Shown in pieces: positions 1 to 64,000 of a stretch of 64,000 bases of DNA; the stretch's first letter is position 1; every line of letters starts with the position of its first letter. Below the pieces are notes generated by a model. That model was not told where the DNA came from. It made no database searches and was given only the letters and a program-made list of their open reading frames with translations. The stretch spans positions 124,001 to 188,000 of the forward strand of contig NZ_JANHDH010000003.1 of NCBI RefSeq assembly GCF_026616195.1. Reading direction: 5' to 3'. The position numbers and the translations under genes were made by a program. Source of the stretch: Haloarchaeobius amylolyticus (GTDB lineage: Archaea > Halobacteriota > Halobacteria > Halobacteriales > Natrialbaceae).

Positions 1-3000
1 GGCTCGAAGGTGTGGCAGACGGGCGTCAGCATCAACATCAGTACGTATCGCGACCACGGGCCGGTCGTCGCCGACGGCCGGGTCTACCTCGCGGGCGCGA
101 TCTACGAGCAGAACGATAACTACGAGAACGCCTCTGTCGTCGCCCTGAACGCGGTCGACGGGAGCTACGCGTGGTCGTACCACCTCGGGGACCGGTACCG
201 CGACGAGCAGTACGTCACCTACGCTGTCGGCGACGGCTACCTGTTCGCGACGGTCACGGACGAAGGGGAGATCAGCGACTACGACGAGGAACTCCACGTA
301 TTCGACGCCGCGACGGGCGCGCGCGTCTGGTCGACCACCGGATTGGTCCTCGACCTTGGCGAGACACCGGTCGTCGCTGACGGCACGGTCTTCGTCGTGA
401 ACGATTCGCGGAACGCGGACGGCGAACTCGCCCAGGAACTCGTCGCACTGAACGTCACCACCGGTGCAGAGGCGTGGCGCTTCGCACCGACGCCGATTCC
501 GTCCAGCTACGACACGATCGACGACGCATGGCGGGTCAGGACGCCCGCCGTCCACGACGGCTCGCTGTACGTCAGGCAGGTCGCCTCCTCCAACATGGAC
601 TACGACCGCCTCTACCGCGTCGACGTGGGGACCGGCGTGGCCGCATGGAACGTGAGCACGAACTACCTCTCGCGCATCCAGATCGCAGACGGCATCGTCT
701 ACGGCGGAGAGACGACGTTCGACCCCGGCTACACCCGCATCTACGACGCCGAGACCGGTGCGTACCTCGGCGACACCGAGAAGGGTATCTCCCGGTCGGT
801 CGCGAACGGGACGCTGTTCGTCTTCGACGACTGGTCGGGCAAACTCCGGGCGCTCGTCGACGGCGGCGTCATCGAGTACTCGAACCTCGCGGTGGCGTCC
901 CCGACCGTCGGGGTCGACGAGAACGCGACGGTCACTGCGACGGTGACGAACACCGGCTCGCTCACCCGGAAGTACGACGTGAACATCGGCGTCCTCCCGA
1001 ACGACGACAACTACGTCTATAATTACACGAACCGCGAGGGAACACTCGCCCCGGGAGAGAGCACGACGGTCACCTGGACGGTGAACCTGCGGGCTCGCGG
1101 TGATTTCGTCTTCACGCTGCGGCCGTCGAACGACGGCTCGGAGCTGGATAGCTACATGATTGACCGGACGAACACGGTGATGGTGAACGTGGGCGACGCC
1201 CGGGACGACCAGGTCGTCCCACTCGGTGAGCCGCGGACGCTCGCCCCGGGTTCCGACGCCTGGCCGACCCACGGGCGCGACGCCCGGAACACCGGCAACC
1301 AGACCGGGACCGCCCCGACGACCGTCCTCGCCGACCCCGTGAACTGGTCGGTGAACCACAGCAGCTACGAGGGGCTGAACTCGCCCCCGACGGTCGGCGA
1401 CGGAACCGTGTTCGTCGGCGGCCGCGACGGAGCTGGCACCCGGTCGGTGCTCGCCTACGACGCCGCGACCGGTGCGGAACGGTGGAGCTACGCCACGGAT
1501 GCGGAACTCGGCGCCGCGCCGACGTACGCCAGTGGCGTCGTCTACGCCGGACAGAACTACGGCAGGATTCACGCCCTGAACGCCTCGACGGGCGAGCGAT
1601 TCTGGACCTTCGACGCCGGCGGCTCCCTCGGTGGATTGACCCTGGCCGACGACACGCTGTACGTCACCGCGGACGATGGTAGCGGCGTCCTCTACGCACT
1701 GAACGCGACGACCCGGGAGGTCATGTGGACGTTCCGGACGGCCGATGAGATGCCGGTCACGCCCGCGGTCGACGGCGGATCGGTCTACGTCGCCACCGAC
1801 GCCGGGACCCTGTACAGTCTGGACGCGAGCACCGGCACGGAGCAGTGGTCGACGACGCTCACCGCGAGCTCGAACTACTTCGTCTCCTCGCCGGTCCTCG
1901 CAGATGGCACCGTGTACATCGCCGACGGCTCCGAGATGCACGCTGTCGACGCTACGAGCGGCAGCATCTCCTGGACCGCACCTGCGACGTTCGACGGCTA
2001 CACGGGCGTCTCACCGGCACTGGCGAACGGCACGCTCTACTTCGGCGGCGCGGGCACGCTCAGCGCGCTCGACGCTTCCGGGGCGGGCTACGTCTGGAAC
2101 TACAGCGTCTGCGCCGACCTCGACCCCTCGCCCGCGGTCGCGGACGGAACCGTCTACGTCGGCTCTCGCGGCGGTGACGTCCTCGCGGTCGACGCCACCG
2201 AGGGCGACCTGACCTGGCGGTTCGCGGCCGGGACCGAGGTCCCGTTCCAGTCCACGGTCGCCGACGGCCGACTGTTCGTCGCCAGCCTGAACGACAGTTC
2301 GGACGTCCACACCCTGTACGCACTCGACGGCGGCACGACCGCCACCGAGCCGACGCTGTTCGAGTACTCCGGTCTCTCGGTCTCCGCGGCGAACGTCTCG
2401 GTGGGCGAACAGCTCACCGTCTCCGCGACCGTCCGGAACCTCGCCGAGGACTCCTGTACGTACACGACGGACTTCGCGGTCGACGGGAACGTCGTCGACA
2501 ACGCCACCGGAACGCTCGGTTCAAGCTACTACAACGACGAGGACACGGTCTCGTTCACCCACACCTTCGCCACGGAGGGCACGCACTCCGTCACCATCGC
2601 GGACCTGCCTCCGGTCGACGTGAACGTCACGCCCGCCCAGCCCGACGTCACGGTCTCGCCGTCGAGCTGGGATTACGGCACGGTTAACGTCAGCGAGTGG
2701 GTCCGCAAGGACTTCCTCGTGCGGAACGAGGGGACCGCGAACCTCGACTGGCAGGACTCGGTGCTCGTCGGCGCGAACGCCAGCGAGTTCTCCATCACGA
2801 CCGACCAGTCGGAGACCTACGCCTACCTCTCGCCCGGCAGTTCGGGCTGGGTCTCGGTCTACATCGCCCCGCAGGCGACGGGCGTGAAGAACGCGGTCCT
2901 CCAGATACGGAGCGACGACCCCGACGAACCGCGGTACAACGTCTCGCTCACGGGTACCGTCGTCGGGCCACCGGAGGTCACCGTCTCGCCGACGAGCTAC

Positions 3001-6000
3001 GACTTCGGCGACGTCGGGGTCGGGACCAGCGCGACGGCGAACGTCACCGTCACGAACGACGGCGGGTCGCCGCTCTCGTTCGACGGGGCGCAGGTCACCG
3101 GGAACGACGCGGCCGCCTACACCGTGACCAGTGGCGCTGGAGCGACGACCATCCCGGCCGGCGGGACCCACGAGGTGAGCGTCGAGTTCGAACCGACCGC
3201 GGCCGAGGCCACGGCCGCGACGCTCGAACTCGCCACGAACGACTCCGACGAGTCCACGGTCTCGGTCGGCCTCTCGGGCGTCGGGACGGTGACTTCGGTG
3301 AACCGTGCCCCCATCGCAGCCACCGACCACTACACCACGCTCGAAGGCGAGTGGCTGAACGTGAGCGCGCCGGGCGTCCTCGCGAACGACCACGACCCGG
3401 ACAACGACTCGATCAGTGCGTCGAACGTCTACCAGCCGGGCAACGGGACGGTGTCGTTGACGACGGCTGGCGACTTCCGCTACCAGCCAGATGCGGGGTT
3501 CACCGGGACCGACTCGTTCCGGTACCGCATCCAGGACAGCGAGGGTGCGTACTCCGGCTTCGCCACCGTGACTATCGAGGTCCGGCCCGACCCCAACCGC
3601 GCCCCGGAGGCAATCGGTGAGACCTACTCGGTCCACGCCGGCGACTGGTTGAACGTGAGCGCACCGGGCGTCCTGACGAACGACTACGACCCGGACAACG
3701 ACTCCATCAGGGCGGCCAACACCTACCAGCCAGGCAATGGGACGCTGTCGCTGACCACTGCTGGCGACTTCCGCTATCAGCCCGACTCGGGCTTCACAGG
3801 GACGGACTCGTTCCGCTACCGCATCCAGGACGAACACGGCGCGTACTCTAGCTTCGCCACGGTCACCATCGAAGTGCTCGAACCACGGAACCGCGCGCCG
3901 ACCGCGGTCGACGATCACTACTCGACCGCCGAAGGAGAGTGGCTGAACGTCAGTGCGCCGGGTGTTCTCGCGAACGACTACGACCCGGACAACGACTCCT
4001 TCAGGGCGACGAACACCTACCAGCCGAGTCACGGCACGCTGTCGCTGACGACGGCCGGTGACTTCCGCTACCAGCCCGATGCCGGGTTCACCGGGACGGA
4101 CTCGTTCCGCTACCGCATCCAGGACGCAAACGGTGCGTACTCCGGGTTCGGAACCGTCACCATCGAGGTCACGGCCGACAACCGACCGCCAACCGTCGTC
4201 CCGGACCACTACGGGACGGTCCAGGGCCAGTGGCTGAACATCAGTGCGCCGGGTGTCCTCGCGAACGACTACGACCCGGACAACGACTCCATCAGGGCGA
4301 CGAACACCTACCAGCCGAACAATGGGACGCTCTCGCTGACGACGGCGGGAGACTTCCGCTACCAGCCCGACGCGAACTTCACGGGAACGGACTCGTTCCG
4401 CTACCGCATCCAGGACGCCGACGGCGCCTACTCCGGGTTCGACACCGTGACCATCGAGGTTATCGATTCCACCGGAACGGCCCCCGTAGCCATCCCGGAC
4501 ACCTACACCGTCTCTCAGGGCGACTGGTTGAACGTGAGTGCGCCGGGCGTACTCGCGAACGACCTCGACCCGAACGGGGACGCGATCAGTGCGTCGAACG
4601 TCTACCAGCCGGGCAACGGGACGGTGTCGCTGACGACGGCTGGTGACTTCCGCTACCAGCCCGACCCAGGCTTCACCGGGACGGATACGTTCCGGTACAG
4701 CATCCAGGACGCGAACGGGGAGTACTCCGGCTTCGCGACGGTCACCATCGAGGTCCTGCCGGACCCGAACCGGGCACCGGTCGTCGTCGCCGATAGCTAC
4801 TCGACTGCGGCGGGCGAGTGGCTCAACATCAGTGCGCCTGGCGTGCTTGCAAACGACTACGACCCGGACAACGACTCCGTCAGGGCGACGAACACGTACC
4901 AGCCGAGTCACGGCACGCTGTCGCTGACGACGGCTGGAGACTTCCGCTACCAGCCCGACGACGGCTTCTCCGGCATCGACTCGTTCCGGTATCGCATCCA
5001 GGACGCAAACGGCGCCTACTCCGGGTTCGGGACCGTCACCATCGAGGTCACCCCGGACGCGAACCGGGCGCCGGAACCCGTCGACGACCACTACACGACC
5101 CGCGAAGGCGAATGGCTGAACGTGAGTGCGCCGGGCGTGCTCGCCAACGACGGCGACCCGGACAACGACTCGATACGGGCAACCAACGTGGGCACCCCAA
5201 GCAACGGGACGGTGTCGCTGACGACGGCAGGTGACTTCCGCTACCAGCCCGCCCCCGGCTTCACCGGCACCGACTCGTTCATCTACCGTATCCAGGACAG
5301 CGAAGGTGCCTACTCCGGCTTCGCGACGGTCACGGTCGAGGTCCTGCCGGACCCCAACCGTGCGCCCACGCCGGTCGCCGACGAGTACGTCGTCACTGCG
5401 GGTGAGACGCTCCTCGTGGCGACGCCCGGTGTCCTCGCGAACGACTACGACGCGGACAACGACTCCATCAGGGCGACGAACACCTACCAGCCGAGCAACG
5501 GCTCGCTCTCGCTGACGACCGCCGGGAACTTCGAGTACACCCCAGACGCGGGATTCACGGGCATCGACAGTTTCACCTACCGCATCCAGGACGAACACGG
5601 CGCGTACTCCGGGTTCGCCCCGGTCACGATCACCGTCGTCCCGGACTCGGTGACCGGCCCGGCCGACATCTCGGTCGCCCCCGACAGCGTCGACTTCGGG
5701 GCTCTGCCCGCCGGCACGACCGAGACGGCGACGGTCACCGTCGCCAACGTCGGCGACGAGAACCTCTCGGTCACCGGCGCGACGCTCTCCGGACCAGACG
5801 CAGACGGGTACGAGATCACGGCAGGCAACACGACGGTCGTCCTCGGACACGGCTCGTCACACACCATCACGGTCGCGTACACGCCGACCCGCACCGGCAC
5901 GGCCGACGCGACCCTGACGGTGTCCTCGAACGACTCCGACGATTCGACGGTCACCATCTCGCTCACGGGCGAGGGCACTGACGACAGCGCGCCCAGCATC

Positions 6001-8145
6001 GACGATATCGACGTGACCGGCACCCACACCAGCGGGCCCACGGTCTACTCGAACGGGGCCGTGGACATCGCAGTGAACGTTTCCGACAGCTACAGTGCCG
6101 TCTCCGCGGTCAGCGTCACGCTGGACTCGCAGTTCTCCAGCTACCGGGTGACGCGTGCCGCCACCTACGACGCTGGCTCTGGCAACTGGACCGTAACCGT
6201 CCCTGCCAGCGACATCGTCGACGACGGCCGGTACGACGTGCTCGCGACCGCGACCGATAGTCAGGGGAACCGGGCCACGAAGACCGCGGCCGCAGCGGTC
6301 CGCATCGACCGAGAAGCACCCGACCTCGCCGTGACCGCGACTCGCCTCGACGCGACCACCGCGAACGTGACCGTCCGGCCCGATGAACCGATCCGGACCG
6401 GCTCGCTCTCGGCCGAGGTGGAACGGCCCGACGGCACGGTCGTCTCGGTCGCCCTGAGCGACGAGGGAAGCCACTGGAACGGCACCATCTCTCTCCCGGT
6501 CGACGGTCAGTACGCGGTCGACGCGACCGCAACCGACCGCGCTGGCAACACGGGGTCCGACGGGGTGAACGCCCTGTTCGCGACGCCCAGCACGGACGCG
6601 AACAACACCATGACGGTGCAGTTCCAGCCCTCCGGCCTGTTCGTCGAGTTCCGGACCAACCGCTCCGTCAACGACACGTCGGTCACCATCACGGAGAGCA
6701 CGGTCGCGCTCGAACCGCTCGTCCGTGGCCAGACCGGCGTGAGCTTCCTGAACGCAGCCCTTGGCCAGCGCCTCTCAGACAACCTCACCTCTGCGACTAT
6801 CGGTATCCCGGTCGACCCGGCCCTGCTCCCGAACGGGACGAACGAATCCGACGTGACCATCCGGTACTACAACGAGACGACCCAGTCCTGGGAGTACGAA
6901 CAGACCACCGTCGAGAACCGGACGGTCAACGGTGCGACCGAGCGGTACTGGATCGCCACTGTCTACCACTTCTCGACCTACGGGGCGGTGCTCGCTGACG
7001 TCACCCCGCCGACGGTGACCGCGACGACCCCGGCCGACGGCGACGAACTCGCGGCCGGGACGAGTGCCACCACGCTCCGGGTCGACTACGAGGACGCGGC
7101 CAGTGGGGTGAACGCCAGCCGCGTCAGCGTGCTCTTCGACGATACCCTCGTCACGCGGTCGGCCGCGACCACCGTCACGAGCGACTACGTCGAGTTCGCG
7201 GCCACCGGCCTCGCCGACGGCTCCAGTCACGAACTGGCGGTCACCGTCGAGGACGAGGCGGGCAACGCCCACACCGAGACGGTCTCGTTCACCGTGGCGA
7301 CGGCGAACACCGGCGGCGGAAGCGGCGGCAGTGGTGGAAGCGACGATGACGGCGGTAACACTGGAGGCGGCACCGACGACGGCAGTGGCGCAGGTGACAG
7401 TGGCGGCGACGGCGGGACGCAATCGCCCGCGACGACGCCGTCCATCACGGCCACGCAGGGTACCGACGGGGACGTCCTCATCCAGGTCCGAAACGCCAGT
7501 GCGATGCAGTCGCTCTCCACCGGCGTCGAGAACGGGGAACTCGGCACGACCGGTGTCGCTGTCGACCGGCTCACCGTCACGTTCCGCGACGACGGCGACT
7601 ACGACCTCACGATCTCGGGCGGCCGGCTCACGGCCGACTCGACCCTGCCCGAATCCGTGGAACAACTGGCGACCATCGCGGTCACCGGCGCAGCCGCTGA
7701 CGACGACGTGGTGAACGCGACGGTCCGGTTCAGTGTGGCACGCGAAGCCCTCGATGGACGCGATGCAACCAGCGATGACGTGGTGCTCTATCGCCTCGTC
7801 GACGGGAGCTGGACGCAGACCGACCACACGCTGGTCTCCGAGACCCGCGACGTGATCGTGTTCGAGACCACCGCACCCGGCTTCGCGACGTTCGTGGTCG
7901 GGACGCCCGCGGTGCAACCGGGGACGACGCCGACGGAGACGACGGACCGACCGACGCAGGTGACGACCACCTCGACGGCTGATGGCTCGGCACAGCCCAC
8001 CGGTGACGACGGGACAGCACAGGGGACCGACCCCGCAACGACCGAGCAACCCCAGACCAGTATTCCCGGCTTCGGACCGGGTGCTGCACTGGTCGCGCTC
8101 GTCGCAATGGCTGGCCTGCTCGGACGGCGTCGGAACCGCGACTGA
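1..8145 (+). CDS. Giant PGF-CTERM cell-surface protein with PQQ-like propellers and eight cadherin-like repeats (5' partial)
   Basis: The frame is open from base 1, so the true start and signal peptide lie upstream; a GTG at 10 is unlikely to be the start. Order of parts by nucleotide: PQQ-like beta-propeller blades (1-850), CARDB-like domain (about 870-1190), second PQQ-like propeller (1240-2330), second CARDB-like domain (2350-2640), two choice-of-anchor-D Ig-like domains (2640-3290), eight cadherin-like repeats (3301-5645), a third choice-of-anchor-D domain (5650-5980), Ig-like domains (to about 7300), a Gly/Asp linker, a PGF-pre-PGF-like domain, a Thr-rich stalk, and a C-terminal PGF motif with one hydrophobic helix and a basic tail. 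The tail is the archaeosortase (ArtA) signal, so the protein is probably processed, lipid-anchored and exposed at the surface. Many N-x-S/T sequons suggest N-glycosylation. An adhesive or structural role is likely; the ligand is unknown. Confidence 0.9.
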   Translation, partial: GSKVWQTGVSINISTYRDHGPVVADGRVYLAGAIYEQNDNYENASVVALNAVDGSYAWSYHLGDRYRDEQYVTYAVGDGYLFATVTDEGEISDYDEELHVFDAATGARVWSTTGLVLDLGETPVVADGTVFVVNDSRNADGELAQELVALNVTTGAEAWRFAPTPIPSSYDTIDDAWRVRTPAVHDGSLYVRQVASSNMDYDRLYRVDVGTGVAAWNVSTNYLSRIQIADGIVYGGETTFDPGYTRIYDAETGAYLGDTEKGISRSVANGTLFVFDDWSGKLRALVDGGVIEYSNLAVASPTVGVDENATVTATVTNTGSLTRKYDVNIGVLPNDDNYVYNYTNREGTLAPGESTTVTWTVNLRARGDFVFTLRPSNDGSELDSYMIDRTNTVMVNVGDARDDQVVPLGEPRTLAPGSDAWPTHGRDARNTGNQTGTAPTTVLADPVNWSVNHSSYEGLNSPPTVGDGTVFVGGRDGAGTRSVLAYDAATGAERWSYATDAELGAAPTYASGVVYAGQNYGRIHALNASTGERFWTFDAGGSLGGLTLADDTLYVTADDGSGVLYALNATTREVMWTFRTADEMPVTPAVDGGSVYVATDAGTLYSLDASTGTEQWSTTLTASSNYFVSSPVLADGTVYIADGSEMHAVDATSGSISWTAPATFDGYTGVSPALANGTLYFGGAGTLSALDASGAGYVWNYSVCADLDPSPAVADGTVYVGSRGGDVLAVDATEGDLTWRFAAGTEVPFQSTVADGRLFVASLNDSSDVHTLYALDGGTTATEPTLFEYSGLSVSAANVSVGEQLTVSATVRNLAEDSCTYTTDFAVDGNVVDNATGTLGSSYYNDEDTVSFTHTFATEGTHSVTIADLPPVDVNVTPAQPDVTVSPSSWDYGTVNVSEWVRKDFLVRNEGTANLDWQDSVLVGANASEFSITTDQSETYAYLSPGSSGWVSVYIAPQATGVKNAVLQIRSDDPDEPRYNVSLTGTVVGPPEVTVSPTSYDFGDVGVGTSATANVTVTNDGGSPLSFDGAQVTGNDAAAYTVTSGAGATTIPAGGTHEVSVEFEPTAAEATAATLELATNDSDESTVSVGLSGVGTVTSVNRAPIAATDHYTTLEGEWLNVSAPGVLANDHDPDNDSISASNVYQPGNGTVSLTTAGDFRYQPDAGFTGTDSFRYRIQDSEGAYSGFATVTIEVRPDPNRAPEAIGETYSVHAGDWLNVSAPGVLTNDYDPDNDSIRAANTYQPGNGTLSLTTAGDFRYQPDSGFTGTDSFRYRIQDEHGAYSSFATVTIEVLEPRNRAPTAVDDHYSTAEGEWLNVSAPGVLANDYDPDNDSFRATNTYQPSHGTLSLTTAGDFRYQPDAGFTGTDSFRYRIQDANGAYSGFGTVTIEVTADNRPPTVVPDHYGTVQGQWLNISAPGVLANDYDPDNDSIRATNTYQPNNGTLSLTTAGDFRYQPDANFTGTDSFRYRIQDADGAYSGFDTVTIEVIDSTGTAPVAIPDTYTVSQGDWLNVSAPGVLANDLDPNGDAISASNVYQPGNGTVSLTTAGDFRYQPDPGFTGTDTFRYSIQDANGEYSGFATVTIEVLPDPNRAPVVVADSYSTAAGEWLNISAPGVLANDYDPDNDSVRATNTYQPSHGTLSLTTAGDFRYQPDDGFSGIDSFRYRIQDANGAYSGFGTVTIEVTPDANRAPEPVDDHYTTREGEWLNVSAPGVLANDGDPDNDSIRATNVGTPSNGTVSLTTAGDFRYQPAPGFTGTDSFIYRIQDSEGAYSGFATVTVEVLPDPNRAPTPVADEYVVTAGETLLVATPGVLANDYDADNDSIRATNTYQPSNGSLSLTTAGNFEYTPDAGFTGIDSFTYRIQDEHGAYSGFAPVTITVVPDSVTGPADISVAPDSVDFGALPAGTTETATVTVANVGDENLSVTGATLSGPDADGYEITAGNTTVVLGHGSSHTITVAYTPTRTGTADATLTVSSNDSDDSTVTISLTGEGTDDSAPSIDDIDVTGTHTSGPTVYSNGAVDIAVNVSDSYSAVSAVSVTLDSQFSSYRVTRAATYDAGSGNWTVTVPASDIVDDGRYDVLATATDSQGNRATKTAAAAVRIDREAPDLAVTATRLDATTANVTVRPDEPIRTGSLSAEVERPDGTVVSVALSDEGSHWNGTISLPVDGQYAVDATATDRAGNTGSDGVNALFATPSTDANNTMTVQFQPSGLFVEFRTNRSVNDTSVTITESTVALEPLVRGQTGVSFLNAALGQRLSDNLTSATIGIPVDPALLPNGTNESDVTIRYYNETTQSWEYEQTTVENRTVNGATERYWIATVYHFSTYGAVLADVTPPTVTATTPADGDELAAGTSATTLRVDYEDAASGVNASRVSVLFDDTLVTRSAATTVTSDYVEFAATGLADGSSHELAVTVEDEAGNAHTETVSFTVATANTGGGSGGSGGSDDDGGNTGGGTDDGSGAGDSGGDGGTQSPATTPSITATQGTDGDVLIQVRNASAMQSLSTGVENGELGTTGVAVDRLTVTFRDDGDYDLTISGGRLTADSTLPESVEQLATIAVTGAAADDDVVNATVRFSVAREALDGRDATSDDVVLYRLVDGSWTQTDHTLVSETRDVIVFETTAPGFATFVVGTPAVQPGTTPTETTDRPTQVTTTSTADGSAQPTGDDGTAQGTDPATTEQPQTSIPGFGPGAALVALVAMAGLLGRRRNRD
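3301..5645 (+). repeat. Eight tandem cadherin-like repeats of about 294 bp inside the giant surface gene
   Basis: Each unit is 97-98 residues and opens with NRAP or a variant. It then runs through EWLNVSAPGVLANDYDP, a conserved SLTTAGDFRYQPD block, FTGTDSFRYRIQD and a closing VTIEV. Units begin near 3301, 3595, 3889, 4183, 4474, 4768, 5062 and 5356. Units 1-7 are very similar, also at DNA level; unit 8 is the most diverged. The VLANDxDPD motif is typical of the Ca2+-binding VCBS/cadherin-like fold. Confidence 0.9.
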
Positions 8146-8161
8146 CCGCGAACGAAGCGCC

Positions 8162-8214
8162 TGAACCGGCAGCCTCGGTTCAGTCTCCCTCGCCGACTGA
8201 CCTGCCGGTCGGTC
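8162..8214. terminator. Two hairpins between convergent genes
   Basis: TGAACCG (8162-8168) pairs with CGGTTCA (8176-8182). GACTGACC (8195-8202) pairs with GGTCGGTC (8207-8214) with one mismatch. They lie just after the surface-protein stop and before the convergent gene end at 8325. There is no clear T-tract, so a terminator role is only a suggestion. Confidence 0.3.
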
Positions 8215-8324
8215 GTGGGTGGAAAAGACTGTCTCTGCTATCTCGACCCAACACAGGATTGCAGTTCGAATCGAATACTGCGAGTGGAAACGCGTAGTGG
8301 AAAGAAAATCGGTCGAAAACTGGC

Positions 8325-8939
8325 TCAGCCGAGCGGCCCCGGAAGTCCGAGTTCCTCGCCGATATCCCAGTGCTCGGTGTAGTCCGCGGGGTCACCGGGT
8401 GCGACTACCAGCACGGTCCCGTCGTCGAGTTCCTCGACGCGGCGCGCCGGCAGGTCGAACAGAGTCTCCTTCCCGTACTCGTCGACGAGGTCTGGTGTGA
8501 CGAACATGACCCACGCGGAGTCGGTGAACTCGTGGGGGCGCTCCCCGACGAGCGGTCCCACCTCGTCCTCGTCGAAGATACAGGCAGCCTGGTTCACGTC
8601 GAGGCCGTATCCCAGCGCCGGCCGGCTGGGGAGGTGCTCGTAGATGGTCACGAGCAGGTCGACGTAGGCGTCCCTGCCCTCGCTCTCGTCGTAGAAGACG
8701 CCGCCTTTGCTGCGCCGGAGCACGATACAGGGTACGTTCTCCGGGGTGATGGAGACGTTACTGTCGAGTGTCGGCGCGTAGACACCGAACGAGATATCCT
8801 CGTCAGCCGCGGTCGTGATTCGCCGCTCGGAGATCCGCTCCGTTAGGTCTGGCGACTCTCGAACCGCCTCGAACAGGTCATCGTGCATCGCCGTCGCGTC
8901 CCCGTCGGGGTAGGCGAAGACGCCGTATATCCAACTCAT
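8325..8939 (-). CDS. Small acidic cytosolic protein; candidate immunity protein for the upstream giant toxin-like gene
   Basis: This protein has 204 residues, no signal peptide and no membrane segment. I do not recognise a family. It is acidic, with mixed alpha/beta character and a Pro/Gly-rich C-terminus. The ATG at 8939 follows the stop of the 2101-residue protein with one base between them (TGA-G-ATG) and has no separate promoter space, so translation is probably coupled. A small cytosolic gene directly after a large exported protein with a nuclease-like tip is the classic layout of a polymorphic toxin and its immunity protein. The functional call rests on position only; a housekeeping or structural role cannot be excluded. 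Confidence 0.75.
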   Translation of the reverse strand: MSWIYGVFAYPDGDATAMHDDLFEAVRESPDLTERISERRITTAADEDISFGVYAPTLDSNVSITPENVPCIVLRRSKGGVFYDESEGRDAYVDLLVTIYEHLPSRPALGYGLDVNQAACIFDEDEVGPLVGERPHEFTDSAWVMFVTPDLVDEYGKETLFDLPARRVEELDDGTVLVVAPGDPADYTEHWDIGEELGLPGPLG

Positions 8940-8940
8940 C

Positions 8941-11900
8941 TCAGGCGACCACCCCGCTGGAACCGGTCCCGGTCAGTTGCCCCGGCGTCTGCGGTGTCGC
9001 TGGTGTCTGGACCACGCTGGCGTTCGTCGCAGAGGTGTCGTCCGAATCGCTGGAGTCACCCCAGTCGATGTCGTCCCTGATGAGATCGTTGTCGGGGTTC
9101 TGGCCGTCGGATTCCCGGAGAACCCTGAGGGCGTTCCCGTTGATGTCGGACTCGGCCTTCGGACTCGCAAGGCGCATCTCCACGTCGGTAATTGTCACCG
9201 CGTCACCGTCAATCTTGACGAGGCCCTTCTCGCTGAGTTCTTTCATGGCTTTCAGCCGACCGAGTTTCTTCTGGATGTCATCGGGGTCGACGGCGGAACT
9301 GGACGTGCCACTCTTCGCCTCGTAGTAGACCCAGCGTTGCGAGCCGTCGGGACCGGTGATGGTCACCATATCCAGCTGCGTCTGGGTGGTGAAGGTCTCA
9401 TCGTAGAGGTCCTGCTCCGCTTCGGTGAGGCTCTCGAAGGTGTCGCCGGCGTCCGGGTCACTCCGTTTGGCACCGGGCATCGCGATCTCACGGATGATCT
9501 CGACCTTGGTCTCCTCCTCGAGGGCATCGTCGATGTCGATGGACCCGTCGAGGTTGTAGTCCATCCGCACGGTCGCGGAGGACGGGATGTCGTTGTTGTC
9601 GATGTAGTGCTTGGTGTACCGGACCTCGAACATCGCCCCCTTGACGTTGTTGCTATTCCGTGGCGAGACGTCCTCGATGTCGTCCAACACGCTTTCGAGG
9701 CCATCGACCTGCGGGTTCGTGCGGAGGGAGTCCACGTCGTCGGCGAACTGGAACGCTTTCGCTGGCGTGACAGAGGACCTGTCCCACCCGACGTTCCCGA
9801 GAACGACCCTCCGGACGTCGTCGGCGTTCTCCGACTCGAAGTCGAAGAAGTCGTCGAGGCTCCCGGAGTCGGACTGTCTGAGCTTGCGGAGGCCGGAGAC
9901 GGTCAGTTCGGGTGAGTCCGCCTCGGCGATGCTCGTGACCAGTTCCCGACGAGCGTCGGTGTCGACCTCGTCGAGCGAGCGCCGGAGCGTTCGCTGGTCG
10001 TCGACGTCGAGGTCTGCGTAGCGACGCGTCAGGCCGGCGAGTTCGCCCGGCGTGACCGCGTCGTCGGTCAGGAGCGCACGCAGCGTGGTGTCGTCGGTCT
10101 CGTCGATGAACTCCAGGCCTGCGCCCCGGGAGCGCTGGACCAGGTCCTTCGCGTCGATGCGAGCCGCCTGCGGCAGGTCCTCGATGGTCTCGACGGCCCG
10201 GTCGAGCTGGTCGTAGGAGTCGATGGCGTCGCCGTCGGCAGCACGGGCGACGGCACGGCGGAATCTGGTGTCACCGGGGCCGCCGTCGGTCAGGGCGGTG
10301 ACGGTGTCGGCGTCCGCTTTGCCGACGAGCTTCACTCCGCTTGGGCCGGTCGATTCGACGAGTTCGTCGATTTCGGCGCGGCGAGCCGCGTCGTAGGAGT
10401 CGTACCGCCTGACGACGCGGCCGATGTCGCGGAACTCCACGTCACCGGCGGCGTAGGCCTCCGTGAGTTGCCGCTGGAGTGCGGCCTTGTCACGCAGGTC
10501 GATGAGGTACTGGCGTGGCTGTGGCCGCAGCTCCGAAAGGAGCCGTTTCCCGCTGCTGCCGGTCCGCTTGAGGTAGGTGAGCCCCTTCGCGTAGCGGTCC
10601 GAGTTCGGCCGGCTGGTGAGCCAGTCGAACACGCGCTGTCCGCGGGCATCGTCCGCGAGCCGGGCGATGCGTCGCTGCTCCGGGAGCGGGGTACGTCTGA
10701 GCGTGTCCGCCGTCTGCCCGATCACCGACTTCGCGCGGTCACCGACCTCTACGTCGTCGATGCGTCGGCCGACGCGGAAGTTCACATCGGGAAGCCGGTT
10801 CGCGATGCGACCTCCGGTCCATAACGCGCTTCCGACGGTCGCGCCTTTTATCGAGGCCTTCACCGTGCCGCCGGCCCGGACCAGTGCCGCGATGTAGGGC
10901 AGTCTGGCCGCGGCCTGTGCGGCCTTGGCCTCGGCGTAGACCGGAACGAGGAACGACCCGGCGTAGCCGACACTGTAGCCGATGGCGAACGCCTCCTGAT
11001 ACTTCCCGCCGTCCTCGAAGGGGTTCAACTGCTGGCGGCGGTTCCCGTAGTACTGGACGATGGCCGTGAACGCCTGATGACGCTTCTCGGATTGCGTGGC
11101 GATGGTCTTGAGCTGACCGAGCGCCTGCGCGGTCCGTCTCGCCGCGTCGTCGTACTCGCTCGGGTGTGTGGTGACGTAGGCCGTCCGGACGAGATCCGTG
11201 GCGAAGACGTTGACACCCTGCGAGAGCCCGGAGAGTTCGCCGAAGAAGGCGACGCTGCTCGTCTGCACCCAGGTGCCGACCCCGCCGAAGGGGAACGACG
11301 TCTGGGCGATGCCCTCGGCGATCTTGCCGAAGTTGTTCGGGCCGTAGAACTTGCGCTCGACCTCGGTGCCGTGGACGTCACGGGCGACCACCTTCACGGT
11401 CGCCGGACTCACGTAGCCCGAGAGTGCCGTGCCGATCTGGTCGACCGCACCACGGTCGATGCTGAACCAGACCGCGTCCTCCAGCACGTGCTTCTGGCCG
11501 AAGTAGTCCTGGCTGGCGCGTCGTTCGCCCTTGTAGAACCCGACCACGCCGACCCCGCTCTGGTCGTGGAGCGTGATGGTCACGCGGTAGTTCTCGCGGT
11601 CGCCGTCGGTGTCGACCCAGCCCTGGGTTCGCGGGGGTCTGAAGTCGTGCAGGCGGGCGTACCACTGATTCTCGTACTCCTCGTCGTCCCTGATGGAGTC
11701 CTGGTCGGTGTCAGGGTTGGACGGTGCGAGGCCGAGTGCCTTCTCCTCGCCGTCGGAGAGGCCATCACCGTCGGTGTCGGTCTTCAGTGGCGACGAGCCG
11801 ACAGAGATAGACGTCAGCAGGTCCTCGGCATCGGACTCGTTGTTCCGGACCGCCTCGACGTAGTTCTTCGCGACACCGGGGTCCCTGGCAACGAGAGTAT

Positions 11901-14900
11901 CCCAGCCCCGGAGTTCGACCGCGTCCGAGATCCCGTCGCCGTCGGTGTCGTACTTCGCCGGGTTGGAGGTGGTCCGTGCGATGAATCGGATGTCGTCCCC
12001 TTCGCCCACGGGCGCGAAGGTGACCTCCTCGCTGTCGTTCAGGCCATCGCCGTCGGTGTCGGCGTTGTACGGCGACGTGGTGAACGTCTCACCGGGTCCG
12101 TTCGACATCGTCCACGTCTGTTTCTCGAGGACGTCGGGGAGACCGTCGCCGTCCGAGTCCTTCCGGGTCTGTTCGGTGACGAGCTGCAACCGGGCGTTGA
12201 CCCCGGAGACGTCCACCGAGAAGTTCACTTCGCCGGAGAGGCCGGAGACGTTCACGGTCTCCTGGACGGTCCCGACGGTCCCGATGGTCAGGTCCTTCGT
12301 GACTGTGGTCCCGTCGCCATCCGTCGCGGTGAGCGTCGCGACCGGGTTCACGTCGGTCTGTTCGGTCTGGTAGGCGACCGTGAGTCCCTGCGTGCCCGGT
12401 GCGATGGTCGTGGTGAAGGTTGCGTTCCCCTCGTCGCTCGTGTCGTCACCGCCCCCGGACCCGGTGTCGGGTGCTTCCGGGACCGTGAGCGTCACCGGTT
12501 CGTCCATGTCGAGCGAGATGTTCCGGGGGTTCGTCGCCCGACCGGTGACGACCTGCCACTGGTCGAGCGTCCCCGGGGTCAGGGGCTCCCTCACCGCTTC
12601 GTCGTTGAAGTACGGCGTGATGGTGACCGAGGTGTTCGTCAGGCCGCCCCTGAAGGCTCCACCGTCGGTGTTGTCGTTGTTCCAGGACCAGTCGGGTGAG
12701 GTGCCCGAGTAGCCGAAGTCGCCGCTATCGTCACGGACGACCCAGTAGCCGGAGCCGGGGAGACCATCGAAGTCCATCGACACTGCGGCCCCGGACCCGT
12801 CACGTGGTTTGTCGTGAATCAGGACGAGGCTCAGCCCCTCGGGGCCGGACCAGAAGAACAACCGGCTCACGTCGCTCTTCGCGACGGGGAGTGGCGAGTT
12901 GATCTCCGCATTGCCATAGTTGTAGAACCGCTCGATGGTCTGACCGTTGCTGAGCGGCACAACCTCGAACGTCTCGCCGCCCTGTTCGACGGTTATCTTC
13001 CGCGCGCTGGGCTCGCCACCCAGGACGAGCGTGGTCTCGTTCGTGACGTTACAGGAGTTCTCGCACTGGAACTCGGAGAGGTTCGCGAACGAGACCGGTG
13101 TCGCGTTCCCGCCGCCGGGACCGAGGTCAACGAAGCCGGTCCACTCGTCCGTGTCCAGCACGGTGAAGAACGAGAACGAGGAGACGTTCGCGACCGCGGT
13201 CCCGTTCTTGATGGTCGTGTTCACGGGATGCCACCGCCCCTCGACGGAGCCGTTCCACTTGTACACGACGAGGTCCTCGTAGGCCGATTCCGGGACCGAC
13301 TCGTCGATGGGGATGCGGACCGTCGCGTTGTCGAAATCGGTCCGGTTCTGGACGCGGACGGTCGGTCCGGCCGTGGCGTTCGTCCCGCTGAAGTACGATG
13401 GCTGTTCCGTGATGTCGGCCTCGACGGCACCCTGGCCGCGAAGGTCGAGTTGCACGCCGGTCTCGGCGTCGGTGACGGTCCGCTCGAAGGTCTCGTTCCC
13501 GTCGAGGACGCCATCGTCGTCGGTGTCCGGGTCCGTCGGGTCGGTGCCGAGTTCCGGTTCCTCGGGGTCGAGGAGACCGTCGTCGTCGGAGTCGGCGCGG
13601 ATCGGGTTCGTGCCGTTCGCGACCTCCTGACCGTCGGTGATGCCGTCACCGTCGGTGTCGGCGACGCGCAGTGCGGAGTGGGCGTCCGCCTCCTCTGCGT
13701 TCGTCAGTCCGTCACCGTCTGGGTCGGCGGCCCCGTCCAGCGTCCCGTCCCCGTCCGTGTCGGCGGTGAGGGGGTCGACACCGGCGGTCCGATGCTCGAA
13801 GCCGTCGGAGAGCCCGTCACCGTCCGTGTCGGCCTCGAACGGGTCGGTGCCCAGCGTATACTCGCGGAAGGCACCGAGCGTGTCGTTGTCGAAGTCCTCC
13901 ATCCCGTCGATGACGCCGTCATCACCGTCGTCGACCGCCGTCGCTGGCGCATCGCTGTCGTTGTCCGTGGGGTCGGTTCCCGTGACGTTCTTCTCGTAGA
14001 AGTCCGGGAGGCCGTCCTCGTCCTTGTCGTTGTCGAGGTATGCGGGGACGGTGTCGTTGTCATGGTCGACGGTCCCCTCGACCCGGTCGCTGGCACCGTC
14101 GCCGTCGGCGTCCGTATCGAGCCAGTTGAACGTCCCGTCGTAATCGTAGTCGAGGAAGAGTTCCTTGCCGTCCTCGACCTCGGTGCGGGTCGGGATGGTG
14201 TCACCGTCGTCGTCCGGGTCCCGGAAGTTCTCGATGCCATTGGCGTCGGTGTCAGCCCGCCCTTCGACGTAGTCGGGCAGATGGTCCGCGTCACTGTCGC
14301 TGTCGAGCGCGTCGATGGCGAGGTCGCCATCGCTGTCGATCGGGAAGCCACCGAGGGTCTCGACGCCGTCGTCGATACCGTCAGCGTCGGTGTCGGCGAG
14401 GGTTGCGTTCGTCCCGAGTTCTCGTTCCCGAGCGTCGGAGACGCCATCGCCGTCCGTGTCGGTCAGGTTCGGCTCGACGTCCAGCCGGTCGAGTCGCTCC
14501 AGGACGAGCGTCGCCTGTCTGTACCCAACATGGTACTGTCTGATGGCCTTCGCACGCGCGGAGACCGAACGCTGGAGTTTCGTGTCAGAGTCGATGGGGT
14601 CCCGGGCCTTCTCTGCGCGTTCGTAGGCTCGTCGTGCGTTCTCGAGGTGTGATTCGAGGCTCCGAAGTTGTCCCTTCGACAGGTTCGAACGGGCGTGGTC
14701 GAGGGTCCACTCAGCCTTCGCGAGGCGCCAGCGAGCGGTGCGGTTCGCCGCGACGACCGTCGTCACGGACACGGTCCTGACCGTGTCGGTCTCGGAGTCG
14801 TTCAGCGCCCGCTTGCCGTTACTGCTCGCGACGAACGCGTGGAGTGCAGACGTCCCTTGCGCGGCTGCCTGAAGTGCAGAGACGTCCGCATCGACCGGGT

Positions 14901-15246
14901 CGTCGAACCCGTCGACGACCTCCTCGTACCTGTCATCGGCCCGGTCGAGATGTGACTGCTTCCCGGGGTGGTCCGCTTCCAGCGTCTCGAGTTCGCGCTG
15001 TGCTGCAGCGAACACCGAGAGTGGCGCCCGTCTGGGTATCGTGTCGGTCCGCACCCGATTCTGGACTAGTTCTCCGGTCGCGCTCGCAGTGTTCGGTTCT
15101 TCACCAATCGTCTCCCTGTCACCAGCTGACCGGTCTGGTTGCGCCACGCCTGGCACTGCAACCAGTGATCCGACCATGAGAAGAACAGCGAAAAGAGCGA
15201 ATGAAACGTGTTTTCTCGACGTTCTATCCGTCTCGCGTCGGCTCAT
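8941..15246 (-). CDS. Giant secreted TSP type 3 repeat protein with C-terminal PD-(D/E)XK nuclease-like domain; candidate polymorphic toxin
   Basis: I place the start at the ATG at 15246 because GGTGAG lies 9 nt upstream. ATG 15270 and TTG 15279 are alternatives. Parts in order: Sec-type signal peptide (about 1-35); a helical region (60-255); DTDGDGxxD thrombospondin type 3 Ca2+ repeats (about 261-583); beta-rich domains; a second TSP3 cluster (about 1028-1186); an Ig-like domain (about 1210-1306); a hydrophobic Ala/Gly-rich stretch (about 1313-1490); a long helical region (about 1496-1850); a C-terminal alpha/beta domain (about 1861-2026); and a Ser/Thr/Pro tail. The C-terminal domain shows a helix with MFEVRY (Glu about 1873), QLDMV (Asp about 1959) and YYEAKSG (Glu about 1976, Lys about 1978), which is the E...D...ExK pattern of PD-(D/E)XK nucleases. 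Delivery of a nuclease tip into competitor cells is my inference. A surface structural protein is the alternative. Confidence 0.85.
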   Translation of the reverse strand: MSRRETDRTSRKHVSFALFAVLLMVGSLVAVPGVAQPDRSAGDRETIGEEPNTASATGELVQNRVRTDTIPRRAPLSVFAAAQRELETLEADHPGKQSHLDRADDRYEEVVDGFDDPVDADVSALQAAAQGTSALHAFVASSNGKRALNDSETDTVRTVSVTTVVAANRTARWRLAKAEWTLDHARSNLSKGQLRSLESHLENARRAYERAEKARDPIDSDTKLQRSVSARAKAIRQYHVGYRQATLVLERLDRLDVEPNLTDTDGDGVSDARERELGTNATLADTDADGIDDGVETLGGFPIDSDGDLAIDALDSDSDADHLPDYVEGRADTDANGIENFRDPDDDGDTIPTRTEVEDGKELFLDYDYDGTFNWLDTDADGDGASDRVEGTVDHDNDTVPAYLDNDKDEDGLPDFYEKNVTGTDPTDNDSDAPATAVDDGDDGVIDGMEDFDNDTLGAFREYTLGTDPFEADTDGDGLSDGFEHRTAGVDPLTADTDGDGTLDGAADPDGDGLTNAEEADAHSALRVADTDGDGITDGQEVANGTNPIRADSDDDGLLDPEEPELGTDPTDPDTDDDGVLDGNETFERTVTDAETGVQLDLRGQGAVEADITEQPSYFSGTNATAGPTVRVQNRTDFDNATVRIPIDESVPESAYEDLVVYKWNGSVEGRWHPVNTTIKNGTAVANVSSFSFFTVLDTDEWTGFVDLGPGGGNATPVSFANLSEFQCENSCNVTNETTLVLGGEPSARKITVEQGGETFEVVPLSNGQTIERFYNYGNAEINSPLPVAKSDVSRLFFWSGPEGLSLVLIHDKPRDGSGAAVSMDFDGLPGSGYWVVRDDSGDFGYSGTSPDWSWNNDNTDGGAFRGGLTNTSVTITPYFNDEAVREPLTPGTLDQWQVVTGRATNPRNISLDMDEPVTLTVPEAPDTGSGGGDDTSDEGNATFTTTIAPGTQGLTVAYQTEQTDVNPVATLTATDGDGTTVTKDLTIGTVGTVQETVNVSGLSGEVNFSVDVSGVNARLQLVTEQTRKDSDGDGLPDVLEKQTWTMSNGPGETFTTSPYNADTDGDGLNDSEEVTFAPVGEGDDIRFIARTTSNPAKYDTDGDGISDAVELRGWDTLVARDPGVAKNYVEAVRNNESDAEDLLTSISVGSSPLKTDTDGDGLSDGEEKALGLAPSNPDTDQDSIRDDEEYENQWYARLHDFRPPRTQGWVDTDGDRENYRVTITLHDQSGVGVVGFYKGERRASQDYFGQKHVLEDAVWFSIDRGAVDQIGTALSGYVSPATVKVVARDVHGTEVERKFYGPNNFGKIAEGIAQTSFPFGGVGTWVQTSSVAFFGELSGLSQGVNVFATDLVRTAYVTTHPSEYDDAARRTAQALGQLKTIATQSEKRHQAFTAIVQYYGNRRQQLNPFEDGGKYQEAFAIGYSVGYAGSFLVPVYAEAKAAQAAARLPYIAALVRAGGTVKASIKGATVGSALWTGGRIANRLPDVNFRVGRRIDDVEVGDRAKSVIGQTADTLRRTPLPEQRRIARLADDARGQRVFDWLTSRPNSDRYAKGLTYLKRTGSSGKRLLSELRPQPRQYLIDLRDKAALQRQLTEAYAAGDVEFRDIGRVVRRYDSYDAARRAEIDELVESTGPSGVKLVGKADADTVTALTDGGPGDTRFRRAVARAADGDAIDSYDQLDRAVETIEDLPQAARIDAKDLVQRSRGAGLEFIDETDDTTLRALLTDDAVTPGELAGLTRRYADLDVDDQRTLRRSLDEVDTDARRELVTSIAEADSPELTVSGLRKLRQSDSGSLDDFFDFESENADDVRRVVLGNVGWDRSSVTPAKAFQFADDVDSLRTNPQVDGLESVLDDIEDVSPRNSNNVKGAMFEVRYTKHYIDNNDIPSSATVRMDYNLDGSIDIDDALEEETKVEIIREIAMPGAKRSDPDAGDTFESLTEAEQDLYDETFTTQTQLDMVTITGPDGSQRWVYYEAKSGTSSSAVDPDDIQKKLGRLKAMKELSEKGLVKIDGDAVTITDVEMRLASPKAESDINGNALRVLRESDGQNPDNDLIRDDIDWGDSSDSDDTSATNASVVQTPATPQTPGQLTGTGSSGVVA

Positions 15247-15276
15247 GTGTTGGTGCTCACCATGTGACATTACCAA

Positions 15277-15301
15277 CAACTAACATCATCTAACTTAGTT
15301 G
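15277..15301. promoter_or_regulatory. Inverted repeat upstream of the toxin-like giant gene
   Basis: CAACTAA (15277-15283) and TTAGTTG (15295-15301) are perfect inverted arms with an 11-nt spacer, 31 nt before the preferred start. The region is AT-rich compared with its surroundings. It could be an operator or part of the core promoter. Confidence 0.35.
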
Positions 15302-15556
15302 TACTGGTGGCGTGAATGTCTGGTTGAATTAAGTTGGACAACTGTGACTATCGCCGTTCTCACTGGTCGATGGCCCTCGGCGCAGGCCGGTTTCGAGGCC
15401 CACGGTGTGCGCATCGCGAGGAACCCTGCGAACCGCTTCAAAGAATCCGAAGAATCCTCTCTCTGACCTGAACCGTTCCGGAGTCGCTGCCGTCCTCGTG
15501 CGACGGCTCTGCACGACTCCCGTTCGCTCATGGGCCAGGCCGTGGTACCTGGTGGC

Positions 15557-16039
15557 ATGCTCAGCGTAGGACAGCAAGCCCCGGACTTCACGCTTCCCGG
15601 GGCCGCCGCTGGCTCGATCGAGACGCACGGCCTCTCGGAGTACACCGACCGCGGGTGGGCGGTCATCCTGGTCTTCTACCCCTTCGACTTCCATCCCGCC
15701 TGTACCGACCAGTGGTGTTCGCTGCGTGATGCGGACTGGCTCACGATGCTGGACGACGTCGTCGTCCTCGGCGTCGGGGCGGATGCCGCCTACGCCCACC
15801 GCGAGTACGCGGACAGGCACAACATCCAGTTCCCACTGCTCGCGGACACGGACGGCGAGGTCAGCCGTGCCTACGGCGTCCTGACCGAGGAGTTCGAAGA
15901 ACACCGTGCCGTCCCGGCCCGGGCGACGTTCGTCGTCGACGGCGACCAGGTCGTCCGCTTCGCGTGGGCGGCGAGCGGGCCGGAGGACCAGCCGAACCTC
16001 GACGCCCTGCAGACGGCGACCACCGGGCGGGACAGGTAG
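15557..16039 (+). CDS. Peroxiredoxin, BCP/AhpC-TSA type
   Basis: This is a thiol peroxidase of about 160 residues that would reduce H2O2 and organic hydroperoxides in the cytoplasm. MLSVGQQAPDFTLPG opens the thioredoxin-like fold. The active site FYPFDFHPACTDQWC places the peroxidatic Cys near residue 49 and a second Cys at 54, the CxxxxC spacing of BCP-type enzymes. The Pro before the Cys is followed by Ala instead of the usual Gly. The start at 15557 fits the family N-terminus; an in-frame ATG at 15530 would add nine residues with no family support. It stands alone, with no reductase next to it. Confidence 0.9.
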   Translation: MLSVGQQAPDFTLPGAAAGSIETHGLSEYTDRGWAVILVFYPFDFHPACTDQWCSLRDADWLTMLDDVVVLGVGADAAYAHREYADRHNIQFPLLADTDGEVSRAYGVLTEEFEEHRAVPARATFVVDGDQVVRFAWAASGPEDQPNLDALQTATTGRDR

Positions 16040-16334
16040 CAGACTGGTAGAAGTGGGTTGGAGCCGATGGCCGGCTCTCACTTCAGGCAGCCGTCTTGCC
16101 ACGCGACATGCGGCCATGGGTGGTCGAGTCACTCCGGGCCCTTCGGCGGCGATTCCAGCGAACGTTCACCGACCCGTAAACGACCGCGAACCATCCCATC
16201 GCGTTCAACCCCGTTCAGAAAGTTCCAGACCGCCAAAAACAGCGTCAGAGCAGTTCAAACCACTGAAACGTCTGAACGTCTCTCCCCCTTCAAGTACCTC
16301 CCACTCCATCGAATCGAGTGGAGGCACCCCACCC

Positions 16335-16745
16335 ATGAAGCTCTCCAGGCTGACCGCGGTCGCACTGGCCGCCCTGCTCGTGAGTGCAGGCACCGCTGCG
16401 GCCGCGACCGGTTCGTCGAACAGCTCGCTGGCCGTCGGAGACGACGACACGTCGCCGGTCCCAGCTGACGACCACGCGAACGAGACTGCACGCGAGCAGG
16501 CGCCCGCCCAGGGCGGGGAGGGGCAGCTCCCCGACCAGGCGGCCAGCCGGGGTCCGCCCGTCGACCTCCCGGACGCCATCCCTGACCACGTCGAGGACCG
16601 CGTCGAGACCATCCACGCGCACATCGACCAGTTCGTCGACGGTGCGCTGGACGCGACGCTCGGGCAGGTCCTCGGTGGTCTGAACGAGGACGCCGGGACG
16701 GACGCCCAGAACGACACCGGTACGAACGCCTCCGCGAGCGTCTGA
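16335..16745 (+). CDS. Small secreted acidic protein of unknown function
   Basis: The product has 136 residues. A signal peptide (MKLSRLTAVALAALLVSAG, cleavage likely near AAAA at 22-25) is followed by a low-complexity acidic region, a Pro/Asp segment, one amphipathic helix (about 85-110) and an Asn/Thr-rich tail with sequons. There is no lipobox or sortase motif, so it is probably released or loosely associated with the envelope. I do not recognise a family. The longer in-frame extension upstream is a shadow of the peroxiredoxin region; the start is set by the signal peptide. Confidence 0.75.
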   Translation: MKLSRLTAVALAALLVSAGTAAAATGSSNSSLAVGDDDTSPVPADDHANETAREQAPAQGGEGQLPDQAASRGPPVDLPDAIPDHVEDRVETIHAHIDQFVDGALDATLGQVLGGLNEDAGTDAQNDTGTNASASV

Positions 16746-17101
16746 GTCACCCCCGTGACTGGGACGTGAGCTCCCGCGACCCACTCACACCACTCCCACC
16801 CATCGGAACTTCCACCCCCTTCCCCCCACCACCCTCAGTTCGTTGCGACCCTCGTGCACAGCATTCTGCCCAGTTGCCGAACGAGGGTTCGCTCGGTACT
16901 TCGCTTCGTACCTCGCTCCGTCACCGTAGCCTGCGGCGACGAACTGGACCGGGTACCAAGTTCAGAGTAGACTCTCACCGAACCGGAAGCCAGTGCTGGC
17001 GCTGGTGAATCCTTCTGTGCGACGTTGATTCGACACTGTGACCGACCTGAACAGGCAGTCCGAGAGTGTGCTCGGACAGGGCTGTCTCGGGGCCGCCAGG
17101 C
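16746..17101. other. Gene-free stretch with pyrimidine tract and short repeats
   Basis: This is 356 bases between two convergent genes. It holds a C/T-rich tract (about 16780-16832) and a run of degenerate TCGCTCGGTAC/TCGCTTCGTAC direct repeats (about 16888-16920). I see no credible ORF or RNA gene. Confidence 0.5.
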
Positions 17102-18097
17102 TCAGCTGGCGTCGGGTTCGTCGGCCGACTTCTCCAGGTACTCCGCGATCGTCTCGTCGTCGAGTTCCTCGAGGAGCGTCTGGTCGTCGAGGGCTTCGAC
17201 GACGCGGTCGGTCCCGATGGCATCGAGGACGCGATCGCGGCCGACCACCGCGACGAACCGGGCGAGACCTGACTCGAAGCGTCGGTCGGCCTCCTCGTCA
17301 CCGACCTTCGTCTCGAACGCCCGGTCGATGTAGCGCTCGCGGAGCTCCCGCCGACGCTCGTCGTCGACCCCGTCGGCGTCGAACTCGTTCTCGAACCACT
17401 CGCGCCAGCGGTCGCGCTCGGCCCACTCCCCGGTGAACTCCGACTCGCTGCGCAGCCAGTCGTACTCGGGAGCGACCTCGCCCGAGAGGCCCCGGGCACG
17501 ACGTTCGTCTTCGATGAGCGACCGGGCCACGTGGGCCCCGTTCCCGGCAGCGACGATGGCCTGTGCGCTGCGACCGCCTGCGGGCGAGGCGACGTACAGG
17601 CCGTCGACCGGGGTCCGACCATCCGCGTCCGCGTACGCCGGGTCGAAGTGCTCTTCGAGTTCGCCGTGGTGTTCGTGCTCGTGGAACATCTCGTCCTCGT
17701 CGTCCAGTCCGCGGAGGTACGACCCGTCGTACCAGGCCGCGGCGATGACGGACTCCGCACCGACGCGGCGCCCGTCCTGTGTCTCGACGACGAATCCCGA
17801 CGTGTCCTCGGCGCGTTCGACGGCGACGACCATGTCGGCGAGGAGGGTCGCGCCGACCTCCTCGACGTGGGCGTGCATCAGGTCCCGGAACGCGTCGACG
17901 TCCATCCCGGCCGGGAAGCCGAGATAGTTCTCCAGGTAGGCACACCGGGGGAGGGCCGCGTTGCCGCGGTCGAAGACCACGGTGTCGAGGCCGTATCTGG
18001 CCGTGAACACCGCGGCGGAACAGCCGGCTGGCCCGCCACCGACCACGACGACGTCGGTCTCGTCTGTGACCGACGCCCGTGACTCGGATTCCGTCAT
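17102..18097 (-). CDS. FAD-dependent NAD(P)/FAD oxidoreductase, thioredoxin-reductase-like
   Basis: The product has 331 residues. The N-terminus has a Rossmann dinucleotide site VVVGGGPAGCSAA (about residues 17-29) and a second FAD-binding motif VDGLYVASPAGG, where the family usually has GLYAAGD. There is no CxxC redox pair, so it is not a true thioredoxin reductase. The C-terminal third is a haloarchaeal helical acidic extension. A GGGGGTGT sequence lies about 9 nt before ATG 18097 and serves as the ribosome site; in-frame codons far upstream are shadow. It is a paralogue of the FAD oxidoreductase at 58098-58841 in the iron region. Substrate unknown; a ferric-siderophore or flavin-linked reductase role is possible. 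Confidence 0.85.
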   Translation of the reverse strand: MTESESRASVTDETDVVVVGGGPAGCSAAVFTARYGLDTVVFDRGNAALPRCAYLENYLGFPAGMDVDAFRDLMHAHVEEVGATLLADMVVAVERAEDTSGFVVETQDGRRVGAESVIAAAWYDGSYLRGLDDEDEMFHEHEHHGELEEHFDPAYADADGRTPVDGLYVASPAGGRSAQAIVAAGNGAHVARSLIEDERRARGLSGEVAPEYDWLRSESEFTGEWAERDRWREWFENEFDADGVDDERRRELRERYIDRAFETKVGDEEADRRFESGLARFVAVVGRDRVLDAIGTDRVVEALDDQTLLEELDDETIAEYLEKSADEPDAS

Positions 18098-18279
18098 CGA
18101 CCAGTGACACCCCCAACCGGCCCCGAGGGGGTCCGGTCCAGCGATATCCCGAGTACGTTCGTCCCTGTTCGCATACCCAGAATGGCTCTCTATCACGGTA
18201 AACACCTTTCGGACCGTGGGGTTTCGGGAAGCGGGTAGGGAGGAGTCCTCAGCAGGGCACAGCCGAGCCGCTGATAGAG

Positions 18280-18312
18280 ATATATCCGTGGTTCTCGTAC
18301 TGCTACACGCAA
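18280..18312 (+). promoter_or_regulatory. TATA box for a leaderless transcript of the small ORF-dps pair
   Basis: AGATATAT near 18278-18285 is the best TATA box in this gap. Transcription would begin about 25 nt downstream, close to the ATG at 18312, so the first translated ORF would be the 45-codon one and not dps. Confidence 0.45.
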
Positions 18313-18449
18313 TGAAGGGTCGAAACGTGGGGAACGATTCCGAGGACGTGGGGAACGAATCCGGGGAGACGCCGTATGGCATGCGAGCGCCGGTACCGAC
18401 CGCGGTTCCGCGAGGCGTGAGATCGGACGCGACAGGACGGTCGCGATGA
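18312..18449 (+). CDS. Possible 45-residue leader ORF overlapping the Dps-like gene
   Basis: The ATG at 18312 sits where a leaderless mRNA from the TATA box at about 18280 would start. The ORF ends in TGA at 18447-18449, overlapping the dps start as ATGA. Its product is hydrophilic and has an internal duplication (GNDSEDVGNES) from a direct repeat of CGTGGGGAACGA. It may be a regulatory leader that couples translation to dps, or just an untranslated leader that happens to be open. I recognise no family. Confidence 0.4.
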   Translation: MKGRNVGNDSEDVGNESGETPYGMRAPVPTAVPRGVRSDATGRSR

Positions 18450-19243
18450 GCCAGCACCACGGCCGGCTCGTCAGGGAGCCACCGACAGGGACCGTCCGAC
18501 AACGGTGGGGCACCCTCGCACCGAACGAGGTCGGCCTCCACGACGCCGTCGCCGAGGAACTCGTCGACGCGCTCGTCGTCGACCACGCCAACTCGTTCAA
18601 CCTCTTCTCGGTCCTTCGCAAGCACTACTGGACCGCGGCCGGGGCGGAGCGCGGCCCGGTCGCCACGTTCCTGGAGGCGGCGTACAGGCGGGTCCGCGAC
18701 GTGAACGACGACCTGGCGGTCCGGATCGTGCAACTCGGCGGGATTCCGCCGAACACGCCACCGACCATCCAGGCGCGAGCGACGGTTCACCTCGAGGGTG
18801 AGGACCTCTACGACCTCCGAGCCTCGCTCCAGGGAGACGTGGCGGCGTATGCGACGCTCGTCGAGACGATGCGCGAGCACACGACCCTCGCCGAGCGACT
18901 GGGCGACCAGGCCACCGCCGAACTGCTGAGCGACCGCTTGGAACGGCTGGAGGCCGATACGGACCACCTCGAGACGCTCCTCGAGGACGACGCACTCGTT
19001 CCGCCGCGAGCCGAGCAAGGCGGCGACACTGGCACCGCGGAGAACTCGGAAGAGGAGTCTGCGTCGACGCCGGCGACATCGCACCTCCGGCGGCCGGGCC
19101 CCTCACACAAATTCGAGGCGGAAGCCCACGAGTTCAGTCGTGGGAGGAAGCCGACAGTGGTCCATCGGACCACCGCCGGTGGCGAGGCCGCCATTCCCAC
19201 CGGAAGTGTTAGTATCGAACGGTACGACTCTCGAAGTGACTGA
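18446..19243 (+). CDS. Dps/ferritin-like protein with a C-terminus extended into an IS remnant
   Basis: Residues about 20-185 form a Dps-like four-helix bundle, with the conserved block LFSVLRKHYW and later VRIVQLGG. The Dps family stores iron and protects DNA from oxidants. Some ferroxidase positions look changed: the HxxxD-type dyad after KHYW reads FLEAAYRRV, so iron oxidation may be weak. Homology to the second copy ends near DDALV (about nt 19005). The remaining roughly 80 residues are an acidic linker and then a tail read from the neighbouring IS remnant (from about 19105), so the native stop was probably lost. The start is set by ATG 18446 overlapping the preceding small ORF. Confidence 0.8.
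   Translation: MSQHHGRLVREPPTGTVRQRWGTLAPNEVGLHDAVAEELVDALVVDHANSFNLFSVLRKHYWTAAGAERGPVATFLEAAYRRVRDVNDDLAVRIVQLGGIPPNTPPTIQARATVHLEGEDLYDLRASLQGDVAAYATLVETMREHTTLAERLGDQATAELLSDRLERLEADTDHLETLLEDDALVPPRAEQGGDTGTAENSEEESASTPATSHLRRPGPSHKFEAEAHEFSRGRKPTVVHRTTAGGEAAIPTGSVSIERYDSRSD
19125..19144. repeat. Left hairpin of the IS remnant
   Basis: CCCACGA pairs with TCGTGGG around a GTTCAG loop; it is flanked by GAAG on both sides. Confidence 0.6.
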
Positions 19244-19619
19244 TTGGGATGCCGCAATCGAGAAGCCCATCCGACAAAGGCACACGCTCCGGGCCGCACC
19301 AGCGCGAGCGTGAAAACCGCTTCGTGGGGCGGGCATCGGCCCTGTTCGTGAGGCATCCGAAGTCCAGCATGGATACACTGTACCACGGGGCCAACGAGCC
19401 GCAGGCGGTTGCGCCACCTCCGGCCCTTTTTCGGAGACTTGTGGGCCGCATCCGGCCGAGATACGCGCTCCCCGTGGGTTGGGTCGCCCGTCAGGAGGCC
19501 CGAAAGACCGAGACGATGAACGCGAGCGGTAGCTCCATGCTCCTCCGTCCTTCGGCGGCAGAGCCGGAGTCTCACGGTCAATTAAATTGCTCTCATGGAT
19601 GGCCCACCGGCGGAGCAAG

Positions 19620-19639
19620 CCCACGACTTTAGTCGTGGG
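19620..19639. repeat. Right hairpin of the IS remnant
   Basis: A perfect 8-bp stem CCCACGAC/GTCGTGGG with a TTTA loop. In TnpB elements such a hairpin closes the right-end guide RNA scaffold; the sequence after it enters the truncated Dps gene. Confidence 0.6.
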
Positions 19640-19646
19640 CACCTGA

Positions 19647-20171
19647 CACGTTCACCGTCGCTGGGACACCGTCGGCTCGAACGAGCTCGGGCTCGACACC
19701 GACGCCACCGAGCGACTGGTCGCGGCGCTGAACGACGACCTGTCGGGGCTGTACATCCTGTTCAACCAGCTCCGGAAGCACCGCTGGTGCGTCGAGGGAC
19801 GGGAGACGAGGCCCCTGCAGGAACTCCTGGTGGCACAGACGGACCGACTCACCGACCTCACCGACGACATCGGTATCCGGGTGTTCGCGCTGGGAGGTGT
19901 CCCCGTCTCCGGGCCGATGGGAATCCGCCAGCACGCTGCGCTGTACATCGAGGCGGCCCACCAGTACGACGTCCGGTCCTCGCTGGAACGCGACCTCGAG
20001 GCCTACGCCACCGTGATCGAACAGTTCCGCGAGCACATCGACCTGGCGAACGCGAGCGGTGACGAGGCGACGAGCGAACTGCTCTCGGTCCACCTCCTGA
20101 CGCTCGAACGTGACGCCAACGCCATCTACAGGTACCTCGCCGACGACACGCTCTCCGGGCGGCGTCGATAG
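19647..20171 (+). pseudogene. 5'-truncated second Dps-like gene
   Basis: Reading from 19647 gives RRWDTVGSNELGLD and then a complete Dps-like bundle ending at 20171. It aligns throughout with the first copy (LRKHRW against LRKHYW, FALGGVP against VQLGGIP, DLEAYATVIEQFREH against DVAAYATLVETMREH). The start codon and first roughly 20 residues are missing: a stop (TGA, 19644) and the IS hairpin lie immediately upstream. An internal ATG at 19830 could only make a 113-residue fragment. The simplest reading is that the IS insertion, or a deletion ending at it, removed the 5' end. Confidence 0.75.
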
Positions 20172-20490
20172 ACGACGGCCGTGGGTGTCGACGATGCTCA
20201 CCCCGTCCTGTTCGTCGCGACCACGATGGCCGGGTACGAGGGCTGCGTGCAGACGCTGCACGATGTGCATGGGGTGCACTGATTACTGTCAGAGTCATCT
20301 GTCCAGATGCCGTCAGGTCGGCGGCTGAAGGGTCGCCCGGGTCGCCCACACCGGCCATGAAGATGGGGGAACGACCACGCACACCACACCGGTCGTCGAT
20401 ACAGGTTGGGGGATACCGTCTGTGACCCATGGGCCGGGCCGAGGCGAGCCTAGAGCCACACCGGGGATCGGCCCTTTTCGATGAGCATAG
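20172..20490. other. Gene-free stretch after the truncated Dps copy
   Basis: This is 319 bases between convergent genes. Short ORFs on both strands lack family features and ribosome sites. A GTGCATGGGGTGCAC near-palindrome (about 20265-20279) is the only local structure I noticed. Confidence 0.45.
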
Positions 20491-21300
20491 TCAGGACCGT
20501 TCTGTTGCAGGCCACGCCTCAAGCGGCGTCGCCTCGCGCCGGTACACATCGAGGCGCTCGCGTGCCCACTCACGTGCACCGTCGTCCGTCGTCTCCAGCA
20601 GTGCCCGTGGCTCGCCCTCCTCGTCGACGCCGACCTGGACCGTCTCGTCGAGGATGCCCAGGTAGAAGGGGAGGGCCGCATCCGTCAGGTACAGCTCGAA
20701 TCCGTCGCTGTCCAGGAGGTCTCTCGTGAGTGGTGCGAAGTCGTCGTCCTCGAACAGCGTCTCGGCGACGCCCTCGGCGACGATCATCTCGACGGTGGCG
20801 TCCCCGTCGACGACCTTGCGGTGTACCGCCTCGACGGCGTGCAGGCCCGTCAGGGGGAGTGCGACACGGTCGTCCGAGGACTCTCGGAGCCTCGCGACGT
20901 GTTCGTTCACCATCGCCCACGGATTCCCCGGCGCGGCGACCGTGACCGACGCGTCCTGAAGGTGTGTGAGGTCGAGGTCGAACTCCTCTCTGGTCGTCCA
21001 CTGGAGGAACGGTTGCAGCCGGAGCGCGGTCCTGACCGTCTCCTCGAGGTCGAGGAACCGTTCGATGACGGCCTCCCCACCGGGCGTGACGGTGTACTCG
21101 CCGTTCTCCTGCTGGAGCCATCCCTTCTCCAGCAGCGTCTCGACGTTCCTCGTGACGGTGGTGCGAGCGACCGAGAGTTCCGTCCGGAGGTCCTCCCGGG
21201 TGGCCCCGTCGAGGTCATGGACCGTCTCGAGTATCCGCACGCGGTTGGTCGACCTGGCGACGAACGAGATCTCTTCGATAGCCGAACGTTGTTCCCCCAT
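20491..21300 (-). CDS. Winged-helix transcriptional regulator with FilR1-type C-terminal domain
   Basis: The product has 269 residues. Residues about 10-75 form a winged HTH (NRVRILETVHD, ATREDLRTELSVARTTVTRNVETLLEKGWL) and about 125-250 form the alpha/beta domain found in FilR1-like haloarchaeal regulators, likely a ligand sensor. It lies 75 nt downstream of and in the same direction as the ArsP-like permease, so it may be cotranscribed with it and control it. Start ATG 21300. Confidence 0.85.
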   Translation of the reverse strand: MGEQRSAIEEISFVARSTNRVRILETVHDLDGATREDLRTELSVARTTVTRNVETLLEKGWLQQENGEYTVTPGGEAVIERFLDLEETVRTALRLQPFLQWTTREEFDLDLTHLQDASVTVAAPGNPWAMVNEHVARLRESSDDRVALPLTGLHAVEAVHRKVVDGDATVEMIVAEGVAETLFEDDDFAPLTRDLLDSDGFELYLTDAALPFYLGILDETVQVGVDEEGEPRALLETTDDGAREWARERLDVYRREATPLEAWPATERS

Positions 21301-21375
21301 GACAGTTCCCTCACCGCGTCAGGTTCCGCGTCTCCCGTAAAGAGTTCTCTGGCCGTCCGAGGCGAGAACTGCCGG

Positions 21376-22707
21376 TCAGTCCGCGGATTGGGCGTGCTCG
21401 CCGTGACCCTGCTCGTCGCCGACCGACTCCGACCGGTGGAGCCAGTAGAGGAACAGGAAGAAGACCGTCGCGAGCACGTTCAGCACCAGTTTGTAGTTCA
21501 TCTCTATCTTCACCTCGGCGACCTGGACGCTGGAGGGGTCCGGAATCAGGCCCGCCCCGAGGAAGATGAAGTGGAGGACGACCCCTGTGAGCACTGCCGA
21601 GAGGAAGATCATCCCCGAGAGGATGGCCGCGAATTTGGTCCCGTAGTACTCGCGGTAGGCGTCCATGATGGGCGGCACGATGAGGTCGGCGTAGATGTAC
21701 GACAGCACCGAGCCGAACGGGAGGCCGTTGCTGAAGAGGACCGCGCCGAACGGGACGTTCCCGACCGAGCAGACGAACGTCGCGACGCCGATGACCGCCC
21801 CCAGCGCCGCCGTCCAGAGGACGTACACCGGCAGCCCGAACGTCGGTCCCGAGAAGACGGTCGTCCAGACGCTCTCGGGGATGAACCCGGCGATGAGCCC
21901 GGCGAAGATGAAGCCGATGGCGATCTCGTCCCAGAGCATGCCCCACTCGGACCACTGCTTGTCGGCGAGCGCCTTCCAGCCGGCGAGCGAGGTCGCCTGC
22001 TCGCGGATGGTCGTGTTCGCCTCCTCCGGGTCGAAACTGTCCTTGCAGGACTGCGAGCAGAAGTAGTAGGTCTTCCCGTCGTGCTCTATCGAGTGGTCGG
22101 CCTCGTCGGGGTCGATCTCCATCCCACAGACCGGGTCCTCCACGGTCTGGGTCCCCTCGTCGAGGACGTTCTCGCGGGCCTGTTCGACGACCTCGTCGGG
22201 TACGAGGTAGACGAAGCCGAACGCCATGAGGCCGATGAGGATGAACCCGCCGACGAGGTCGGCGAGCAGGAACTGCCAGCCGAGCAGGAGGTAGATGACG
22301 ATACCGATCTCGATGACGAGGTTCGTCGACGCGAACATGAACGCGCCGAGCGTGGCCGCGGCGGAGCCGCCCTTCTTGAAGAGGTTCTTGGCGGTGGCGA
22401 TGGCGCTGTACGAACACGACGAGGAGACGAACCCGAACAGCGACCCGTAGCCGAGTTCTTTGACGCCGTGGCCCTCGAGCAACTCCGAGACCTGCTCGTC
22501 GGAGGTCCACGCCTCCACGCCGCCGGCGATGGCGAATCCGACTACCAGCGCCCACCACGTGATCCACGCCATCGCGGCGGTCGTCGTCAGGAACTGCCGC
22601 GTGCTCTCGACGAAGAACGTCGACAGTGGCTTCGATGTGGTGAAGACCCCGAGTGCGACCGTCGCGAGCGCGATGACGCCGAGGATGGCGTACTCCTTTC
22701 GTTCCAT
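21376..22707 (-). CDS. ArsP-like permease (COG0701, PF03773 type) with internal YHS metal-binding domain
   Basis: The product has 443 residues and about 8-10 membrane helices in two halves. The first half holds SSSCSYSAIATAKNLFKKGG (about residues 95-114) and the second CSVGNVPFGAVLFSNGLPFG, the paired Cys-containing motifs of this permease family. Between them is a soluble YHS domain (EDPVCGMEIDP ... YYFCSQSCKDSF, about 190-230) with three Cys that could bind a soft metal or metalloid. A role in efflux of organoarsenicals, Cu, Zn or similar is likely, but the substrate cannot be read from sequence. The C-terminus is a short His/Glu-containing tail. The FilR1-type regulator follows. Confidence 0.88.
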   Translation of the reverse strand: MERKEYAILGVIALATVALGVFTTSKPLSTFFVESTRQFLTTTAAMAWITWWALVVGFAIAGGVEAWTSDEQVSELLEGHGVKELGYGSLFGFVSSSCSYSAIATAKNLFKKGGSAAATLGAFMFASTNLVIEIGIVIYLLLGWQFLLADLVGGFILIGLMAFGFVYLVPDEVVEQARENVLDEGTQTVEDPVCGMEIDPDEADHSIEHDGKTYYFCSQSCKDSFDPEEANTTIREQATSLAGWKALADKQWSEWGMLWDEIAIGFIFAGLIAGFIPESVWTTVFSGPTFGLPVYVLWTAALGAVIGVATFVCSVGNVPFGAVLFSNGLPFGSVLSYIYADLIVPPIMDAYREYYGTKFAAILSGMIFLSAVLTGVVLHFIFLGAGLIPDPSSVQVAEVKIEMNYKLVLNVLATVFFLFLYWLHRSESVGDEQGHGEHAQSAD

Positions 22708-22971
22708 GGGTGTTCATTGGGGTTCGATACTTTCCGGGCTGTTGCCTGCCGTCACGGGGCTCTCGCGGGCTGCATGTTTCCGTTCGCAATCTACCGGGGA
22801 CCCCAACGTTTGTAATCGAAATCGAATCTGCGGACGCCGGGGACGGGGTGCCACGTCTGCGCGTAGGGAATCGCCCCGACAGGGTTGGAACCGACAGAAC
22901 CACCACCCTTTGCGAGTCAGCCCCCAGACCGATACTTTCATCCACGCGTCAGCGGATGGTACTCCTACCAG

Positions 22972-24009
22972 ATGGCTCTCTTCGGTTTGCTCCCCGACAC
23001 CGCACTCGTCAACGTCCTCGTCATCCTGGCCGCGACCGGGCTGGTCTGGGTCGGGAGCGGGTGGCTGGAGGAGTCCGCGGACCACCTCTCCGGGTACTAC
23101 GGCCTGCCGGCGGTGGTCCAGGGCTCCATCGTGGTCGCCATCGGGTCGAGCTTCCCCGAACTCGCCAGCGTCGTCTTCGCCGCGCTCGACGGCGTGTTCG
23201 ACATGGGCGTCGGGGCCATCGTCGGCTCGGCCATCTTCAACATCCTCGTCATCCCGGCGCTGTCGGGCATCGCGACCGAGGACGACCTGGAGACGAGCCG
23301 CACCATCGTCTACAAGGAGGCACAGTTCTACATGCTCGCGGTGTCGGTGCTCGTCGTCACGTTCGCGCTGGCGGTAATCTACGTCCCGACCCCGGGCGGC
23401 CCCGAACTCTCGGGGAACATCACGCGCCCTCTCGCCGCGATACCCCTGCTGCTGTACTGCCTGTACCTCTTCATCCAGTGGCAGGACGTCAGCGACTACG
23501 AGGCCGAGGAACCGGGCGACGACATCCCCGTCAGGAAGGAGTGGGGTCGCCTCGCCGTCGGGCTGCTCGTCATCCTCGTCGCGGTCGAACAGCTCGTCCA
23601 CGGCGTCGACCACCTCAGCACCGCCTTCGGCATCCCGGAGTTCCTCGCCGGCGTCACCATCCTCGCGGCCGCGACCAGCCTTCCGGACACGCTGGTCAGC
23701 GTCCGGTCTGCGAAATCCGGCAAGGGCGTGACCAGCCTCGGGAACGTCCTCGGGTCGAACACCTTCGACCTGCTCGTCGCCATCCCCATCGGCGTCCTCA
23801 TCGTCGGCAGCGTCCCCATCGACTTCGCGGTCGCCATCCCGATGCTGGGCGTCCTCACGCTCGCGACCATCCTCCTGTTCACCATCATGCGAACCGGCCT
23901 CTCGCTCAGCAAGGTCGAATCCTACGCGTTGCTGGTCGCCTACGTGGTGTTCGTCGCGTGGGTCGTCGCGGAGTCCGCGGGCGTGACAGACCTGATTCGA
24001 GGGGCGTGA
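22972..24009 (+). CDS. Cation/Ca2+ antiporter, CaCA family (Na+/Ca2+ exchanger-like)
   Basis: The product is about 345 residues with two homologous membrane halves. Each half carries the alpha-repeat signature: GSSFPELASV (about residues 57-66) and ATSLPDTLVS (about 237-246), with acidic residues that bind cation. Expected role: exchange of Ca2+ (or similar) for Na+ or H+ across the cell membrane. I chose ATG 22972 because the first helix follows directly; the 29 in-frame codons before it are hydrophilic and not conserved-looking. It is transcribed divergently from the ArsP-like permease. Confidence 0.9.
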   Translation: MALFGLLPDTALVNVLVILAATGLVWVGSGWLEESADHLSGYYGLPAVVQGSIVVAIGSSFPELASVVFAALDGVFDMGVGAIVGSAIFNILVIPALSGIATEDDLETSRTIVYKEAQFYMLAVSVLVVTFALAVIYVPTPGGPELSGNITRPLAAIPLLLYCLYLFIQWQDVSDYEAEEPGDDIPVRKEWGRLAVGLLVILVAVEQLVHGVDHLSTAFGIPEFLAGVTILAAATSLPDTLVSVRSAKSGKGVTSLGNVLGSNTFDLLVAIPIGVLIVGSVPIDFAVAIPMLGVLTLATILLFTIMRTGLSLSKVESYALLVAYVVFVAWVVAESAGVTDLIRGA

Positions 24010-24104
24010 GCGGTTCGGGGTGACCGGTGTGGGTCGAATACTGTCGGGAAGGTGTATTCTCTGTGAGACAGACGTTTCAGGTCATACTGCCGAACCAATT
24101 CGCC

Positions 24105-24151
24105 GTGGGCAATAGTGGGCAAATCTTATACCGCGGTGGGCCATAGTGGGT
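24105..24151 (+). promoter_or_regulatory. Twin operator-like repeats around the toxin-antitoxin promoter
   Basis: GTGGGCAATAGTGGGC (24105-24120) and GTGGGCCATAGTGGGT (24136-24151) are near-identical 16-mers, 31 bp apart, each itself a direct repeat of GTGGGC. The TATA-like AATCTTATA (about 24122-24130) sits between them, and the antitoxin starts at 24158. This fits autorepression by the antitoxin or the toxin-antitoxin complex. Confidence 0.6.
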
Positions 24152-24157
24152 AACAAC

Positions 24158-24394
24158 ATGAAGGTAGATGCCCGCGACCTGCGAACCAACGACACCGACG
24201 ACCGGGGCCGAATCTACCTCGGCACGGAGTACGCCAACAAGCGCGTGACCGTCGCCGTGGTCGAGGTCGAGTCCGATGGACCGGACGAGGACGAGCTGGC
24301 GGCGGCGTACAGAGAGGCGTCTGAGAGCGCGGAAACACTCGCAGAGGAGTGGGACGAGACCTCGGATGAGGCGTGGGACGGGTTAGCCGAATGA
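24158..24394 (+). CDS. Antitoxin of a MazEF/PemK-type pair
   Basis: The product has 78 residues: an N-terminal beta-rich part (MKVDARDLRTNDTDDRGRIY, then EYANKRVTVAVVEVE, about 1-45) that could form an AbrB/MazE-like DNA-binding fold, then a strongly acidic helical tail (about 46-78) of the sort that covers the toxin. The start at 24158 is just after the promoter repeats; GTG 24146 is less likely. The stop overlaps the toxin start as ATGA. Its family is inferred mainly from the partner gene. Confidence 0.75.
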   Translation: MKVDARDLRTNDTDDRGRIYLGTEYANKRVTVAVVEVESDGPDEDELAAAYREASESAETLAEEWDETSDEAWDGLAE

Positions 24395-24747
24395 GCGAGG
24401 AAGCGGACGTTCGACGTGGCGATGTCGTCGTCGTCGTCCGGCTCGACCCTGCCGAGGGGCACGAGATGAAGAAGACGCGACCTGCTGTGGTCGTCCAGAA
24501 CGACGTCGGGAACAAGAACGCAAGCACGACCATCGTCGCGCCAGCGACGGGGACGTATCGAGGCTACCCGTTCGAAGTGCTGGTAGAAGCCGAAGAGTCC
24601 CCGTTCGAGAAGGATTCCTCCGTCCGACTCGACCAGATTCGCGTCGTGTCCATCGAGAAGCGGATACACTCGGTCGCAGGGAGTCTGGATTCGGAGACGA
24701 TGGACGCGATCGACGACGCACTCGAACTGAGTCTCGGTCTCAACTGA
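24391..24747 (+). CDS. MazF/PemK-type endoribonuclease toxin
   Basis: The product has 118 residues. RRGDVVVVVRLDPAEG (about 10-25), KKTRPAVVVQNDVGN (about 29-43) and STTIVAPAT are the family signature, covering the SH3-like barrel and the RNA-binding and cleavage residues. MazF toxins cut mRNA at short sequences and stop growth. The start ATG 24391 overlaps the antitoxin stop (ATGA), so the two are translationally coupled. The ORF could start at 24373, but that would lie inside the antitoxin. Confidence 0.92.
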   Translation: MSEEADVRRGDVVVVVRLDPAEGHEMKKTRPAVVVQNDVGNKNASTTIVAPATGTYRGYPFEVLVEAEESPFEKDSSVRLDQIRVVSIEKRIHSVAGSLDSETMDAIDDALELSLGLN

Positions 24748-24838
24748 TTCTCCTGCATTTCCCGCACTCGGTACTGTTCAGGCGATCCACCTTCACTGGA
24801 TTTCGAGTTCGTCTCCCTCAGGATACCGATTCGAGTAG

Positions 24839-26689
24839 TCAACGAAGGTCGAGTTCGTAATCGTCCAGAGTCCCGTCCCTGGAATCGAAGGCGACGTGGT
24901 CGGTCTGTTCGCCGTCGAAGAACACGTCGGCCTCGATTCTGTCGGAGCGCATCGGCTCGCCGGTAAGAACCGCGGTATCCACGCCCGTGAGGTCCGCCTC
25001 GACGAACAGGACGGTCTCCGCGTTGCGGCCGCCGAACCAGCGCCACGTGTACGAGTCGTTCGCGGACGCGCCGTAGGCTCCCTCGAGCAGCAGCGGTTCG
25101 TTCTCGGGTGCGCCGATGTCGAAGGATGCGACCACCTCATCGCCGGCGAGGAACGTGAGTCCGCCTGCCATGAACGCGAGCGCCCGGGTGTCGGAACTGT
25201 CTGGGTTGACCTCGGCCGGGACGATGGTCTCGTTGAACGCCAGCCGGACGGTCGCCCCCACCGGTTCGAACCCCGTGGAGGGACCGGTCACGAGTTCGTC
25301 TCGGGCCAGTTCCAGATAGTCGGTACCGAAGTCCTTCCCCGGCTCCAGTTGCGTGTCCTCGTACCACTCGTTGAACGAGGTGACGAGGACGGCCTCGCTG
25401 TCAGCGAGGTGTGGCTGGACCTGCTCGCAGACGCGTCGGAACCGGTCGGGTGAGGATGAGAGTATGGGGTTGTCCTCGCGGATGTGGGCCGGGAGGCCGG
25501 TGTCATTGAACCCCGGGATGGCGACCGGGAACAGGTCCACGTCGGCGATGCTCGCCCCGAGGTTCAGCACCTTGTTACCCTGTTCGTAGTTCTCGTGGAA
25601 CACGGCCTCGATGTCCTCGCGGGCGCTGTACGGGTTGTACGAGGTGATACCGTCCGCGACGGCCATGACGGGGTAGGTGCCCGGGGCGGACCCGAACGGG
25701 ACACCGGCGAGGACGTAGATCTCGGTGTCGAGGTTCGCCGTCGCCTCGGCGAACGCAGCCTCGATGTCGCCATGGAGATGGTTCGAGACGTAGAAGTAGA
25801 CCACCGGCTCGCCGTCGATATACAGGTAGTTCTCCGCCTGGAAGTACTTCTCCGCGAGGTACTCGAAGTCGGACCGGAGGCGCTCCCGGGCGCCAGGATC
25901 GTCGAGGTCGTAGTCGTAGTCCTCGAGTCGGCCGACCGTCTCGTAGAGGATTGAGAACTTGAGCTCCCCGAACAGGTCCCGCTCGGTGAGCGTCCCGTCG
26001 AGTGCGGTGTCCGACCCAGAGCCGGGACCCCACCAGCTGACCGAGAGCCACTCGATGCCGTGTTCCAGACACCACGCCAGGTGCTGGTCGACGACCGCGG
26101 GGTCGTCCGAGGCGTACTCACCCAGGACCGGCGTGCTCACCGTCCGGTCGGTCCAGTTCTCGTGTCCCTGGTGCATCTCGTACCAGGAATAGTAGTGGGC
26201 ACCCACGAGCCGGTCGGGCTCGAGGGGGTCGACGGCTGGCGGGACGGTCCCGGTCTCCAGACGCGTTTTCGACGTGTTACCGGCCGAGTCGACGACCGCC
26301 ACCGTGACTCGATACGCTTGCCCGCCCTCGACATCGAGCGTCACGTCGAGGGAATACTCGCTCTCGCCGCCGACCTCGAGCTGTCGCCGATCGTCGCCCG
26401 CCTCGACCGTGACCGTCTGGATTCCCGCCTTCGAACTGATTCGCCCGGTGACAACGACGTGGTGGACGGCTGTCCCCTTCTCGACCGAGGTCTCGAGGTC
26501 GGCAGTGACCGCGGTCGCAGTGCCTCGTGACGTCTCCGTCTCAGTCGCCGTGTCGCTGGACGTCGTCGCGTCTATCGACCGTGTGACGGTGGCCTCGTCG
26601 TCCACGTCACGTCCCTGACACCCGGCGAGCCCGACCATCCCGCCGATGCCGAGTCGACGTAACAACGCCCGACGCTTCATGTCATCCAT
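24839..26689 (-). CDS. Exported GH99/WbsX-like glycoside hydrolase, Tat lipoprotein
   Basis: The product is 616 residues. MKRRALLRRLGIGG and a lipobox LAGC (Cys about 24) show Tat export and lipid anchoring on the outer face. A Ser/Thr/Glu-rich linker and a beta-sandwich domain (about 60-160) come next. The catalytic-like barrel (about 165-480) has GAHYYSWYEMH, WLSVSWWGPGS and SFNEWYEDTQLEP, as in GH99 and WbsX-type enzymes that act on mannan-like or other polysaccharides. A C-terminal carbohydrate-binding-like beta domain (about 510-616) ends in YELDLR. Starts at 26689 or 26680 are both compatible with the signal. Confidence 0.8.
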   Translation of the reverse strand: MDDMKRRALLRRLGIGGMVGLAGCQGRDVDDEATVTRSIDATTSSDTATETETSRGTATAVTADLETSVEKGTAVHHVVVTGRISSKAGIQTVTVEAGDDRRQLEVGGESEYSLDVTLDVEGGQAYRVTVAVVDSAGNTSKTRLETGTVPPAVDPLEPDRLVGAHYYSWYEMHQGHENWTDRTVSTPVLGEYASDDPAVVDQHLAWCLEHGIEWLSVSWWGPGSGSDTALDGTLTERDLFGELKFSILYETVGRLEDYDYDLDDPGARERLRSDFEYLAEKYFQAENYLYIDGEPVVYFYVSNHLHGDIEAAFAEATANLDTEIYVLAGVPFGSAPGTYPVMAVADGITSYNPYSAREDIEAVFHENYEQGNKVLNLGASIADVDLFPVAIPGFNDTGLPAHIREDNPILSSSPDRFRRVCEQVQPHLADSEAVLVTSFNEWYEDTQLEPGKDFGTDYLELARDELVTGPSTGFEPVGATVRLAFNETIVPAEVNPDSSDTRALAFMAGGLTFLAGDEVVASFDIGAPENEPLLLEGAYGASANDSYTWRWFGGRNAETVLFVEADLTGVDTAVLTGEPMRSDRIEADVFFDGEQTDHVAFDSRDGTLDDYELDLR

Positions 26690-26808
26690 TGGCCACTGGT
26701 CGCGCGTCGACTCAGTTATGTGTTTCCGCCGAGATGACCGGGGCTGACAGCCGTGACACACCTTCCCCGAGCAATACCGTTAACCATCGGACCCACAGAC
26801 TCCGGGAC

Positions 26809-27837
26809 ATGGACCTCTCCATCGTCGACCTCTCGCCCGTCCCAGATGGTGGGACCGCGACCGACGCCTACGCCAACACGGTCGAAGCCGCGAAACAGGC
26901 CGAACGACTCGGGTACTCGCGGTTCTGGGTGGCGGAGCACCACGGCATGGCCGACCGGCTCGCCGGGACGACGCCCGAGGTGCTCCTCGGCCACCTGGCG
27001 GCCGAGACCGACTCGATACGCCTCGGTTCCGGGGCGGTGTTGCTGAACCACTACAGCCCGTTCAAGGTCGCCGAGGTGTTCGGCGCGCTGGACGGGCTGG
27101 CCCCGGGTCGCATCGACGCGGGCCTGGGCCGGGCGAACGGCTCCCCGGAATCGGACGCCGCGCTCGGGACGGACCGACACGTCGAGAACCCGGACGAGGA
27201 CCACACCGAGCGGATCGAGGCGGTCGTCAACCACCTCTACGACGACTTCCCGGATGGACACACCTACGAGGACCTCTCGGTGCCACGCTCGGGTGCTGAA
27301 CCCCCCGAACCGTGGGTCCTCGGGTCGAGCCCGTCGAGCGCGGCCATCGCGGGTAAACTCGGGATGCGCTACTGCTTCGCGGGGTTCATCCGGCCGCAGT
27401 TCGCCACCCACGCCTTCGAGCAGTACCGCGAGCAGTTCCAGCAGTCGGGGCTCCCCGGGAGCGTCGACGAGCCACAGGGGATGGTCGCCGTGAACGCGGT
27501 CTGTGCCGAAACCGACGAGGCCGCAGCACGCCAGCGAGCAGTGGCCGAAGCGACGTACAAGCGGATGCAGCGTGGCATCGTCGGCAGCCGGCCGTCGCTG
27601 GAGGAGGCCATCGACGAACTGGGTGGCGTCCCCGAGCCGACGCCCGCGACCCTCGACGAGGACGAGTGGCCACGCGCCCTCTCGGGGAGTCCGGAGACGC
27701 TCGCCGGGCTGTTCGACCAGCTCGCCGACCGGGTCGGCGCCGACGAGGTGATGGTGCAACACGTGGTCGGCGACCACGAAACCGGGTTGCGTTCGCACGA
27801 ACTCCTCGCGGAGGGGGTCGGGCTCACGGGCGACTGA
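26809..27837 (+). CDS. LLM-class (luciferase-like) flavin-dependent oxidoreductase
   Basis: The product has 342 residues and a TIM-barrel of the luciferase-like monooxygenase family; flavin or F420 is the usual cofactor. MDLSIVDLSPVPDGG, RFWVAEHHGM (about 39-48) and IRLGSGAVLLNHYSPFKVAE are typical group landmarks. Start ATG 26809 matches the family N-terminus; the 40 codons before it are open but not conserved-looking. The substrate is unknown. A deazaflavin-type nitroreductase follows in the same direction, which makes F420 use attractive as an inference. Confidence 0.88.
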   Translation: MDLSIVDLSPVPDGGTATDAYANTVEAAKQAERLGYSRFWVAEHHGMADRLAGTTPEVLLGHLAAETDSIRLGSGAVLLNHYSPFKVAEVFGALDGLAPGRIDAGLGRANGSPESDAALGTDRHVENPDEDHTERIEAVVNHLYDDFPDGHTYEDLSVPRSGAEPPEPWVLGSSPSSAAIAGKLGMRYCFAGFIRPQFATHAFEQYREQFQQSGLPGSVDEPQGMVAVNAVCAETDEAAARQRAVAEATYKRMQRGIVGSRPSLEEAIDELGGVPEPTPATLDEDEWPRALSGSPETLAGLFDQLADRVGADEVMVQHVVGDHETGLRSHELLAEGVGLTGD

Positions 27838-27901
27838 TACCTCGAAGGGCTGGCTCAGGGGGGCGAACAGCTACTTTCTCTCGCGTCGTAGGTCTCCTAT
27901 C

Positions 27902-28426
27902 ATGCCTGCGCAGCGGCCCACACCCCCCCGGAAACGGATCCACCGGCTGCACCGCGCCGTCGAGCGACGGCTGGCCAACCCGGTCTTTCGCGGTCTTCTC
28001 CGGTCACCACTCCACGGTGTCCTCGACCGCTGGCTGGTCCTGCTCTCCTACGCCGGCCGGGAGAGCGGCGACCAGTACGTCTTCCCCGTCACCTACACCC
28101 GGGTCGACGGCTGTCTGGTCGTCGTCACGCCGAAGGCCGACAGCCGGTGGTGGCTGAACTTCCGGGGCGGACACCCGGCCAGCATCTGGTACCGCGGCGA
28201 GGAGCGGTCGGCCACGGGGGCCGTGGTCACGGGCCCGGAGCGCCAGAAACTGCTGACCCGGTACGTCGACGACCATCCCCTGCTCCGGCGGGCTCTGGGC
28301 ATTGACGAGGACAGCATCGGGACGTACGACCCGCGGCAGGACCTCGCCGTGGTCCGGTTCACGCTCGGGCCGGCGCAGGCCCAGATTCCGCCGGGACCGG
28401 TGCCGAACGTTATCCGCGGGTTCTGA
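27902..28426 (+). CDS. Deazaflavin (F420)-dependent nitroreductase-like protein (DDN type)
   Basis: The product has 174 residues. After a basic N-terminal helix, the split beta-barrel core reads LLSYAGRESGDQYVFPVTYT (about 47-66), LVVVTPKADSRWWLNFR and later DLAVVRFT, as in DDN/F420H2-dependent reductases (PF04075). Expected role: F420H2-linked reduction of an unknown substrate in the cytoplasm. It starts 64 nt after the LLM oxidoreductase. Confidence 0.82.
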   Translation: MPAQRPTPPRKRIHRLHRAVERRLANPVFRGLLRSPLHGVLDRWLVLLSYAGRESGDQYVFPVTYTRVDGCLVVVTPKADSRWWLNFRGGHPASIWYRGEERSATGAVVTGPERQKLLTRYVDDHPLLRRALGIDEDSIGTYDPRQDLAVVRFTLGPAQAQIPPGPVPNVIRGF

Positions 28427-28527
28427 GGCTGCAGGTGGCAGAGGCTGGGTGGTTCTCGTTCTCCGGTCCTGAGAACGACGTCCGGTATTCATCGTCGTAT
28501 CAGTCGTAGGTAGACTCGTGAAGCGCC

Positions 28528-29193
28528 ATGCAGTCGAGACACCTCACCTCTGACGCCGCCTCCGAAAGGTCGGGGACTGGACACTCGGCGGGTATCGGCG
28601 AAGCGCCTCGGTCGAACGAGGCGTCAGGCACCGACCCGGGTCGCCGCGAGCTCCTGCTCTATCCGGCATACGGGCCCGTCGAAGCCGTGCTCGGGTTCGT
28701 GATGTTCTACGTGGTCGTCGACCACATGACGCCGGTGGTCGTCAGCGCGCTCGCCGGTCCGCTCCCCGGGTTCGTCCCGGAGCCGGCCACCACTGTCGCG
28801 GCCATCTTCCTGTGGTTCATCCTGGGCCTCAGCCTGTTCGGCATGGCGCAGGACCAGTTGCGTGAGAACCCTCGACGCTTCGCGAGCCGGGCGCAGCGCG
28901 AGGAGTTCCTCGCACAGAACCGCCCGACGAGGTCGAGCTACGCTTACCACCTCGTCGTGCTCGTCGTCGGAGGGCTCACCGCAGCACTCGCCTGGGAGAC
29001 CTTCCTCGAGGTCCTCGAGGCGCTCATGCTCGTCCCCGTCGAGGGGACCGGTCTCCTCTCCCCCGCGGTGGGGCCCGTCGAAATCGCCATCTTCGTCGTG
29101 TTCACGGTGACGTTCGCTGCGTTCTCGCGGGCGGCCGACCGACTGGCCATCGGCGCTCTCCGGGACGTCGGGTACCGGGTCTCGCGCCGCTGA
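28528..29193 (+). CDS. Membrane protein of unknown function with about four helices
   Basis: The product has 221 residues: a polar N-terminal tail (about 1-48), then helices near 52-75, 87-110, 136-160 and 180-200, and a short basic C-terminus. I do not recognise the family. It lies alone between the flavin enzymes and the convergent esterase gene, so context does not suggest a role. Confidence 0.65.
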   Translation: MQSRHLTSDAASERSGTGHSAGIGEAPRSNEASGTDPGRRELLLYPAYGPVEAVLGFVMFYVVVDHMTPVVVSALAGPLPGFVPEPATTVAAIFLWFILGLSLFGMAQDQLRENPRRFASRAQREEFLAQNRPTRSSYAYHLVVLVVGGLTAALAWETFLEVLEALMLVPVEGTGLLSPAVGPVEIAIFVVFTVTFAAFSRAADRLAIGALRDVGYRVSRR

Positions 29194-29307
29194 AGCAGCC
29201 CCGTCGTGGCTGTGGCCGACCCTGCAGCCGGTTCGACCGGCCGGCTGGGCGGTAGTCTGAGTGGCAGTGGCCGCCCCGACACTCGCGGAAACGGCCACTC
29301 GGCTGAC

Positions 29308-32300
29308 CTACCTCGTCTCGACCTGCCGCCTGAAGCCGAGTTCGTCGTCGACCTGCCAGTGCTTGTCGAAGTAGCCGGCGGCGACGCAGGCGTTCCACTT
29401 CTGGAACCGGACCGACTCGTCGAACACCATGTAGTCGGCGGCCGCGGTCTGCGTCGGCGTCCAGTCCCGTACGCGGGTCAGCTGGACACCGGCCAGCGAG
29501 GTCCCGGTCTCTATCTGGAGCAGTTTCTCGCGGTTCCGCGGGTTCGGATAGAGCAGGGAGACGGCGAGGTCTCCAGACCACGTGTCGTCCTTGATCCGGA
29601 CGGTGCCGTCGCCGACTCGGACGGGGATGCTCTGCTGGACCTGCTGGTAGACGCTGTTCGCACTCGGTCGGCCGAAGAGAATCAGGTTGTACTCGTCCAT
29701 CGTCGCCCGGTCGACTGCCGTGTCGGGGATGACGGTCGCGGGGGCCCTGGCTCGCGTGACGAGCCGCTGGGACCGGATGTTCGCGAGGTTCCGGTTCATC
29801 GCGGTCTCGGCGTCGGAGGCCTGGGTCCCGTAGACGAGTCGGTACGGTTTCTGGTGGATCTCCTTCATCGGGCCGTACTGGTCCGCGTCCTTGCCGACGC
29901 CACGGCTGGGTCGTCCCCTGCCACGATTGGCCCGGACCCCGTTACCGGAGAGGTCGACCGTGGCGTGTCCCCGGCCGGGCAGTGAGGCACTGCCGACTGG
30001 CGTGTAGACCCGGCTGTCGGCATCGACGTCCACCTCCCGGAGGACCTGCGTGTCGACCTCGAGGCGGGCGACGTTCTCGGTCTCGACGTGGATGCCGTCA
30101 CTGGAGACGGACGCGTCGACCCTCGTGGGCGCGTGGACCTGGTCCTGCTCGACGACGCGCACCCAGTGCTTCCCGTCCTCGATGCGGAGGTTCGTCGTGA
30201 AGAAGGTGAGCGATTCGGGGTAGGGGTCGTTCGTGGACGACCGGATGAACTCGAACATGTCCGGGTGGTTGACCGTGTCCTTGCCCGGGCCGATGGTCTC
30301 GTCGCTGAACTCGTTCTTGTCCCAGTAGTGGTCCGCGTTGGGGACCTCGAGGTAGGCCACGTCGGTGTCCGCTGGCGTGACCTGGTGTCGGTAGCCGACC
30401 TCGCCATCGACGTCGAGCCCCCGGTTCGCCAGCGCCCGGACGTAGCTCCGGGGTTGCATCGAGGGCACGGACGTGTCCTCGCCGCCCTGGAGGACGAATA
30501 TCGGCGTGTTGCCGTCCTCGGCGTTCTGCGTCTTCGGCATCGCGAGGTTCTTCTGGAGGGCTTTCTCCTTGAGCGCCTTCAGGCCGGGATAAGCGTGGAG
30601 TTTGTCGCGGCCCCAGACGACCGTGATGTACGTCTCGTGGTCGGTCCAGCCCGAGGAGGGCGCCAGGGCGGCGAAGCGGTCGTTGTTGGTCAGACCGATG
30701 TGCCAGGTCCCGTGACCACCCATCGAGTGCCCGGAGATGTAGACGTTCGACTCGTCGAGGTCGAACCGGTCCATGGCGACCCGGAGCGCCTCCAGGTCGT
30801 CGACGCGACCGAGGTCCTCGTGGTCGTAGTTGACCGGCCCGCGGGCGTCGGGTGCGACGACGTAGGCGTCCTCGCGCGGGATGTTCGCGCCGGCCTGGTT
30901 CCACGAGTTCACGTTCGCGCCGTGCAGCGAGAAGACGACCTCGTAGGGGCCGGTACTCGACTCGTCGTTCGCCGGCCGGCGGTAGGTGAAGTACTGGACG
31001 CTCCCGTCGATCTCCGATTCGAACGTGGTCATCCGCCGGTTCGCGTCGGCGTCGGCGACCCGGATATCGACCGTCTCGCTGTGACGCTGGTCGCCCACCT
31101 CGGCGCGGGCTGTCACGGAGAGCACGTCTCGCGAGGTCTCCAGCGTCGTGGTCGAGACGTCGTCGCCGGCCATGCTCGTCAGCGAGTCGGACATGGACTC
31201 GGCCTCCTGCCCGGTCTCGGGTGGCGTGTGCGTCATGGCCTCGCCGGTGACCTCCGACCGGGTGGTCGACCTGGTCGCGTTCGCCTTCGCCTGGTCCGGG
31301 AGTTCCCCGGGCGGGCCGCCCTGCTGGCCGTTTCCATCGCCACCGCCGTTCCCGGCCTGCGTCGATGAGCTATCGCTTCCCGCGGCGCCGGTTCCGGTCT
31401 GGATACGCGTGTTGACACGTCTCGTCTCGAAGGGGGCCAGCGGCGGGTCGATGTCGACCTGTTGTTCGACCAGGTACTCGTTGTCCGGGGCGACGGTCAG
31501 CGTCGCCTCGTCGACGGGTTCTCCCGTCGTGTTCGTCACGCGAACCGACGCCGGGAGGTCGGTCTCCTCACCCACGCGCAGGTCCGGGACGATGATGTTC
31601 TGTGGGATGCCGCGGAACGTGGCCGGGCCGTTCACCTCGACGGGCGCTTCGGGCGGCCTGAACGTCAGGGTGACCGACCCGATGAACCCGTATATCAGGA
31701 GCGAACTCGCCAGCAGGTAGTTCGTCCCGTCCTGCAGGACGACGCCGGCCGGACTCTCCTCGTGGCGGTGACCGTTGAGCCAGACCGTCGCGTCGGTCTC
31801 CAGCACCGCCCGCTTCGGCCCGTCGACCTCGAAGGTGGTGAAGGCGTACCCCTTGCCGTAGAGTGACCCCCCGATGCCGAACCAGTCCTGGAAGTCGTCG
31901 AACAGGCCGCCGGCGCCACCGCCGAAGTCGGTCAGTGGCGTGAGGTTCCCACCGGTCGGGTCGATCTCCGACCTTGCCTGCGGGAAGCCGACGGTCCCTC
32001 CCGAGGCCTGCACCTGCTCCCAGCGGACCTCGCTCCCGCCCGCGAACGCCGACTGCAACTCGCCGTCCAGCGAGGGCGTCGATTCACCAGTCGAGAAGTC
32101 GTCCGCGCCGCCGCGTGGGAACAGCGACCCCACGGAGGTATCCCGTCGCTGGTACTGGAACGGTGCGATGGTGTACCAGTCCTGTGGTGTGAACGACTCC
32201 GTGATGGTGTCGACCGTCCCCTCGATGGGTGTCCGGTCTGTCTGCCGCAACTGGTCTGCCGCCCCCGCGTCGGTCGCACCGGCGAACAGCGCCGCGCCCC

Positions 32301-32382
32301 CGGCCGCCTTCGCGAAGTCTCGTCTCGAGATGTCGATACTCTCTCTGTCTGCCGTCGTGGATCGTGGGTCGTCGGAACTCAT
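29308..32382 (-). CDS. Large secreted alpha/beta-hydrolase (esterase/peptidase-like) with Tat signal
   Basis: The product is 1024 residues. SRRDFAKAAGGAALFAG (twin Arg at 20-21) is a Tat signal without a lipobox, so the protein is probably released. N-terminal beta domains (about 60-380) resemble CARDB-like sandwiches. A linker rich in Gly, Gln and Ser follows. The catalytic domain (about 470-720) holds GHSMGGHG (nucleophile Ser about residue 551) and a later NADHYW (His near 680), as in PHB-depolymerase and prolyl-oligopeptidase-like enzymes. The C-terminal 300 residues are a further beta-rich module. The start ATG 32382 fits the signal. Substrate unknown. Confidence 0.83.
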   Translation of the reverse strand: MSSDDPRSTTADRESIDISRRDFAKAAGGAALFAGATDAGAADQLRQTDRTPIEGTVDTITESFTPQDWYTIAPFQYQRRDTSVGSLFPRGGADDFSTGESTPSLDGELQSAFAGGSEVRWEQVQASGGTVGFPQARSEIDPTGGNLTPLTDFGGGAGGLFDDFQDWFGIGGSLYGKGYAFTTFEVDGPKRAVLETDATVWLNGHRHEESPAGVVLQDGTNYLLASSLLIYGFIGSVTLTFRPPEAPVEVNGPATFRGIPQNIIVPDLRVGEETDLPASVRVTNTTGEPVDEATLTVAPDNEYLVEQQVDIDPPLAPFETRRVNTRIQTGTGAAGSDSSSTQAGNGGGDGNGQQGGPPGELPDQAKANATRSTTRSEVTGEAMTHTPPETGQEAESMSDSLTSMAGDDVSTTTLETSRDVLSVTARAEVGDQRHSETVDIRVADADANRRMTTFESEIDGSVQYFTYRRPANDESSTGPYEVVFSLHGANVNSWNQAGANIPREDAYVVAPDARGPVNYDHEDLGRVDDLEALRVAMDRFDLDESNVYISGHSMGGHGTWHIGLTNNDRFAALAPSSGWTDHETYITVVWGRDKLHAYPGLKALKEKALQKNLAMPKTQNAEDGNTPIFVLQGGEDTSVPSMQPRSYVRALANRGLDVDGEVGYRHQVTPADTDVAYLEVPNADHYWDKNEFSDETIGPGKDTVNHPDMFEFIRSSTNDPYPESLTFFTTNLRIEDGKHWVRVVEQDQVHAPTRVDASVSSDGIHVETENVARLEVDTQVLREVDVDADSRVYTPVGSASLPGRGHATVDLSGNGVRANRGRGRPSRGVGKDADQYGPMKEIHQKPYRLVYGTQASDAETAMNRNLANIRSQRLVTRARAPATVIPDTAVDRATMDEYNLILFGRPSANSVYQQVQQSIPVRVGDGTVRIKDDTWSGDLAVSLLYPNPRNREKLLQIETGTSLAGVQLTRVRDWTPTQTAAADYMVFDESVRFQKWNACVAAGYFDKHWQVDDELGFRRQVETR

Positions 32383-32587
32383 ACGTACCGTCGCCGGCAA
32401 TCGATGATGATTGCCAAGCGTTGGCACGTGTCATGGTGGCCATAAATTACTCATGCAGTATCAATAATGGCTGACAGTCGGTGGTTCTCTCACGGGTGTC
32501 GAAGGCCGTCTGGCTGCGATAACCGCATCAAAGATTATGTAGTTTGGCCGGGGGACTTCGGTCACCCAGCGCGAACGCCAGTATACC

Positions 32588-32875
32588 ATGGCAATCCGGC
32601 ACACCGAACTGTTCGACCTCGTGACCGACACCTGCACCTTCCCGGCCGACCGGGCGACCATCGAAGACCGGGTCGGGGGGACCGAACTCGTCTCACCCCA
32701 CGGCGAGACGGTGACGCTCGCGTCGGTCATGCGACAGGGCGAACAGGACGGCTACGAGTCCGCCCTCGAGTTCCACAACACGGTGCTCTCCCAGCTCGGG
32801 GAGTCCTTCGTCGGGCGGAAGGCGTACGACGACCGCTCCTCGAACCACGGCCGGGACACCAACGTCTCGCTGTAG
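32588..32875 (+). CDS. Small haloarchaeal protein, DUF5789/DUF2795-like
   Basis: The product has 95 residues, is acidic and soluble. FPADRATIEDRVG and a later LEFHNTVLSQLGESFVGRKAYDDR resemble the short haloarchaeal proteins grouped under DUF5789 or DUF2795; I recall the family by general pattern and am not sure which. No function is known to me. It is a single-gene unit. Confidence 0.7.
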   Translation: MAIRHTELFDLVTDTCTFPADRATIEDRVGGTELVSPHGETVTLASVMRQGEQDGYESALEFHNTVLSQLGESFVGRKAYDDRSSNHGRDTNVSL

Positions 32876-33049
32876 TCCACGACCGCGGTTCCGACCGCCG
32901 CGACCGACTCCAGCGCGAGTGACGACGTCCAGAGCACTCCGTGGCGAGTACGGTACCGCTGTCGGTACGCTGTACCGAACCGAGAGGCGTCTCCTCGCAC
33001 GTCCCGGAGACCACCGAACGTATCCCGTTCCTCGCCGAACGTCGACCCG

Positions 33050-33556
33050 ATGTGGCCATGGGGACACGCCGCGCTCGGCTATCTCGCGTACCGCCTGTTG
33101 CCGACGAAGCGACGAGCACACGGGTCCGTCCTCGTCATGCTCGCGTTGCTCGTCGGGACGCAGCTCCCCGACCTGATCGACAAGCCGCTCGCGTGGTGGG
33201 CGACGGTCCTGCCGACCGGTCGAAGCCTCGCTCATTCGGTGCTGACGTTCGCGGTGTTCGTGGCGCTCGCGTACGTGGTCGCACAACGATACGACCGCAG
33301 CGACGTCGCATTCGCGGCCTCGTTCGGATACGGCGCACACCTGGTTGGTGACTCGCTGCACTCGCTCTTGCGGCTCAGATTCGCCGACCTCACGTTCCTC
33401 CTGTGGCCGGTGCTGCCGTCGCCGGACTACCCCACAGACAAGAGCTTCACCGCGCACTTCGCCGAACTCTCGTTCTCGGGGTTCACCATCGTCGGGTTCG
33501 TCCTGTCGGTGCTCGCCGTCGCGGTGTTCGTCCGGACGGAGCTGAATCGCCGATGA
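33050..33556 (+). CDS. YdjM-type membrane-bound metal-dependent hydrolase (PF04307-like)
   Basis: The product has 168 residues, four or five membrane helices, and the landmark residues of the family: MWPWGHAALGYL with an early His, QLPDLIDK (acidic residues after helix 2), LAHSVL, and GDSLHSL. These His and Asp residues would bind a metal at the membrane surface. The role is not well defined even for the family. Start ATG 33050. Confidence 0.85.
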   Translation: MWPWGHAALGYLAYRLLPTKRRAHGSVLVMLALLVGTQLPDLIDKPLAWWATVLPTGRSLAHSVLTFAVFVALAYVVAQRYDRSDVAFAASFGYGAHLVGDSLHSLLRLRFADLTFLLWPVLPSPDYPTDKSFTAHFAELSFSGFTIVGFVLSVLAVAVFVRTELNRR

Positions 33557-33712
33557 TGACTGAGTGACCGCCGCGGTATAAACAGGGGTCACCCTCAGGA
33601 GCTACTATCCGATTTCTAACATCACTGTCTGGCCGCCAGTGTCATCGAACGGTGATTATTGACGGTGATACTACCCCACACGTTCTTGTTGATTCGGGAG
33701 AACGATTCGACC

Positions 33713-34897
33713 ATGCCGGATGATACCACGTCGACGCCCTACGGCCGGTTCCGACAGACGACCGTGTACACGACCGGGATGCTCACCGGCGAGACGCCGG
33801 ACGTCCCTGCCTCCTACGAGGCGCTGAAGCGACGGGCGGCCGAGGTGCTGGAGGGTGACGCCTACGACTACGTCGCCGGCGGCGCTGGCTCGGAGGCGAC
33901 GAAGCGCCACAACCGGGTCGCCTTCGAGGACTACCGCATCGTCCCGCGGGTGATGCAAGACACCGCCGAGCGGGACCTCTCCACCGAGGTGCTCGGCCAG
34001 ACGTTCGACGTGCCGGTCCTGCTCGCCCCCATCGGCGCACAGGGCATCCTCCACGAGGAGGGCGACCTCGCGAGCGCCCGGGCGGCGGAGCGACTGAACG
34101 TCCCATACGTCTGCTCGACCCAGTCCTCCGAGACGCTGGAGGACGTCTCCGAGGAACTGGGCGAGACGCCGAAGTGGTTCCAGCTCTACTGGAGCGAAGA
34201 CCGCGAACTGACCGAGAGCCTGGTCAGCCGGGCCGAGGAGGCCGGCTACGACGCGCTGATGGTCACGCTCGACACGCCCCACCTCGGCTGGCGCGAGCGC
34301 GACGTGAGCCGCGGGTTCCTCCCGTTCCTCGCGGGCGACGGCATCGCCAACTACGTCTCGGACCCGGTCTTCCGCGACCGGCTGGCCCAGCCGCCGGAGG
34401 AGAACGAGCGCGCGGCCGCCCAGGAGTTCGTCGAGGTGTTCTCGGACCCGTCGCTGACGTGGGCGGACCTCGACTGGCTCGCCAGCCAGACCGACCTGCC
34501 CATCGTGTGCAAGGGCATCCTCCACCCGGCCGACGCGGAGCAGGCGGTCGCCCACGGGGCCGAGGGCGTGGTCGTCTCGAACCACGGCGGGCGCCAGGTC
34601 GACGGCGAGGTCGCGGCCCTTCGCCAGTTGCCGACTATCTCACACCGCATCGGCGACGACGCGACGGTGCTGTTCGACTCGGGCATCCGTCGTGGCGCGG
34701 ACGCGGTGAAGGCGCTGGCGCTGGGCGCCGACGCCGTCATGCTCGGCAGACCCTACGCCTACGGGCTGGGAATCGACGGCGAGAACGGGGTCCACGAGGT
34801 CGTCGAGAACTTCCTCGCGGACTTCGATCTCACCGTCGCGCTCACGGGAAACGACAGCGTCTCGGACATCGACCGCGACCTCCTGGTCGAGGCCTGA
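33713..34897 (+). CDS. FMN-dependent alpha-hydroxy-acid oxidase (lactate monooxygenase/oxidase-like)
   Basis: The product has 394 residues and an (alpha/beta)8 FMN barrel. Landmarks: YVAGGAGSEATKRHN near residue 50, VPVLLAPIGAQGILH, and SNHGGRQVDGEVAALRQLP with the catalytic His near 290. A flavin phosphate loop follows (DSGIRRGADAVKALALGADAVMLGRP). It would oxidise lactate or a similar 2-hydroxy acid to the 2-oxo acid. The choice between oxidase, monooxygenase and dehydrogenase cannot be made here. Start ATG 33713; the 18 codons upstream are not conserved-looking. Confidence 0.88.
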   Translation: MPDDTTSTPYGRFRQTTVYTTGMLTGETPDVPASYEALKRRAAEVLEGDAYDYVAGGAGSEATKRHNRVAFEDYRIVPRVMQDTAERDLSTEVLGQTFDVPVLLAPIGAQGILHEEGDLASARAAERLNVPYVCSTQSSETLEDVSEELGETPKWFQLYWSEDRELTESLVSRAEEAGYDALMVTLDTPHLGWRERDVSRGFLPFLAGDGIANYVSDPVFRDRLAQPPEENERAAAQEFVEVFSDPSLTWADLDWLASQTDLPIVCKGILHPADAEQAVAHGAEGVVVSNHGGRQVDGEVAALRQLPTISHRIGDDATVLFDSGIRRGADAVKALALGADAVMLGRPYAYGLGIDGENGVHEVVENFLADFDLTVALTGNDSVSDIDRDLLVEA

Positions 34898-35122
34898 CGG
34901 CGGGGGCTCTGGCCGAACGCTTCTCGTCCACAGCCGGTCCGGCAGCGTGACCCGCACTTCGTTCCACACCACTCTCCTCTGGTTGAATTACTATCTACAA
35001 TAACCACTGGTGTTGAACGGTCTCGCCGAGGTATTTCCCGGAATCCGACCGACAAGTTAGTTTACTAAACCAGATTGGCTTTTTCTCACACTTTCGTTGT
35101 GCTATTTAGAACTAATACAACC

Positions 35123-35130
35123 TTTTATTA
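35123..35130 (+). promoter_or_regulatory. TATA box of the secreted nuclease gene (leaderless)
   Basis: TTTTATTA lies 24-31 nt before the ATG at 35154, so transcript and coding start would nearly coincide. Confidence 0.5.
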
Positions 35131-35153
35131 AGCATGCGTCCGGCCAGCATCGT

Positions 35154-37940
35154 ATGCGACGACGTGACTTCCTCACATCGCTCACTGTCGCGGCGGCGGG
35201 CACAGCACTCGGTACCTCGGCGACCTCTGCGGCGCGAGCTGCCACGGGCACCATCGACTCGCTGGAGTTCGACTCCACGGCGAGCCTCCTCGATTCCTCC
35301 GGGAACGTCCTGACCGACGACTCGCTCGTCGCGGTGAAGGCGGAGACCTCCGCGGTCAACGACGACGCCGACGGGAACGGCGACGCGGTCGCGTACCCCT
35401 ACGACACGGACATCCCGCTCGTGGCGGTCGACGAGTCGAGCGCGGGCACGGTCGTCGGCTTCGGGGCGACGCTCGTCTCCGACGACGCCAACTTCCGGAG
35501 CGATAACGAGGAGTTCGTCCTCAACGTCTTCGACGCCTACCTCGGCGGTTCGGGCACTATCCTCTACGACGAGGGCCACGACGCCTACCACACGCTGACG
35601 GACTTCTCGAACATGGCGAACTACGCCGAGACCCAGCAGGACTACGCGGTCTCGGCCACCTCGGACATCTCCGCCGACCTCGCCGGGGCCGACGCGGTCT
35701 GGCTCACCGGGCCGTCCACGGCCTACACCAGCACGGAGAAGCAGGACCTCGCGGACTTCGTGGCGGGCGGCGGTGACGTCTTCATCTTCGACCGCGCGGA
35801 CTACTCGAACTACGACGAGACCGCGAACCTGAACGACATCGCGAGCGCCCTCTCGCTCTCGTTCCGGTTCAACGACGACCAGGTCACCGACGACACGAAC
35901 AACGGCGGCGTCTACTACAAGCCGACGACCACCCGGTTCGACACCACGTTCGACTTCTTCGCGGACCGACCTGGCATGGAGATCGACCCGAACGCGACCC
36001 ACACGGTCGACGTGGTCGGCGTCAGCGACGGGGACACCGCGACTGTCCGGTTCGACTCCGGGCGCGAGGAGAACGTCCGCATCCTCGGGATGGACACGCC
36101 CGAGAAGGAGCAGTACCAGCAGTACGAGCGCACCCAGGAGTGGGAGGGCATCGAGTCGATGACCTACCTCGCGGACTGGGGTGCGAACGCGACGACGTGG
36201 GGCGAGAACGAACTCGGCGGGAAGACCATCGACCTCTCGTTCGACGACAACGAACCCGGCATCTTCGACCAGTACGACCGTCTGCTCGGGTACATCCACT
36301 ACGACGCGACCGGCGATGGCACCCGCGACGACTTCTACAACCTGCGGACGGTCCAGAACGGGTACGCCCGGGTCTACGCTTCCGGCTTCTCGAACTACGA
36401 GACCTTCTACGACGCCGAGGTCACGGCCCAGCAGAACGGCACGAACCTCTGGTCCCAGAGCGACCCCTCGGCGACCGACCCCATCCGGAACCGCACCGTC
36501 GACGACCAGTTCTTCCCCGACGCGGCCTCGGTACGGACGAGCTCGGGCGCCATCAGCCAGTCCCGGGTCCCGGTCCTCGCGGAGTCCGAGGCCACCCAGA
36601 CCGACAGCCCGAGCGTCTCCTACACCGACATCCCCCTCGTCGGCGTCGACGAGGCCGCCAACGTCGCGATGGTCGGCTCGCCGTTCATCGACGAGTCCTT
36701 CGAACAGGCCGAGGGCTACGCGGTCGACACCTCGACCTACGAGAACTTCACCTTCCTGACGAACCTGCTCGACTGGCTCTCGGACAGTAGTGGGAAGGTC
36801 GTCATCGACGGCGGCCACGGCCAGTTCAGCGCGGACTACGCCCTCTCCAGCGAGGACGTGGCGTACTACCAGCGCTACCTCGAAGGCGTCGGCATCGACT
36901 TCGACCAGGTGAACAACCTGACCTCGGACAACCTCTCGAACGCCCGTGCGCTCGTCGTCACCTCGCCTGCCGACTCCTTCACGACGAGCGAGACCGACGC
37001 TGTCTCGCAGTTCGTCGCCGACGGCGGCTCTGTCGTCCTCGTCGGCGCGGCCAGTGCGACGAGCACCGCCCGGTCGAACCTCAACACGCTCGCGGCCGAC
37101 CTCGGCAGCGACCTGCGCCTGAACGACGGGCAGGTCGAGGACGCGACGAACAACGTCAATTCGGACGCGGCCGTCCCGGTCAGTACCCGATTCGACACCT
37201 CCTTCCCGCTGTTCTCCGCGTTCGACGGGAGCAACACCGGCGGGTCGGGCACCCTCGAACTCGTCAAGGTCCACGCCGACGCCGAGGGCACCGAGTCCGA
37301 GAACCTCAACGACGAGTACGTCGTCTTCGAGAACACCGGCTCCGGGTCGATGGAGCTGACGAACTACGTGGTCGAGGACGCCGCCGGCAAGAGCTACACC
37401 GTCCCCGAGTTCAGCCTCGACGCTGGCGCACGCGTCACGCTCCACACCGGGAGTGGCACCGACTCCGCGACCGACCTCTACTGGAACCGCAGCTCCGCGG
37501 TCTGGAACAACTCCGGCGACACCGTCATCGTCACCGACGACTCGGGTACCGAGGTCATCAACCGCACCTACAGCGGCGACGGCTTCGACGAGACCGACGA
37601 CGGCAGCACCAGTGACAGCATCGTCGTCAAGAACGTCCACGAGGACGCCGAGGGGACCGACTCGGAGAACCTCAACGACGAGTACGTCGTCTTCGAGAAC
37701 ACCGGCAGTTCGGCGGTCGACATGACCGACTACGTCTGCGAGGACGAGGCGGCCCACGACTACGTCTTCCCGTCGTTCACCCTCGACGCGGGCGCGACCG
37801 TCACGCTGCACACCGGGAGTGGGACGGACACCAGTACCGACCTCTACTGGGGGTCAGGCTCCAGCATCTGGAACAACGCCGGGGACACGGTCTACCTGTT
37901 CGACGCGAGCGGGAACACGGTGCTGACCCACTCGTACTGA
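35154..37940 (+). CDS. Secreted thermonuclease (SNase-like) with two lamin-tail domains and DUF4350-like domains
   Basis: The product is 928 residues. MRRRDFLTSLTVAAAG is a Tat signal without lipobox. A DUF4350/GATase-like domain (about 80-270) is followed by a staphylococcal-nuclease domain (about 282-440). Its active-site series is present: SDGDT, NVRILGMDTPE (Arg, Asp, Thr and Glu of the family, about 307-317) and DQYDRLLGY (Arg about 376). A second DUF4350-like domain (about 483-690) precedes two tandem lamin-tail domains (about 701-809 and 822-928), each with LNDEYVVFENTG and VTLHTGSGTD. Expected role: extracellular nucleic-acid degradation for nutrient use or matrix turnover, with lamin-tail domains as binding modules. 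The start is fixed by the Tat signal. Confidence 0.9.
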   Translation: MRRRDFLTSLTVAAAGTALGTSATSAARAATGTIDSLEFDSTASLLDSSGNVLTDDSLVAVKAETSAVNDDADGNGDAVAYPYDTDIPLVAVDESSAGTVVGFGATLVSDDANFRSDNEEFVLNVFDAYLGGSGTILYDEGHDAYHTLTDFSNMANYAETQQDYAVSATSDISADLAGADAVWLTGPSTAYTSTEKQDLADFVAGGGDVFIFDRADYSNYDETANLNDIASALSLSFRFNDDQVTDDTNNGGVYYKPTTTRFDTTFDFFADRPGMEIDPNATHTVDVVGVSDGDTATVRFDSGREENVRILGMDTPEKEQYQQYERTQEWEGIESMTYLADWGANATTWGENELGGKTIDLSFDDNEPGIFDQYDRLLGYIHYDATGDGTRDDFYNLRTVQNGYARVYASGFSNYETFYDAEVTAQQNGTNLWSQSDPSATDPIRNRTVDDQFFPDAASVRTSSGAISQSRVPVLAESEATQTDSPSVSYTDIPLVGVDEAANVAMVGSPFIDESFEQAEGYAVDTSTYENFTFLTNLLDWLSDSSGKVVIDGGHGQFSADYALSSEDVAYYQRYLEGVGIDFDQVNNLTSDNLSNARALVVTSPADSFTTSETDAVSQFVADGGSVVLVGAASATSTARSNLNTLAADLGSDLRLNDGQVEDATNNVNSDAAVPVSTRFDTSFPLFSAFDGSNTGGSGTLELVKVHADAEGTESENLNDEYVVFENTGSGSMELTNYVVEDAAGKSYTVPEFSLDAGARVTLHTGSGTDSATDLYWNRSSAVWNNSGDTVIVTDDSGTEVINRTYSGDGFDETDDGSTSDSIVVKNVHEDAEGTDSENLNDEYVVFENTGSSAVDMTDYVCEDEAAHDYVFPSFTLDAGATVTLHTGSGTDTSTDLYWGSGSSIWNNAGDTVYLFDASGNTVLTHSY

Positions 37941-38021
37941 CCGGTTCCCGGTTGCCGTCACCCGTTCTTCGGGCCCGACCTGCACGGTCTTTCGTGCCAC
38001 ACTGGCCGGTTCCAAGGATAT

Positions 38022-38036
38022 TTACAACTCCTGTAA
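38022..38036 (+). promoter_or_regulatory. Inverted repeat at the alpha-glucosidase promoter
   Basis: TTACA (38022-38026) and TGTAA (38032-38036) are inverted arms with a 5-nt spacer, overlapping a TATA-like GATATTTACA 26-33 nt before the ATG at 38051. It could be an operator for a sugar-responsive regulator. Confidence 0.35.
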
Positions 38037-38050
38037 GTAATCTCCATGCA

Positions 38051-39787
38051 ATGACCCCGCTCGAACGCGACCCCGAATGGTGGAAAGAAGCCGTCGTCTA
38101 CCAGGTCTATCCCCGCAGTTTCAACGACACCGACGGCGATGGCGTCGGCGACCTCCAGGGCGTCATCGAGAAGCTCGACTACCTCGACGAGCTGGGCGTC
38201 GACGTCGTCTGGCTCAACCCCGTCTACGAGTCGCCGAACGCGGACAACGGCTACGACATCGCCGACTACCGGTCCATCATGGACCAGTTCGGCTCGATGG
38301 CGGACTGGGAGACACTGCTCGACGGCCTCCACGAGCGCGGCATCGCGCTCATCATGGACCTCGTGGTCAACCACACGTCCGACGAGCACGAGTGGTTCGT
38401 CGAATCGCGCGACCCCGACAGCGAGTACCGCGACTGGTACTGGTGGCGGGAGGGCGTCGACGCCGACGAGGTCGACTGGGACGCCGCCGAGGGCCCCGAG
38501 GGCGAGGCACCCCCGAACGACTGGGGCTCGTTCTTCGGCGGCCCGGCGTGGGCCTACGACGAGGACACCGAGGAGTGGTACCTCCACCTCTTCGACCGCA
38601 AGCAGCCCGACCTGAACTGGGAGAACCCCGACGTCCGGGAGGAGATCTTCGACATGATGCAGTGGTGGCTGGACAAGGGAATCGACGGGTTCCGGATGGA
38701 CGTCATCAACCTCATCTCGAAGGTCGAGGAGGACGCCCCCGAGGATGCCATCCCGGAACACTACTTCAACGGCCCGCGCATCCACGAGTACCTCCAGGAC
38801 ATGAACGAGGAGGTGCTGGAAGGCGAGAACCTCCTGACCGTCGGCGAGATGATCGGCGACGAGATGCCGATGGAGACCGCCCGCCAGTACGTCGGCGAGG
38901 ACGGCGACGGTCTCAGCATGATATTCCACTTCGAGCACATGCTGCTCGACCGCGGCCACCACATCTGGGAGCGCGAGGAGCTCGACCTCACGGAGTTCAA
39001 GGCCGTCTTCGACCGCTGGCAGGACGGCCTGGCCGACGACGGCTGGAACAGCCTCTACCTGAACAACCACGACCAGCCCCGGCAGGTCTCCCGGTTCGGC
39101 AACGACGACGAGTACCGCCGCGAGTCCGCGAAACTGCTGGGGACGTTCCTGCACACGCTGCAGGGCACGCCCTACATCTACCAGGGCGAGGAACTCGGAA
39201 TGACGAACTACCCCTTCGAGTCCCTCGAGGACTACCAGGACGTGGACACGGTGAACCCGGTCCGGAACGCGCTCGACGACGGCACCATCGACTCCTTCGA
39301 GGACGTGGCCGACGACGTGCGCCAGAACTCCCGCGACAACGCCCGGACCCCGATGCAGTGGTCCGACGACGAGCACGCCGGCTTCACCGACGGCGAGCCC
39401 TGGATGCCGGTGAACCCGAACTACGAGCACGTCAACGCCGAGGCCGAGCGCGCCGACCCCGACTCGGTGTTCCACTACTACCGCGACCTCATCGCCCTGC
39501 GCGACGAGCACGACGTGCTGGTCTCCGGCGAGTACGACCAGCTCACGCCCGACCACGAGGAACTGTGGGCGTACACACGGACCAGCGAGGACGGTCGCCT
39601 GCTCGTGGCGCTGAACTTCGCCGATACTGCGACCAGCGCGGGAATGGCCGGGCTGGTCGACCTCGACGACGCGGAGCCGACGCTCCTCATCGGGAACTAC
39701 GGCCAGCGCGAGGAGTCGGTCGACGCGTCCGACCTCGCCACGGTCGACCTGCGACCGTGGGAGGCGCGCGTCTACCGGCTCGACTAG
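38051..39787 (+). CDS. Cytosolic GH13 alpha-glucosidase (oligo-1,6-glucosidase/maltodextrin type)
   Basis: The product has 578 residues, no signal, and begins PEWWKEAVVYQVYPRSF, as in GH13 alpha-glucosidases of the oligosaccharide group. The four conserved regions are present: MDLVVNHTSDEH (about 101), GFRMDVIN (nucleophile Asp about 217), TVGEM (acid/base Glu about 265) and NNHDQPR (Asp about 340). It would cleave alpha-glucosidic bonds in maltose, isomaltose, trehalose-like or short dextrins. The ATG at 38051 lies close to the promoter, as a leaderless start. It is the first of three GH13 genes within 12 kb. Confidence 0.92.
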   Translation: MTPLERDPEWWKEAVVYQVYPRSFNDTDGDGVGDLQGVIEKLDYLDELGVDVVWLNPVYESPNADNGYDIADYRSIMDQFGSMADWETLLDGLHERGIALIMDLVVNHTSDEHEWFVESRDPDSEYRDWYWWREGVDADEVDWDAAEGPEGEAPPNDWGSFFGGPAWAYDEDTEEWYLHLFDRKQPDLNWENPDVREEIFDMMQWWLDKGIDGFRMDVINLISKVEEDAPEDAIPEHYFNGPRIHEYLQDMNEEVLEGENLLTVGEMIGDEMPMETARQYVGEDGDGLSMIFHFEHMLLDRGHHIWEREELDLTEFKAVFDRWQDGLADDGWNSLYLNNHDQPRQVSRFGNDDEYRRESAKLLGTFLHTLQGTPYIYQGEELGMTNYPFESLEDYQDVDTVNPVRNALDDGTIDSFEDVADDVRQNSRDNARTPMQWSDDEHAGFTDGEPWMPVNPNYEHVNAEAERADPDSVFHYYRDLIALRDEHDVLVSGEYDQLTPDHEELWAYTRTSEDGRLLVALNFADTATSAGMAGLVDLDDAEPTLLIGNYGQREESVDASDLATVDLRPWEARVYRLD

Positions 39788-39821
39788 CGGTGACTGGCGC
39801 TGACCCCGCCGCAGTCTCGGT

Positions 39822-40136
39822 TCAGAGGTACTCGATGCGATGCAGCACGTACCGATAGGTGCGACCCGCGTCCTTGACCACGAGGACGTGGCCCTCCGGG
39901 CGTCGTTCGAGCAGGTGGAAGCGCTCGCCGTCCTGGCCCGGGTTCAGCGACGCCGGCGCGCCGGCGATGTCGAAGCACAGCCGCGCCTGCTCCCCCTTCA
40001 CGTCGTCGACCGCCCTGGCCTCGACCACGAGCGTCGCGCCGCTGTCCTCGATTCCGACGTCCCCCGTCAGTTCCCACGTGTGGCCGTTGTAGCGCAGTTG
40101 CCGCCCCTTGACGTCCTCCCAACGTGTCTGGAACAT
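39822..40136 (-). CDS. Small conserved-looking haloarchaeal protein, beta-rich
   Basis: The product has 104 residues and is soluble and beta-strand-rich (WEDVKGRQLRYNGHTWELTG ... HLLERRPEGHVLVVKD). I do not recognise a family. The ATG at 40136 is used because the in-frame extension upstream runs antisense through the lamin-tail gene. The gene is transcribed in the same direction as the lamin-tail gene upstream, 68 nt apart. Confidence 0.65.
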   Translation of the reverse strand: MFQTRWEDVKGRQLRYNGHTWELTGDVGIEDSGATLVVEARAVDDVKGEQARLCFDIAGAPASLNPGQDGERFHLLERRPEGHVLVVKDAGRTYRYVLHRIEYL

Positions 40137-40204
40137 ACCGAGTGGACTAGGGGTGGGAGTCGTTTCGCAGTTTCGGCAGGTCGCTGAGGACTCCGGACGC
40201 GACG

Positions 40205-40567
40205 CTATTTGTTGTAGGTCTCCCGGATCCGGAGGGTCCCGGTGTCGTCCCGGACGAACACCGAATCCTCCAGGTTGTTCCACACCGGTTTCTCGGAGCC
40301 CCAGTAGTGGTCCGTCTCCGTGTCGGCCCCACTGCCGGTGTGGAGCGTGAGGTGGAATCCTGGCTCGAGGACGGTCCCCTCGGGGAACTCGTATCGCTCG
40401 CCGGCGTCGTTCTCGACGGTCCAGCCCGAGATGTCGAGCGGATCGTCGCCGGTGTTCTCGAACCGGACGTACTCCTCGTCGAGGTGTTTCACGTCCCGAC
40501 CGACCGGGTCGTTGCGGATCTCGTCTACCGCCAGCGGGCTGTGGTGGACCTTCTCTGGGTGGCTCAT
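40205..40567 (-). CDS. Stand-alone lamin-tail domain protein
   Basis: The product has 120 residues and is essentially one lamin-tail domain: DEEYVRFENTGDDPLDISGW, LTLHTGSGADTETDHYWGS and PVWNNLEDSVFV match the two domains at the end of the secreted nuclease at 35154-37940. It has no signal peptide, so it would be cytosolic unless exported another way. The lamin-tail fold binds ligands or DNA-associated partners in other proteins; no role is known here. Confidence 0.85.
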   Translation of the reverse strand: MSHPEKVHHSPLAVDEIRNDPVGRDVKHLDEEYVRFENTGDDPLDISGWTVENDAGERYEFPEGTVLEPGFHLTLHTGSGADTETDHYWGSEKPVWNNLEDSVFVRDDTGTLRIRETYNK

Positions 40568-40676
40568 GGTAATCCGGTTCTAGTACGACGGCAGGTGCCA
40601 TAGCGTGGCGGAGACCCCAGCACCCTGTGGGTTCTGACGGCTCCGGCGACGATTCGCTATTCGTACTCGGCTGCCT

Positions 40677-41432
40677 ATGCTTCACATGGAAGGACACCAA
40701 CAGCCCATCGACCCGGGGTCGTTCAGCATCGAGCACGAGGCGCCCCCGTCTCCGACGCTCATCTGTGGGTTCTCGGCGTTCGGACTCGCGGGGCTCGTCG
40801 CCGCCGACTTCCTCGTGAAACAGCTCGCCCTCGAAGAGACCGGTCACATCGTCACGGACGCGCTGGCACCGTTCACGCCCTTCGAAGACGGAGTGCCGCG
40901 ACACCACTCACGTCTGTTCTCCACGCCCGAATCCGCCGTCAGCGTCCTCGTCAACGACCTGTTCGTGCCACCGTGGGCGACTGACCCCTTCGCGACGGCC
41001 ATCCTCGAATGGGGAGACGAGAACGCGGTCGAGGAGGTGACGGTCCTCGTCGGCGCACCCTTCGCCCACACCGAGGACCAGCACGTCGTCTCCTACATCG
41101 CGACCGAGGACTACCGCGAACACCGGCTCGCCGGCAGCGACCTCCCGCCGATGCGGACCGGCTACCTCGAGGGCATCAACGCGAGCCTGGTGAGCCGCGG
41201 TATCGACTCGACGCTCCGCGTGGGTCTGCTGGTGACGCCGGTCCACGCCCAGCCGCCGGACGTCGATGCCGCCATCAGGCTGGTCGAGGTGGTCTCCGAC
41301 CTCTACGGGTTCGACGTTGACGCGGGGCCCCTCGATTCCTTCGCCACCGCGGTCGAGCAGCACTACCAGGACCTCGGCCGAAAGGTGGCCGAGGAGCCGG
41401 GGTCCGCACCAGAGGACCGGATGTACATGTAG
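40677..41432 (+). CDS. PAC2 family protein (proteasome assembly chaperone 2-like)
   Basis: The product has 251 residues with the PAC2 alpha/beta fold: PTLICGFSAFGLAGLVAADF (about 26-45) is the family's N-terminal block, then VTVLVGAP and GLLVTPVHAQPPDV. Archaeal PAC2 proteins resemble proteasome-assembly chaperones and relate to the ATP-grasp ligase partner proteins; the exact role is unclear. Start at the first of two close ATGs (40677 and 40686). Confidence 0.88.
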   Translation: MLHMEGHQQPIDPGSFSIEHEAPPSPTLICGFSAFGLAGLVAADFLVKQLALEETGHIVTDALAPFTPFEDGVPRHHSRLFSTPESAVSVLVNDLFVPPWATDPFATAILEWGDENAVEEVTVLVGAPFAHTEDQHVVSYIATEDYREHRLAGSDLPPMRTGYLEGINASLVSRGIDSTLRVGLLVTPVHAQPPDVDAAIRLVEVVSDLYGFDVDAGPLDSFATAVEQHYQDLGRKVAEEPGSAPEDRMYM

Positions 41433-41501
41433 CCCGGACGTCGCCGCCGGTGCATCGCGGGAAGAGATACCCTCATCCGCGCCAGCAGCCTCTGTACACC
41501 T

Positions 41502-41930
41502 ATGGAACTCGTACTCTCCGACAGGTCGCTGCTCCGTCGGGCCCGGGACCAGCTCGACGGCTGGGTCAGGAACGGGCGCGACCGCGCCTTCGACGACCTC
41601 TTCGCCGGGCCGAACCCGACGGTGCCCGGCGCCCGGCTGGCCCTTCTCGACCGTATCGACGCCGCACTTCCCGAGCAGACCGGCGTCGGCCTCTGGGGAA
41701 CCGACGAGTACGGCATCATCACCGGCTACGAGGTCGGCGACGTCCCCTTCCGGGTCGTCTGCACGCGCCGGCCCGAGATCCCCGCGAGTGGGTACCGCGG
41801 CCGGGACAGCATCGACGAGGCGACCCGGAACGACCTCAACGACGTGCTGTACGAGTACTGCGAACGCGTCGCCTCGCACGCACAGGCCGACCTCGAACGG
41901 TTCCTCCTGTCCCTCGACCGCGAGCACTGA
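41502..41930 (+). CDS. Conserved-looking haloarchaeal protein of unknown function
   Basis: The product has 142 residues and is soluble. RARDQLDGWVRNGRDRAFDD opens a helix, then strands GVGLWGTDEYGIITGYEVGD and a C-terminal helix pair. I recognise no family with certainty. It precedes the Hsp20 gene by 68 nt in the same direction and may share its transcript. Confidence 0.65.
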   Translation: MELVLSDRSLLRRARDQLDGWVRNGRDRAFDDLFAGPNPTVPGARLALLDRIDAALPEQTGVGLWGTDEYGIITGYEVGDVPFRVVCTRRPEIPASGYRGRDSIDEATRNDLNDVLYEYCERVASHAQADLERFLLSLDREH

Positions 41931-41998
41931 GTCCTGCCTTGGTATCTCAGGGGACGGCTCGAACCGCGTGCCACCCTACTCCACCTGAGGTTCCGACC

Positions 41999-42451
41999 AT
42001 GAGTACACGAAGCAACCCGTTCGAGGAGCTCCAGCGGCTCCTCGACCAGATGGGACGACAGTTCGCCGAGTTCGACGACGCCCGGGGCAGCCAGGGAGGG
42101 TCGCTGCAGGCGTGGGGGCAGGACGCGGCCGCGCCGATGCCACTGGACATCGAGGACGTCGACGACAAGCTCGTCGTCACCGCGGAGCTGCCGGGGTTCG
42201 ACCGCGACGAGATCGCGGTCAGCATCGACGATGGAACCCTCACCATCGAGGCCGAACACGAGAGTACCGCAGAGGAGCGCGAGGGGACGTTCCTGCACCG
42301 CGAGCGCACCCAGCGCACACTGAAGCGGTCGGTAAGCCTGCCGGCGGCCGTCGACGCTGCCGACGTGGCGGCGACCTACCGGAACGGGGTGTTGACCGTC
42401 ACGCTCCAGAAGAGCGGGCAGTCGGAAGGGACCGAAATCGACATCGAGTGA
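41999..42451 (+). CDS. Small heat-shock protein, Hsp20/alpha-crystallin family
   Basis: The product has 150 residues. An N-terminal Gln-rich arm (1-45) is followed by the alpha-crystallin domain (about 46-140) with VTAELPGFDRDEIAVSID, LHRERTQRTLKRSVSLP and the closing YRNGVLTVTLQK. Holdase chaperone forming oligomers in the cytoplasm. The ATG is at 41999-42001; the open frame reaching back to 41450 is a shadow of the gene before it. Confidence 0.92.
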   Translation: MSTRSNPFEELQRLLDQMGRQFAEFDDARGSQGGSLQAWGQDAAAPMPLDIEDVDDKLVVTAELPGFDRDEIAVSIDDGTLTIEAEHESTAEEREGTFLHRERTQRTLKRSVSLPAAVDAADVAATYRNGVLTVTLQKSGQSEGTEIDIE

Positions 42452-42487
42452 GGGGCGTACCGAACGAATCCTCTCGGCCAGCCCGAC

Positions 42488-42988
42488 TCACTCGAACTGC
42501 TCGGCCTCCCCGTACTCCTGTCCCAGCTCGACGTAGTGCTCGTGCGTCCGCGAAATCTCGTCGAGCTGTGCGTCGCTGAGGGGCTTCGTCTCGGCCGGCG
42601 TGCCGTAGGCGAGGTGGCCCTCGGGGATGGTCTGGTCCTGCAGGACGACTGTGTTCGCCGCCACGATGCAGTTCGATTCGACGGTCGCGCCCCGGAGGAC
42701 CGCGCTGTGCATCCCGACGAGCGAGTGGTCCTCGACGGTAGCGAAGTCGACCACGGCGTTGTGTCCCACCGTCACCTCGTCGCCCAGGGTCGCGCCGTGG
42801 AGCATCGTGAACTCCTGGACGTTGGTCTCCTGGCCGATGTCGACCGGGGCGCCGTCGGCCCGGCAGCAGACGAAGGGCCAGATGCTCGCACGCTCGTCGA
42901 CCGCCACGTCGCCGATGAGGTAGGCCATCTCGGAGACGAACGCGGAGTCGGCCACCATCGGGCTGGCATCGCGGAGTGGTCTCTGCAT
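42488..42988 (-). CDS. Gamma-class carbonic anhydrase-like hexapeptide protein
   Basis: The product has about 166 residues and is a left-handed beta-helix protein. The three His positions that bind metal in gamma-carbonic anhydrases are present (MLHGATLGDEVTVGHN and VGMHSAVL, about residues 67, 80 and 94). It would interconvert CO2 and bicarbonate, though members of this family can be acyltransferase-like or inactive. The C-terminal helix reads PLSDAQLDEISRTHEHYVELG. The ATG at 42988 is preferred; codons up to 43030 are open but lie in the intergenic gap. Confidence 0.85.
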   Translation of the reverse strand: MQRPLRDASPMVADSAFVSEMAYLIGDVAVDERASIWPFVCCRADGAPVDIGQETNVQEFTMLHGATLGDEVTVGHNAVVDFATVEDHSLVGMHSAVLRGATVESNCIVAANTVVLQDQTIPEGHLAYGTPAETKPLSDAQLDEISRTHEHYVELGQEYGEAEQFE

Positions 42989-43114
42989 GTCATCCGATGC
43001 GTCGGTGGGCGCTATAAGCGTGCTCCCCACCCGAGCATAGAATCTTGAAGTACTAATTCACAAAACATTTTTACACCCGCGGTGTGGTGGTCTGAGCAAA
43101 CGTGGGACGTGACA

Positions 43115-46100
43115 ATGACTGACAACGACGAGGCAGGACGACGGTACGGTGGGCTGTCGCGCCGACAGTTGCTCCAGTACGGCGGCGTGGCCGGCCTCGG
43201 GATGCTCGCCGGGTGCGGGGGGAACGCGGCCGACCCGACCGACACGGCGACCGACCCGGCGACGACGGCGCAACCCGGGACCGGGACCGAGGACGAACCC
43301 CAGCAGACGGGCCCGCCGGGCGGCGCCTACGACCCCGGCCCGCCCCGGTTCATGCAGGTCGGCGAGTTGCTGATGGACCCCATCTTCTCCGACGCTGACC
43401 ACGGCCTCGACCGGGACAACCTCGCGCCCACCATCCAGAACCCGGAGCGCGACCCCGAGAACTACGACCCCGACGCGTTCACGTGGTCGCTCGCGTCGAA
43501 ACCCGACGACAGCGAGGTCAACCTCGCCTTCGCCCCGACGCCTTACAGCGAGGGCCACGAGCAGTACGACTCGGGTCAGCACAACACGGCCGAGTTCGAG
43601 CCCGACGTACCAGGCACCTACGTCGTCGAACTGGCAGCCCCCGACGGGACCTACCAGCAGACAATCCGCGTCTTCGAGGAGCAGCCGAGCAACGCGGGCG
43701 GGGCACCGACGCTTGAACTCTCCGGCTCGTACGACGCCGACGCGGGCGAGTTCGTCGTGGACTCGAACGCCGCACTCGCCGCGGACAGCAACGCGAACCG
43801 CGGCGACCTGTCCGTCGAGTTCCTGCCCACAGACCAGTCCAGCCTCGCCCCAGCAGACATCGAGGTCGACGACCAGTTCCGGGCACACGTCCCGGCCGAG
43901 GCACTGGACGGCCCGACCCGGGTCTACGCGGCCGCCTTCGACGGGGAGAGCCACAGTCTCACCGACGAGGTACTGCTCGACCCCGGGGCGGAATCCGTCT
44001 CGCTGCCGAACCGCCCACCCGACTGGCTGGACGACGCGGTCATCTACGAGATATTCACGCGCTCGTTCGCCGGGAGCGAGGGCGCGACCGACTTCGCGTT
44101 CCTGGAAGCGAAGGCGGGCTACCTCGCCGACCTCGGCATCGACGTGGTCTGGCTGACGCCCATCGTCCCGGCCTGGAGCGCGACCATCGACGCGGAGACC
44201 GACACCCACGCGCCCGGCGGTCCCCACGGCTACAGCACAGGTGACTACTTCGACGTGGCCGACGACCTCGGGACGCTGGCGGAGTACCGGGCCTTCGTCG
44301 ACGCGCTGCACGAGCACGACATCAAGGTCTGCTTCGACCTCGTCATCAACCACTGCGGCTGGACCCACCCGTTCTTCCAGGACACCATCGCGGAGACCGG
44401 CCCGGACCCGGCGAACTCCTGGGAGTTCCCGCAGATCACCACCTGGAACGAGGACTCGACGTACTTCGACTGGTTCGACCGCATGGAGGGGCTGAGCTAC
44501 GACGCCGCACCCGCCCAGACGAGCTTCTTCGGCGTGCGGCTCCAGCCGAACCTCAACTTCGGCAACGTCGCGCTGCGCGAACACATCCTCGCCGCCGCGG
44601 ACTTCTGGTCCGACATCGTCGACGGGTTCCGGTGTGACGTGGCCTGGGGTGTGCCCCACGGCTTCTGGAAGGAGGTCAGAGACCTCGTGAAGGCGAAGGA
44701 CACCGAGTTCTTCATGCTGGACGAGACGGTCCCGAACGACCCCTCCTTCGCCGAGTCCGAGTTCGACGTGCACTTCGACACGGTCGACTTCATGAAGACG
44801 GCCCACGACGTGGCCCGCGGCGAGGCCAGGCCCGACGCCCTCGTCGAGGCCGTCCAGCACCGTCGAAGCGAGGGCTTCCCGGGCTACACCCGGCTCATCA
44901 ACTCCATCGAGAACCACGACGAGCCGCGCTGTTACTACGAGGCGAAGGAGAACGGGAGCCGCGAGGACCCGGCGAAGGTCCAGCGCGCTGCCGCGGCGGC
45001 GAGTTTCACGCTTCCCGGCGTCCCCTTCATCTACTACGGACAGGAGCGCCTCGTCAGCGAGTACGGGACCCGCCGCGAGAGCGTCTGGGCGGACAACGCC
45101 AGCCTCGACGACGACATCGAGACCGACCCCTACAAGCGGGCATTCATGAACTGGGAGGAGGACGGCGCCACCGTTCCCCAGGACCACCTCCAGTTCTACA
45201 AGAGTCTCGTGTCGTTCTACCACGACTCGGACGTACTGGGGCCCGAGGCCGACCTTCGCCGGGCCTGGCACACGACCGACGCCGAGGACGACGTGCTCGC
45301 GTTCGGGCTCGATGCTGAAGCGGGCAAACGCGTCGTGCTGGTCAACTTCGGGGCCGACACGGGCGAGGTCACCCTGCGCGACGTGGTCGCGACCACTGAC
45401 GCGTTCTCCGGCGACGACCTGCAGGTCGACAGTGGCGACGGGACGGTCACGGTCGGCGTGGACACCCTCGCCGTGTTCGAGACGCCCTCGCTGGCCGGCG
45501 TCGGGGAGCGACTCGTCGGACTCGACGACGAGTCCGGCGACGACCACGGTCCGGGAACCTACACCTACCCGACGGGTGTTCCGGAGGGTGCCTTCGACCT
45601 GACCGGCGTGACGGCCTTCGAGACCAGCCAGAGCTACCAGTTCAAGTTCGACTTCGCGGGCCCGGTCGAGAATCCACGGGACCGCGAACACGGCTTCTCC
45701 GACCAGCACCTCCAGTGCTACCTCTCCAACGGGAAGGGACTCTGGGGGCTGGAGAAGGCCCGCGCCGGCGTCGGCGTCACCTTCCCCGACCTGTACCAGT
45801 ACCGCGTCGTGGTCGACGGCGAGCACGGCGTCAGGGTGGAGAACGGCCTCGAGAAACGCACTGCAACCGGCGAGGTGGCCGTGCTCCCCGGTGGGAGCAT
45901 CCTCGCGCAGTTCCCGAAACGCGCCATCGCCGACCCCCTCTCGTCCATGAAGATTGCGCCACTGGTCCTCGGGTACGACCCGGAGGCCGAGGGCAACGTG
46001 ATGCAGGTGGCTGCGGACGCCGGAGAACGCACCTTCGGCGGCGACGGGAGCGCGAACTCGCCCAACGTCGTCGACCTCGTGACGCCACAGGGCGTCTCGA

Positions 46101-46876
46101 ACGCCGACGCGCTGGCCTCCAGCGATTCGGCGCTCGCGGAGGTGCCCTACACCCCGATGACCTCCTCGTTCGAGTCGCTGGCCAGCTGGACGGACCCCAC
46201 CGGCGACGACCACGGCCCGGGGAGGTACACCTACCCGACCGCGAGCGACTTCTACGACGGCGCCTTCGACCTCGCGGGTTTCAGCGTCGATGAGAGCCGA
46301 GACCGCGTCAGGGTCCTGTTCGAGATGGCCGAACCCGTCGAGAACACGTGGAACCTCGAGCACGGCTTCTCCCACCAGTTCTTCCAGGTGTACCTCCGCG
46401 ACATCGACGCTGGCGACGACCAGCCCGCGAGCACGCAGGCCCGCCACAACGTCGTCGCGGACTTCACGGCGCCCTACCAGTACCGGGTCGTCGCGAACGG
46501 GGAGTCGACCGTCACGGTCGAGGCACCGGGCGACGACACGTTCGGCGAGACGGTGAGTACGGACACCGCGGCCGGCCTCGCCGACGAGAAGACGGTCTTC
46601 CTCGAGTTCCCGAAGCGCGCCGTCGGCGGCTCCGTCGCTGGCATGGCCATCGCACCGCTGGTCTGTCCCTACGACGGTTACGGCGAGGGCGGCCTCCGTG
46701 ACATCGCGGCCTCGGCGGGCGAGTGGACCTTCGGCGGCGGCAGCGACGCCAACGTCGAGCCGAAGGTCATCGACATGCTCCCATCCGAGGGGACGAGCCA
46801 GTCGGAGGCGCTCGCGTACAGTGACAGCCAGCGAGCGACGATTCCGTACCTCACCATCGAGGCCGACGGCGAGTAG
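43115..46876 (+). CDS. Exported GH13 alpha-amylase lipoprotein with two DOMON-like C-terminal domains
   Basis: The product is 1253 residues. A Tat signal (twin Arg 16-17) with lipobox LAGC (Cys 34) anchors it outside the cell. A Thr/Asp linker and an N-terminal beta domain (about 70-300) precede the catalytic barrel (about 305-690): CFDLVINH (about 406), GFRCDVAWG (about 503), MLDETV (about 533) and ENHDEP (about 599). A short all-beta domain follows. Two tandem glucodextranase/DOMON-like domains (about 808-1015 and 1031-1250) each begin DDHGPG-YTYP and contain EHGFS. Expected role: cleavage of starch or glycogen-like polymers at the surface. The barrel is a close paralogue of the cytosolic amylase at 47902-50019. 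Confidence 0.92.
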   Translation: MTDNDEAGRRYGGLSRRQLLQYGGVAGLGMLAGCGGNAADPTDTATDPATTAQPGTGTEDEPQQTGPPGGAYDPGPPRFMQVGELLMDPIFSDADHGLDRDNLAPTIQNPERDPENYDPDAFTWSLASKPDDSEVNLAFAPTPYSEGHEQYDSGQHNTAEFEPDVPGTYVVELAAPDGTYQQTIRVFEEQPSNAGGAPTLELSGSYDADAGEFVVDSNAALAADSNANRGDLSVEFLPTDQSSLAPADIEVDDQFRAHVPAEALDGPTRVYAAAFDGESHSLTDEVLLDPGAESVSLPNRPPDWLDDAVIYEIFTRSFAGSEGATDFAFLEAKAGYLADLGIDVVWLTPIVPAWSATIDAETDTHAPGGPHGYSTGDYFDVADDLGTLAEYRAFVDALHEHDIKVCFDLVINHCGWTHPFFQDTIAETGPDPANSWEFPQITTWNEDSTYFDWFDRMEGLSYDAAPAQTSFFGVRLQPNLNFGNVALREHILAAADFWSDIVDGFRCDVAWGVPHGFWKEVRDLVKAKDTEFFMLDETVPNDPSFAESEFDVHFDTVDFMKTAHDVARGEARPDALVEAVQHRRSEGFPGYTRLINSIENHDEPRCYYEAKENGSREDPAKVQRAAAAASFTLPGVPFIYYGQERLVSEYGTRRESVWADNASLDDDIETDPYKRAFMNWEEDGATVPQDHLQFYKSLVSFYHDSDVLGPEADLRRAWHTTDAEDDVLAFGLDAEAGKRVVLVNFGADTGEVTLRDVVATTDAFSGDDLQVDSGDGTVTVGVDTLAVFETPSLAGVGERLVGLDDESGDDHGPGTYTYPTGVPEGAFDLTGVTAFETSQSYQFKFDFAGPVENPRDREHGFSDQHLQCYLSNGKGLWGLEKARAGVGVTFPDLYQYRVVVDGEHGVRVENGLEKRTATGEVAVLPGGSILAQFPKRAIADPLSSMKIAPLVLGYDPEAEGNVMQVAADAGERTFGGDGSANSPNVVDLVTPQGVSNADALASSDSALAEVPYTPMTSSFESLASWTDPTGDDHGPGRYTYPTASDFYDGAFDLAGFSVDESRDRVRVLFEMAEPVENTWNLEHGFSHQFFQVYLRDIDAGDDQPASTQARHNVVADFTAPYQYRVVANGESTVTVEAPGDDTFGETVSTDTAAGLADEKTVFLEFPKRAVGGSVAGMAIAPLVCPYDGYGEGGLRDIAASAGEWTFGGGSDANVEPKVIDMLPSEGTSQSEALAYSDSQRATIPYLTIEADGE

Positions 46877-46938
46877 GCCCGGGCGGCGACCGGCGGGCGA
46901 ACATTTTTCTCGCTGACACTATTTCGCTCTGGATACGC

Positions 46939-47868
46939 ATGCGCCTCCGCTCCGACGACGACCATCCCCCGGCAGTCCTGCCCGACGCCACGGTCGACCT
47001 CGACCGCTGGAGCCCGCTCGACGACAGCATCCCGGACCACTGGCGGACGCCCATCGTCAGCATCAGCGACATCCACGGTTACCTGCACGAGGCGCGCAGC
47101 GCCCTGACCGCGGTGGGCGAGTCGGACCGGTTCGACCCGGTCGTCACCCAGGAGGAGGACGGGACGCTCCACTGGGCGGACAACGACTACGTCCTCGTGT
47201 TCAACGGGGACATGGTCGACCGCGGCGACCACAACGAGGAGACGCTGGAACTCGTGTTGCGCCTGCTGGACGAGGCGCCCCGGGGTCGCGTCCGGTTCCA
47301 CCTCGGCAACCACGAGATGGCCGTCATGCTCCCGGCGGTGCTCTACTGGCCGAGTACCTACAGCGGCCGCCTCACCGACGGGTCCCGGGAGCGCTTCCTG
47401 GACTGGGTGGAGACTGGGCTGGTCGGTGCGGCCTTCGAGGGGCACGAGTACACCTACAGCCACGCCGGGTCCCGCGATTCGGTCGACGCGAGGGCGGCAA
47501 ACCGGGAGGTCCAGAACGCCGCGAGGGACCTCCGCGAGGCCATCGACGCGGGCGAGTACATCGAGGTGCAAGAGGAGATTCCGGAGCGCTACCCCACCGT
47601 CTTCGGCCTCGAAGGCTCGATGGGGCGCGGGCCCGACGCCGGCCTCCTCTGGATGGACTTCGCCCACATGCCGGTGGACTCCTCGAAGCAGGTCGTCGGG
47701 CACTCCAAGCACTCGACGCCGACCCGGAACGGGAACGCGGTCTGCGAGAACGTCATCAGGCAGAACAGGAAGAAGGGGGGCGGCGAAGGCGTGCTCGTCG
47801 AGACGCCGGATGCGCTGTTCTCGGTCACGCGTCGGCGCGACGGGGGCGTGTCGGTCAGCAGGCCCTGA
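46939..47868 (+). CDS. Metallophosphoesterase of the PPP/ApaH-like group
   Basis: The product has 309 residues. The di-metal signature is complete: SDIHGY (about 43-48), GDMVDRGDHN (about 93-102), LGNHEM (about 126) and GHSKHSTP (about 254). Members hydrolyse phosphate esters, phosphoproteins or dinucleoside polyphosphates; the substrate is not determinable here. No signal peptide, so it is cytosolic. It begins 62 nt after the amylase lipoprotein stop. Confidence 0.88.
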   Translation: MRLRSDDDHPPAVLPDATVDLDRWSPLDDSIPDHWRTPIVSISDIHGYLHEARSALTAVGESDRFDPVVTQEEDGTLHWADNDYVLVFNGDMVDRGDHNEETLELVLRLLDEAPRGRVRFHLGNHEMAVMLPAVLYWPSTYSGRLTDGSRERFLDWVETGLVGAAFEGHEYTYSHAGSRDSVDARAANREVQNAARDLREAIDAGEYIEVQEEIPERYPTVFGLEGSMGRGPDAGLLWMDFAHMPVDSSKQVVGHSKHSTPTRNGNAVCENVIRQNRKKGGGEGVLVETPDALFSVTRRRDGGVSVSRP

Positions 47869-47901
47869 GCCGAACCGAGCGACCGGGTACCGGTCGCCTT
47901 C

Positions 47902-50019
47902 TCAGTCGACTCGCAGCACCAGCACGTCGTCGACGGTCACCTCGACCCCGTCGCTGACGGGGGTCGTGTCGACATCCTCGCCGGTGACGAGGTCGGTGTC
48001 GTCGACCGACTCGCCCATCGTCACGCTCGCGGCTCCCTCGCCGAAGTGAAGCGCGACGAGCACCCGGTCCTCGCCGTCGTCGCGGGCGAACGCGACCGCG
48101 TCCTCGGAGTCGGCGACGAAGTCGACGCGCTCGACCCTTCCCTCGCGGAGGACGGCGTGCTCGTCGCGGGCCCGGCTGAGTCGACGGTGGAAGTTCGTCA
48201 GCCGGGTGTCGCCGTCGTGCCAGGCCATCGGGCCGCGGTACTCGGTCATGCCGCGCTCCTGCCCGGCGTAGATCATCGGGGCGCCGGGGAGGGTGAACGT
48301 CGTCGCCGCGGCGGCCCGGAGTTCGGCCTCGCCGCACTCGTCGATGTAGCGGTCCTCGTCGTGGTTCTCGACGTAGCGCATGTGGACCGAGGTGTCCGGG
48401 AAGCCCGCGTGCTCGATGTCGTCGAGAGCGTCGAGGATGGCCGTCGCCGGCGCGTCGCCGGTGCCGATGTCGCGCAGGGCGTAGTAGAGGCTGGTGTCGT
48501 AGTGCGCGTCGAACTCCTGGTCGTGGTAGTCCGGGTCGTGCGGGATGGTCTCGTCGAGCCAGCCGAAGTCGGGGTGGTCCGCCGCGACGCGTTCGCGCGT
48601 CTCCTTCCAGAAGCCGTGGGGGACGCCCCAGGCCACGTCACACCGGAACCCGTCGACGACCTCGGCCCATTCGTCGACCACGTCGAGCAGGTGCGACCGG
48701 ACCGCGAGGGACTCGAAGTTGAAGTTCGGGATGCGCTGCCAGTTGAAGTAGCGCTTCGCGCGCTTGTCGGACTCGCCGGGGCCGCGCGAGCGCGGACTCG
48801 GCTCCTCGTTCGGCGTGAAGGCGTCGGCGCGTTCCTCCCAGACGTACCAGTCGCGGTACTCGGGCACGTCGGCAGCGCTCATCTGGAAGAAGGGGTGCTC
48901 GCGGTCGGAGTGGTTGATGACGAGGTCGAACATGACCGTCATCCCGCGGTCGTGGGCCGCGTCGACGAAGGCCTCGAACTCCTCGCGGGTGCCGAGGTCG
49001 TCGGCCAGCTCGAAGAAGTTCGTGATGTGGTAGCCGTGCTTCGTCGGGCTCTGGAGAACCGGCGTGAGCCAGATGCAGTCGACGCCGAGGGACTCGATGT
49101 AGGGGAGCCGGCGTTCGAGCTCCTCGAAGGTGGTCGGCGGGCGCTCTCCGGCGAACGACCGGACGAATATCTCGTAGATGGTCGCATCGGCGAGCCATTC
49201 CGGGGGGTCGTTCGGGTGGTCGACCGCGACCGCACTGTCGTCGTCGGCTTCGGCGGCCTCGTCGGCCGGCTCGATGTCGACCACGTCGGGCACGCTGTGG
49301 CGCTCGCCGACCGCGACGGCGTGGATCCGGGCGCGGTCACCGAGTGCGTCCCGGGGGACCCTCGCGGACTGGCCGACCGAATCGAGCGCGTCCGCGTCGA
49401 GGCCGTCCCGGTCGTCGACGTAGAACTCGACGGTCAGGTCGCTGTCGGCGAAACTGCTGCCGGGGGCAGCGGTGGCGTCGGCGTCGACGACGACCTCCTC
49501 GTCCTCGACGGTGGCCTCGAGCCGGAGTTTCGGCCGGCCCGGTCCGGGGACCTGGACGTTGCCACCCGGGACCCAGAACGAGCCGGGCGCGGTGAACCCG
49601 AACCGGTGGACCCCGGGCGAGAGGCGCTTCTCGATGCCGACCATGCCGTCCTCGACCGTCGGCTGGTCCTCGCCGAGGACGTGCTCGTTGAAGATGCCGA
49701 TGACAGAGACGTCGTCGAGGTCGTCGGCGTCACGCGGGAACTCGTCGAGTGGGTACTCGAGTCGTGTCGACTTGCGGTCGTCCGGGAAGGCACGGACCGT
49801 GAGGTCGTGGCTGCCGTCGGGGGCGTCGAGCGAGACGCGGTACGTGCCGGGGGCGTCCGGCTCGAAGTCGAGGACCGGCCCGGCATCGAGGGTGGCTGTG
49901 CTCTCGTCGGGTCGGTCCTGCAGCGACCACGCGTACTCGGCGTCCGGGTCGGGGTCTCGCGGCGCGAGCTCGACCGGCTCGCCGACCGTCGTGAATCGGG
50001 GGGGTCCGGGGTGGTGCAT
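47902..50019 (-). CDS. Cytosolic GH13 alpha-amylase/maltodextrin-degrading enzyme
   Basis: The product has 705 residues with no signal peptide. After MHHPGPPRFTTVGEPVELAP, N-terminal beta domains (to about 285) resemble carbohydrate-binding modules. The barrel has MFDLVINHSD (about 363), GFRCDVAWG (about 458), WLDETIPHDP (about 486) and ENHDED (about 550). A C-terminal beta domain ends DVLVLRVD. It would act on dextrins brought into the cell. The ATG at 50019 fits; GTG 50034 is the alternative. It is convergent with the metallophosphoesterase gene, stops facing with a 33-nt gap. Confidence 0.9.
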   Translation of the reverse strand: MHHPGPPRFTTVGEPVELAPRDPDPDAEYAWSLQDRPDESTATLDAGPVLDFEPDAPGTYRVSLDAPDGSHDLTVRAFPDDRKSTRLEYPLDEFPRDADDLDDVSVIGIFNEHVLGEDQPTVEDGMVGIEKRLSPGVHRFGFTAPGSFWVPGGNVQVPGPGRPKLRLEATVEDEEVVVDADATAAPGSSFADSDLTVEFYVDDRDGLDADALDSVGQSARVPRDALGDRARIHAVAVGERHSVPDVVDIEPADEAAEADDDSAVAVDHPNDPPEWLADATIYEIFVRSFAGERPPTTFEELERRLPYIESLGVDCIWLTPVLQSPTKHGYHITNFFELADDLGTREEFEAFVDAAHDRGMTVMFDLVINHSDREHPFFQMSAADVPEYRDWYVWEERADAFTPNEEPSPRSRGPGESDKRAKRYFNWQRIPNFNFESLAVRSHLLDVVDEWAEVVDGFRCDVAWGVPHGFWKETRERVAADHPDFGWLDETIPHDPDYHDQEFDAHYDTSLYYALRDIGTGDAPATAILDALDDIEHAGFPDTSVHMRYVENHDEDRYIDECGEAELRAAAATTFTLPGAPMIYAGQERGMTEYRGPMAWHDGDTRLTNFHRRLSRARDEHAVLREGRVERVDFVADSEDAVAFARDDGEDRVLVALHFGEGAASVTMGESVDDTDLVTGEDVDTTPVSDGVEVTVDDVLVLRVD

Positions 50020-50300
50020 CGTGTAGGCAGCCACGCGGGAGAGGGTGTTAACTCTCCGCAGAAGGAAGTTTCAGTGTTCCGGCCCGCCTGCCCGTTCGCG
50101 CTCGGCCACCGGAAATCCAACGGAGCAATCGGCTCCCGGTGCGAGTCGCTGGTTCTCCCGCGGTCGTCGACTCACTCAGCCGCGCACTCGGTGGTCGACA
50201 CCCGTCCGGTTGCGGCCACGGTTGTGAAGAAATCTTCTGGAAGGCCGTATCCGCCCGGTGTCCGGGGGTCGTGACGCGGCCGACCGCATGCAATCCTGGC

Positions 50301-51302
50301 TCAGACCAGTCCGCCGAGGTCTATCTCGACCGTCTCACCGGTCTTCGCGGACTCGTAGGCGGCCTCCGTGAGCGCGGTCACCGCGAGCGCGTCGCGGGGG
50401 GTCGCCGGCGGTTCCTCGTCGTGGACGATGGCGTCGACGAACGCCTCGGCGCGGTTGCGGTCCTCGATGCCCTCCTCGGACGGGTACACCTCGGTCCCGT
50501 CTGGGTCGACGAACGAGACCTCGCGGTCGTCCCAGTCGGTCCCGTCGACGCGGACGCCACCGCCCTCGCCCCAGACCCGGATGTGTTCGCTGACCCGGGG
50601 CGCGTCACCCGAGACGGAGAGGCTGGCCACGCCGCCGTTCTCGAACTCGACGTTCAGGACGGCCTGGACGTCCACGCGCTCGGCCTCGTCCACGAAGACC
50701 ATGCTGGCGCTGACCGACTGGGGAGTCAATCCGGTCGTCCACAGCACCGCGTCCACGAGGTGGCTCCCGGTGTCGTAGAGCTGGCCGCCGCCGCTGAGGG
50801 CGGGGTCCTGGCGCCACGTCTCGGCAGTGTCGGTGAGCCAGTTCTGGGTGATCTCGGCGGTGATGAACGTCGGTTCGATGGCTTCGAGGCGCTCCTTCGC
50901 GAGCAGGAACGCCGGACTGAGATGGCGCTGGTAGCCGACCATCAACAGCGTGTCGCTCGCGTCTGCGCGCTCGACAAGGTCGCGAGCCTGTTCGAGGTCG
51001 GTCGTGAGTGGCTTCTCGCACATCACGTGCAGCCCTTCGTCCATCGCCGCGGTTATCATCTCGTAGTGGAGGGTATGCGGTGTGGAGATGACGACGCCGT
51101 CGAGGGGCGCGTCGGCCAGCATCAGTTCGTAGTCGACGTATCGGTTCGCGTCGGGCACGCCGAGTTCCTCGCCGGCCCTCGTCCGGTTCTCGTCGCTCAC
51201 GTCCGCGATCGACACGATGTCGGCGTCGTCGACCGCTTTCAGCTGACGACCGAAGTACGAGCCGAAGCCGCCGGTTCCGATGATACCGAGCGAGACAGTC
51301 AT
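50301..51302 (-). CDS. Gfo/Idh/MocA family oxidoreductase
   Basis: The product has 333 residues. The N-terminal NAD(P)-binding GIIGTGGFGSYFG (about 6-18) and EKPLTT (catalytic Lys about 96) are family signatures, as is GGGQLYDTGSHLVD (about 174-187). It would oxidise a sugar or polyol hydroxyl with NAD(P). The specific substrate is unknown. It is upstream of, but convergent in neither direction with, the amylase gene: both are on minus, 281 nt apart, so a shared sugar role is plausible but not shown. Confidence 0.9.
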   Translation of the reverse strand: MTVSLGIIGTGGFGSYFGRQLKAVDDADIVSIADVSDENRTRAGEELGVPDANRYVDYELMLADAPLDGVVISTPHTLHYEMITAAMDEGLHVMCEKPLTTDLEQARDLVERADASDTLLMVGYQRHLSPAFLLAKERLEAIEPTFITAEITQNWLTDTAETWRQDPALSGGGQLYDTGSHLVDAVLWTTGLTPQSVSASMVFVDEAERVDVQAVLNVEFENGGVASLSVSGDAPRVSEHIRVWGEGGGVRVDGTDWDDREVSFVDPDGTEVYPSEEGIEDRNRAEAFVDAIVHDEEPPATPRDALAVTALTEAAYESAKTGETVEIDLGGLV

Positions 51303-51598
51303 AGTTCGTCCCGACCTATCGCGGGGCCAGCAATAAACCTCGGCAGAAGGTTCCTTCTGTCGGCGGGGAGCGAGTGGCGCGACCGAGTCGGAGGTCCGGA
51401 ACAGGCGTCTTATGCGTCTCTCGGTCAGAACCGTGATCTCACGGCCGATACGCGGCTGCTCGACTCGTCCGTACTGCTACGGGAGTCACCCATCACGAGG
51501 CAGTCCGGATGAAGAAATCTTCAGGTGTCGCTGGACCCGGTGCTCGCTCGCCCCCGTCGGAAGGACAGGTTCAGTAGCCTGCTCGCACAACGCCGGGT

Positions 51599-52465
51599 AT
51601 GGACGAGCGCACGGGAGACGTGAACCGGGAAGATGCTGCCGCTGCCCTCGGCGCACTCGCCGACGAGGCACGCATCGACATCCTCCTCGCGCTCTGGCAG
51701 TCCGACCCGCTCGGGTTCGCGACCCTCCAGGAGGCGGCCGGCTTCGCGGACAGCGGCCGGTTCAACTACCACCTCGACAAGCTCGTCGACCAGTTCGTCG
51801 CGAAGACCGACGACGCCTACCACCTCACGCCCTCCGGCGCGAAGGCCGTCGACCTCGTCCTCGACGAGCGCTTCGGCCCCGCACCCGCGCCCATCGACCA
51901 GCCCGCCGGGGCCGACTGTCCCCGGTGCGATACCGAACTGCGGGCACGATACGAAGATGGCGACCTCGAACTGGCGTGTCCCGCCTGCGAGACCCTGGTC
52001 CATTACGGCTACTTCCCACCTCGCGGCCGGGCGACCCGGGACCCGGACGCGTTCCTCGACGCCTACTCCCAGCGCCTCTGGCGTGACTTCACCCTCGCCC
52101 ACCGCGGCGTCTGCCCGCACTGCAGCGGCCGGATGGACACCCGGGTCGAGGCGGACCTCGACTGGTACCTCGACTACGCCGCGAAGAGCACCTGCCACGA
52201 TTGCGGGGCCACGGTCGGGTCCACCATCGGGCTCCGACTCCTGGCCGACCCCTCGGTCGTCGCCTTCCTCGGTGACCACGGTATCCACGCCGACGAACGG
52301 CGCTTCTGGACCTTCGACTTCTGCCTCGACGACGACGGGGTGCGGGTCCGGTCGACCGACCCACCCCGGTACCTCGTCCCCGTCGCGGCCGGTGACGAGA
52401 CGCTCGAGGTCACGGTCGACGCGTCGGCGGCGGTCGTCGAGACGGCACGGCGGACCCCACGGTAG
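51599..52465 (+). CDS. Winged-helix (ArsR-like) regulator with zinc-ribbon-like C-terminal domain
   Basis: The product has 288 residues. An N-terminal winged HTH (ALADEARIDILLALWQ, FNYHLDKLVDQFV, about 15-85) resembles ArsR/PadR-type DNA-binding domains. The middle holds CPRCD, CPACE, CPHCS and CHDCG pairs (about 103-203), which could hold two zinc ribbons. The C-terminal region is beta-rich. It is divergent from the Gfo/Idh/MocA gene and convergent with the iron-region small gene, so its targets are open. Confidence 0.82.
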   Translation: MDERTGDVNREDAAAALGALADEARIDILLALWQSDPLGFATLQEAAGFADSGRFNYHLDKLVDQFVAKTDDAYHLTPSGAKAVDLVLDERFGPAPAPIDQPAGADCPRCDTELRARYEDGDLELACPACETLVHYGYFPPRGRATRDPDAFLDAYSQRLWRDFTLAHRGVCPHCSGRMDTRVEADLDWYLDYAAKSTCHDCGATVGSTIGLRLLADPSVVAFLGDHGIHADERRFWTFDFCLDDDGVRVRSTDPPRYLVPVAAGDETLEVTVDASAAVVETARRTPR

Positions 52466-52500
52466 AATTCGAGAGAAGCAGGGGTGGGTTGACGCCCCGG

Positions 52501-52770
52501 TTATCGCCTGACGCGCATCGGGTCGTCGGCAGAGATGAACGGTTCGGCAGCCTCGCTCGTGGCGAGTGCGAGGCCATTCTCGTCGGTCCGAGTCGCGACC
52601 CAGTCCGGCAGCGGCGGGATGTCGTAGTCCTCGGGCGCCCGGAACCTGGCCGCGATGGTCCACGACCGGGCTCTCATTCCGGCCCCGTCGGCCGCATCCT
52701 TCCCGGGGGCGGTCTCGGCTTCGCTCGGGTGTCGACTCTCGCCCTGGCTGTTCGGTTCGGCGTCGCTCAT
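52501..52770 (-). CDS. Small hypothetical protein coupled to the siderophore-binding protein gene
   Basis: The product has 89 residues: a Ser/Ala/Glu-rich N-terminal part and a C-terminal block WTIAARFRAPEDYDIPPLPDW that looks constrained. It starts one base after the stop of the substrate-binding lipoprotein (TGA-G-ATG), the same coupling as in the toxin-immunity pair. No family recognised. Confidence 0.65.
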   Translation of the reverse strand: MSDAEPNSQGESRHPSEAETAPGKDAADGAGMRARSWTIAARFRAPEDYDIPPLPDWVATRTDENGLALATSEAAEPFISADDPMRVRR

Positions 52771-52771
52771 C

Positions 52772-54034
52772 TCAGAGGTCGCCGGTGACGATGTCTGCGA
52801 CGCGCTGGTGGTCGAACAGCTGCTCGTCTTCGGGAAGGGCCGGATAGGACTGCCCCTCCTCGAACCGCGGCCACTCGCCGAACTGGTCGGGGTAGAGCTG
52901 CTTCGCGGTCATCTCCAGCTGCAGGAGGTTCTGGAGCGGGCCCTGGAAGGACTGGCCAGAGGCGTAGAAGCGGTCGTTCTTGACCGCGCTCAACTCCTGC
53001 CCGATTGGGTCCTCGGAGACCGCCTTCGTGATCTTCGTCCAGTCGTAGAACGGCGTCACCGCGAAGTTGTGCAGGATGACGTCCGGGTCGACCTCCAGCA
53101 TCCCCTCGTAGTCGTACGCCGCGTCGTAGTTCTCGTCGTAGGTGCGGTCGCTGTCCGCGAAGGCGTCGCGGGCACCCATCGGCCGGGTGTGCGCCTTCCC
53201 GAACCCGGGACCGCTTATCTTGTAGGGGTAGAACTTCCCCTCCCAGAACGCCACGAGCCCGACCGTCGGTCGCTCGTTCTTCGGCGGCAGGTTCGCCCGG
53301 ATGTGCCCGTAGAGCGTCTCGTACTCGGCTTTGAGCGCCTCGAACCGCTCTCGCTCCTGGAACACGTCTGCGACCCGTTCGGTGATCTCCCAGATGGTGT
53401 AGTACCGGTATCCGTCTCGCCATCCCTCGGGCGGTTGCGTGTGTTCGCGGCTGTACCGGTTGGCGAACCACGGGCCGATCTGGTTCCGGATCTCCTCGGT
53501 GTCCGTCTTCGACCAGTTGTCGAAATTCGAGAGCCACGCCGGGTCCATCAGGTGGACGTCGCTGTCGAGTTCGTAGAGAATCTCCTTGTCGAACGAACTG
53601 TTGCTGAAGAGCTTCGTCAGACCACCCGTATCGATGCTGACCCCGTCGAAGGCGTCGAGGAAGTAGCCGAGGCCCTTCCCGTAGGACTCCGGGAACCCGA
53701 GCGAGTTCAGGCTGTCGGCGTGGCCGAGCGCCACGAGCATGTCCGCGTACTGCGGACTGTACGCCATCACGTTCGTCGGGACCTCGTCGAACGTCACCTC
53801 GCCGACCGGGGAGATGGACGCGGTGTAGCTGGTGTCCTCGGTCGTGGTCGCCTCGGTCTCGGGGGCGGTCGTCTCGGTCGCCGTTCCGGCGCCGGCCCGT
53901 GTCTGGTCGGTGGTCGCGGTCGAGTCGCTGTCGCCTGTACAGCCTGCGAGCAGGCTCCCGCCGACGACGGCACCACCGTACCGGAGGTAGTCCCGTCGCG
54001 TGGGTCGGTCTACGTCGTTCGTCTCGTCGGACAT
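52772..54034 (-). CDS. Siderophore/iron ABC transporter substrate-binding lipoprotein (FepB/Peripla_BP_2-like), copy 1
   Basis: The product has 420 residues. The Tat signal RPTRRDYLRYGG (twin Arg 13-14) and lipobox LLAGC (Cys 32) lead to a Thr-rich tether (about 33-75) and the bilobed binding domain. It opens VGEVTFDEVPTNVMAYSPQYADMLVALGH and ends LFDHQRVADIVTG. It would capture ferric siderophore or a similar ligand at the cell surface. It is closest in sequence to copy 3 (both have MTAKQLYPDQFGEWP and AHTRPMG). Two palindromic operators flank its promoter (54039-54090). No permease or ATPase is next to it. Confidence 0.9.
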   Translation of the reverse strand: MSDETNDVDRPTRRDYLRYGGAVVGGSLLAGCTGDSDSTATTDQTRAGAGTATETTAPETEATTTEDTSYTASISPVGEVTFDEVPTNVMAYSPQYADMLVALGHADSLNSLGFPESYGKGLGYFLDAFDGVSIDTGGLTKLFSNSSFDKEILYELDSDVHLMDPAWLSNFDNWSKTDTEEIRNQIGPWFANRYSREHTQPPEGWRDGYRYYTIWEITERVADVFQERERFEALKAEYETLYGHIRANLPPKNERPTVGLVAFWEGKFYPYKISGPGFGKAHTRPMGARDAFADSDRTYDENYDAAYDYEGMLEVDPDVILHNFAVTPFYDWTKITKAVSEDPIGQELSAVKNDRFYASGQSFQGPLQNLLQLEMTAKQLYPDQFGEWPRFEEGQSYPALPEDEQLFDHQRVADIVTGDL

Positions 54035-54038
54035 AGGA

Positions 54039-54054
54039 TTTAGGCTCGCCTAAA
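54039..54054. promoter_or_regulatory. Palindromic iron-regulator operator, proximal (copy 1 gene)
   Basis: TTTAGGCTCGCCTAAA, arms TTTAGGC/GCCTAAA, ends 5 nt before the ATG at 54034. It probably overlaps the transcription start. Confidence 0.75.
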
Positions 54055-54074
54055 GATTGATAGTACTTTCGACT

Positions 54075-54090
54075 TTTAGGCCGGCCTAAA
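54075..54090. promoter_or_regulatory. Palindromic iron-regulator operator, distal (copy 1 gene)
   Basis: TTTAGGCCGGCCTAAA is a perfect 16-bp palindrome. Between it and the proximal site, on minus, lie CGAAAG (BRE-like) and TACTATCA (TATA-like), so the pair brackets the core promoter. Confidence 0.78.
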
Positions 54091-54359
54091 TATCGGCGGG
54101 GTGCTATCGTTCGTATCACGTCGATACACAACTTCCGGGAAACCGACCGAAACAGAGTGGATTCGTCGTGCACGTTCGAAGACATTGTCAGTGTCCAGTG
54201 ACTGAGGGGTCGAGTTTTAGGCGGTGCGAAAAATGAATGTCTGATAGAACTAGTCCCGCCAGCTGACAGAATTCTGGCCCTCTGGCGCTTCTAGATACAA
54301 TTTTTAGGCACCCCAAATCCCACAGATTTATGATACTAGTGGGCCAAGCACCACTTGCA
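54091..54359. other. AT-richer gap with degenerate iron-box sites before the NifU-like gene
   Basis: No gene is seen. Two degenerate relatives of the iron operator occur: TTTAGGCGGTGCGAAA (54216-54231) and TTTAGGCACCCCAAAT (54303-54318). The second lies just before a TATA-like TTTATGATA (about 54327-54335), which is 25-33 nt before the NifU-like ATG at 54360. Confidence 0.5.
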
Positions 54360-54686
54360 ATGAGCGCAGAAGGACTCGAACGGCAGACGCGGAACTACCT
54401 GAGCAACAACGTCCCCCAGATCCAGCAACACGGCGGCTCCTTCGAGATCCGCGACGTGGACGAGGCGTCCGGTCGCGCGACCGTCGCCATCGGCGGTGCC
54501 TGCTCCGGCTGTGGCATCGCGCCGATGACGATGAAGGCCATCGAGCGCCGGCTCCCCGAGAGCGTGGAGGGGCTCGAGGAGGTCGAGGTCGTCCGCTCGG
54601 GCGGCCCCCGCGCCGCGGTGATGCCCTCGAAGACCGACGAGATGGAGGACATGGACGAGTACGAGGACTACAGCCCGCCGTTCTGA
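54360..54686 (+). CDS. NifU-like Fe-S cluster scaffold/assembly domain protein
   Basis: The product has 108 residues. GGACSGCGIAPMTMKAIERRL (about 41-61) carries the CxxC of NifU C-terminal domains, which assemble or carry Fe-S clusters. The tail is acidic with DEMEDMDEYEDY. ATG 54360 agrees with a leaderless start from the TATA box near 54330; GTG or ATG further upstream would run through the promoter. Its placement between iron genes and an iron-box-like site suggests that it responds to iron, which is inference. Confidence 0.85.
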   Translation: MSAEGLERQTRNYLSNNVPQIQQHGGSFEIRDVDEASGRATVAIGGACSGCGIAPMTMKAIERRLPESVEGLEEVEVVRSGGPRAAVMPSKTDEMEDMDEYEDYSPPF

Positions 54687-54758
54687 GCGGCGAGTGGTGA
54701 ACAAGACGTCGGCCGTCGGACGCGGTTCCGGTTCTATTCTCTCTCGACCCAGTCCGGG

Positions 54759-55775
54759 TCAGTGCGGCGCCCCACACCGCGGACAGAACGGGACGTCGTC
54801 GTCGGGAAGGGTGAGCCCGCATCCCGGACACTCGTCAGCGTCGGCGGGCGTCCTCACCGCTTCGACCGCGTCGGCCGTCGTCTCGCGGACCGATTCGAGC
54901 GTCCCGGGCGAAGCGTTCCCGCCTGCGTCGTTCGAGTTCTCCAGGTCACCGGTGGCGAAGCGCGCCCGGTCTGCGACGAACCCGTCCTCGTCGTCGGTGA
55001 GGCCTGGGACCCCGTCGGGGAGCGCCGACTCGACCGCATCGCTCCGTGCGAGGAGGCCGAGCGCCTCCGCGGCTCGTCCCCTGACCTGTGGGTTCTCGTC
55101 GTCGAGCCGGTCGGCGAGCGCGTCCTGCACGTCCGCCAGTGCCGCCGGCGAGGCACAGCCGACGACGACCAGGCCGGTCGTCAGGTGGTACCGGACGAGG
55201 TCGCTCTCGTCGTCGAGGTGTTCGACCAGTCGCGAGACGAGATGGCGGAGTCGCGCCGGGTCACCCAGTGCGACGTGTTCGAGCGACTTCGCCAGTTTCT
55301 CTCTGACCTCCGTCTCCTCCTCGAACGCGAGGCCGACGCGCAGGTCGGCGAGTAGCTCCGGGGAGGCGACCTCGTCGGGGAACTCGACGGCGACGTAGCC
55401 CAGCGCCTCGGCAGCGCGTGCTCGCACGTAGTAGAACTCGTCCTCGTCGCTCAGTCGGTCACCCAGGTCGGACACGAGCGGGAGGACGTCGCCAGGCACC
55501 GACTCGGCGACCGAGACGAACAGTTTCGCGGTCGTCAATCGGACCGCCCGGTCCTCGTCGGTCAGGAAGGGAGCGAGTGCGGGGAGGACCGACGAGACCT
55601 GCGACGGCTGGTCCTGCGCGAGCGAGTCGAGCCGCCGCAGGGCGTCCTTGCGCGTCTTCGGTTCGTCGGCCTCGATGCGCGCGAGACAGTCGACGGCCGC
55701 CGCGTGGTCCCCTGCCTCGAGGTGTGCGACGAGGTCGTCGGCTGTCGTCGGTTGTCGTGTGTCCTCGTCACCCAT
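54759..55775 (-). CDS. HEAT-repeat protein with C-terminal zinc ribbon
   Basis: The product has 338 residues. Helical HEAT/PBS-lyase-like repeats fill about 15-250 (RKDALRRLDSLAQ, VRLTTAKLFVSVAE, YYVRARAAEALGYVAVE, VRYHLTTGLVVVG, VRGRAAEALGLLA). A low-complexity linker precedes CPGCGLTLPDDDVPFCPRCG, a four-Cys zinc ribbon at the end. A protein-protein scaffold role is likely. It lies between two iron-uptake genes but has no known link to iron. Start ATG 55775; the 11 codons upstream are not needed. Confidence 0.82.
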   Translation of the reverse strand: MGDEDTRQPTTADDLVAHLEAGDHAAAVDCLARIEADEPKTRKDALRRLDSLAQDQPSQVSSVLPALAPFLTDEDRAVRLTTAKLFVSVAESVPGDVLPLVSDLGDRLSDEDEFYYVRARAAEALGYVAVEFPDEVASPELLADLRVGLAFEEETEVREKLAKSLEHVALGDPARLRHLVSRLVEHLDDESDLVRYHLTTGLVVVGCASPAALADVQDALADRLDDENPQVRGRAAEALGLLARSDAVESALPDGVPGLTDDEDGFVADRARFATGDLENSNDAGGNASPGTLESVRETTADAVEAVRTPADADECPGCGLTLPDDDVPFCPRCGAPH

Positions 55776-55931
55776 TGGATTGTCCCTACTGCCCGCGTCT
55801 GGTGCCACCCGATAATAGTATTCGGTATCGGCGTGCTAGCGCGGGCCAGTCGACGCTGGTCCTGCGGTCGCGAGAACGAGAGAACGAGGGGCCGAGCTGC
55901 TGACGGGTGGACGGGAGTGGGACTGGTTCGC

Positions 55932-57158
55932 TCAGTCGTCCCCGGTGACGATGTCGGAGAGCTTCTGGCGGTCGAACAGCTCCCCGGAGTAGGTGTCCGA
56001 GAAGTACAGCGTGGCGTACCGTTCCGTCAGGAACAGGTTGTGGAGCGGGCCGGCGTAGATGGGGCCGCCGCGGAACACCATGTCGTTCTGGACCGCGGTG
56101 AGTTCGGACGCGACGCTGTGTTCCTTCATGAAGGACAGCACGGTGTCGACGAACTCCTGCCGGCTCTTGCCCTCGTGCCCGCGCACGAGGATGGAGTCGG
56201 GGTCGACCTCCAGCATCGTCTCGTAGTCGATCTGGCCGCGGTCGGTCGTCGAGAGCCCCTCGATGCCGGTGCCGGCGAGCGCGTCGGTGATGCCGAGGTC
56301 GTGGAACTGCTTCTTGTTCGTGCCCTGGTCGCTCACGCGGTAGGGATAGAACTTCTCGGGTTCGTCGCCGGCGGCGAAGGTCAACAGTGCGTTCGGCCGG
56401 TTGTCGGCGGACGGGAGGTCGGCCTGCACCGACGCGATGAACTCGTCGTGGAACTCCTTGAGCGCCGCGAACTTCTCCTCCTCCTGGTGGACCTGTGCGA
56501 CCTTCTCGAACGCCTCGTACAGCGAGTAGTAGCGGTAGTCGTGCCAGCCGTCGGTGCGCCGGAAGATGGTGTTCCCGATGAAGGGGGCGACGTTCTTCTC
56601 GAGTTCCTCGACGTCGGCCTCCTTCAGGCCGAAGAAGGAGTTGTTGACCAGCCACTTCGGGTCGATGAGGTGGAGGTCGCCGTCCAGCTCGTAGAAGATC
56701 TCCTTGTCGATGCCGCTGTCACCGTTGAGCTTGGTGATGGCGTCCGTGTCGACGCTCACGCCGTCGAGTTCGTCGTAGTGGCTGGTGTGGAACCGCGACG
56801 GGAGCCCCATCGAGAGGATGGAGTCGCCGTGGCCGAGAGCGACCGACATGTCGCCGTAGTCGGGGAAGTAGTGGGTGACCGACTCGGGCGGCGAGTCGAA
56901 GGTCACCTCGCCGACGGGCGCCATCTCCACGGTGTAGGACTTCGAGCCGGTCTCGGTCTCCTTCCCGTCGCCGCCTTCGGTCGCGGTCGCGGTATCGGTC
57001 GCGTCGCCCGCGGTGTCGGTCCCGCTGGTCGTCTCGGTCGAGTCGGACCCGGACCCGCCGAGGCAGCCGGCGAGCAGACCCCCGCCGACGACAGCACTTC
57101 CGTACTTGAGATACGCTCGTCGTGTGGTCGACGTCGAACTCTCTTCAGCGTCGCGCAT
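55932..57158 (-). CDS. Siderophore/iron ABC substrate-binding lipoprotein, copy 2
   Basis: The product has 408 residues. TTRRAYLKYGS (twin Arg 13-14) and LLAGC (Cys 32) show Tat export and lipid anchoring. A long Thr/Gly/Glu tether (33-80) precedes the FepB-like domain: VGEVTFDSPPESVTHYFPDYGDMS, GHGDS, IDYETMLEVDPDSILVRGHE, LFDRQKLSDIVTG. It is closest to copy 4 (shared AGDEPEKF-PYR, YETMLEVDP or YETLLEVDP, PIYAGPLHNLFL against PTYQGPIHNLFL). Its promoter is bracketed by two operators (57163-57214). Confidence 0.9.
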   Translation of the reverse strand: MRDAEESSTSTTRRAYLKYGSAVVGGGLLAGCLGGSGSDSTETTSGTDTAGDATDTATATEGGDGKETETGSKSYTVEMAPVGEVTFDSPPESVTHYFPDYGDMSVALGHGDSILSMGLPSRFHTSHYDELDGVSVDTDAITKLNGDSGIDKEIFYELDGDLHLIDPKWLVNNSFFGLKEADVEELEKNVAPFIGNTIFRRTDGWHDYRYYSLYEAFEKVAQVHQEEEKFAALKEFHDEFIASVQADLPSADNRPNALLTFAAGDEPEKFYPYRVSDQGTNKKQFHDLGITDALAGTGIEGLSTTDRGQIDYETMLEVDPDSILVRGHEGKSRQEFVDTVLSFMKEHSVASELTAVQNDMVFRGGPIYAGPLHNLFLTERYATLYFSDTYSGELFDRQKLSDIVTGDD

Positions 57159-57162
57159 ATCG

Positions 57163-57178
57163 TTTAGGCAAACCTAAA
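57163..57178. promoter_or_regulatory. Iron-regulator operator, proximal (copy 2 gene)
   Basis: TTTAGGCAAACCTAAA begins 5 nt upstream of the ATG at 57158. Confidence 0.75.
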
Positions 57179-57198
57179 GGTAAAAACCACTTTCGATT

Positions 57199-57214
57199 TT
57201 TAGGAACGCCTAAA
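57199..57214. promoter_or_regulatory. Iron-regulator operator, distal (copy 2 gene)
   Basis: TTTAGGAACGCCTAAA; between the two sites lies a BRE-like CGAAAG and a TATA-like GTTTTTACC on minus. Spacing between sites equals that of copy 1 (36 bp start to start). Confidence 0.75.
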
Positions 57215-57276
57215 CCGATGTGCGGTGACACCGTCGCACACGGGGAGAGATGTTTCGGAATACCGGCAGTCGGGTG

Positions 57277-58065
57277 TCAGACCTGCCGGACCATGTGTCG
57301 CCGAACAGCTCGCTGGCATTCGGCACAGGTGTCGTCGAGGCTGGCGACCGTGGCGAGTACCGGATGGTCGACCGGGAAGTCCTGGTAGATGTAGGTGAGG
57401 AGCGGACGGTGGCTCACGCCGGCCTCCGGCCCGTTGGTCGTTCTGCCATCGAGGAACGACTGGCGCTGCTCGGCGAGGCGCTGGCACCGGTCGCGGCGTT
57501 TCGCGAGCTGGTCGTGCCGCTGCTGCAGCCCCTCGAACCCGAGGGCCGTGAGGGGCGTCTCGTCGGCCGTGGCTATCCACCCGGCTATCGATTCGACGGT
57601 GTCACAGGCGGCGTCGACCCGGTCACGCTCGCGGTCGAGTGCGCGGCGCATCGCCTCGGTCTCGGCTCGTCTGGACCTCGCCTCGGAGAGGACCGCCTGT
57701 TTGAGCGTCGGGGAGAACGTCGTGTCCGTGGCAGGGGCGAGCGCGGTGGCGATGGCCTCGGACAGCTCGACACCGATGGTCTCGTGGAGCGACTCCGCCG
57801 CCTCGACGTCGTCCAGACTGTGGGGGCGAATCGTCTCGGCGAAGGCACGGCGGACGACCTGACACCCGTCCTCCGTCGCGTTCCCCGCCTGTGGGACGCT
57901 TCCGACGCCAGCCGTGGCACTCACCGGTCCGGGAGAGGCAGGGGTTGCCGGGCAGTCCTCGACACGAGCGATGAACCGGTCGATGGCGTCGAGCTTCGCC
58001 TCGACGGCCTCCTGCTCGCTCCGGACCCTGTCGAGTGCGTCGTGGGTGTACGGTCTGGGTGGCAT
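57277..58065 (-). CDS. Coiled-coil-like haloarchaeal protein of unknown function (DUF7260-like)
   Basis: The product has 262 residues and is mainly helical, with long heptad-like stretches (KQAVLSEARSRRAETEAMRR; later QQRHDQLAKRRDRCQRLAEQ) and a C-terminal block LTYIYQDFPVDHPVLATVAS. I associate this with a haloarchaea-only family, perhaps DUF7260; this is from memory. No function is known. It is the last gene of the run SBP4-SBP3-FAD oxidoreductase, 32 nt after the previous stop, so it may be cotranscribed with the iron genes. Confidence 0.65.
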   Translation of the reverse strand: MPPRPYTHDALDRVRSEQEAVEAKLDAIDRFIARVEDCPATPASPGPVSATAGVGSVPQAGNATEDGCQVVRRAFAETIRPHSLDDVEAAESLHETIGVELSEAIATALAPATDTTFSPTLKQAVLSEARSRRAETEAMRRALDRERDRVDAACDTVESIAGWIATADETPLTALGFEGLQQRHDQLAKRRDRCQRLAEQRQSFLDGRTTNGPEAGVSHRPLLTYIYQDFPVDHPVLATVASLDDTCAECQRAVRRHMVRQV

Positions 58066-58097
58066 GTGACTGGTCGAACGCTGCAGTGGTCGTCCCG

Positions 58098-58841
58098 TCA
58101 GTCCTCTTCGAGACTGGGGTGCGTGACCTGTTCGGCGGGGTGTGGCTCGGCGAACCGCTCGCGCATCCGCGCCAGAGACTGCTGTTCACGCCGCTGTCGT
58201 TCCTCGGTATCGATCTCCTCACAGCCCGGCGGGAGGTCGCGCCCGCGGTCGGTGAAGTACCCCTCTGGCGTGACCCAGTCGTGGTAGAACGGCTGGTCGT
58301 CGTCCTCGAGGATGGCGACCCCGACCTCGGCCCCGTGGCCGGCACAGACGGCGACCTGGTGCGGTTTCTCGGCGAGCCGACCGGCGGCGTACAGCCCGTC
58401 GACACCGGTCCGCCCGCGTTCGTCCGTGTCGACGAACGCCTTCCCGCGGTCGATGAGGCCGACGCCGTCGAGGTCGGCGAGGTAGCTGGTCTCGTTCTTC
58501 GTCGCGGCGACGACGTGCCGGGTGTGGTACCGGTCGTCTCCGTCGGTCTCGACGACGAACCCGTCGCCATCGTCGGCTCGCTGGACCCGCGTCACGACCG
58601 CCTCGTGACGCGTCGCCCCTGCCTCGTCGGCCTGTTCGCCGAGGAGGTCGAGGAACTGGCGGCCGTTGACGCCCGCGGGGAAGCCCGGGACGTTCTCCAG
58701 GTGGGCGTTGCGCCGGAGGATCGACGCACCGGCGTCGAGCACGAGCGTGTCGAACCCGTGGCGGGCCGTGAAGACGGCAGCCGAGAGGCCGGCCACGCCG
58801 CCGCCGACCACGACAACGTCCTGTGGTGTCTGGGTCGACAT
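58098..58841 (-). CDS. FAD-dependent oxidoreductase of the iron operon
   Basis: The product has 247 residues. VVVGGGVAGLSAAVFTARHG (about 9-28) is the FAD Rossmann site and GVDGLYAAGRLAE (about 147-159) the second. It lacks a CxxC pair. NAHLENVPGFPAG matches CAYLENYLGFPAG of the larger paralogue at 17102-18097; this copy is shorter by about 85 residues. It begins 3 nt after the stop of SBP copy 3, so coupling is probable. A reductase that frees iron from a siderophore is a reasonable inference from context. Confidence 0.87.
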   Translation of the reverse strand: MSTQTPQDVVVVGGGVAGLSAAVFTARHGFDTLVLDAGASILRRNAHLENVPGFPAGVNGRQFLDLLGEQADEAGATRHEAVVTRVQRADDGDGFVVETDGDDRYHTRHVVAATKNETSYLADLDGVGLIDRGKAFVDTDERGRTGVDGLYAAGRLAEKPHQVAVCAGHGAEVGVAILEDDDQPFYHDWVTPEGYFTDRGRDLPPGCEEIDTEERQRREQQSLARMRERFAEPHPAEQVTHPSLEED

Positions 58842-58844
58842 GGC

Positions 58845-60119
58845 TCAGACCTCCCCGTTGACGATGTCCGCGACGCGGTCGCGGTCGAACAGCTGTTCCT
58901 CCGCTGGAATCTCCGGGTACGGCTCGCCGTCGACGTAGCCCGGCCACTCCCCGAACTGGTCGGGATAGAGCTGCTTCGCGGTCATCTCGGTCTGGAACAG
59001 GGTGAGTATCGGCCCCTGTCGACGGGCGCCCTGGGCGTAGACGTTGCCCTCCTTCACGGCGGTGACCTCGCTGGCGATCTCGTCCTCCTCGAGCTTCGTC
59101 CGGATCTCGCCGAGGTCGTGGTACGCCGTCATCGGACCGAGTACGAGCAGCACGTCCGGGTCCGCCTCCAGGAGGAGTTCGTAGTCGAGCTGGATGTTCC
59201 GACCGTCCTCGCCGTACCCCTCGCCGACCGCCTCGCCCAGCGCGTCGGTGACGCCCATCGGCCGGGTGTGGGCGGCGTAGTAGCCCGGATGGTTCATCTT
59301 GTATCCCCACGCCTTCTCGTCGGACGTGGAGAACAGCACCAGCGCCGCGCTCGGGCGCTCGCTCTCCGGCGGGCGCTTCGCCTCGATGGTCTGGAGCATC
59401 GAGTCGTGGATGGCCGAGAGCGCCCCGTAGCGCTCTCGTTCACGGAAGACCCGCGCGACGTTGCCGAAGATCTCCCAGAGCGTGTAGTACTCGTACTGGT
59501 CGCCCCAGCCGGCGGGCGGTTCCTTGTGTGTGCCACTGAAGGTGTTCCCGAACCACGGACCGACGTTCTCCCGGATTTCCGTGATATCGCCGTCGTCCCA
59601 GCCCTCGGCGGTCGCGACCTTCGCCGGGTCGGCGATGTGGACGTCGCTGTCGAGGTCGTACAGTTTCTCCTTCGGCGGCGGCCACGAGGAGTACAGGCCC
59701 TCCCAGTCGACCGAGACCCCGTCGAGGTGGGTGAGGAACTTCCGGTACAGCGACTCGTGGTACCCGGGGGCGTGCATCGCGTTGATGGCGTCGCTGTGGC
59801 CCAGCGCAAGCAACATGTCCGCGTGATGGCCGAGTATCGTGAACACGTCCTGGGGGACGGACTCGAACTCGACCTCCCCCATCGGGGCCATCGAGACCGA
59901 GTAGGACCCGTCGTCGGCTGTTGTCGTGTCCACGTCGGTGTCTGTTCCAGCCGAGGTCCCATCTGTCGCCGTCCCTGTCCCTGTCGTGGTCGACTCGGTT
60001 TCGGAGCCGGACTGACCTGCACAGCCGGCGAGCAGGCCACCACCGACCACTGCGCTGCCGTACTTGATGTAGTCACGTCGCGTCGGTGCGTCCGTCGTGT
60101 TGGTGTCGTCGTCGCTCAT
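58845..60119 (-). CDS. Siderophore/iron ABC substrate-binding lipoprotein, copy 3
   Basis: The product has 424 residues. PTRRDYIKYGS (twin Arg 14-15) and LLAGC (Cys 33) give Tat export and lipidation. A Thr/Gly/Asp tether (34-75) is followed by the FepB-like domain: GEVEFESVPQDVFTILGHHADMLLALGH, LLEADPDVLLVLGP, MTAKQLYPDQFGEWP and LFDRDRVADIVNG. Closest to copy 1. It starts 2 nt after the stop of copy 4 and is followed 3 nt later by the FAD oxidoreductase, so these three belong to one operon. Confidence 0.9.
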   Translation of the reverse strand: MSDDDTNTTDAPTRRDYIKYGSAVVGGGLLAGCAGQSGSETESTTTGTGTATDGTSAGTDTDVDTTTADDGSYSVSMAPMGEVEFESVPQDVFTILGHHADMLLALGHSDAINAMHAPGYHESLYRKFLTHLDGVSVDWEGLYSSWPPPKEKLYDLDSDVHIADPAKVATAEGWDDGDITEIRENVGPWFGNTFSGTHKEPPAGWGDQYEYYTLWEIFGNVARVFRERERYGALSAIHDSMLQTIEAKRPPESERPSAALVLFSTSDEKAWGYKMNHPGYYAAHTRPMGVTDALGEAVGEGYGEDGRNIQLDYELLLEADPDVLLVLGPMTAYHDLGEIRTKLEEDEIASEVTAVKEGNVYAQGARRQGPILTLFQTEMTAKQLYPDQFGEWPGYVDGEPYPEIPAEEQLFDRDRVADIVNGEV

Positions 60120-60121
60120 GC

Positions 60122-61336
60122 TCAGAAGTCTCCGTTGATGATGTCCGCAACGCGGTCGCGGTCGAACAGTTCGCCCGAGAACCTGTCGGGGTAGAGGTCC
60201 TTCGCGGTGCGCTCGACCAGGAAGAGGTTGTGGATGGGGCCCTGGTAGGTCGGGCCGCCCCGGAAGACCCGGTCGTTCTGGACGGCGCTGAGGTTGCTGC
60301 CGATGTCGTGGTTCCGCAGGTACTCGACGACCGTGTCCTGGAACTCCTCGGCGGTCTTGGTCTCGTGGCCCTTGACGAGCAGGTACTCGGGGTCGACCTC
60401 GAGCAGCGTCTCGTAGTCGATCTTCGTCCGGTTCGTCGAGCTGATCCCCTCGACGTCCGTGCCCACGAACGCGTCCGTCACGTGCAGGTCACGCAGGTGC
60501 TTGATGCTCGTCCCGCCGGTATCGAGCCGGTACGGGGAGAACTTCTCGGGTTCGTCCCCGGCGGCGTAGACGAGGCCGATGGATGCGCCCTCGCCCTCGG
60601 CGGGGAGCTTCTCGGCCACGCGACCGCGGACGTACTCGTCGTGGAACGACCTGAAGGCCTGGTAGCGTTCCTGCTCCTGGAACAGTTCGGCGACCTTCTC
60701 GAAGGCCTCGTACATCGTGTAGTAGCGGTAGTCGTCGTGCCACTGGTCGGTCTGGCGGAAGATGAGGTTCCCGAGGAACGGGGCGACGTTCTCGGTGAGC
60801 TCGTCGATGTCGGACTGTTCCCACCCCTTGAAGTTGTTCATCAGCCAGTTGGGGTCGATGACGTGGACGTCGGCCCCCATCGAGTAGAACAGCTCCTTGT
60901 CGATGCCGCCCTGGTAGAGCTGCTGGAGGCTCTCCTTGTCGACGGAGACACCGTCCAGTTCGTCGTACCAGTGGGTGTGGAGGCGGGGCTTGTAGCCGAC
61001 GCTCAACAGGCCGTCGGACTTCCCGAGCGCGATGCCCATGTCGGCGTAGCCCTGGCAGTAGGTCGCCCACGTCTCCGGGACGGACTCGAACTCGACGGTC
61101 CCGACCGGTTCCATCGAGACCGAGTATGACCCGTCGTCGCTCGTCTCCGTCTCTGTCTCGGTGTTCTCCGCCGTCGCTGTCTCGGTTCTGGTCGCCGTTT
61201 CCGACTCCGGCGTCTCGGTCGACCCCGTGTCGTTACTACTACAGCCAGCCAGGAGCCCAGCAGTGACGACTGCACTCCCGTACTTCAGGCACTTCCGTCG
61301 GGTCGGTGCATCCGACTTCGGTTGCTCGTCGGCCAT
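60122..61336 (-). CDS. Siderophore/iron ABC substrate-binding lipoprotein, copy 4
   Basis: The product has 404 residues. APTRRKCLKYGS (twin Arg 13-14) and LLAGC (Cys 32) are the Tat lipoprotein signals. A Thr/Glu tether precedes the FepB-like domain: VGTVEFESVPETWATYCQGYADMGIALG, IDYETLLEVDPEYLLVKGHE, LFDRDRVADIINGDF. Closest to copy 2. It is the first gene of the operon SBP4-SBP3-FAD oxidoreductase-helical protein, driven by the promoter with operators at 61341-61392. Confidence 0.9.
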   Translation of the reverse strand: MADEQPKSDAPTRRKCLKYGSAVVTAGLLAGCSSNDTGSTETPESETATRTETATAENTETETETSDDGSYSVSMEPVGTVEFESVPETWATYCQGYADMGIALGKSDGLLSVGYKPRLHTHWYDELDGVSVDKESLQQLYQGGIDKELFYSMGADVHVIDPNWLMNNFKGWEQSDIDELTENVAPFLGNLIFRQTDQWHDDYRYYTMYEAFEKVAELFQEQERYQAFRSFHDEYVRGRVAEKLPAEGEGASIGLVYAAGDEPEKFSPYRLDTGGTSIKHLRDLHVTDAFVGTDVEGISSTNRTKIDYETLLEVDPEYLLVKGHETKTAEEFQDTVVEYLRNHDIGSNLSAVQNDRVFRGGPTYQGPIHNLFLVERTAKDLYPDRFSGELFDRDRVADIINGDF

Positions 61337-61340
61337 ATGG

Positions 61341-61356
61341 TTTTGGCGAGCCTAAA
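61341..61356. promoter_or_regulatory. Iron-regulator operator, proximal (copy 4 operon)
   Basis: TTTTGGCGAGCCTAAA, starting 5 nt upstream of the ATG at 61336; one arm has a single change from the others. Confidence 0.72.
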
Positions 61357-61376
61357 CTAATAAAACAGTTGCGGAT

Positions 61377-61392
61377 TTTAGGCGAGCCAAAA
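61377..61392. promoter_or_regulatory. Iron-regulator operator, distal (copy 4 operon)
   Basis: TTTAGGCGAGCCAAAA, again 36 bp start to start from the proximal site. A TATA-like GTTTTATTAG lies between them on minus. Confidence 0.72.
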
Positions 61393-61513
61393 GCAGTCGC
61401 AGTCTGTCGATTACTCCACTGTTATCTCCATGAAATATTCGAGGGCCGTCACCCTCGCCAGGATACGCCGGCATCGTGGCCGAGAGAGATGGTGTCGTGG
61501 AAAGCGGCCCGGT

Positions 61514-61825
61514 TCAGTCGCGCTCCTCGGGTGTCCTGGCGAGTATCACGAGTGCCGTACTCGCTTCGGTCGCGACCGGCGAGATCGACCGGTCACCGTC
61601 GAAGTGAGCGATGTCACCCCCCGACAGTTCGAACGACTCCTCGCCGAGATGCAGCGTGATACCCCCCTCGAGGACGTGAAGGACGACCGTCCGCCCCGGA
61701 TGCTGGTGGGGTTCGACCCGTTCTCCTGCGTCGAGTGTGAGTCTGATAGTCTTCGGTTCGGCTCCCTCGAAGACCGTCGCGTGCGGTGCTCCCTCCAGTT
61801 CTTTCAGGTTCCGTATCGTCGTCAT
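61514..61825 (-). CDS. Cupin-domain protein 1
   Basis: The product has 103 residues, essentially one cupin barrel: GERVEPHQHPGRTVVLHVLEGG (metal-site His about 38 and 40, and a later His) and GDIAHFDGDRSISPVATE. It overlaps the stop of the other cupin as ATGA, so translation is coupled. Cupins bind metals and small molecules; no substrate is evident. Confidence 0.85.
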   Translation of the reverse strand: MTTIRNLKELEGAPHATVFEGAEPKTIRLTLDAGERVEPHQHPGRTVVLHVLEGGITLHLGEESFELSGGDIAHFDGDRSISPVATEASTALVILARTPEERD

Positions 61826-62229
61826 TCTGGGTCCTCCGATGGCTGCGATGGTCGGCCGGCCGGTTCGAACTCGCCCGCCCGGATGCCCCGCCTCACGGGG
61901 TCGTGTTCGGCCTCGGTCGGGGGTGGCGCGGTCACGAGCAGGGCTTCGAGGCGCTCGTCGTCGGCCGCCCTGATGCCCCGGGCGGTCCCGGCCTCCACGA
62001 CGACCGCGTCGCCCGGTCCGACCTGGTGTTCGGTCTCTGCCTCGCGGACCACACCGGTTCCCCGCCGGACGCTTATGACCACGTCACTCGCCGGCGCGTG
62101 CACGGGGACGAACTGGCCGGGTTCGAAGAACCCGCAGACGACCTTCGACCGGTCGGTACGGAACACCTCCTGGGCGGAGAAACGCTCCTCGTCGTAGGTA
62201 CGGACGGTCTCGAAGTCGATAGCTGGCAT
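61822..62229 (-). CDS. Cupin-domain protein 2
   Basis: The product has 135 residues: a cupin barrel (about 25-105) with GQFVPVHAPASDVVISVRRG and GPGDAVVVEAGTARGI. The canonical HxH is reduced to one His (VHAP), so metal binding may be weak or absent. It follows the small membrane protein by 6 nt. Confidence 0.82.
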   Translation of the reverse strand: MPAIDFETVRTYDEERFSAQEVFRTDRSKVVCGFFEPGQFVPVHAPASDVVISVRRGTGVVREAETEHQVGPGDAVVVEAGTARGIRAADDERLEALLVTAPPPTEAEHDPVRRGIRAGEFEPAGRPSQPSEDPE

Positions 62230-62235
62230 CGAATC

Positions 62236-62511
62236 TCACCCCGGACGACAGACGTCGCACCCGATGGACCATACCCCGAGCAGGACGATGACGGCTGGAA
62301 CGTGCGCGATAGCGAGCAACGGGAGCGTGAGCCAGCCGAGGTCCAGCGCGCTGCCGAGCGTGCGGGCTCCGGTCCCGAGCAGTGGCAGGGCGACCAGCGC
62401 ACCGAGCGTGATGCCCAGCCGAGCCGGCAGCGACTGGTCGTCGATCACGTGATGGAGGTGTCCCACGTGTTCGTGGATCATCGTCGCCCACCACCGTTCT
62501 GGCGTCCGCAT
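62236..62511 (-). CDS. Small two-helix membrane protein heading the cupin operon
   Basis: The product has 91 residues. A His-rich N-terminal part (HEHVGHLHH, about 13-21) precedes two hydrophobic helices (about 33-52 and 59-82). It ends in CDVCRPG with two Cys. Start ATG 62511 or 62481. I recognise no family. The His and Cys clusters could bind metal, fitting the iron-box upstream, but this is a guess. Confidence 0.7.
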   Translation of the reverse strand: MRTPERWWATMIHEHVGHLHHVIDDQSLPARLGITLGALVALPLLGTGARTLGSALDLGWLTLPLLAIAHVPAVIVLLGVWSIGCDVCRPG

Positions 62512-62549
62512 CTCGGTTCTAGCGTGCGATGCTGTGTGTCCTCGCCCGT

Positions 62550-62565
62550 TTTAGGCTGACCTAAA
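62550..62565. promoter_or_regulatory. Iron-regulator operator upstream of the cupin operon
   Basis: TTTAGGCTGACCTAAA lies 38 nt upstream of the ATG at 62511. It is single here, unlike the paired sites of the binding-protein genes. The Lrp-type gene starts 157 nt away on the other side and could also be affected. Confidence 0.7.
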
Positions 62566-62722
62566 GCCATGTGTGTTGCTGGAGGCAGGACGAGGTTCAA
62601 CGTTTCCACGAACATGTTCGCTGGGTCGATCGTTCCTGTCGTGAGTCCGAGGGGGCGACCGCCGCTTTCGCTGCTGGCCCCCATCTACAAGGATAAAGTG
62701 TCTCTGCTGCGGACGGACCAGT

Positions 62723-63205
62723 ATGACCGACGAAGAGATCGACGAGGTCGACAGGGCCATCCTCTACGCGCTCCAGGAGGACGCCCGGAACATGTCCTCG
62801 GGCGACATCGCGGAACGAACCGGTACCTCGGGCAGCACCGTCCGGAAGCGCATCCAGCGCCTCGAATCCGACGGGATAATCAAGGGCTACAGCGCGAACG
62901 TGGACTACCAGCGCTCCGGCTATCCCCTCCGGATGTTGCTCTTCTGCACCGCGTCGATACCCGAACGCGGCAACCTCGTCCCGAAGATACTGGACATCGA
63001 GGGCGTCGTCTCGGTCCAGGAGCTGGTGACGGGCGAACAGAACCTCCTCGTGACGGCCGTCGGCGAGACGGACAGTGACATCACCCCGGTCGCACAGGAG
63101 CTCCTCGACATGGGGCTCACGGTCGCCGACGAGGTGCTCGTTCGCAGTCACGAGACGACGCCCTTCGGCAGGTTCGTCCCCGGGGGAGCAGACGACGAGG
63201 AGTGA
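62723..63205 (+). CDS. Lrp/AsnC-family transcriptional regulator
   Basis: The product has 160 residues. An N-terminal HTH (DEVDRAILYALQEDARNMSSGDIAERTG, TVRKRIQRLESDGIIKGY, about 6-60) is followed by the RAM-type alpha/beta domain (LLFCTASIPERGNLVPKIL ... NLLVTAVGETDSDITP). Lrp proteins sense amino acids or other small molecules and act as multimers. It stands between the cupin operon and dabB; it could regulate either or itself. Confidence 0.9.
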   Translation: MTDEEIDEVDRAILYALQEDARNMSSGDIAERTGTSGSTVRKRIQRLESDGIIKGYSANVDYQRSGYPLRMLLFCTASIPERGNLVPKILDIEGVVSVQELVTGEQNLLVTAVGETDSDITPVAQELLDMGLTVADEVLVRSHETTPFGRFVPGGADDEE

Positions 63206-63546
63206 GCAGCGGCCCACGTCGTCGAGGCTGACCCCTGTTTCTGCGGCTTCGTGACGCCCGACCCGTGGTACCGAAGTGTTCGCGAGTGGTGCCTCTTCGA
63301 ACAGTCTGGTCGAACCACTCGGCTACTGTCCAGGTGCGAGTCCGCCGTCGCAGGCGTCGAGACGGTCCTGTACGCCGGACGTCGGAGAACATAATGTTCT
63401 TTAATACGAGATTTTAGGAACGATTTGGGAATAAAGATAGATTTAATAGGCAATCCGTTCGTTCTATAGGGTAGAGACGACCGGCGGCCGAAGTCGGGGG
63501 TCGGTTCGTGCCGCGACGCGGGCGTCGGTCGTGGAGACACCTAACG
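63206..63546. other. AT-rich gap with palindrome before dabB
   Basis: No gene is seen. It contains the palindrome listed at 63386-63400, a half-site resembling the iron box (TTTTAGGAACGATTTG, near 63412) and TATA-like AT-rich stretches (TTTAATAG near 63442, CTATAGG near 63464). Confidence 0.5.
63386..63400. promoter_or_regulatory. 15-bp palindrome upstream of dabB
   Basis: AGAACATAATGTTCT has 7-nt arms around a central A. It is at about 147-161 nt before the dabB start and 181-195 nt after the Lrp stop; an operator for the Lrp-type or another regulator is possible. Confidence 0.45.
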
Positions 63547-64000
63547 ATGACAGGACAAGGAGAGACGACGACGGTAGGAACGCTCCCCACGCCGGGGACC
63601 GAACGGTCGCGGGTGCCTGCGACCCTGACCCGACTCGTGTGGGTCCTGTGGGTCGTCAGTTGTGGCGCACTGCTCGCCCATCTCTTCAGCGGTGAGACCT
63701 GGTCGGTCACGGGACTCGTGACGGTCGACGGCCTCACCGTGACGATGTGGGCGACGGTCACCTTCTTCAGCGGTATCGTGCACAGCTACTCCCGGCGCTA
63801 CATGGCCGGGAGCCGGACCATCGACGAGTTCTTCACGCGCGTGTTCGCGTTCACGCTGGTCGTGATGGTGCTCGTCGCGGCCGACAGCCTCCTCGTGTTC
63901 GCGGCCGCCTGGCTCGTGATGGGCCTCGTGATGGCCGAACTCGTCGGCCACGTCCGGGGCTGGAAGCAGGCACGGGCCGCCGCCGCGGTCGCGCGCCGGT
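63547..64000 (+). CDS. dabB: DabB-like proton-conducting membrane subunit of an inorganic-carbon transporter (3' partial)
   Basis: The frame is open from ATG 63547 to the window end, 151 residues visible. After a polar N-terminal tail, membrane helices run near 28-46, 53-75, 96-118 and 120-135. SGIVHSYSRRYMAG (about 76-89) and VLVAADSLLVFAAAWLVMGL match the NuoL/M-like subunit DabB, which pairs with DabA in DAB-type energy-coupled CO2/bicarbonate uptake. WKQARAAAA follows the helix, as in that family. The other NuoL-like antiporter subunits are the alternative; the next gene, outside the window, would decide (dabA). Confidence 0.75.
   Translation, partial: MTGQGETTTVGTLPTPGTERSRVPATLTRLVWVLWVVSCGALLAHLFSGETWSVTGLVTVDGLTVTMWATVTFFSGIVHSYSRRYMAGSRTIDEFFTRVFAFTLVVMVLVAADSLLVFAAAWLVMGLVMAELVGHVRGWKQARAAAAVARR

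Follow-up and report, generated by a model that had tools for sequence, protein, structure and literature searches.

Two Dps-like frames lie one behind the other on the forward strand of the window, by which we mean the whole 64-kb stretch of DNA analysed here (genome G000, contig C3), and a short mobile element stands between them (Table 1). The first ORF (18446-19243) encodes 265 amino acids with a ferritin-like domain (PF00210, E 6.9e-15), and the same domain is found in the second frame (19647-20171; E 8.3e-18). Both matches exceed the PF00210 cut-off and the two sequences share 41% identity across 174 residues, which bears out the paralogous Dps-like frames described in the initial annotation of this DNA. 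We refer to them as B and C, after the order of their orthologues in relatives. A structure model of residues 1-221 of the first ORF yields a four-helix fold with a disordered end, and its B part matches DpsA of Halobacterium salinarum (1moj), which is the best solved relative of the B and C domains alike. DpsA (1moj and related entries) has the ferritin-like fold in common with B and C, yet it is a single-domain protein and possesses both ferroxidase-site histidines, a pair that B and C lack. Elsewhere in the genome, we found one further Dps-like match only (C3:506 kb, 38% identity) and no second copy of C.

Table 1. Features of the interrupted Dps-like locus (positions in the window)
Feature	Position	Strand	Basis
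B domain, ferritin/Dps-like, intact, residues 1-185	18446..19000	+	PF00210, relatives' alignment, four-helix model
Native B-C fusion linker, residues 186-211, free of stop and start codons	19001..19078	+	length as in the Halogranum amylolyticum linker; predicted disordered
C N-terminal stub SHLRRPGPSH, residues 212-221, in B's frame	19079..19108	+	matches relatives' C N-termini, HLRRPDPSHVRQEW
Insertion target CCCTCAC, left of the element	19100..19106	+	target motif of other copies
Non-autonomous IS1341/IS605-type element (PATE), 541 bp	19107..19647	+	ends common with intact TnpB elements; joined flanks restore the ORF
44 element-coded codons extending the first ORF, then stop TGA	19109..19243	+	ORF reading
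Left-end palindrome	19125..19144	+	palindrome search, expectation, folding
Putative decayed tnpB fragment, reads GTRS...RENRFV	19274..19326	+	two short collinear TnpB-gene matches; moderate evidence
Right-end palindrome	19620..19639	+	palindrome search, expectation, folding
Headless remainder of C including stop	19648..20171	+	PF00210; frame and start-codon reading

The element measures 541 bp, close to the segment of about 535 bp with IS200/IS605-type hairpins that had been noticed at first, and both hairpins fold (z -3.5 at the right end and, weaker, z -1.9 at the left). Its two 20-nt palindromes share the same orientation and are the sole such sites in the window, where 0.01 would be expected; an inverted repeat recorded here (I1) reflects these palindromes and nothing else. 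The ends of the element were set by homologous copies, in most of which the left end is preceded by TTCAC, CTCAC, or GTCAC; their right ends close with TGAC or TTAC, a few bases past the right palindrome. Since the target and the right end are each followed by AC, the ends of the element are uncertain by up to 2 bp. The terminal sequences, ACAAATTCGAGG and CACCTGAC, are unrelated, i.e. there are no terminal inverted repeats. At 541 bp the element is too short to encode a transposase, and its longest forward ORF has no Pfam match, which together rule out an intact insertion sequence with its own TnpB. The same genome does carry an intact element of 1,393 bp with a 435-aa TnpB frame, to which the left and right ends of the element described here are 88% and 93% identical. 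Two short, collinear, and in-frame matches to the TnpB gene of this intact element (E 6e-4 and 2e-3; among 300 random pieces, 32 score E 0.02 or better) provide moderate evidence that the interior derives from a decayed tnpB. This interior occurs once in the genome and has partial relatives in a single other genome (G271) among the 125 of the family; an Rfam search gave nothing above threshold and no match in a plasmid collection reached 60% identity.

Palindrome-associated transposable elements (PATEs) are haloarchaeal elements described from Haloquadratum walsbyi, which have near-terminal palindromes of the IS605 type, lack terminal inverted repeats, produce no target duplication, and are too short for a transposase, with decayed tnpB sequence kept in some of them (PMC3119063). 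By these features, as read from its sequence, the 541-bp element is a PATE: it shares with the Haloquadratum elements the near-terminal palindromes, the absence of a duplication, the short length, and, as it appears, decayed tnpB sequence. In contrast to the multicopy PATE families, it is present as a single copy, its partial relatives being confined to one further genome among the 125 of the family searched, and it therefore belongs with the heterogeneous PATEs. Transposition in the IS605-type family proceeds through single strands, and neither a deletion nor a target duplication is expected from it. Seven TnpB-domain matches above cut-off are present in the genome; TnpA (PF01797) was not found there, and the element therefore looks stranded at present. 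It is conceivable that read-through into the right end could yield a putative guide RNA, and that a resident TnpB might use it to cut element-free copies and hold the element in place. A left end of the same type lies on another contig of this genome (C4, locus L066, 2105-2164), with no matching right palindrome in 4 kb.

On the left of the element, the sequence codes for ...DDALV, followed by PPRAEQGGDTGTAENSEEESASTPAT and SHLRRPGPSH, that is, the last residues of B, a linker, and the beginning of C, all in the frame of B and with neither a stop nor a start codon between the B and C parts. These N-terminal codons of C had been overlooked before. On the right, the sequence resumes with VHRRWDTV..., the next residues of C. 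Once joined, the flanks form a single uninterrupted ORF of 394 amino acids in which no codon is missing and the target is neither duplicated nor lost; the empty site is reconstructed from orthologues at 55-68% identity. A deletion at the insertion site, which had been entertained as an insertion-linked event in the initial annotation, is ruled out by this junction.

The locus in relatives without the element was the check that had been suggested at the outset. We searched 293 genomes of the order and examined 23 loci, in which B orthologues (53-67% identity to the first protein) stand directly upstream of C orthologues; a further gene, A, precedes B in 15 of the 23. The haloarchaeal arrays of three Dps-like genes, A-B-C, make up loci L013-L035 (e.g. 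L013, 939-2648). In these relatives B ends at about 190-193 residues, and C, which in most cases opens with M(T/A)STPHLR or MSAPHLR, starts either across the stop of B or right next to it, so that B and C are separate neighbouring genes in most of them; no relative combined the same long C-terminus with a short second gene at an element-free locus. The B gene of Halarchaeum rubridurum (L082, 2564-3232) is apparently frameshifted, its match being split over two frames.

Halogranum amylolyticum (L071, NZ_FODV01000007.1) encodes an intact B-C fusion in one ORF of 395 amino acids, of which residues 1-393 align with the joined flanks at 61% identity, free of gaps across the junction and with a linker of equal length (26 residues). 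A second genome of the Halogranum genus group (L153) contains a B-C fusion of 414 amino acids. Both have B, linker, and C in one ORF, as does the window locus, and differ from it in being uninterrupted; the linker of the second is also longer. A third candidate (G460) was rejected, as it comprises two separate genes. The 125 genomes of the family to which the window belongs showed no other B-C fusion, the five congeners each gave one, more distant, Dps match, and a strict fusion search of 392 genomes of the order, a sample containing no positive control and hence uninformative, came back empty. No publication on double-Dps fusions in nature came up in a limited literature search. The trees are compatible both with one and with several origins of the fusions (AU p 0.29 and 0.14; branches are long); an alignment mixing fused and single-domain proteins misplaced the L153 fusion and was left out. 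Given that the joined flanks form one ORF and that intact fusions exist elsewhere, the stop of B and the start of C would have been lost earlier, by gene fusion, and the fusion, judged from these alignments, predates the insertion of the element.

We therefore consider it very probable that a double-Dps fusion was interrupted by one non-autonomous PATE, with no detectable deletion or duplication. B would have been joined to C by the 26-residue linker in one double-Dps gene, and an IS1341/IS605-type PATE, moved in the past by TnpA, would then have inserted after CCCTCAC, some ten codons downstream of where the C part begins. The outcome would be a 265-aa B with a native plus a foreign tail and a headless C. 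The present product of the first ORF comprises 185 residues of B, 36 residues of native linker and C, and 44 element-coded residues (19109-19240), which end at a TGA (19241-19243). The count of 44 codons falls within the 40-50 by which the first ORF had been said to run into the element; the idea of a foreign tail holds for these 44 residues, whereas the other 36 of the 80 are native. The second gene had been described as lacking a start, and this stands as well. Its frame has a TGA at 19644-19646, three codons before the remainder of C, and no ATG, GTG, or TTG is found in frame ahead of a GTG at 19830, which lies inside the fold and would omit the first helix and more. The C half, without a usable start, is thus probably lost, and C is presumably not made. 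B, as we infer, still folds and assembles.

It is unlikely that the fusion was already decaying as a pseudogene when the element arrived, and that the insertion therefore had little effect. The branches of the window's B and C are long (0.53 and 0.67 changes per column), and no member of either family has more of its family-invariant residues altered than the window's sequence does (B, 3 of 35; C, 4 of 40). However, the intact fusions likewise sit on fairly long branches, and the two halves are open apart from the insertion, with a GC3 of 0.88 and 0.89. The open frames, the high GC3, and the changed invariants fit a recent insertion and weak constraint alike.

A different history had been put forward in the initial annotation, namely that the insertion, or a deletion linked to it, struck two separate Dps genes and removed the stop of B and the start of C. 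Most relatives do keep B and C apart, and an array of this kind was indeed struck in Saliphagus infecundisoli (L072), where an unfused A-B-C array contains a palindrome-bearing, IS605-type element of about 370 bp (about 3585-3955) directly after ATGAC at the start of C. The window locus, however, is missing no codon and has the N-terminus of C in the left flank, in the frame of B, while intact fusions with a linker of equal length exist, all of which makes the two-gene history very improbable here. The Saliphagus element resembles that of the window in its palindromes and left end and lies at the same B/C boundary, but it occupies a different site, between unfused genes, and its interior is unrelated; we take it to be an independent insertion. 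The B/C boundary has therefore been hit at least twice, with differing outcomes, and two cases do not show a hotspot.

The Saliphagus array also bears on the proposal that the element has been put to use, such that its tail or an internal start gives useful proteins from both halves, since C has an in-frame GTG start within the element there (209-aa ORF, 3893-4522). In the window, the TGA ahead of the C remainder and the location of the first start inside the fold speak against such an arrangement, as does the tail of 44 residues, in which no known domain was detected (Pfam), and we regard this proposal as highly improbable as well. Finally, an assembly artefact at the junction, for which no support was found, is barely credible: the ends fall where elements of this type begin and stop, the flanks are an exact match, and the interior of the element occurs once in the genome, which makes misassembly through a repeat unlikely. 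The interrupted fusion offers a clean case of gene splitting by a PATE, in which the empty site is rebuilt to the base.

The insertion of a PATE is in itself ordinary, and the fused pair of ferroxidase-poor Dps domains is the more interesting by-product. The ferroxidase ligands of DpsA are H52, H64, D79, and E83. The corresponding positions, taken from an ungapped DpsA alignment and read by fixed offsets from a motif, carry HHDE in all 15 A genes of relatives, while both histidines are kept in none of 23 B and none of 22 C sequences; the window has YADV in B and RQDI in C. Single rows of such a reading may err, yet the contrast between A and B/C in these sequences is clear. Both B and C have a Dps-like fold and are unlikely to be canonical ferroxidases; given the lost histidines, we call them Dps-like paralogues rather than canonical Dps. 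One could speculate, with considerable doubt, that the ferroxidase-poor B and C form B-C pairs, possibly within a cage shared with a catalytic A, that the fusion fixes this pairing, and that the PATE undid it and left a transposon-tailed B. The A-B-C array and the natural in-frame B-C fusion raise the testable question of mixed or fused Dps cages.

In the window, B is preceded by a 45-codon ORF (18312-18449), with its stop and the start of B sharing the bases ATGA. It was considered as a relic of gene A and rejected, as no relative was found in the loci compared. The wider neighbourhood (15530-24009) is of a stress and metal type, with an AhpC/TSA peroxiredoxin, an FAD-dependent oxidoreductase, a FilR1-type regulator, an ArsP-type permease with a YHS domain, and a Na/Ca exchanger. 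Further upstream, the minus strand carries an ORF of 2112 codons (8941-15279) that is rich in DTDGDGLSD-type (thrombospondin type 3-like) repeats.

Follow-up and report, generated by a model that had tools for sequence, protein, structure and literature searches.

Gene and domain layout of P0001

The window, a stretch of 64,000 nucleotides, carries on its plus strand the gene of P0001, a predicted exported multidomain nuclease (Table 1). Its frame opens with an ATG at 35154 and its last codon ends at 37937, followed by a stop at 37938–37940, in agreement with the coordinates and strand of the first-pass annotation. Behind a Tat-type signal, P0001 places its SNase domain between two GATase-like domains (GIFT1 and GIFT2) and ends in two lamin-tail domains (LTD1 and LTD2). 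All five Pfam families matched in P0001 exceed Pfam's own cut-offs: the lamin-tail domain (PF00932, E = 3.5e-39, two copies, both above the cut-off of 34.3 bits), SNase (PF00565, E = 4.6e-13 at residues 307–435; 50 bits against a cut-off of 21) and, for the GATase-like part, ABC_transp_aux (2.6e-13), IFT52_GIFT (1.9e-10) and DUF4350 (9.1e-10). The earlier description of two GATase/DUF4350-like and two C-terminal lamin-tail domains in one protein is borne out by these matches.

Table 1 Features of the P0001 locus (positions in the window; domain limits given as residues are our own estimates).
Feature	Position	Strand	Basis
Exported multidomain nuclease P0001, 928 aa	35154..37937	+	Translation, Pfam, alignment to relatives
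Tat-type signal peptide MRRRDFL...SAARAA, lipobox cysteine absent	35154..35243	+	Read from translation
GIFT/DUF4350-like domain 1, residues 32-276, D139xxH142	35247..35981	+	Pfam, motif count
SNase domain, residues 280-440	35991..36473	+	Pfam, PDB sequence alignment, model fold match, residue identity
Loop after E317 up to helix 336-354, uninterrupted in P0001; place of GIFT insertion in relatives	36105..36161	+	Paralog matches break at query 334/336; helix limits from model
GIFT/DUF4350-like domain 2, residues 445-698, D552GGHGQF558	36486..37247	+	Pfam, motif count
Lamin-tail domain 1 (LTD1)	37245..37574	+	PF00932, 72.4 bits
Lamin-tail domain 2 (LTD2), C-terminus	37608..37937	+	PF00932, 85.7 bits
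Stand-alone lamin-tail protein, ~120 aa (open frame 124)	40205..40567	-	Pfam LTD, E 4.1e-20

P0001 was aligned with 23 of 29 fetched relatives (24 rows in total; six were omitted because of a mis-set start or greater length), which share 53–90% identity with it. The AlphaFold model computed from this 24-row alignment reached a mean pLDDT of 78.5 and a pTM of 0.48, so that the relative placement of the domains is unreliable.

The window comes from a contig of 753,550 bases, and the whole genome measures 4.6 Mb. A long minus-strand ORF (35112–37811) overlaps the P0001 gene; GC-rich DNA probably gave rise to it as an antisense shadow. Scanning for bacterial-type promoters and terminators, an approach unsuited to archaea, returned 0 and 2 of them, compared with 0.5 and 2.3 in shuffles.

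A stand-alone lamin-tail gene does lie 2.26 kb downstream, as the first-pass annotation had noted (2.3 kb). Its product begins almost at the LTD, too close to leave space for a signal peptide, and a separate LTD ORF accompanied the nuclease in only one of 75 named loci (L106; flanks of up to 7 kb). Two other LTD matches near the nuclease, in L080 and L117, are pieces of the nuclease itself after a change of frame. The gene is retained in the closest sister genome (G356, 90% identity), which says little because 7 of 11 queried ORFs, including the nuclease, an FMN dehydrogenase and a GH13 gene, are kept there in the same order. We therefore discarded a functional pair of P0001 and its LTD neighbor, and with it the proposed extracellular DNA-using unit; the stand-alone protein is probably not part of the P0001 system.

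SNase active site and described relatives

The predicted SNase fold of P0001 superimposes on staphylococcal nuclease (2f0t) with a Z score of 19.0 over 131 residues at 1.9 Å (Foldseek E = 9.9e-10), and the full-model matches listed by Foldseek and VIA-align were all staphylococcal nuclease. Sequence alignment to PDB chains likewise pairs the DGDT motif, the R...DTPE motif and a later arginine with P0001. P0001 shares its predicted fold and active-site residues, with 24–27% identity over the aligned residues; staphylococcal nuclease is a single nuclease domain of non-halophile origin. We compared the catalytic positions across 93 non-identical SNase domains that were collected by profile, Hvo_1477-like paralog included, a set from which very degenerate copies could be absent. 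D292, D294, R309, D314, E317 and R376, which we take to correspond to S. aureus D19, D21, R35, D40, E43 and R87, were identical in 93/93, while T315 (presumably T41) was threonine in 88, serine in four and alanine in one. Hence, all catalytic positions reported as intact in the first reading are present, and this degree of conservation implies that the active site of P0001-type SNase domains is under selection. The NCBIfam family for the calcium-activated nuclease EcnA (NF047969) matches P0001 at 3.8e-25 with 88.6 bits, below its cut-off of 180; by this profile P0001 is a relative of EcnA rather than an equivalog.

The closest studied haloarchaeal protein that we found is Hvo_1477, a predicted lipoprotein of 327 aa combining SNase and LTD (PMC3929857). 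When it is deleted, Haloferax volcanii shows a growth defect on extracellular DNA, and in 2014 it was called the first gene for extracellular DNA processing or uptake identified in an archaeon (PMC3929857). Hvo_1477, which is related to YokF/Nuc, and P0001 are both haloarchaeal, carry SNase with a C-terminal LTD and are predicted to be exported. However, Hvo_1477 bears a lipobox and is listed with no GIFT/DUF4350 domain (Table 5 of PMC3929857), whereas P0001 has a GIFT domain on either side of its SNase and lacks a lipobox. P0001 thus departs from the short (~330 aa), GIFT-free SNase-LTD architecture of the Hvo_1477 group, of which the source genome, encoding three SNase proteins, holds its own counterpart (G000:C3:689833-690639; 335 aa with lipobox, SNase and LTD).

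The proposed Tat export was read from the twin-arginine start MRRRDFL, which is the evidence on which export rests. M1, R3, R4 and F6 are invariant in the 24 aligned rows, although the row starts were chosen partly by this motif. Among 94 family ORFs with uncurated starts, a regular-expression count found a twin-arginine motif without lipobox in 70, both signals in two and neither in 22. Neither within nor near the signal peptide of P0001 is there a cysteine, and the sole cysteine of the mature protein sits in LTD2. Because the lipobox is absent, we infer that P0001 leaves the cell without a lipid anchor, unlike its Hvo_1477-type paralog.

This larger second type was widespread in the order: the SNase plus GIFT2 core was matched at 1e-40 in 112 of 392 genomes (96 of 345 of good quality; 41 of 95 genera), the listed match in G121 and G133 covering GIFT2 only. 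Any part of P0001 was matched at 1e-30 in 214 of the 392, a figure inflated by LTD-only and SNase-only matches. In a sample of 294 genomes from across the phylum, 11 contained the core, all 11 of the same order or nearer; SNase-only, LTD-only and short SNase-LTD frames occur beyond the order as well. A scan of named genomes, seeded by two GIFT peptide patterns, confirmed 95 stretches, of which 75 loci were kept. Haloarchaeal titles are borne by 73 of these, and the other two (L098 and L100) are titled 'uncultured archaeon A07HR60'. Haloarchaeal plasmids also carry matches, with 3 of 171 records covering at least 80% of P0001.

GIFT insertions and lamin-tail domains

Although the combination of nuclease and LTD is already known, we found in the open-licence literature no description of an SNase with GIFT/DUF4350 domains, nested or flanking, an arrangement common in these archaea. 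P0001 matches the GIFT, DUF4350 and GldG (ABC_transp_aux) families, and we know of no nuclease among their described members. A DxxHx[QAGSNE] motif was found in 101 of 104 GIFT1-type and 80 of 89 GIFT2-type domains, compared with 11% of shuffled domains, which suggests a putative binding site. Neither GIFT domain of P0001 contains a cysteine, and thus neither has a GATase-type nucleophile; any cysteine at all was present in 49 of 193 GIFT domains of the family. A GATase-type enzymatic role of the P0001 copies was rejected as unsupported on this ground, while a different chemistry through the conserved DxxH is possible.

In 14 of 91 tree rows, the SNase domain is interrupted near its active site: a further GIFT domain sits in the loop that follows the E43 equivalent and precedes the next helix. 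Of these rows, 12 carry one insert and two (L098 and L102) carry two. One of the 14 is a paralog in the source genome (contig 1, 133152–135899, minus strand; 982-aa open frame) that has no LTD and a lysine/arginine-rich end, and in which the order is GIFT, first part of SNase, GIFT, second part of SNase, GIFT. Its insert shares 59% identity with its own N-terminal GIFT domain and 36% with its C-terminal one, a difference that points to an origin by internal duplication. A model of the paralog segment (12 rows, mean pLDDT 74.1, pTM 0.56) matched staphylococcal nuclease with a Z score of 16.9 over 131 residues at 2.3 Å, the match extending around the insert (model residues 4–410); similarity to the N-terminal domain of IFT52 (chains 5fms/5fmr) was weak (E 0.02–0.05). 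Our quick tree of 91 rows, which has SH-aLRT support alone and leaves 28 of its 88 inner branches open, shows two changes of the inserted state. Nevertheless, the tree uniting the insert-bearing rows had the higher likelihood in the AU comparison, and since the test does not reject a single clade (p 0.64), one origin of the insert is possible.

In 50 of the 91 rows, the nuclease ORF also encodes one LTD or more (range 0–2 copies). After correction of the broken gene L117, LTD state changes at least six times on the tree (seven before), and this repeated gain and loss marks the domains as accessory and inessential to catalysis. In the source genome, six LTD copies exceed the Pfam cut-off, alongside one weak match; they are distributed over five proteins, two with SNase, two with a metallo-beta-lactamase domain and one stand-alone. 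Both metallo-beta-lactamase proteins (domains from Pfam) have a lipobox and resemble the haloarchaeal ComA type. The LTDs of P0001 share 62–65% identity with those of these two proteins, 45–49% with that of the Hvo_1477-like SNase and 41–45% with the stand-alone LTD. Their greater closeness to the metallo-beta-lactamase LTDs than to the Hvo_1477-type LTD suggests an exchange of LTDs among catalytic partners. ComA-like lipoproteins of the Hlac_1867 type (PMC5118699) carry an LTD as P0001 does, but have a metallo-beta-lactamase domain in place of SNase, and a lipobox; such a protein was described as more abundant in biofilms and was linked to DNA metabolism (PMC5118699).

Two nearly equal readings compete for the LTDs. 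It is quite possible, if short of probable, that they hold the enzyme at the cell surface or on the S-layer and that P0001 is a surface nuclease. A membrane-directing role of prokaryotic LTDs was suggested by Mans et al. 2004, as cited in PMC6085458, with a similar statement in PMC5118699, and as P0001 lacks a lipobox, another anchor would be useful to it. Hvo_1477-type proteins, however, already possess a predicted lipid anchor in addition to their LTD (PMC3929857, and the counterpart in the source genome), so that the LTD seems redundant there. More tentatively, the LTDs, perhaps together with the GIFT domains, could bind DNA and keep the nuclease working at molar salt. C-terminal DNase-LTD fusions were confined to halophilic or halotolerant species in the set of PMC4486849, where extra DNA-binding domains were proposed to offset salt, with the LTD as a DNA-binding aid; in a membrane-free assay in vitro, loss of the LTD slowed purified Shewanella ExeM (PMC6085458). 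Consistent with DNA binding, LTD sequence is maintained across different catalytic partners in the source genome. Against it stands the strong acidity of the P0001 LTDs (net charges of −14 and −18, with −20 for SNase and −126 over the 898 mature residues). The acidity of the whole protein is in itself no argument for DNA contact, although haloarchaeal proteins are acidic in general. The many LTD-less members and the repeated state changes also argue that a nuclease can work in brine without an LTD. As the LTD of ExeM was dispensable for degradation of extracellular DNA on plates (PMC6085458), its contribution to activity may be small in any case.

Genomic context, predicted function and fimbrial-head group

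The neighbors tested, a GH13 glucosidase, an FMN dehydrogenase and a serine hydrolase, include no DNA-uptake gene according to Pfam. The FMN dehydrogenase recurs near the nuclease in 4 of 85 loci, representing three genomes because L045 and L122 are the same region. No conserved operon partner was detected among ORFs of at least 170 aa: each of the 20 largest neighbor clusters, drawn from 22 of the 75 loci, stayed within Haladaptatus, within Halorussus, or within Halegenticoccus plus Halogranum. These surroundings bear on whether P0001 could serve attack or defence, against rival cells or viral DNA for instance, rather than nutrition. Secreted nucleases can act in this way, and everything in the P0001 sequence is compatible with it, but the four neighboring ORFs scanned contain no immunity-type gene or delivery module and those 20 clusters hold no neighbor common to distant genera, and we regard such a role as highly improbable.

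In view of its signal motif, domain order, predicted SNase fold and invariant active-site residues, the computed basis of our main reading, P0001 is likely to be a Tat-exported, Ca2+-dependent phosphodiesterase of the SNase type that acts outside the cell to cleave extracellular DNA (and probably RNA). By analogy with its family it is very probably active and would depend on Ca2+. Counting against this reading are the strong acidity of the protein and the lack of DNA-uptake genes among the neighbors tested. Our best reading is that of an Hvo_1477 relative with added domains, and a role in using or processing extracellular DNA, as previously proposed, gains support from the phenotype of Hvo_1477 (PMC3929857). 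P0001 would then serve phosphate and nucleotide scavenging or DNA turnover in the biofilm matrix. For the added domains, we infer that the GIFT domains would be non-enzymatic, holding the substrate or influencing how it reaches the active site, and that the LTDs would be exchangeable modules, also present on other exported hydrolases of the source genome, by which the enzyme attaches to DNA, matrix or cell surface.

As new features of the family we regard the GIFT insertion into the SNase loop (described above), a fimbrial-subunit-like head at the N-terminus of some nucleases and an overlapping gene upstream of a subset of these. The head was found on the nucleases of 12 of the 75 named loci (L068, L069, L070, L074, L078, L080, L088, L091, L093, L103, L117 and L119), 7 of them titled Halorubrum. 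It was detected with a profile built from 18 N-terminal stretches (12 nucleases and six upstream partners), and among all ORFs of the collected loci this profile matched one further ORF beyond its seeds, located downstream in L078. On the tree, 11 of the 12 head-bearing nucleases group in a single starred clade of 13 rows; its remaining two rows, L100 and L109, are headless by the same profile, and L078 lies elsewhere. Pfam DUF1102 matched all seven head nucleases scanned at E values up to 0.1, five above the cut-off and two (L074 and L068) below, as well as the one upstream partner scanned. Matches of L074 and L068 to the NCBIfam TafE fimbrial adapter family (37.4 and 62 bits) were well below its cut-off of 155. 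The L074 head matched the PDB entry 9p0a, which bears the name Pilin, with an E value of 3e-11 across residues 1–111, signal peptide included. Directly upstream of the nuclease in L074, L080, L088, L091, L103 and L117, all titled Halorubrum, lies a gene for a protein with a similar head and a GIFT domain, and in 6/6 loci its stop overlaps the likely start of the nuclease as ATGA. No full fimbrial operon was seen near the head-bearing loci. Tat-fimbriae ('tafi', with the core component TafA) are stated to exist in haloarchaea (PMC12687288).

Near-saturated brine screens charge contacts, and a nuclease of this kind is itself strongly negative, which raises the practical question of how it keeps hold of DNA. 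As a speculative answer, which we consider unlikely, catalytically silent GIFT domains might stand in for electrostatic contacts with DNA that are lost in molar salt. In this picture two GIFT domains bracket the SNase domain, the extra insert or inserts beside the active site would act as a lid or clamp, and the LTDs would fit the enzyme to matrix or surface. The fimbrial-subunit-like head, found in a largely Halorubrum group, would display the nuclease on surface fibres, with the overlapping gene of the six Halorubrum loci supplying a second fimbrial-like GIFT protein. With 0–2 LTDs and 0, 1 or 2 GIFT inserts, the family provides natural variants around one active site, so that the question of grip in brine can be tested domain by domain. 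Tails of other kinds also exist, such as the fibronectin-type III-like ones of L058 and L096.

Nucleases with a fimbrial-like head

In 12 of the 75 named loci compared, the nuclease carries an extra N-terminal domain resembling a fimbrial subunit (L068, L069, L070, L074, L078, L080, L088, L091, L093, L103, L117, and L119), and seven of these twelve have Halorubrum in their title. This head matched DUF1102 in Pfam and was TafE-like, below cut-off, by NCBIfam; the L074 head additionally matched PDB entry 9p0a (‘Pilin’) at 3e-11. Based on the fimbrial-subunit-like domain, the sequences suggest surface fibres as the place where head-bearing nucleases are displayed.

Directly 5′ of the nuclease, six of these loci (L074, L080, L088, L091, L103, and L117) encode a similar product combining fimbrial-like and GIFT (DUF4350-like) domains. 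The partner stop codon and the likely nuclease start overlap as ATGA in all six, which suggests that the two genes are translationally coupled. In the L080, L083, L111, and L117 assemblies, a frame change appears to break the nuclease gene.

GIFT domains inserted in the SNase domain

A paralog in the same genome as the window (L011) contains a complete GIFT domain that interrupts the SNase domain beside the active site, and terminates in a lysine/arginine-rich tail in place of the lamin-tail domains. Two further loci harbor a tandem pair of GIFT domains within SNase. A search of a plasmid collection returned 91 Streptomyces records matching part of the window nuclease.

Other genes in the same genome

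The genome also encodes a TafE/TafA-like cluster (L135, L136, and L138–L140), with every gene below NCBIfam cut-offs. A second large protein, bearing a twin-arginine motif and a serine-hydrolase domain, is encoded 2.7 kb upstream of the nuclease.

Coordinates of the features described
Feature	Location	Strand
L074 partner/nuclease region	L074:6446-10557	
Own-genome paralog, contig 1	L011:8030-10975	
Tandem GIFT in SNase	L098:6908-11188	
Tandem GIFT in SNase	L102:6860-10957	
TafE/TafA-like cluster	contig 1, about 1459660-1461742	
Large protein, twin-arginine motif and serine-hydrolase (S9/esterase) domain	window 29308-32427	minus
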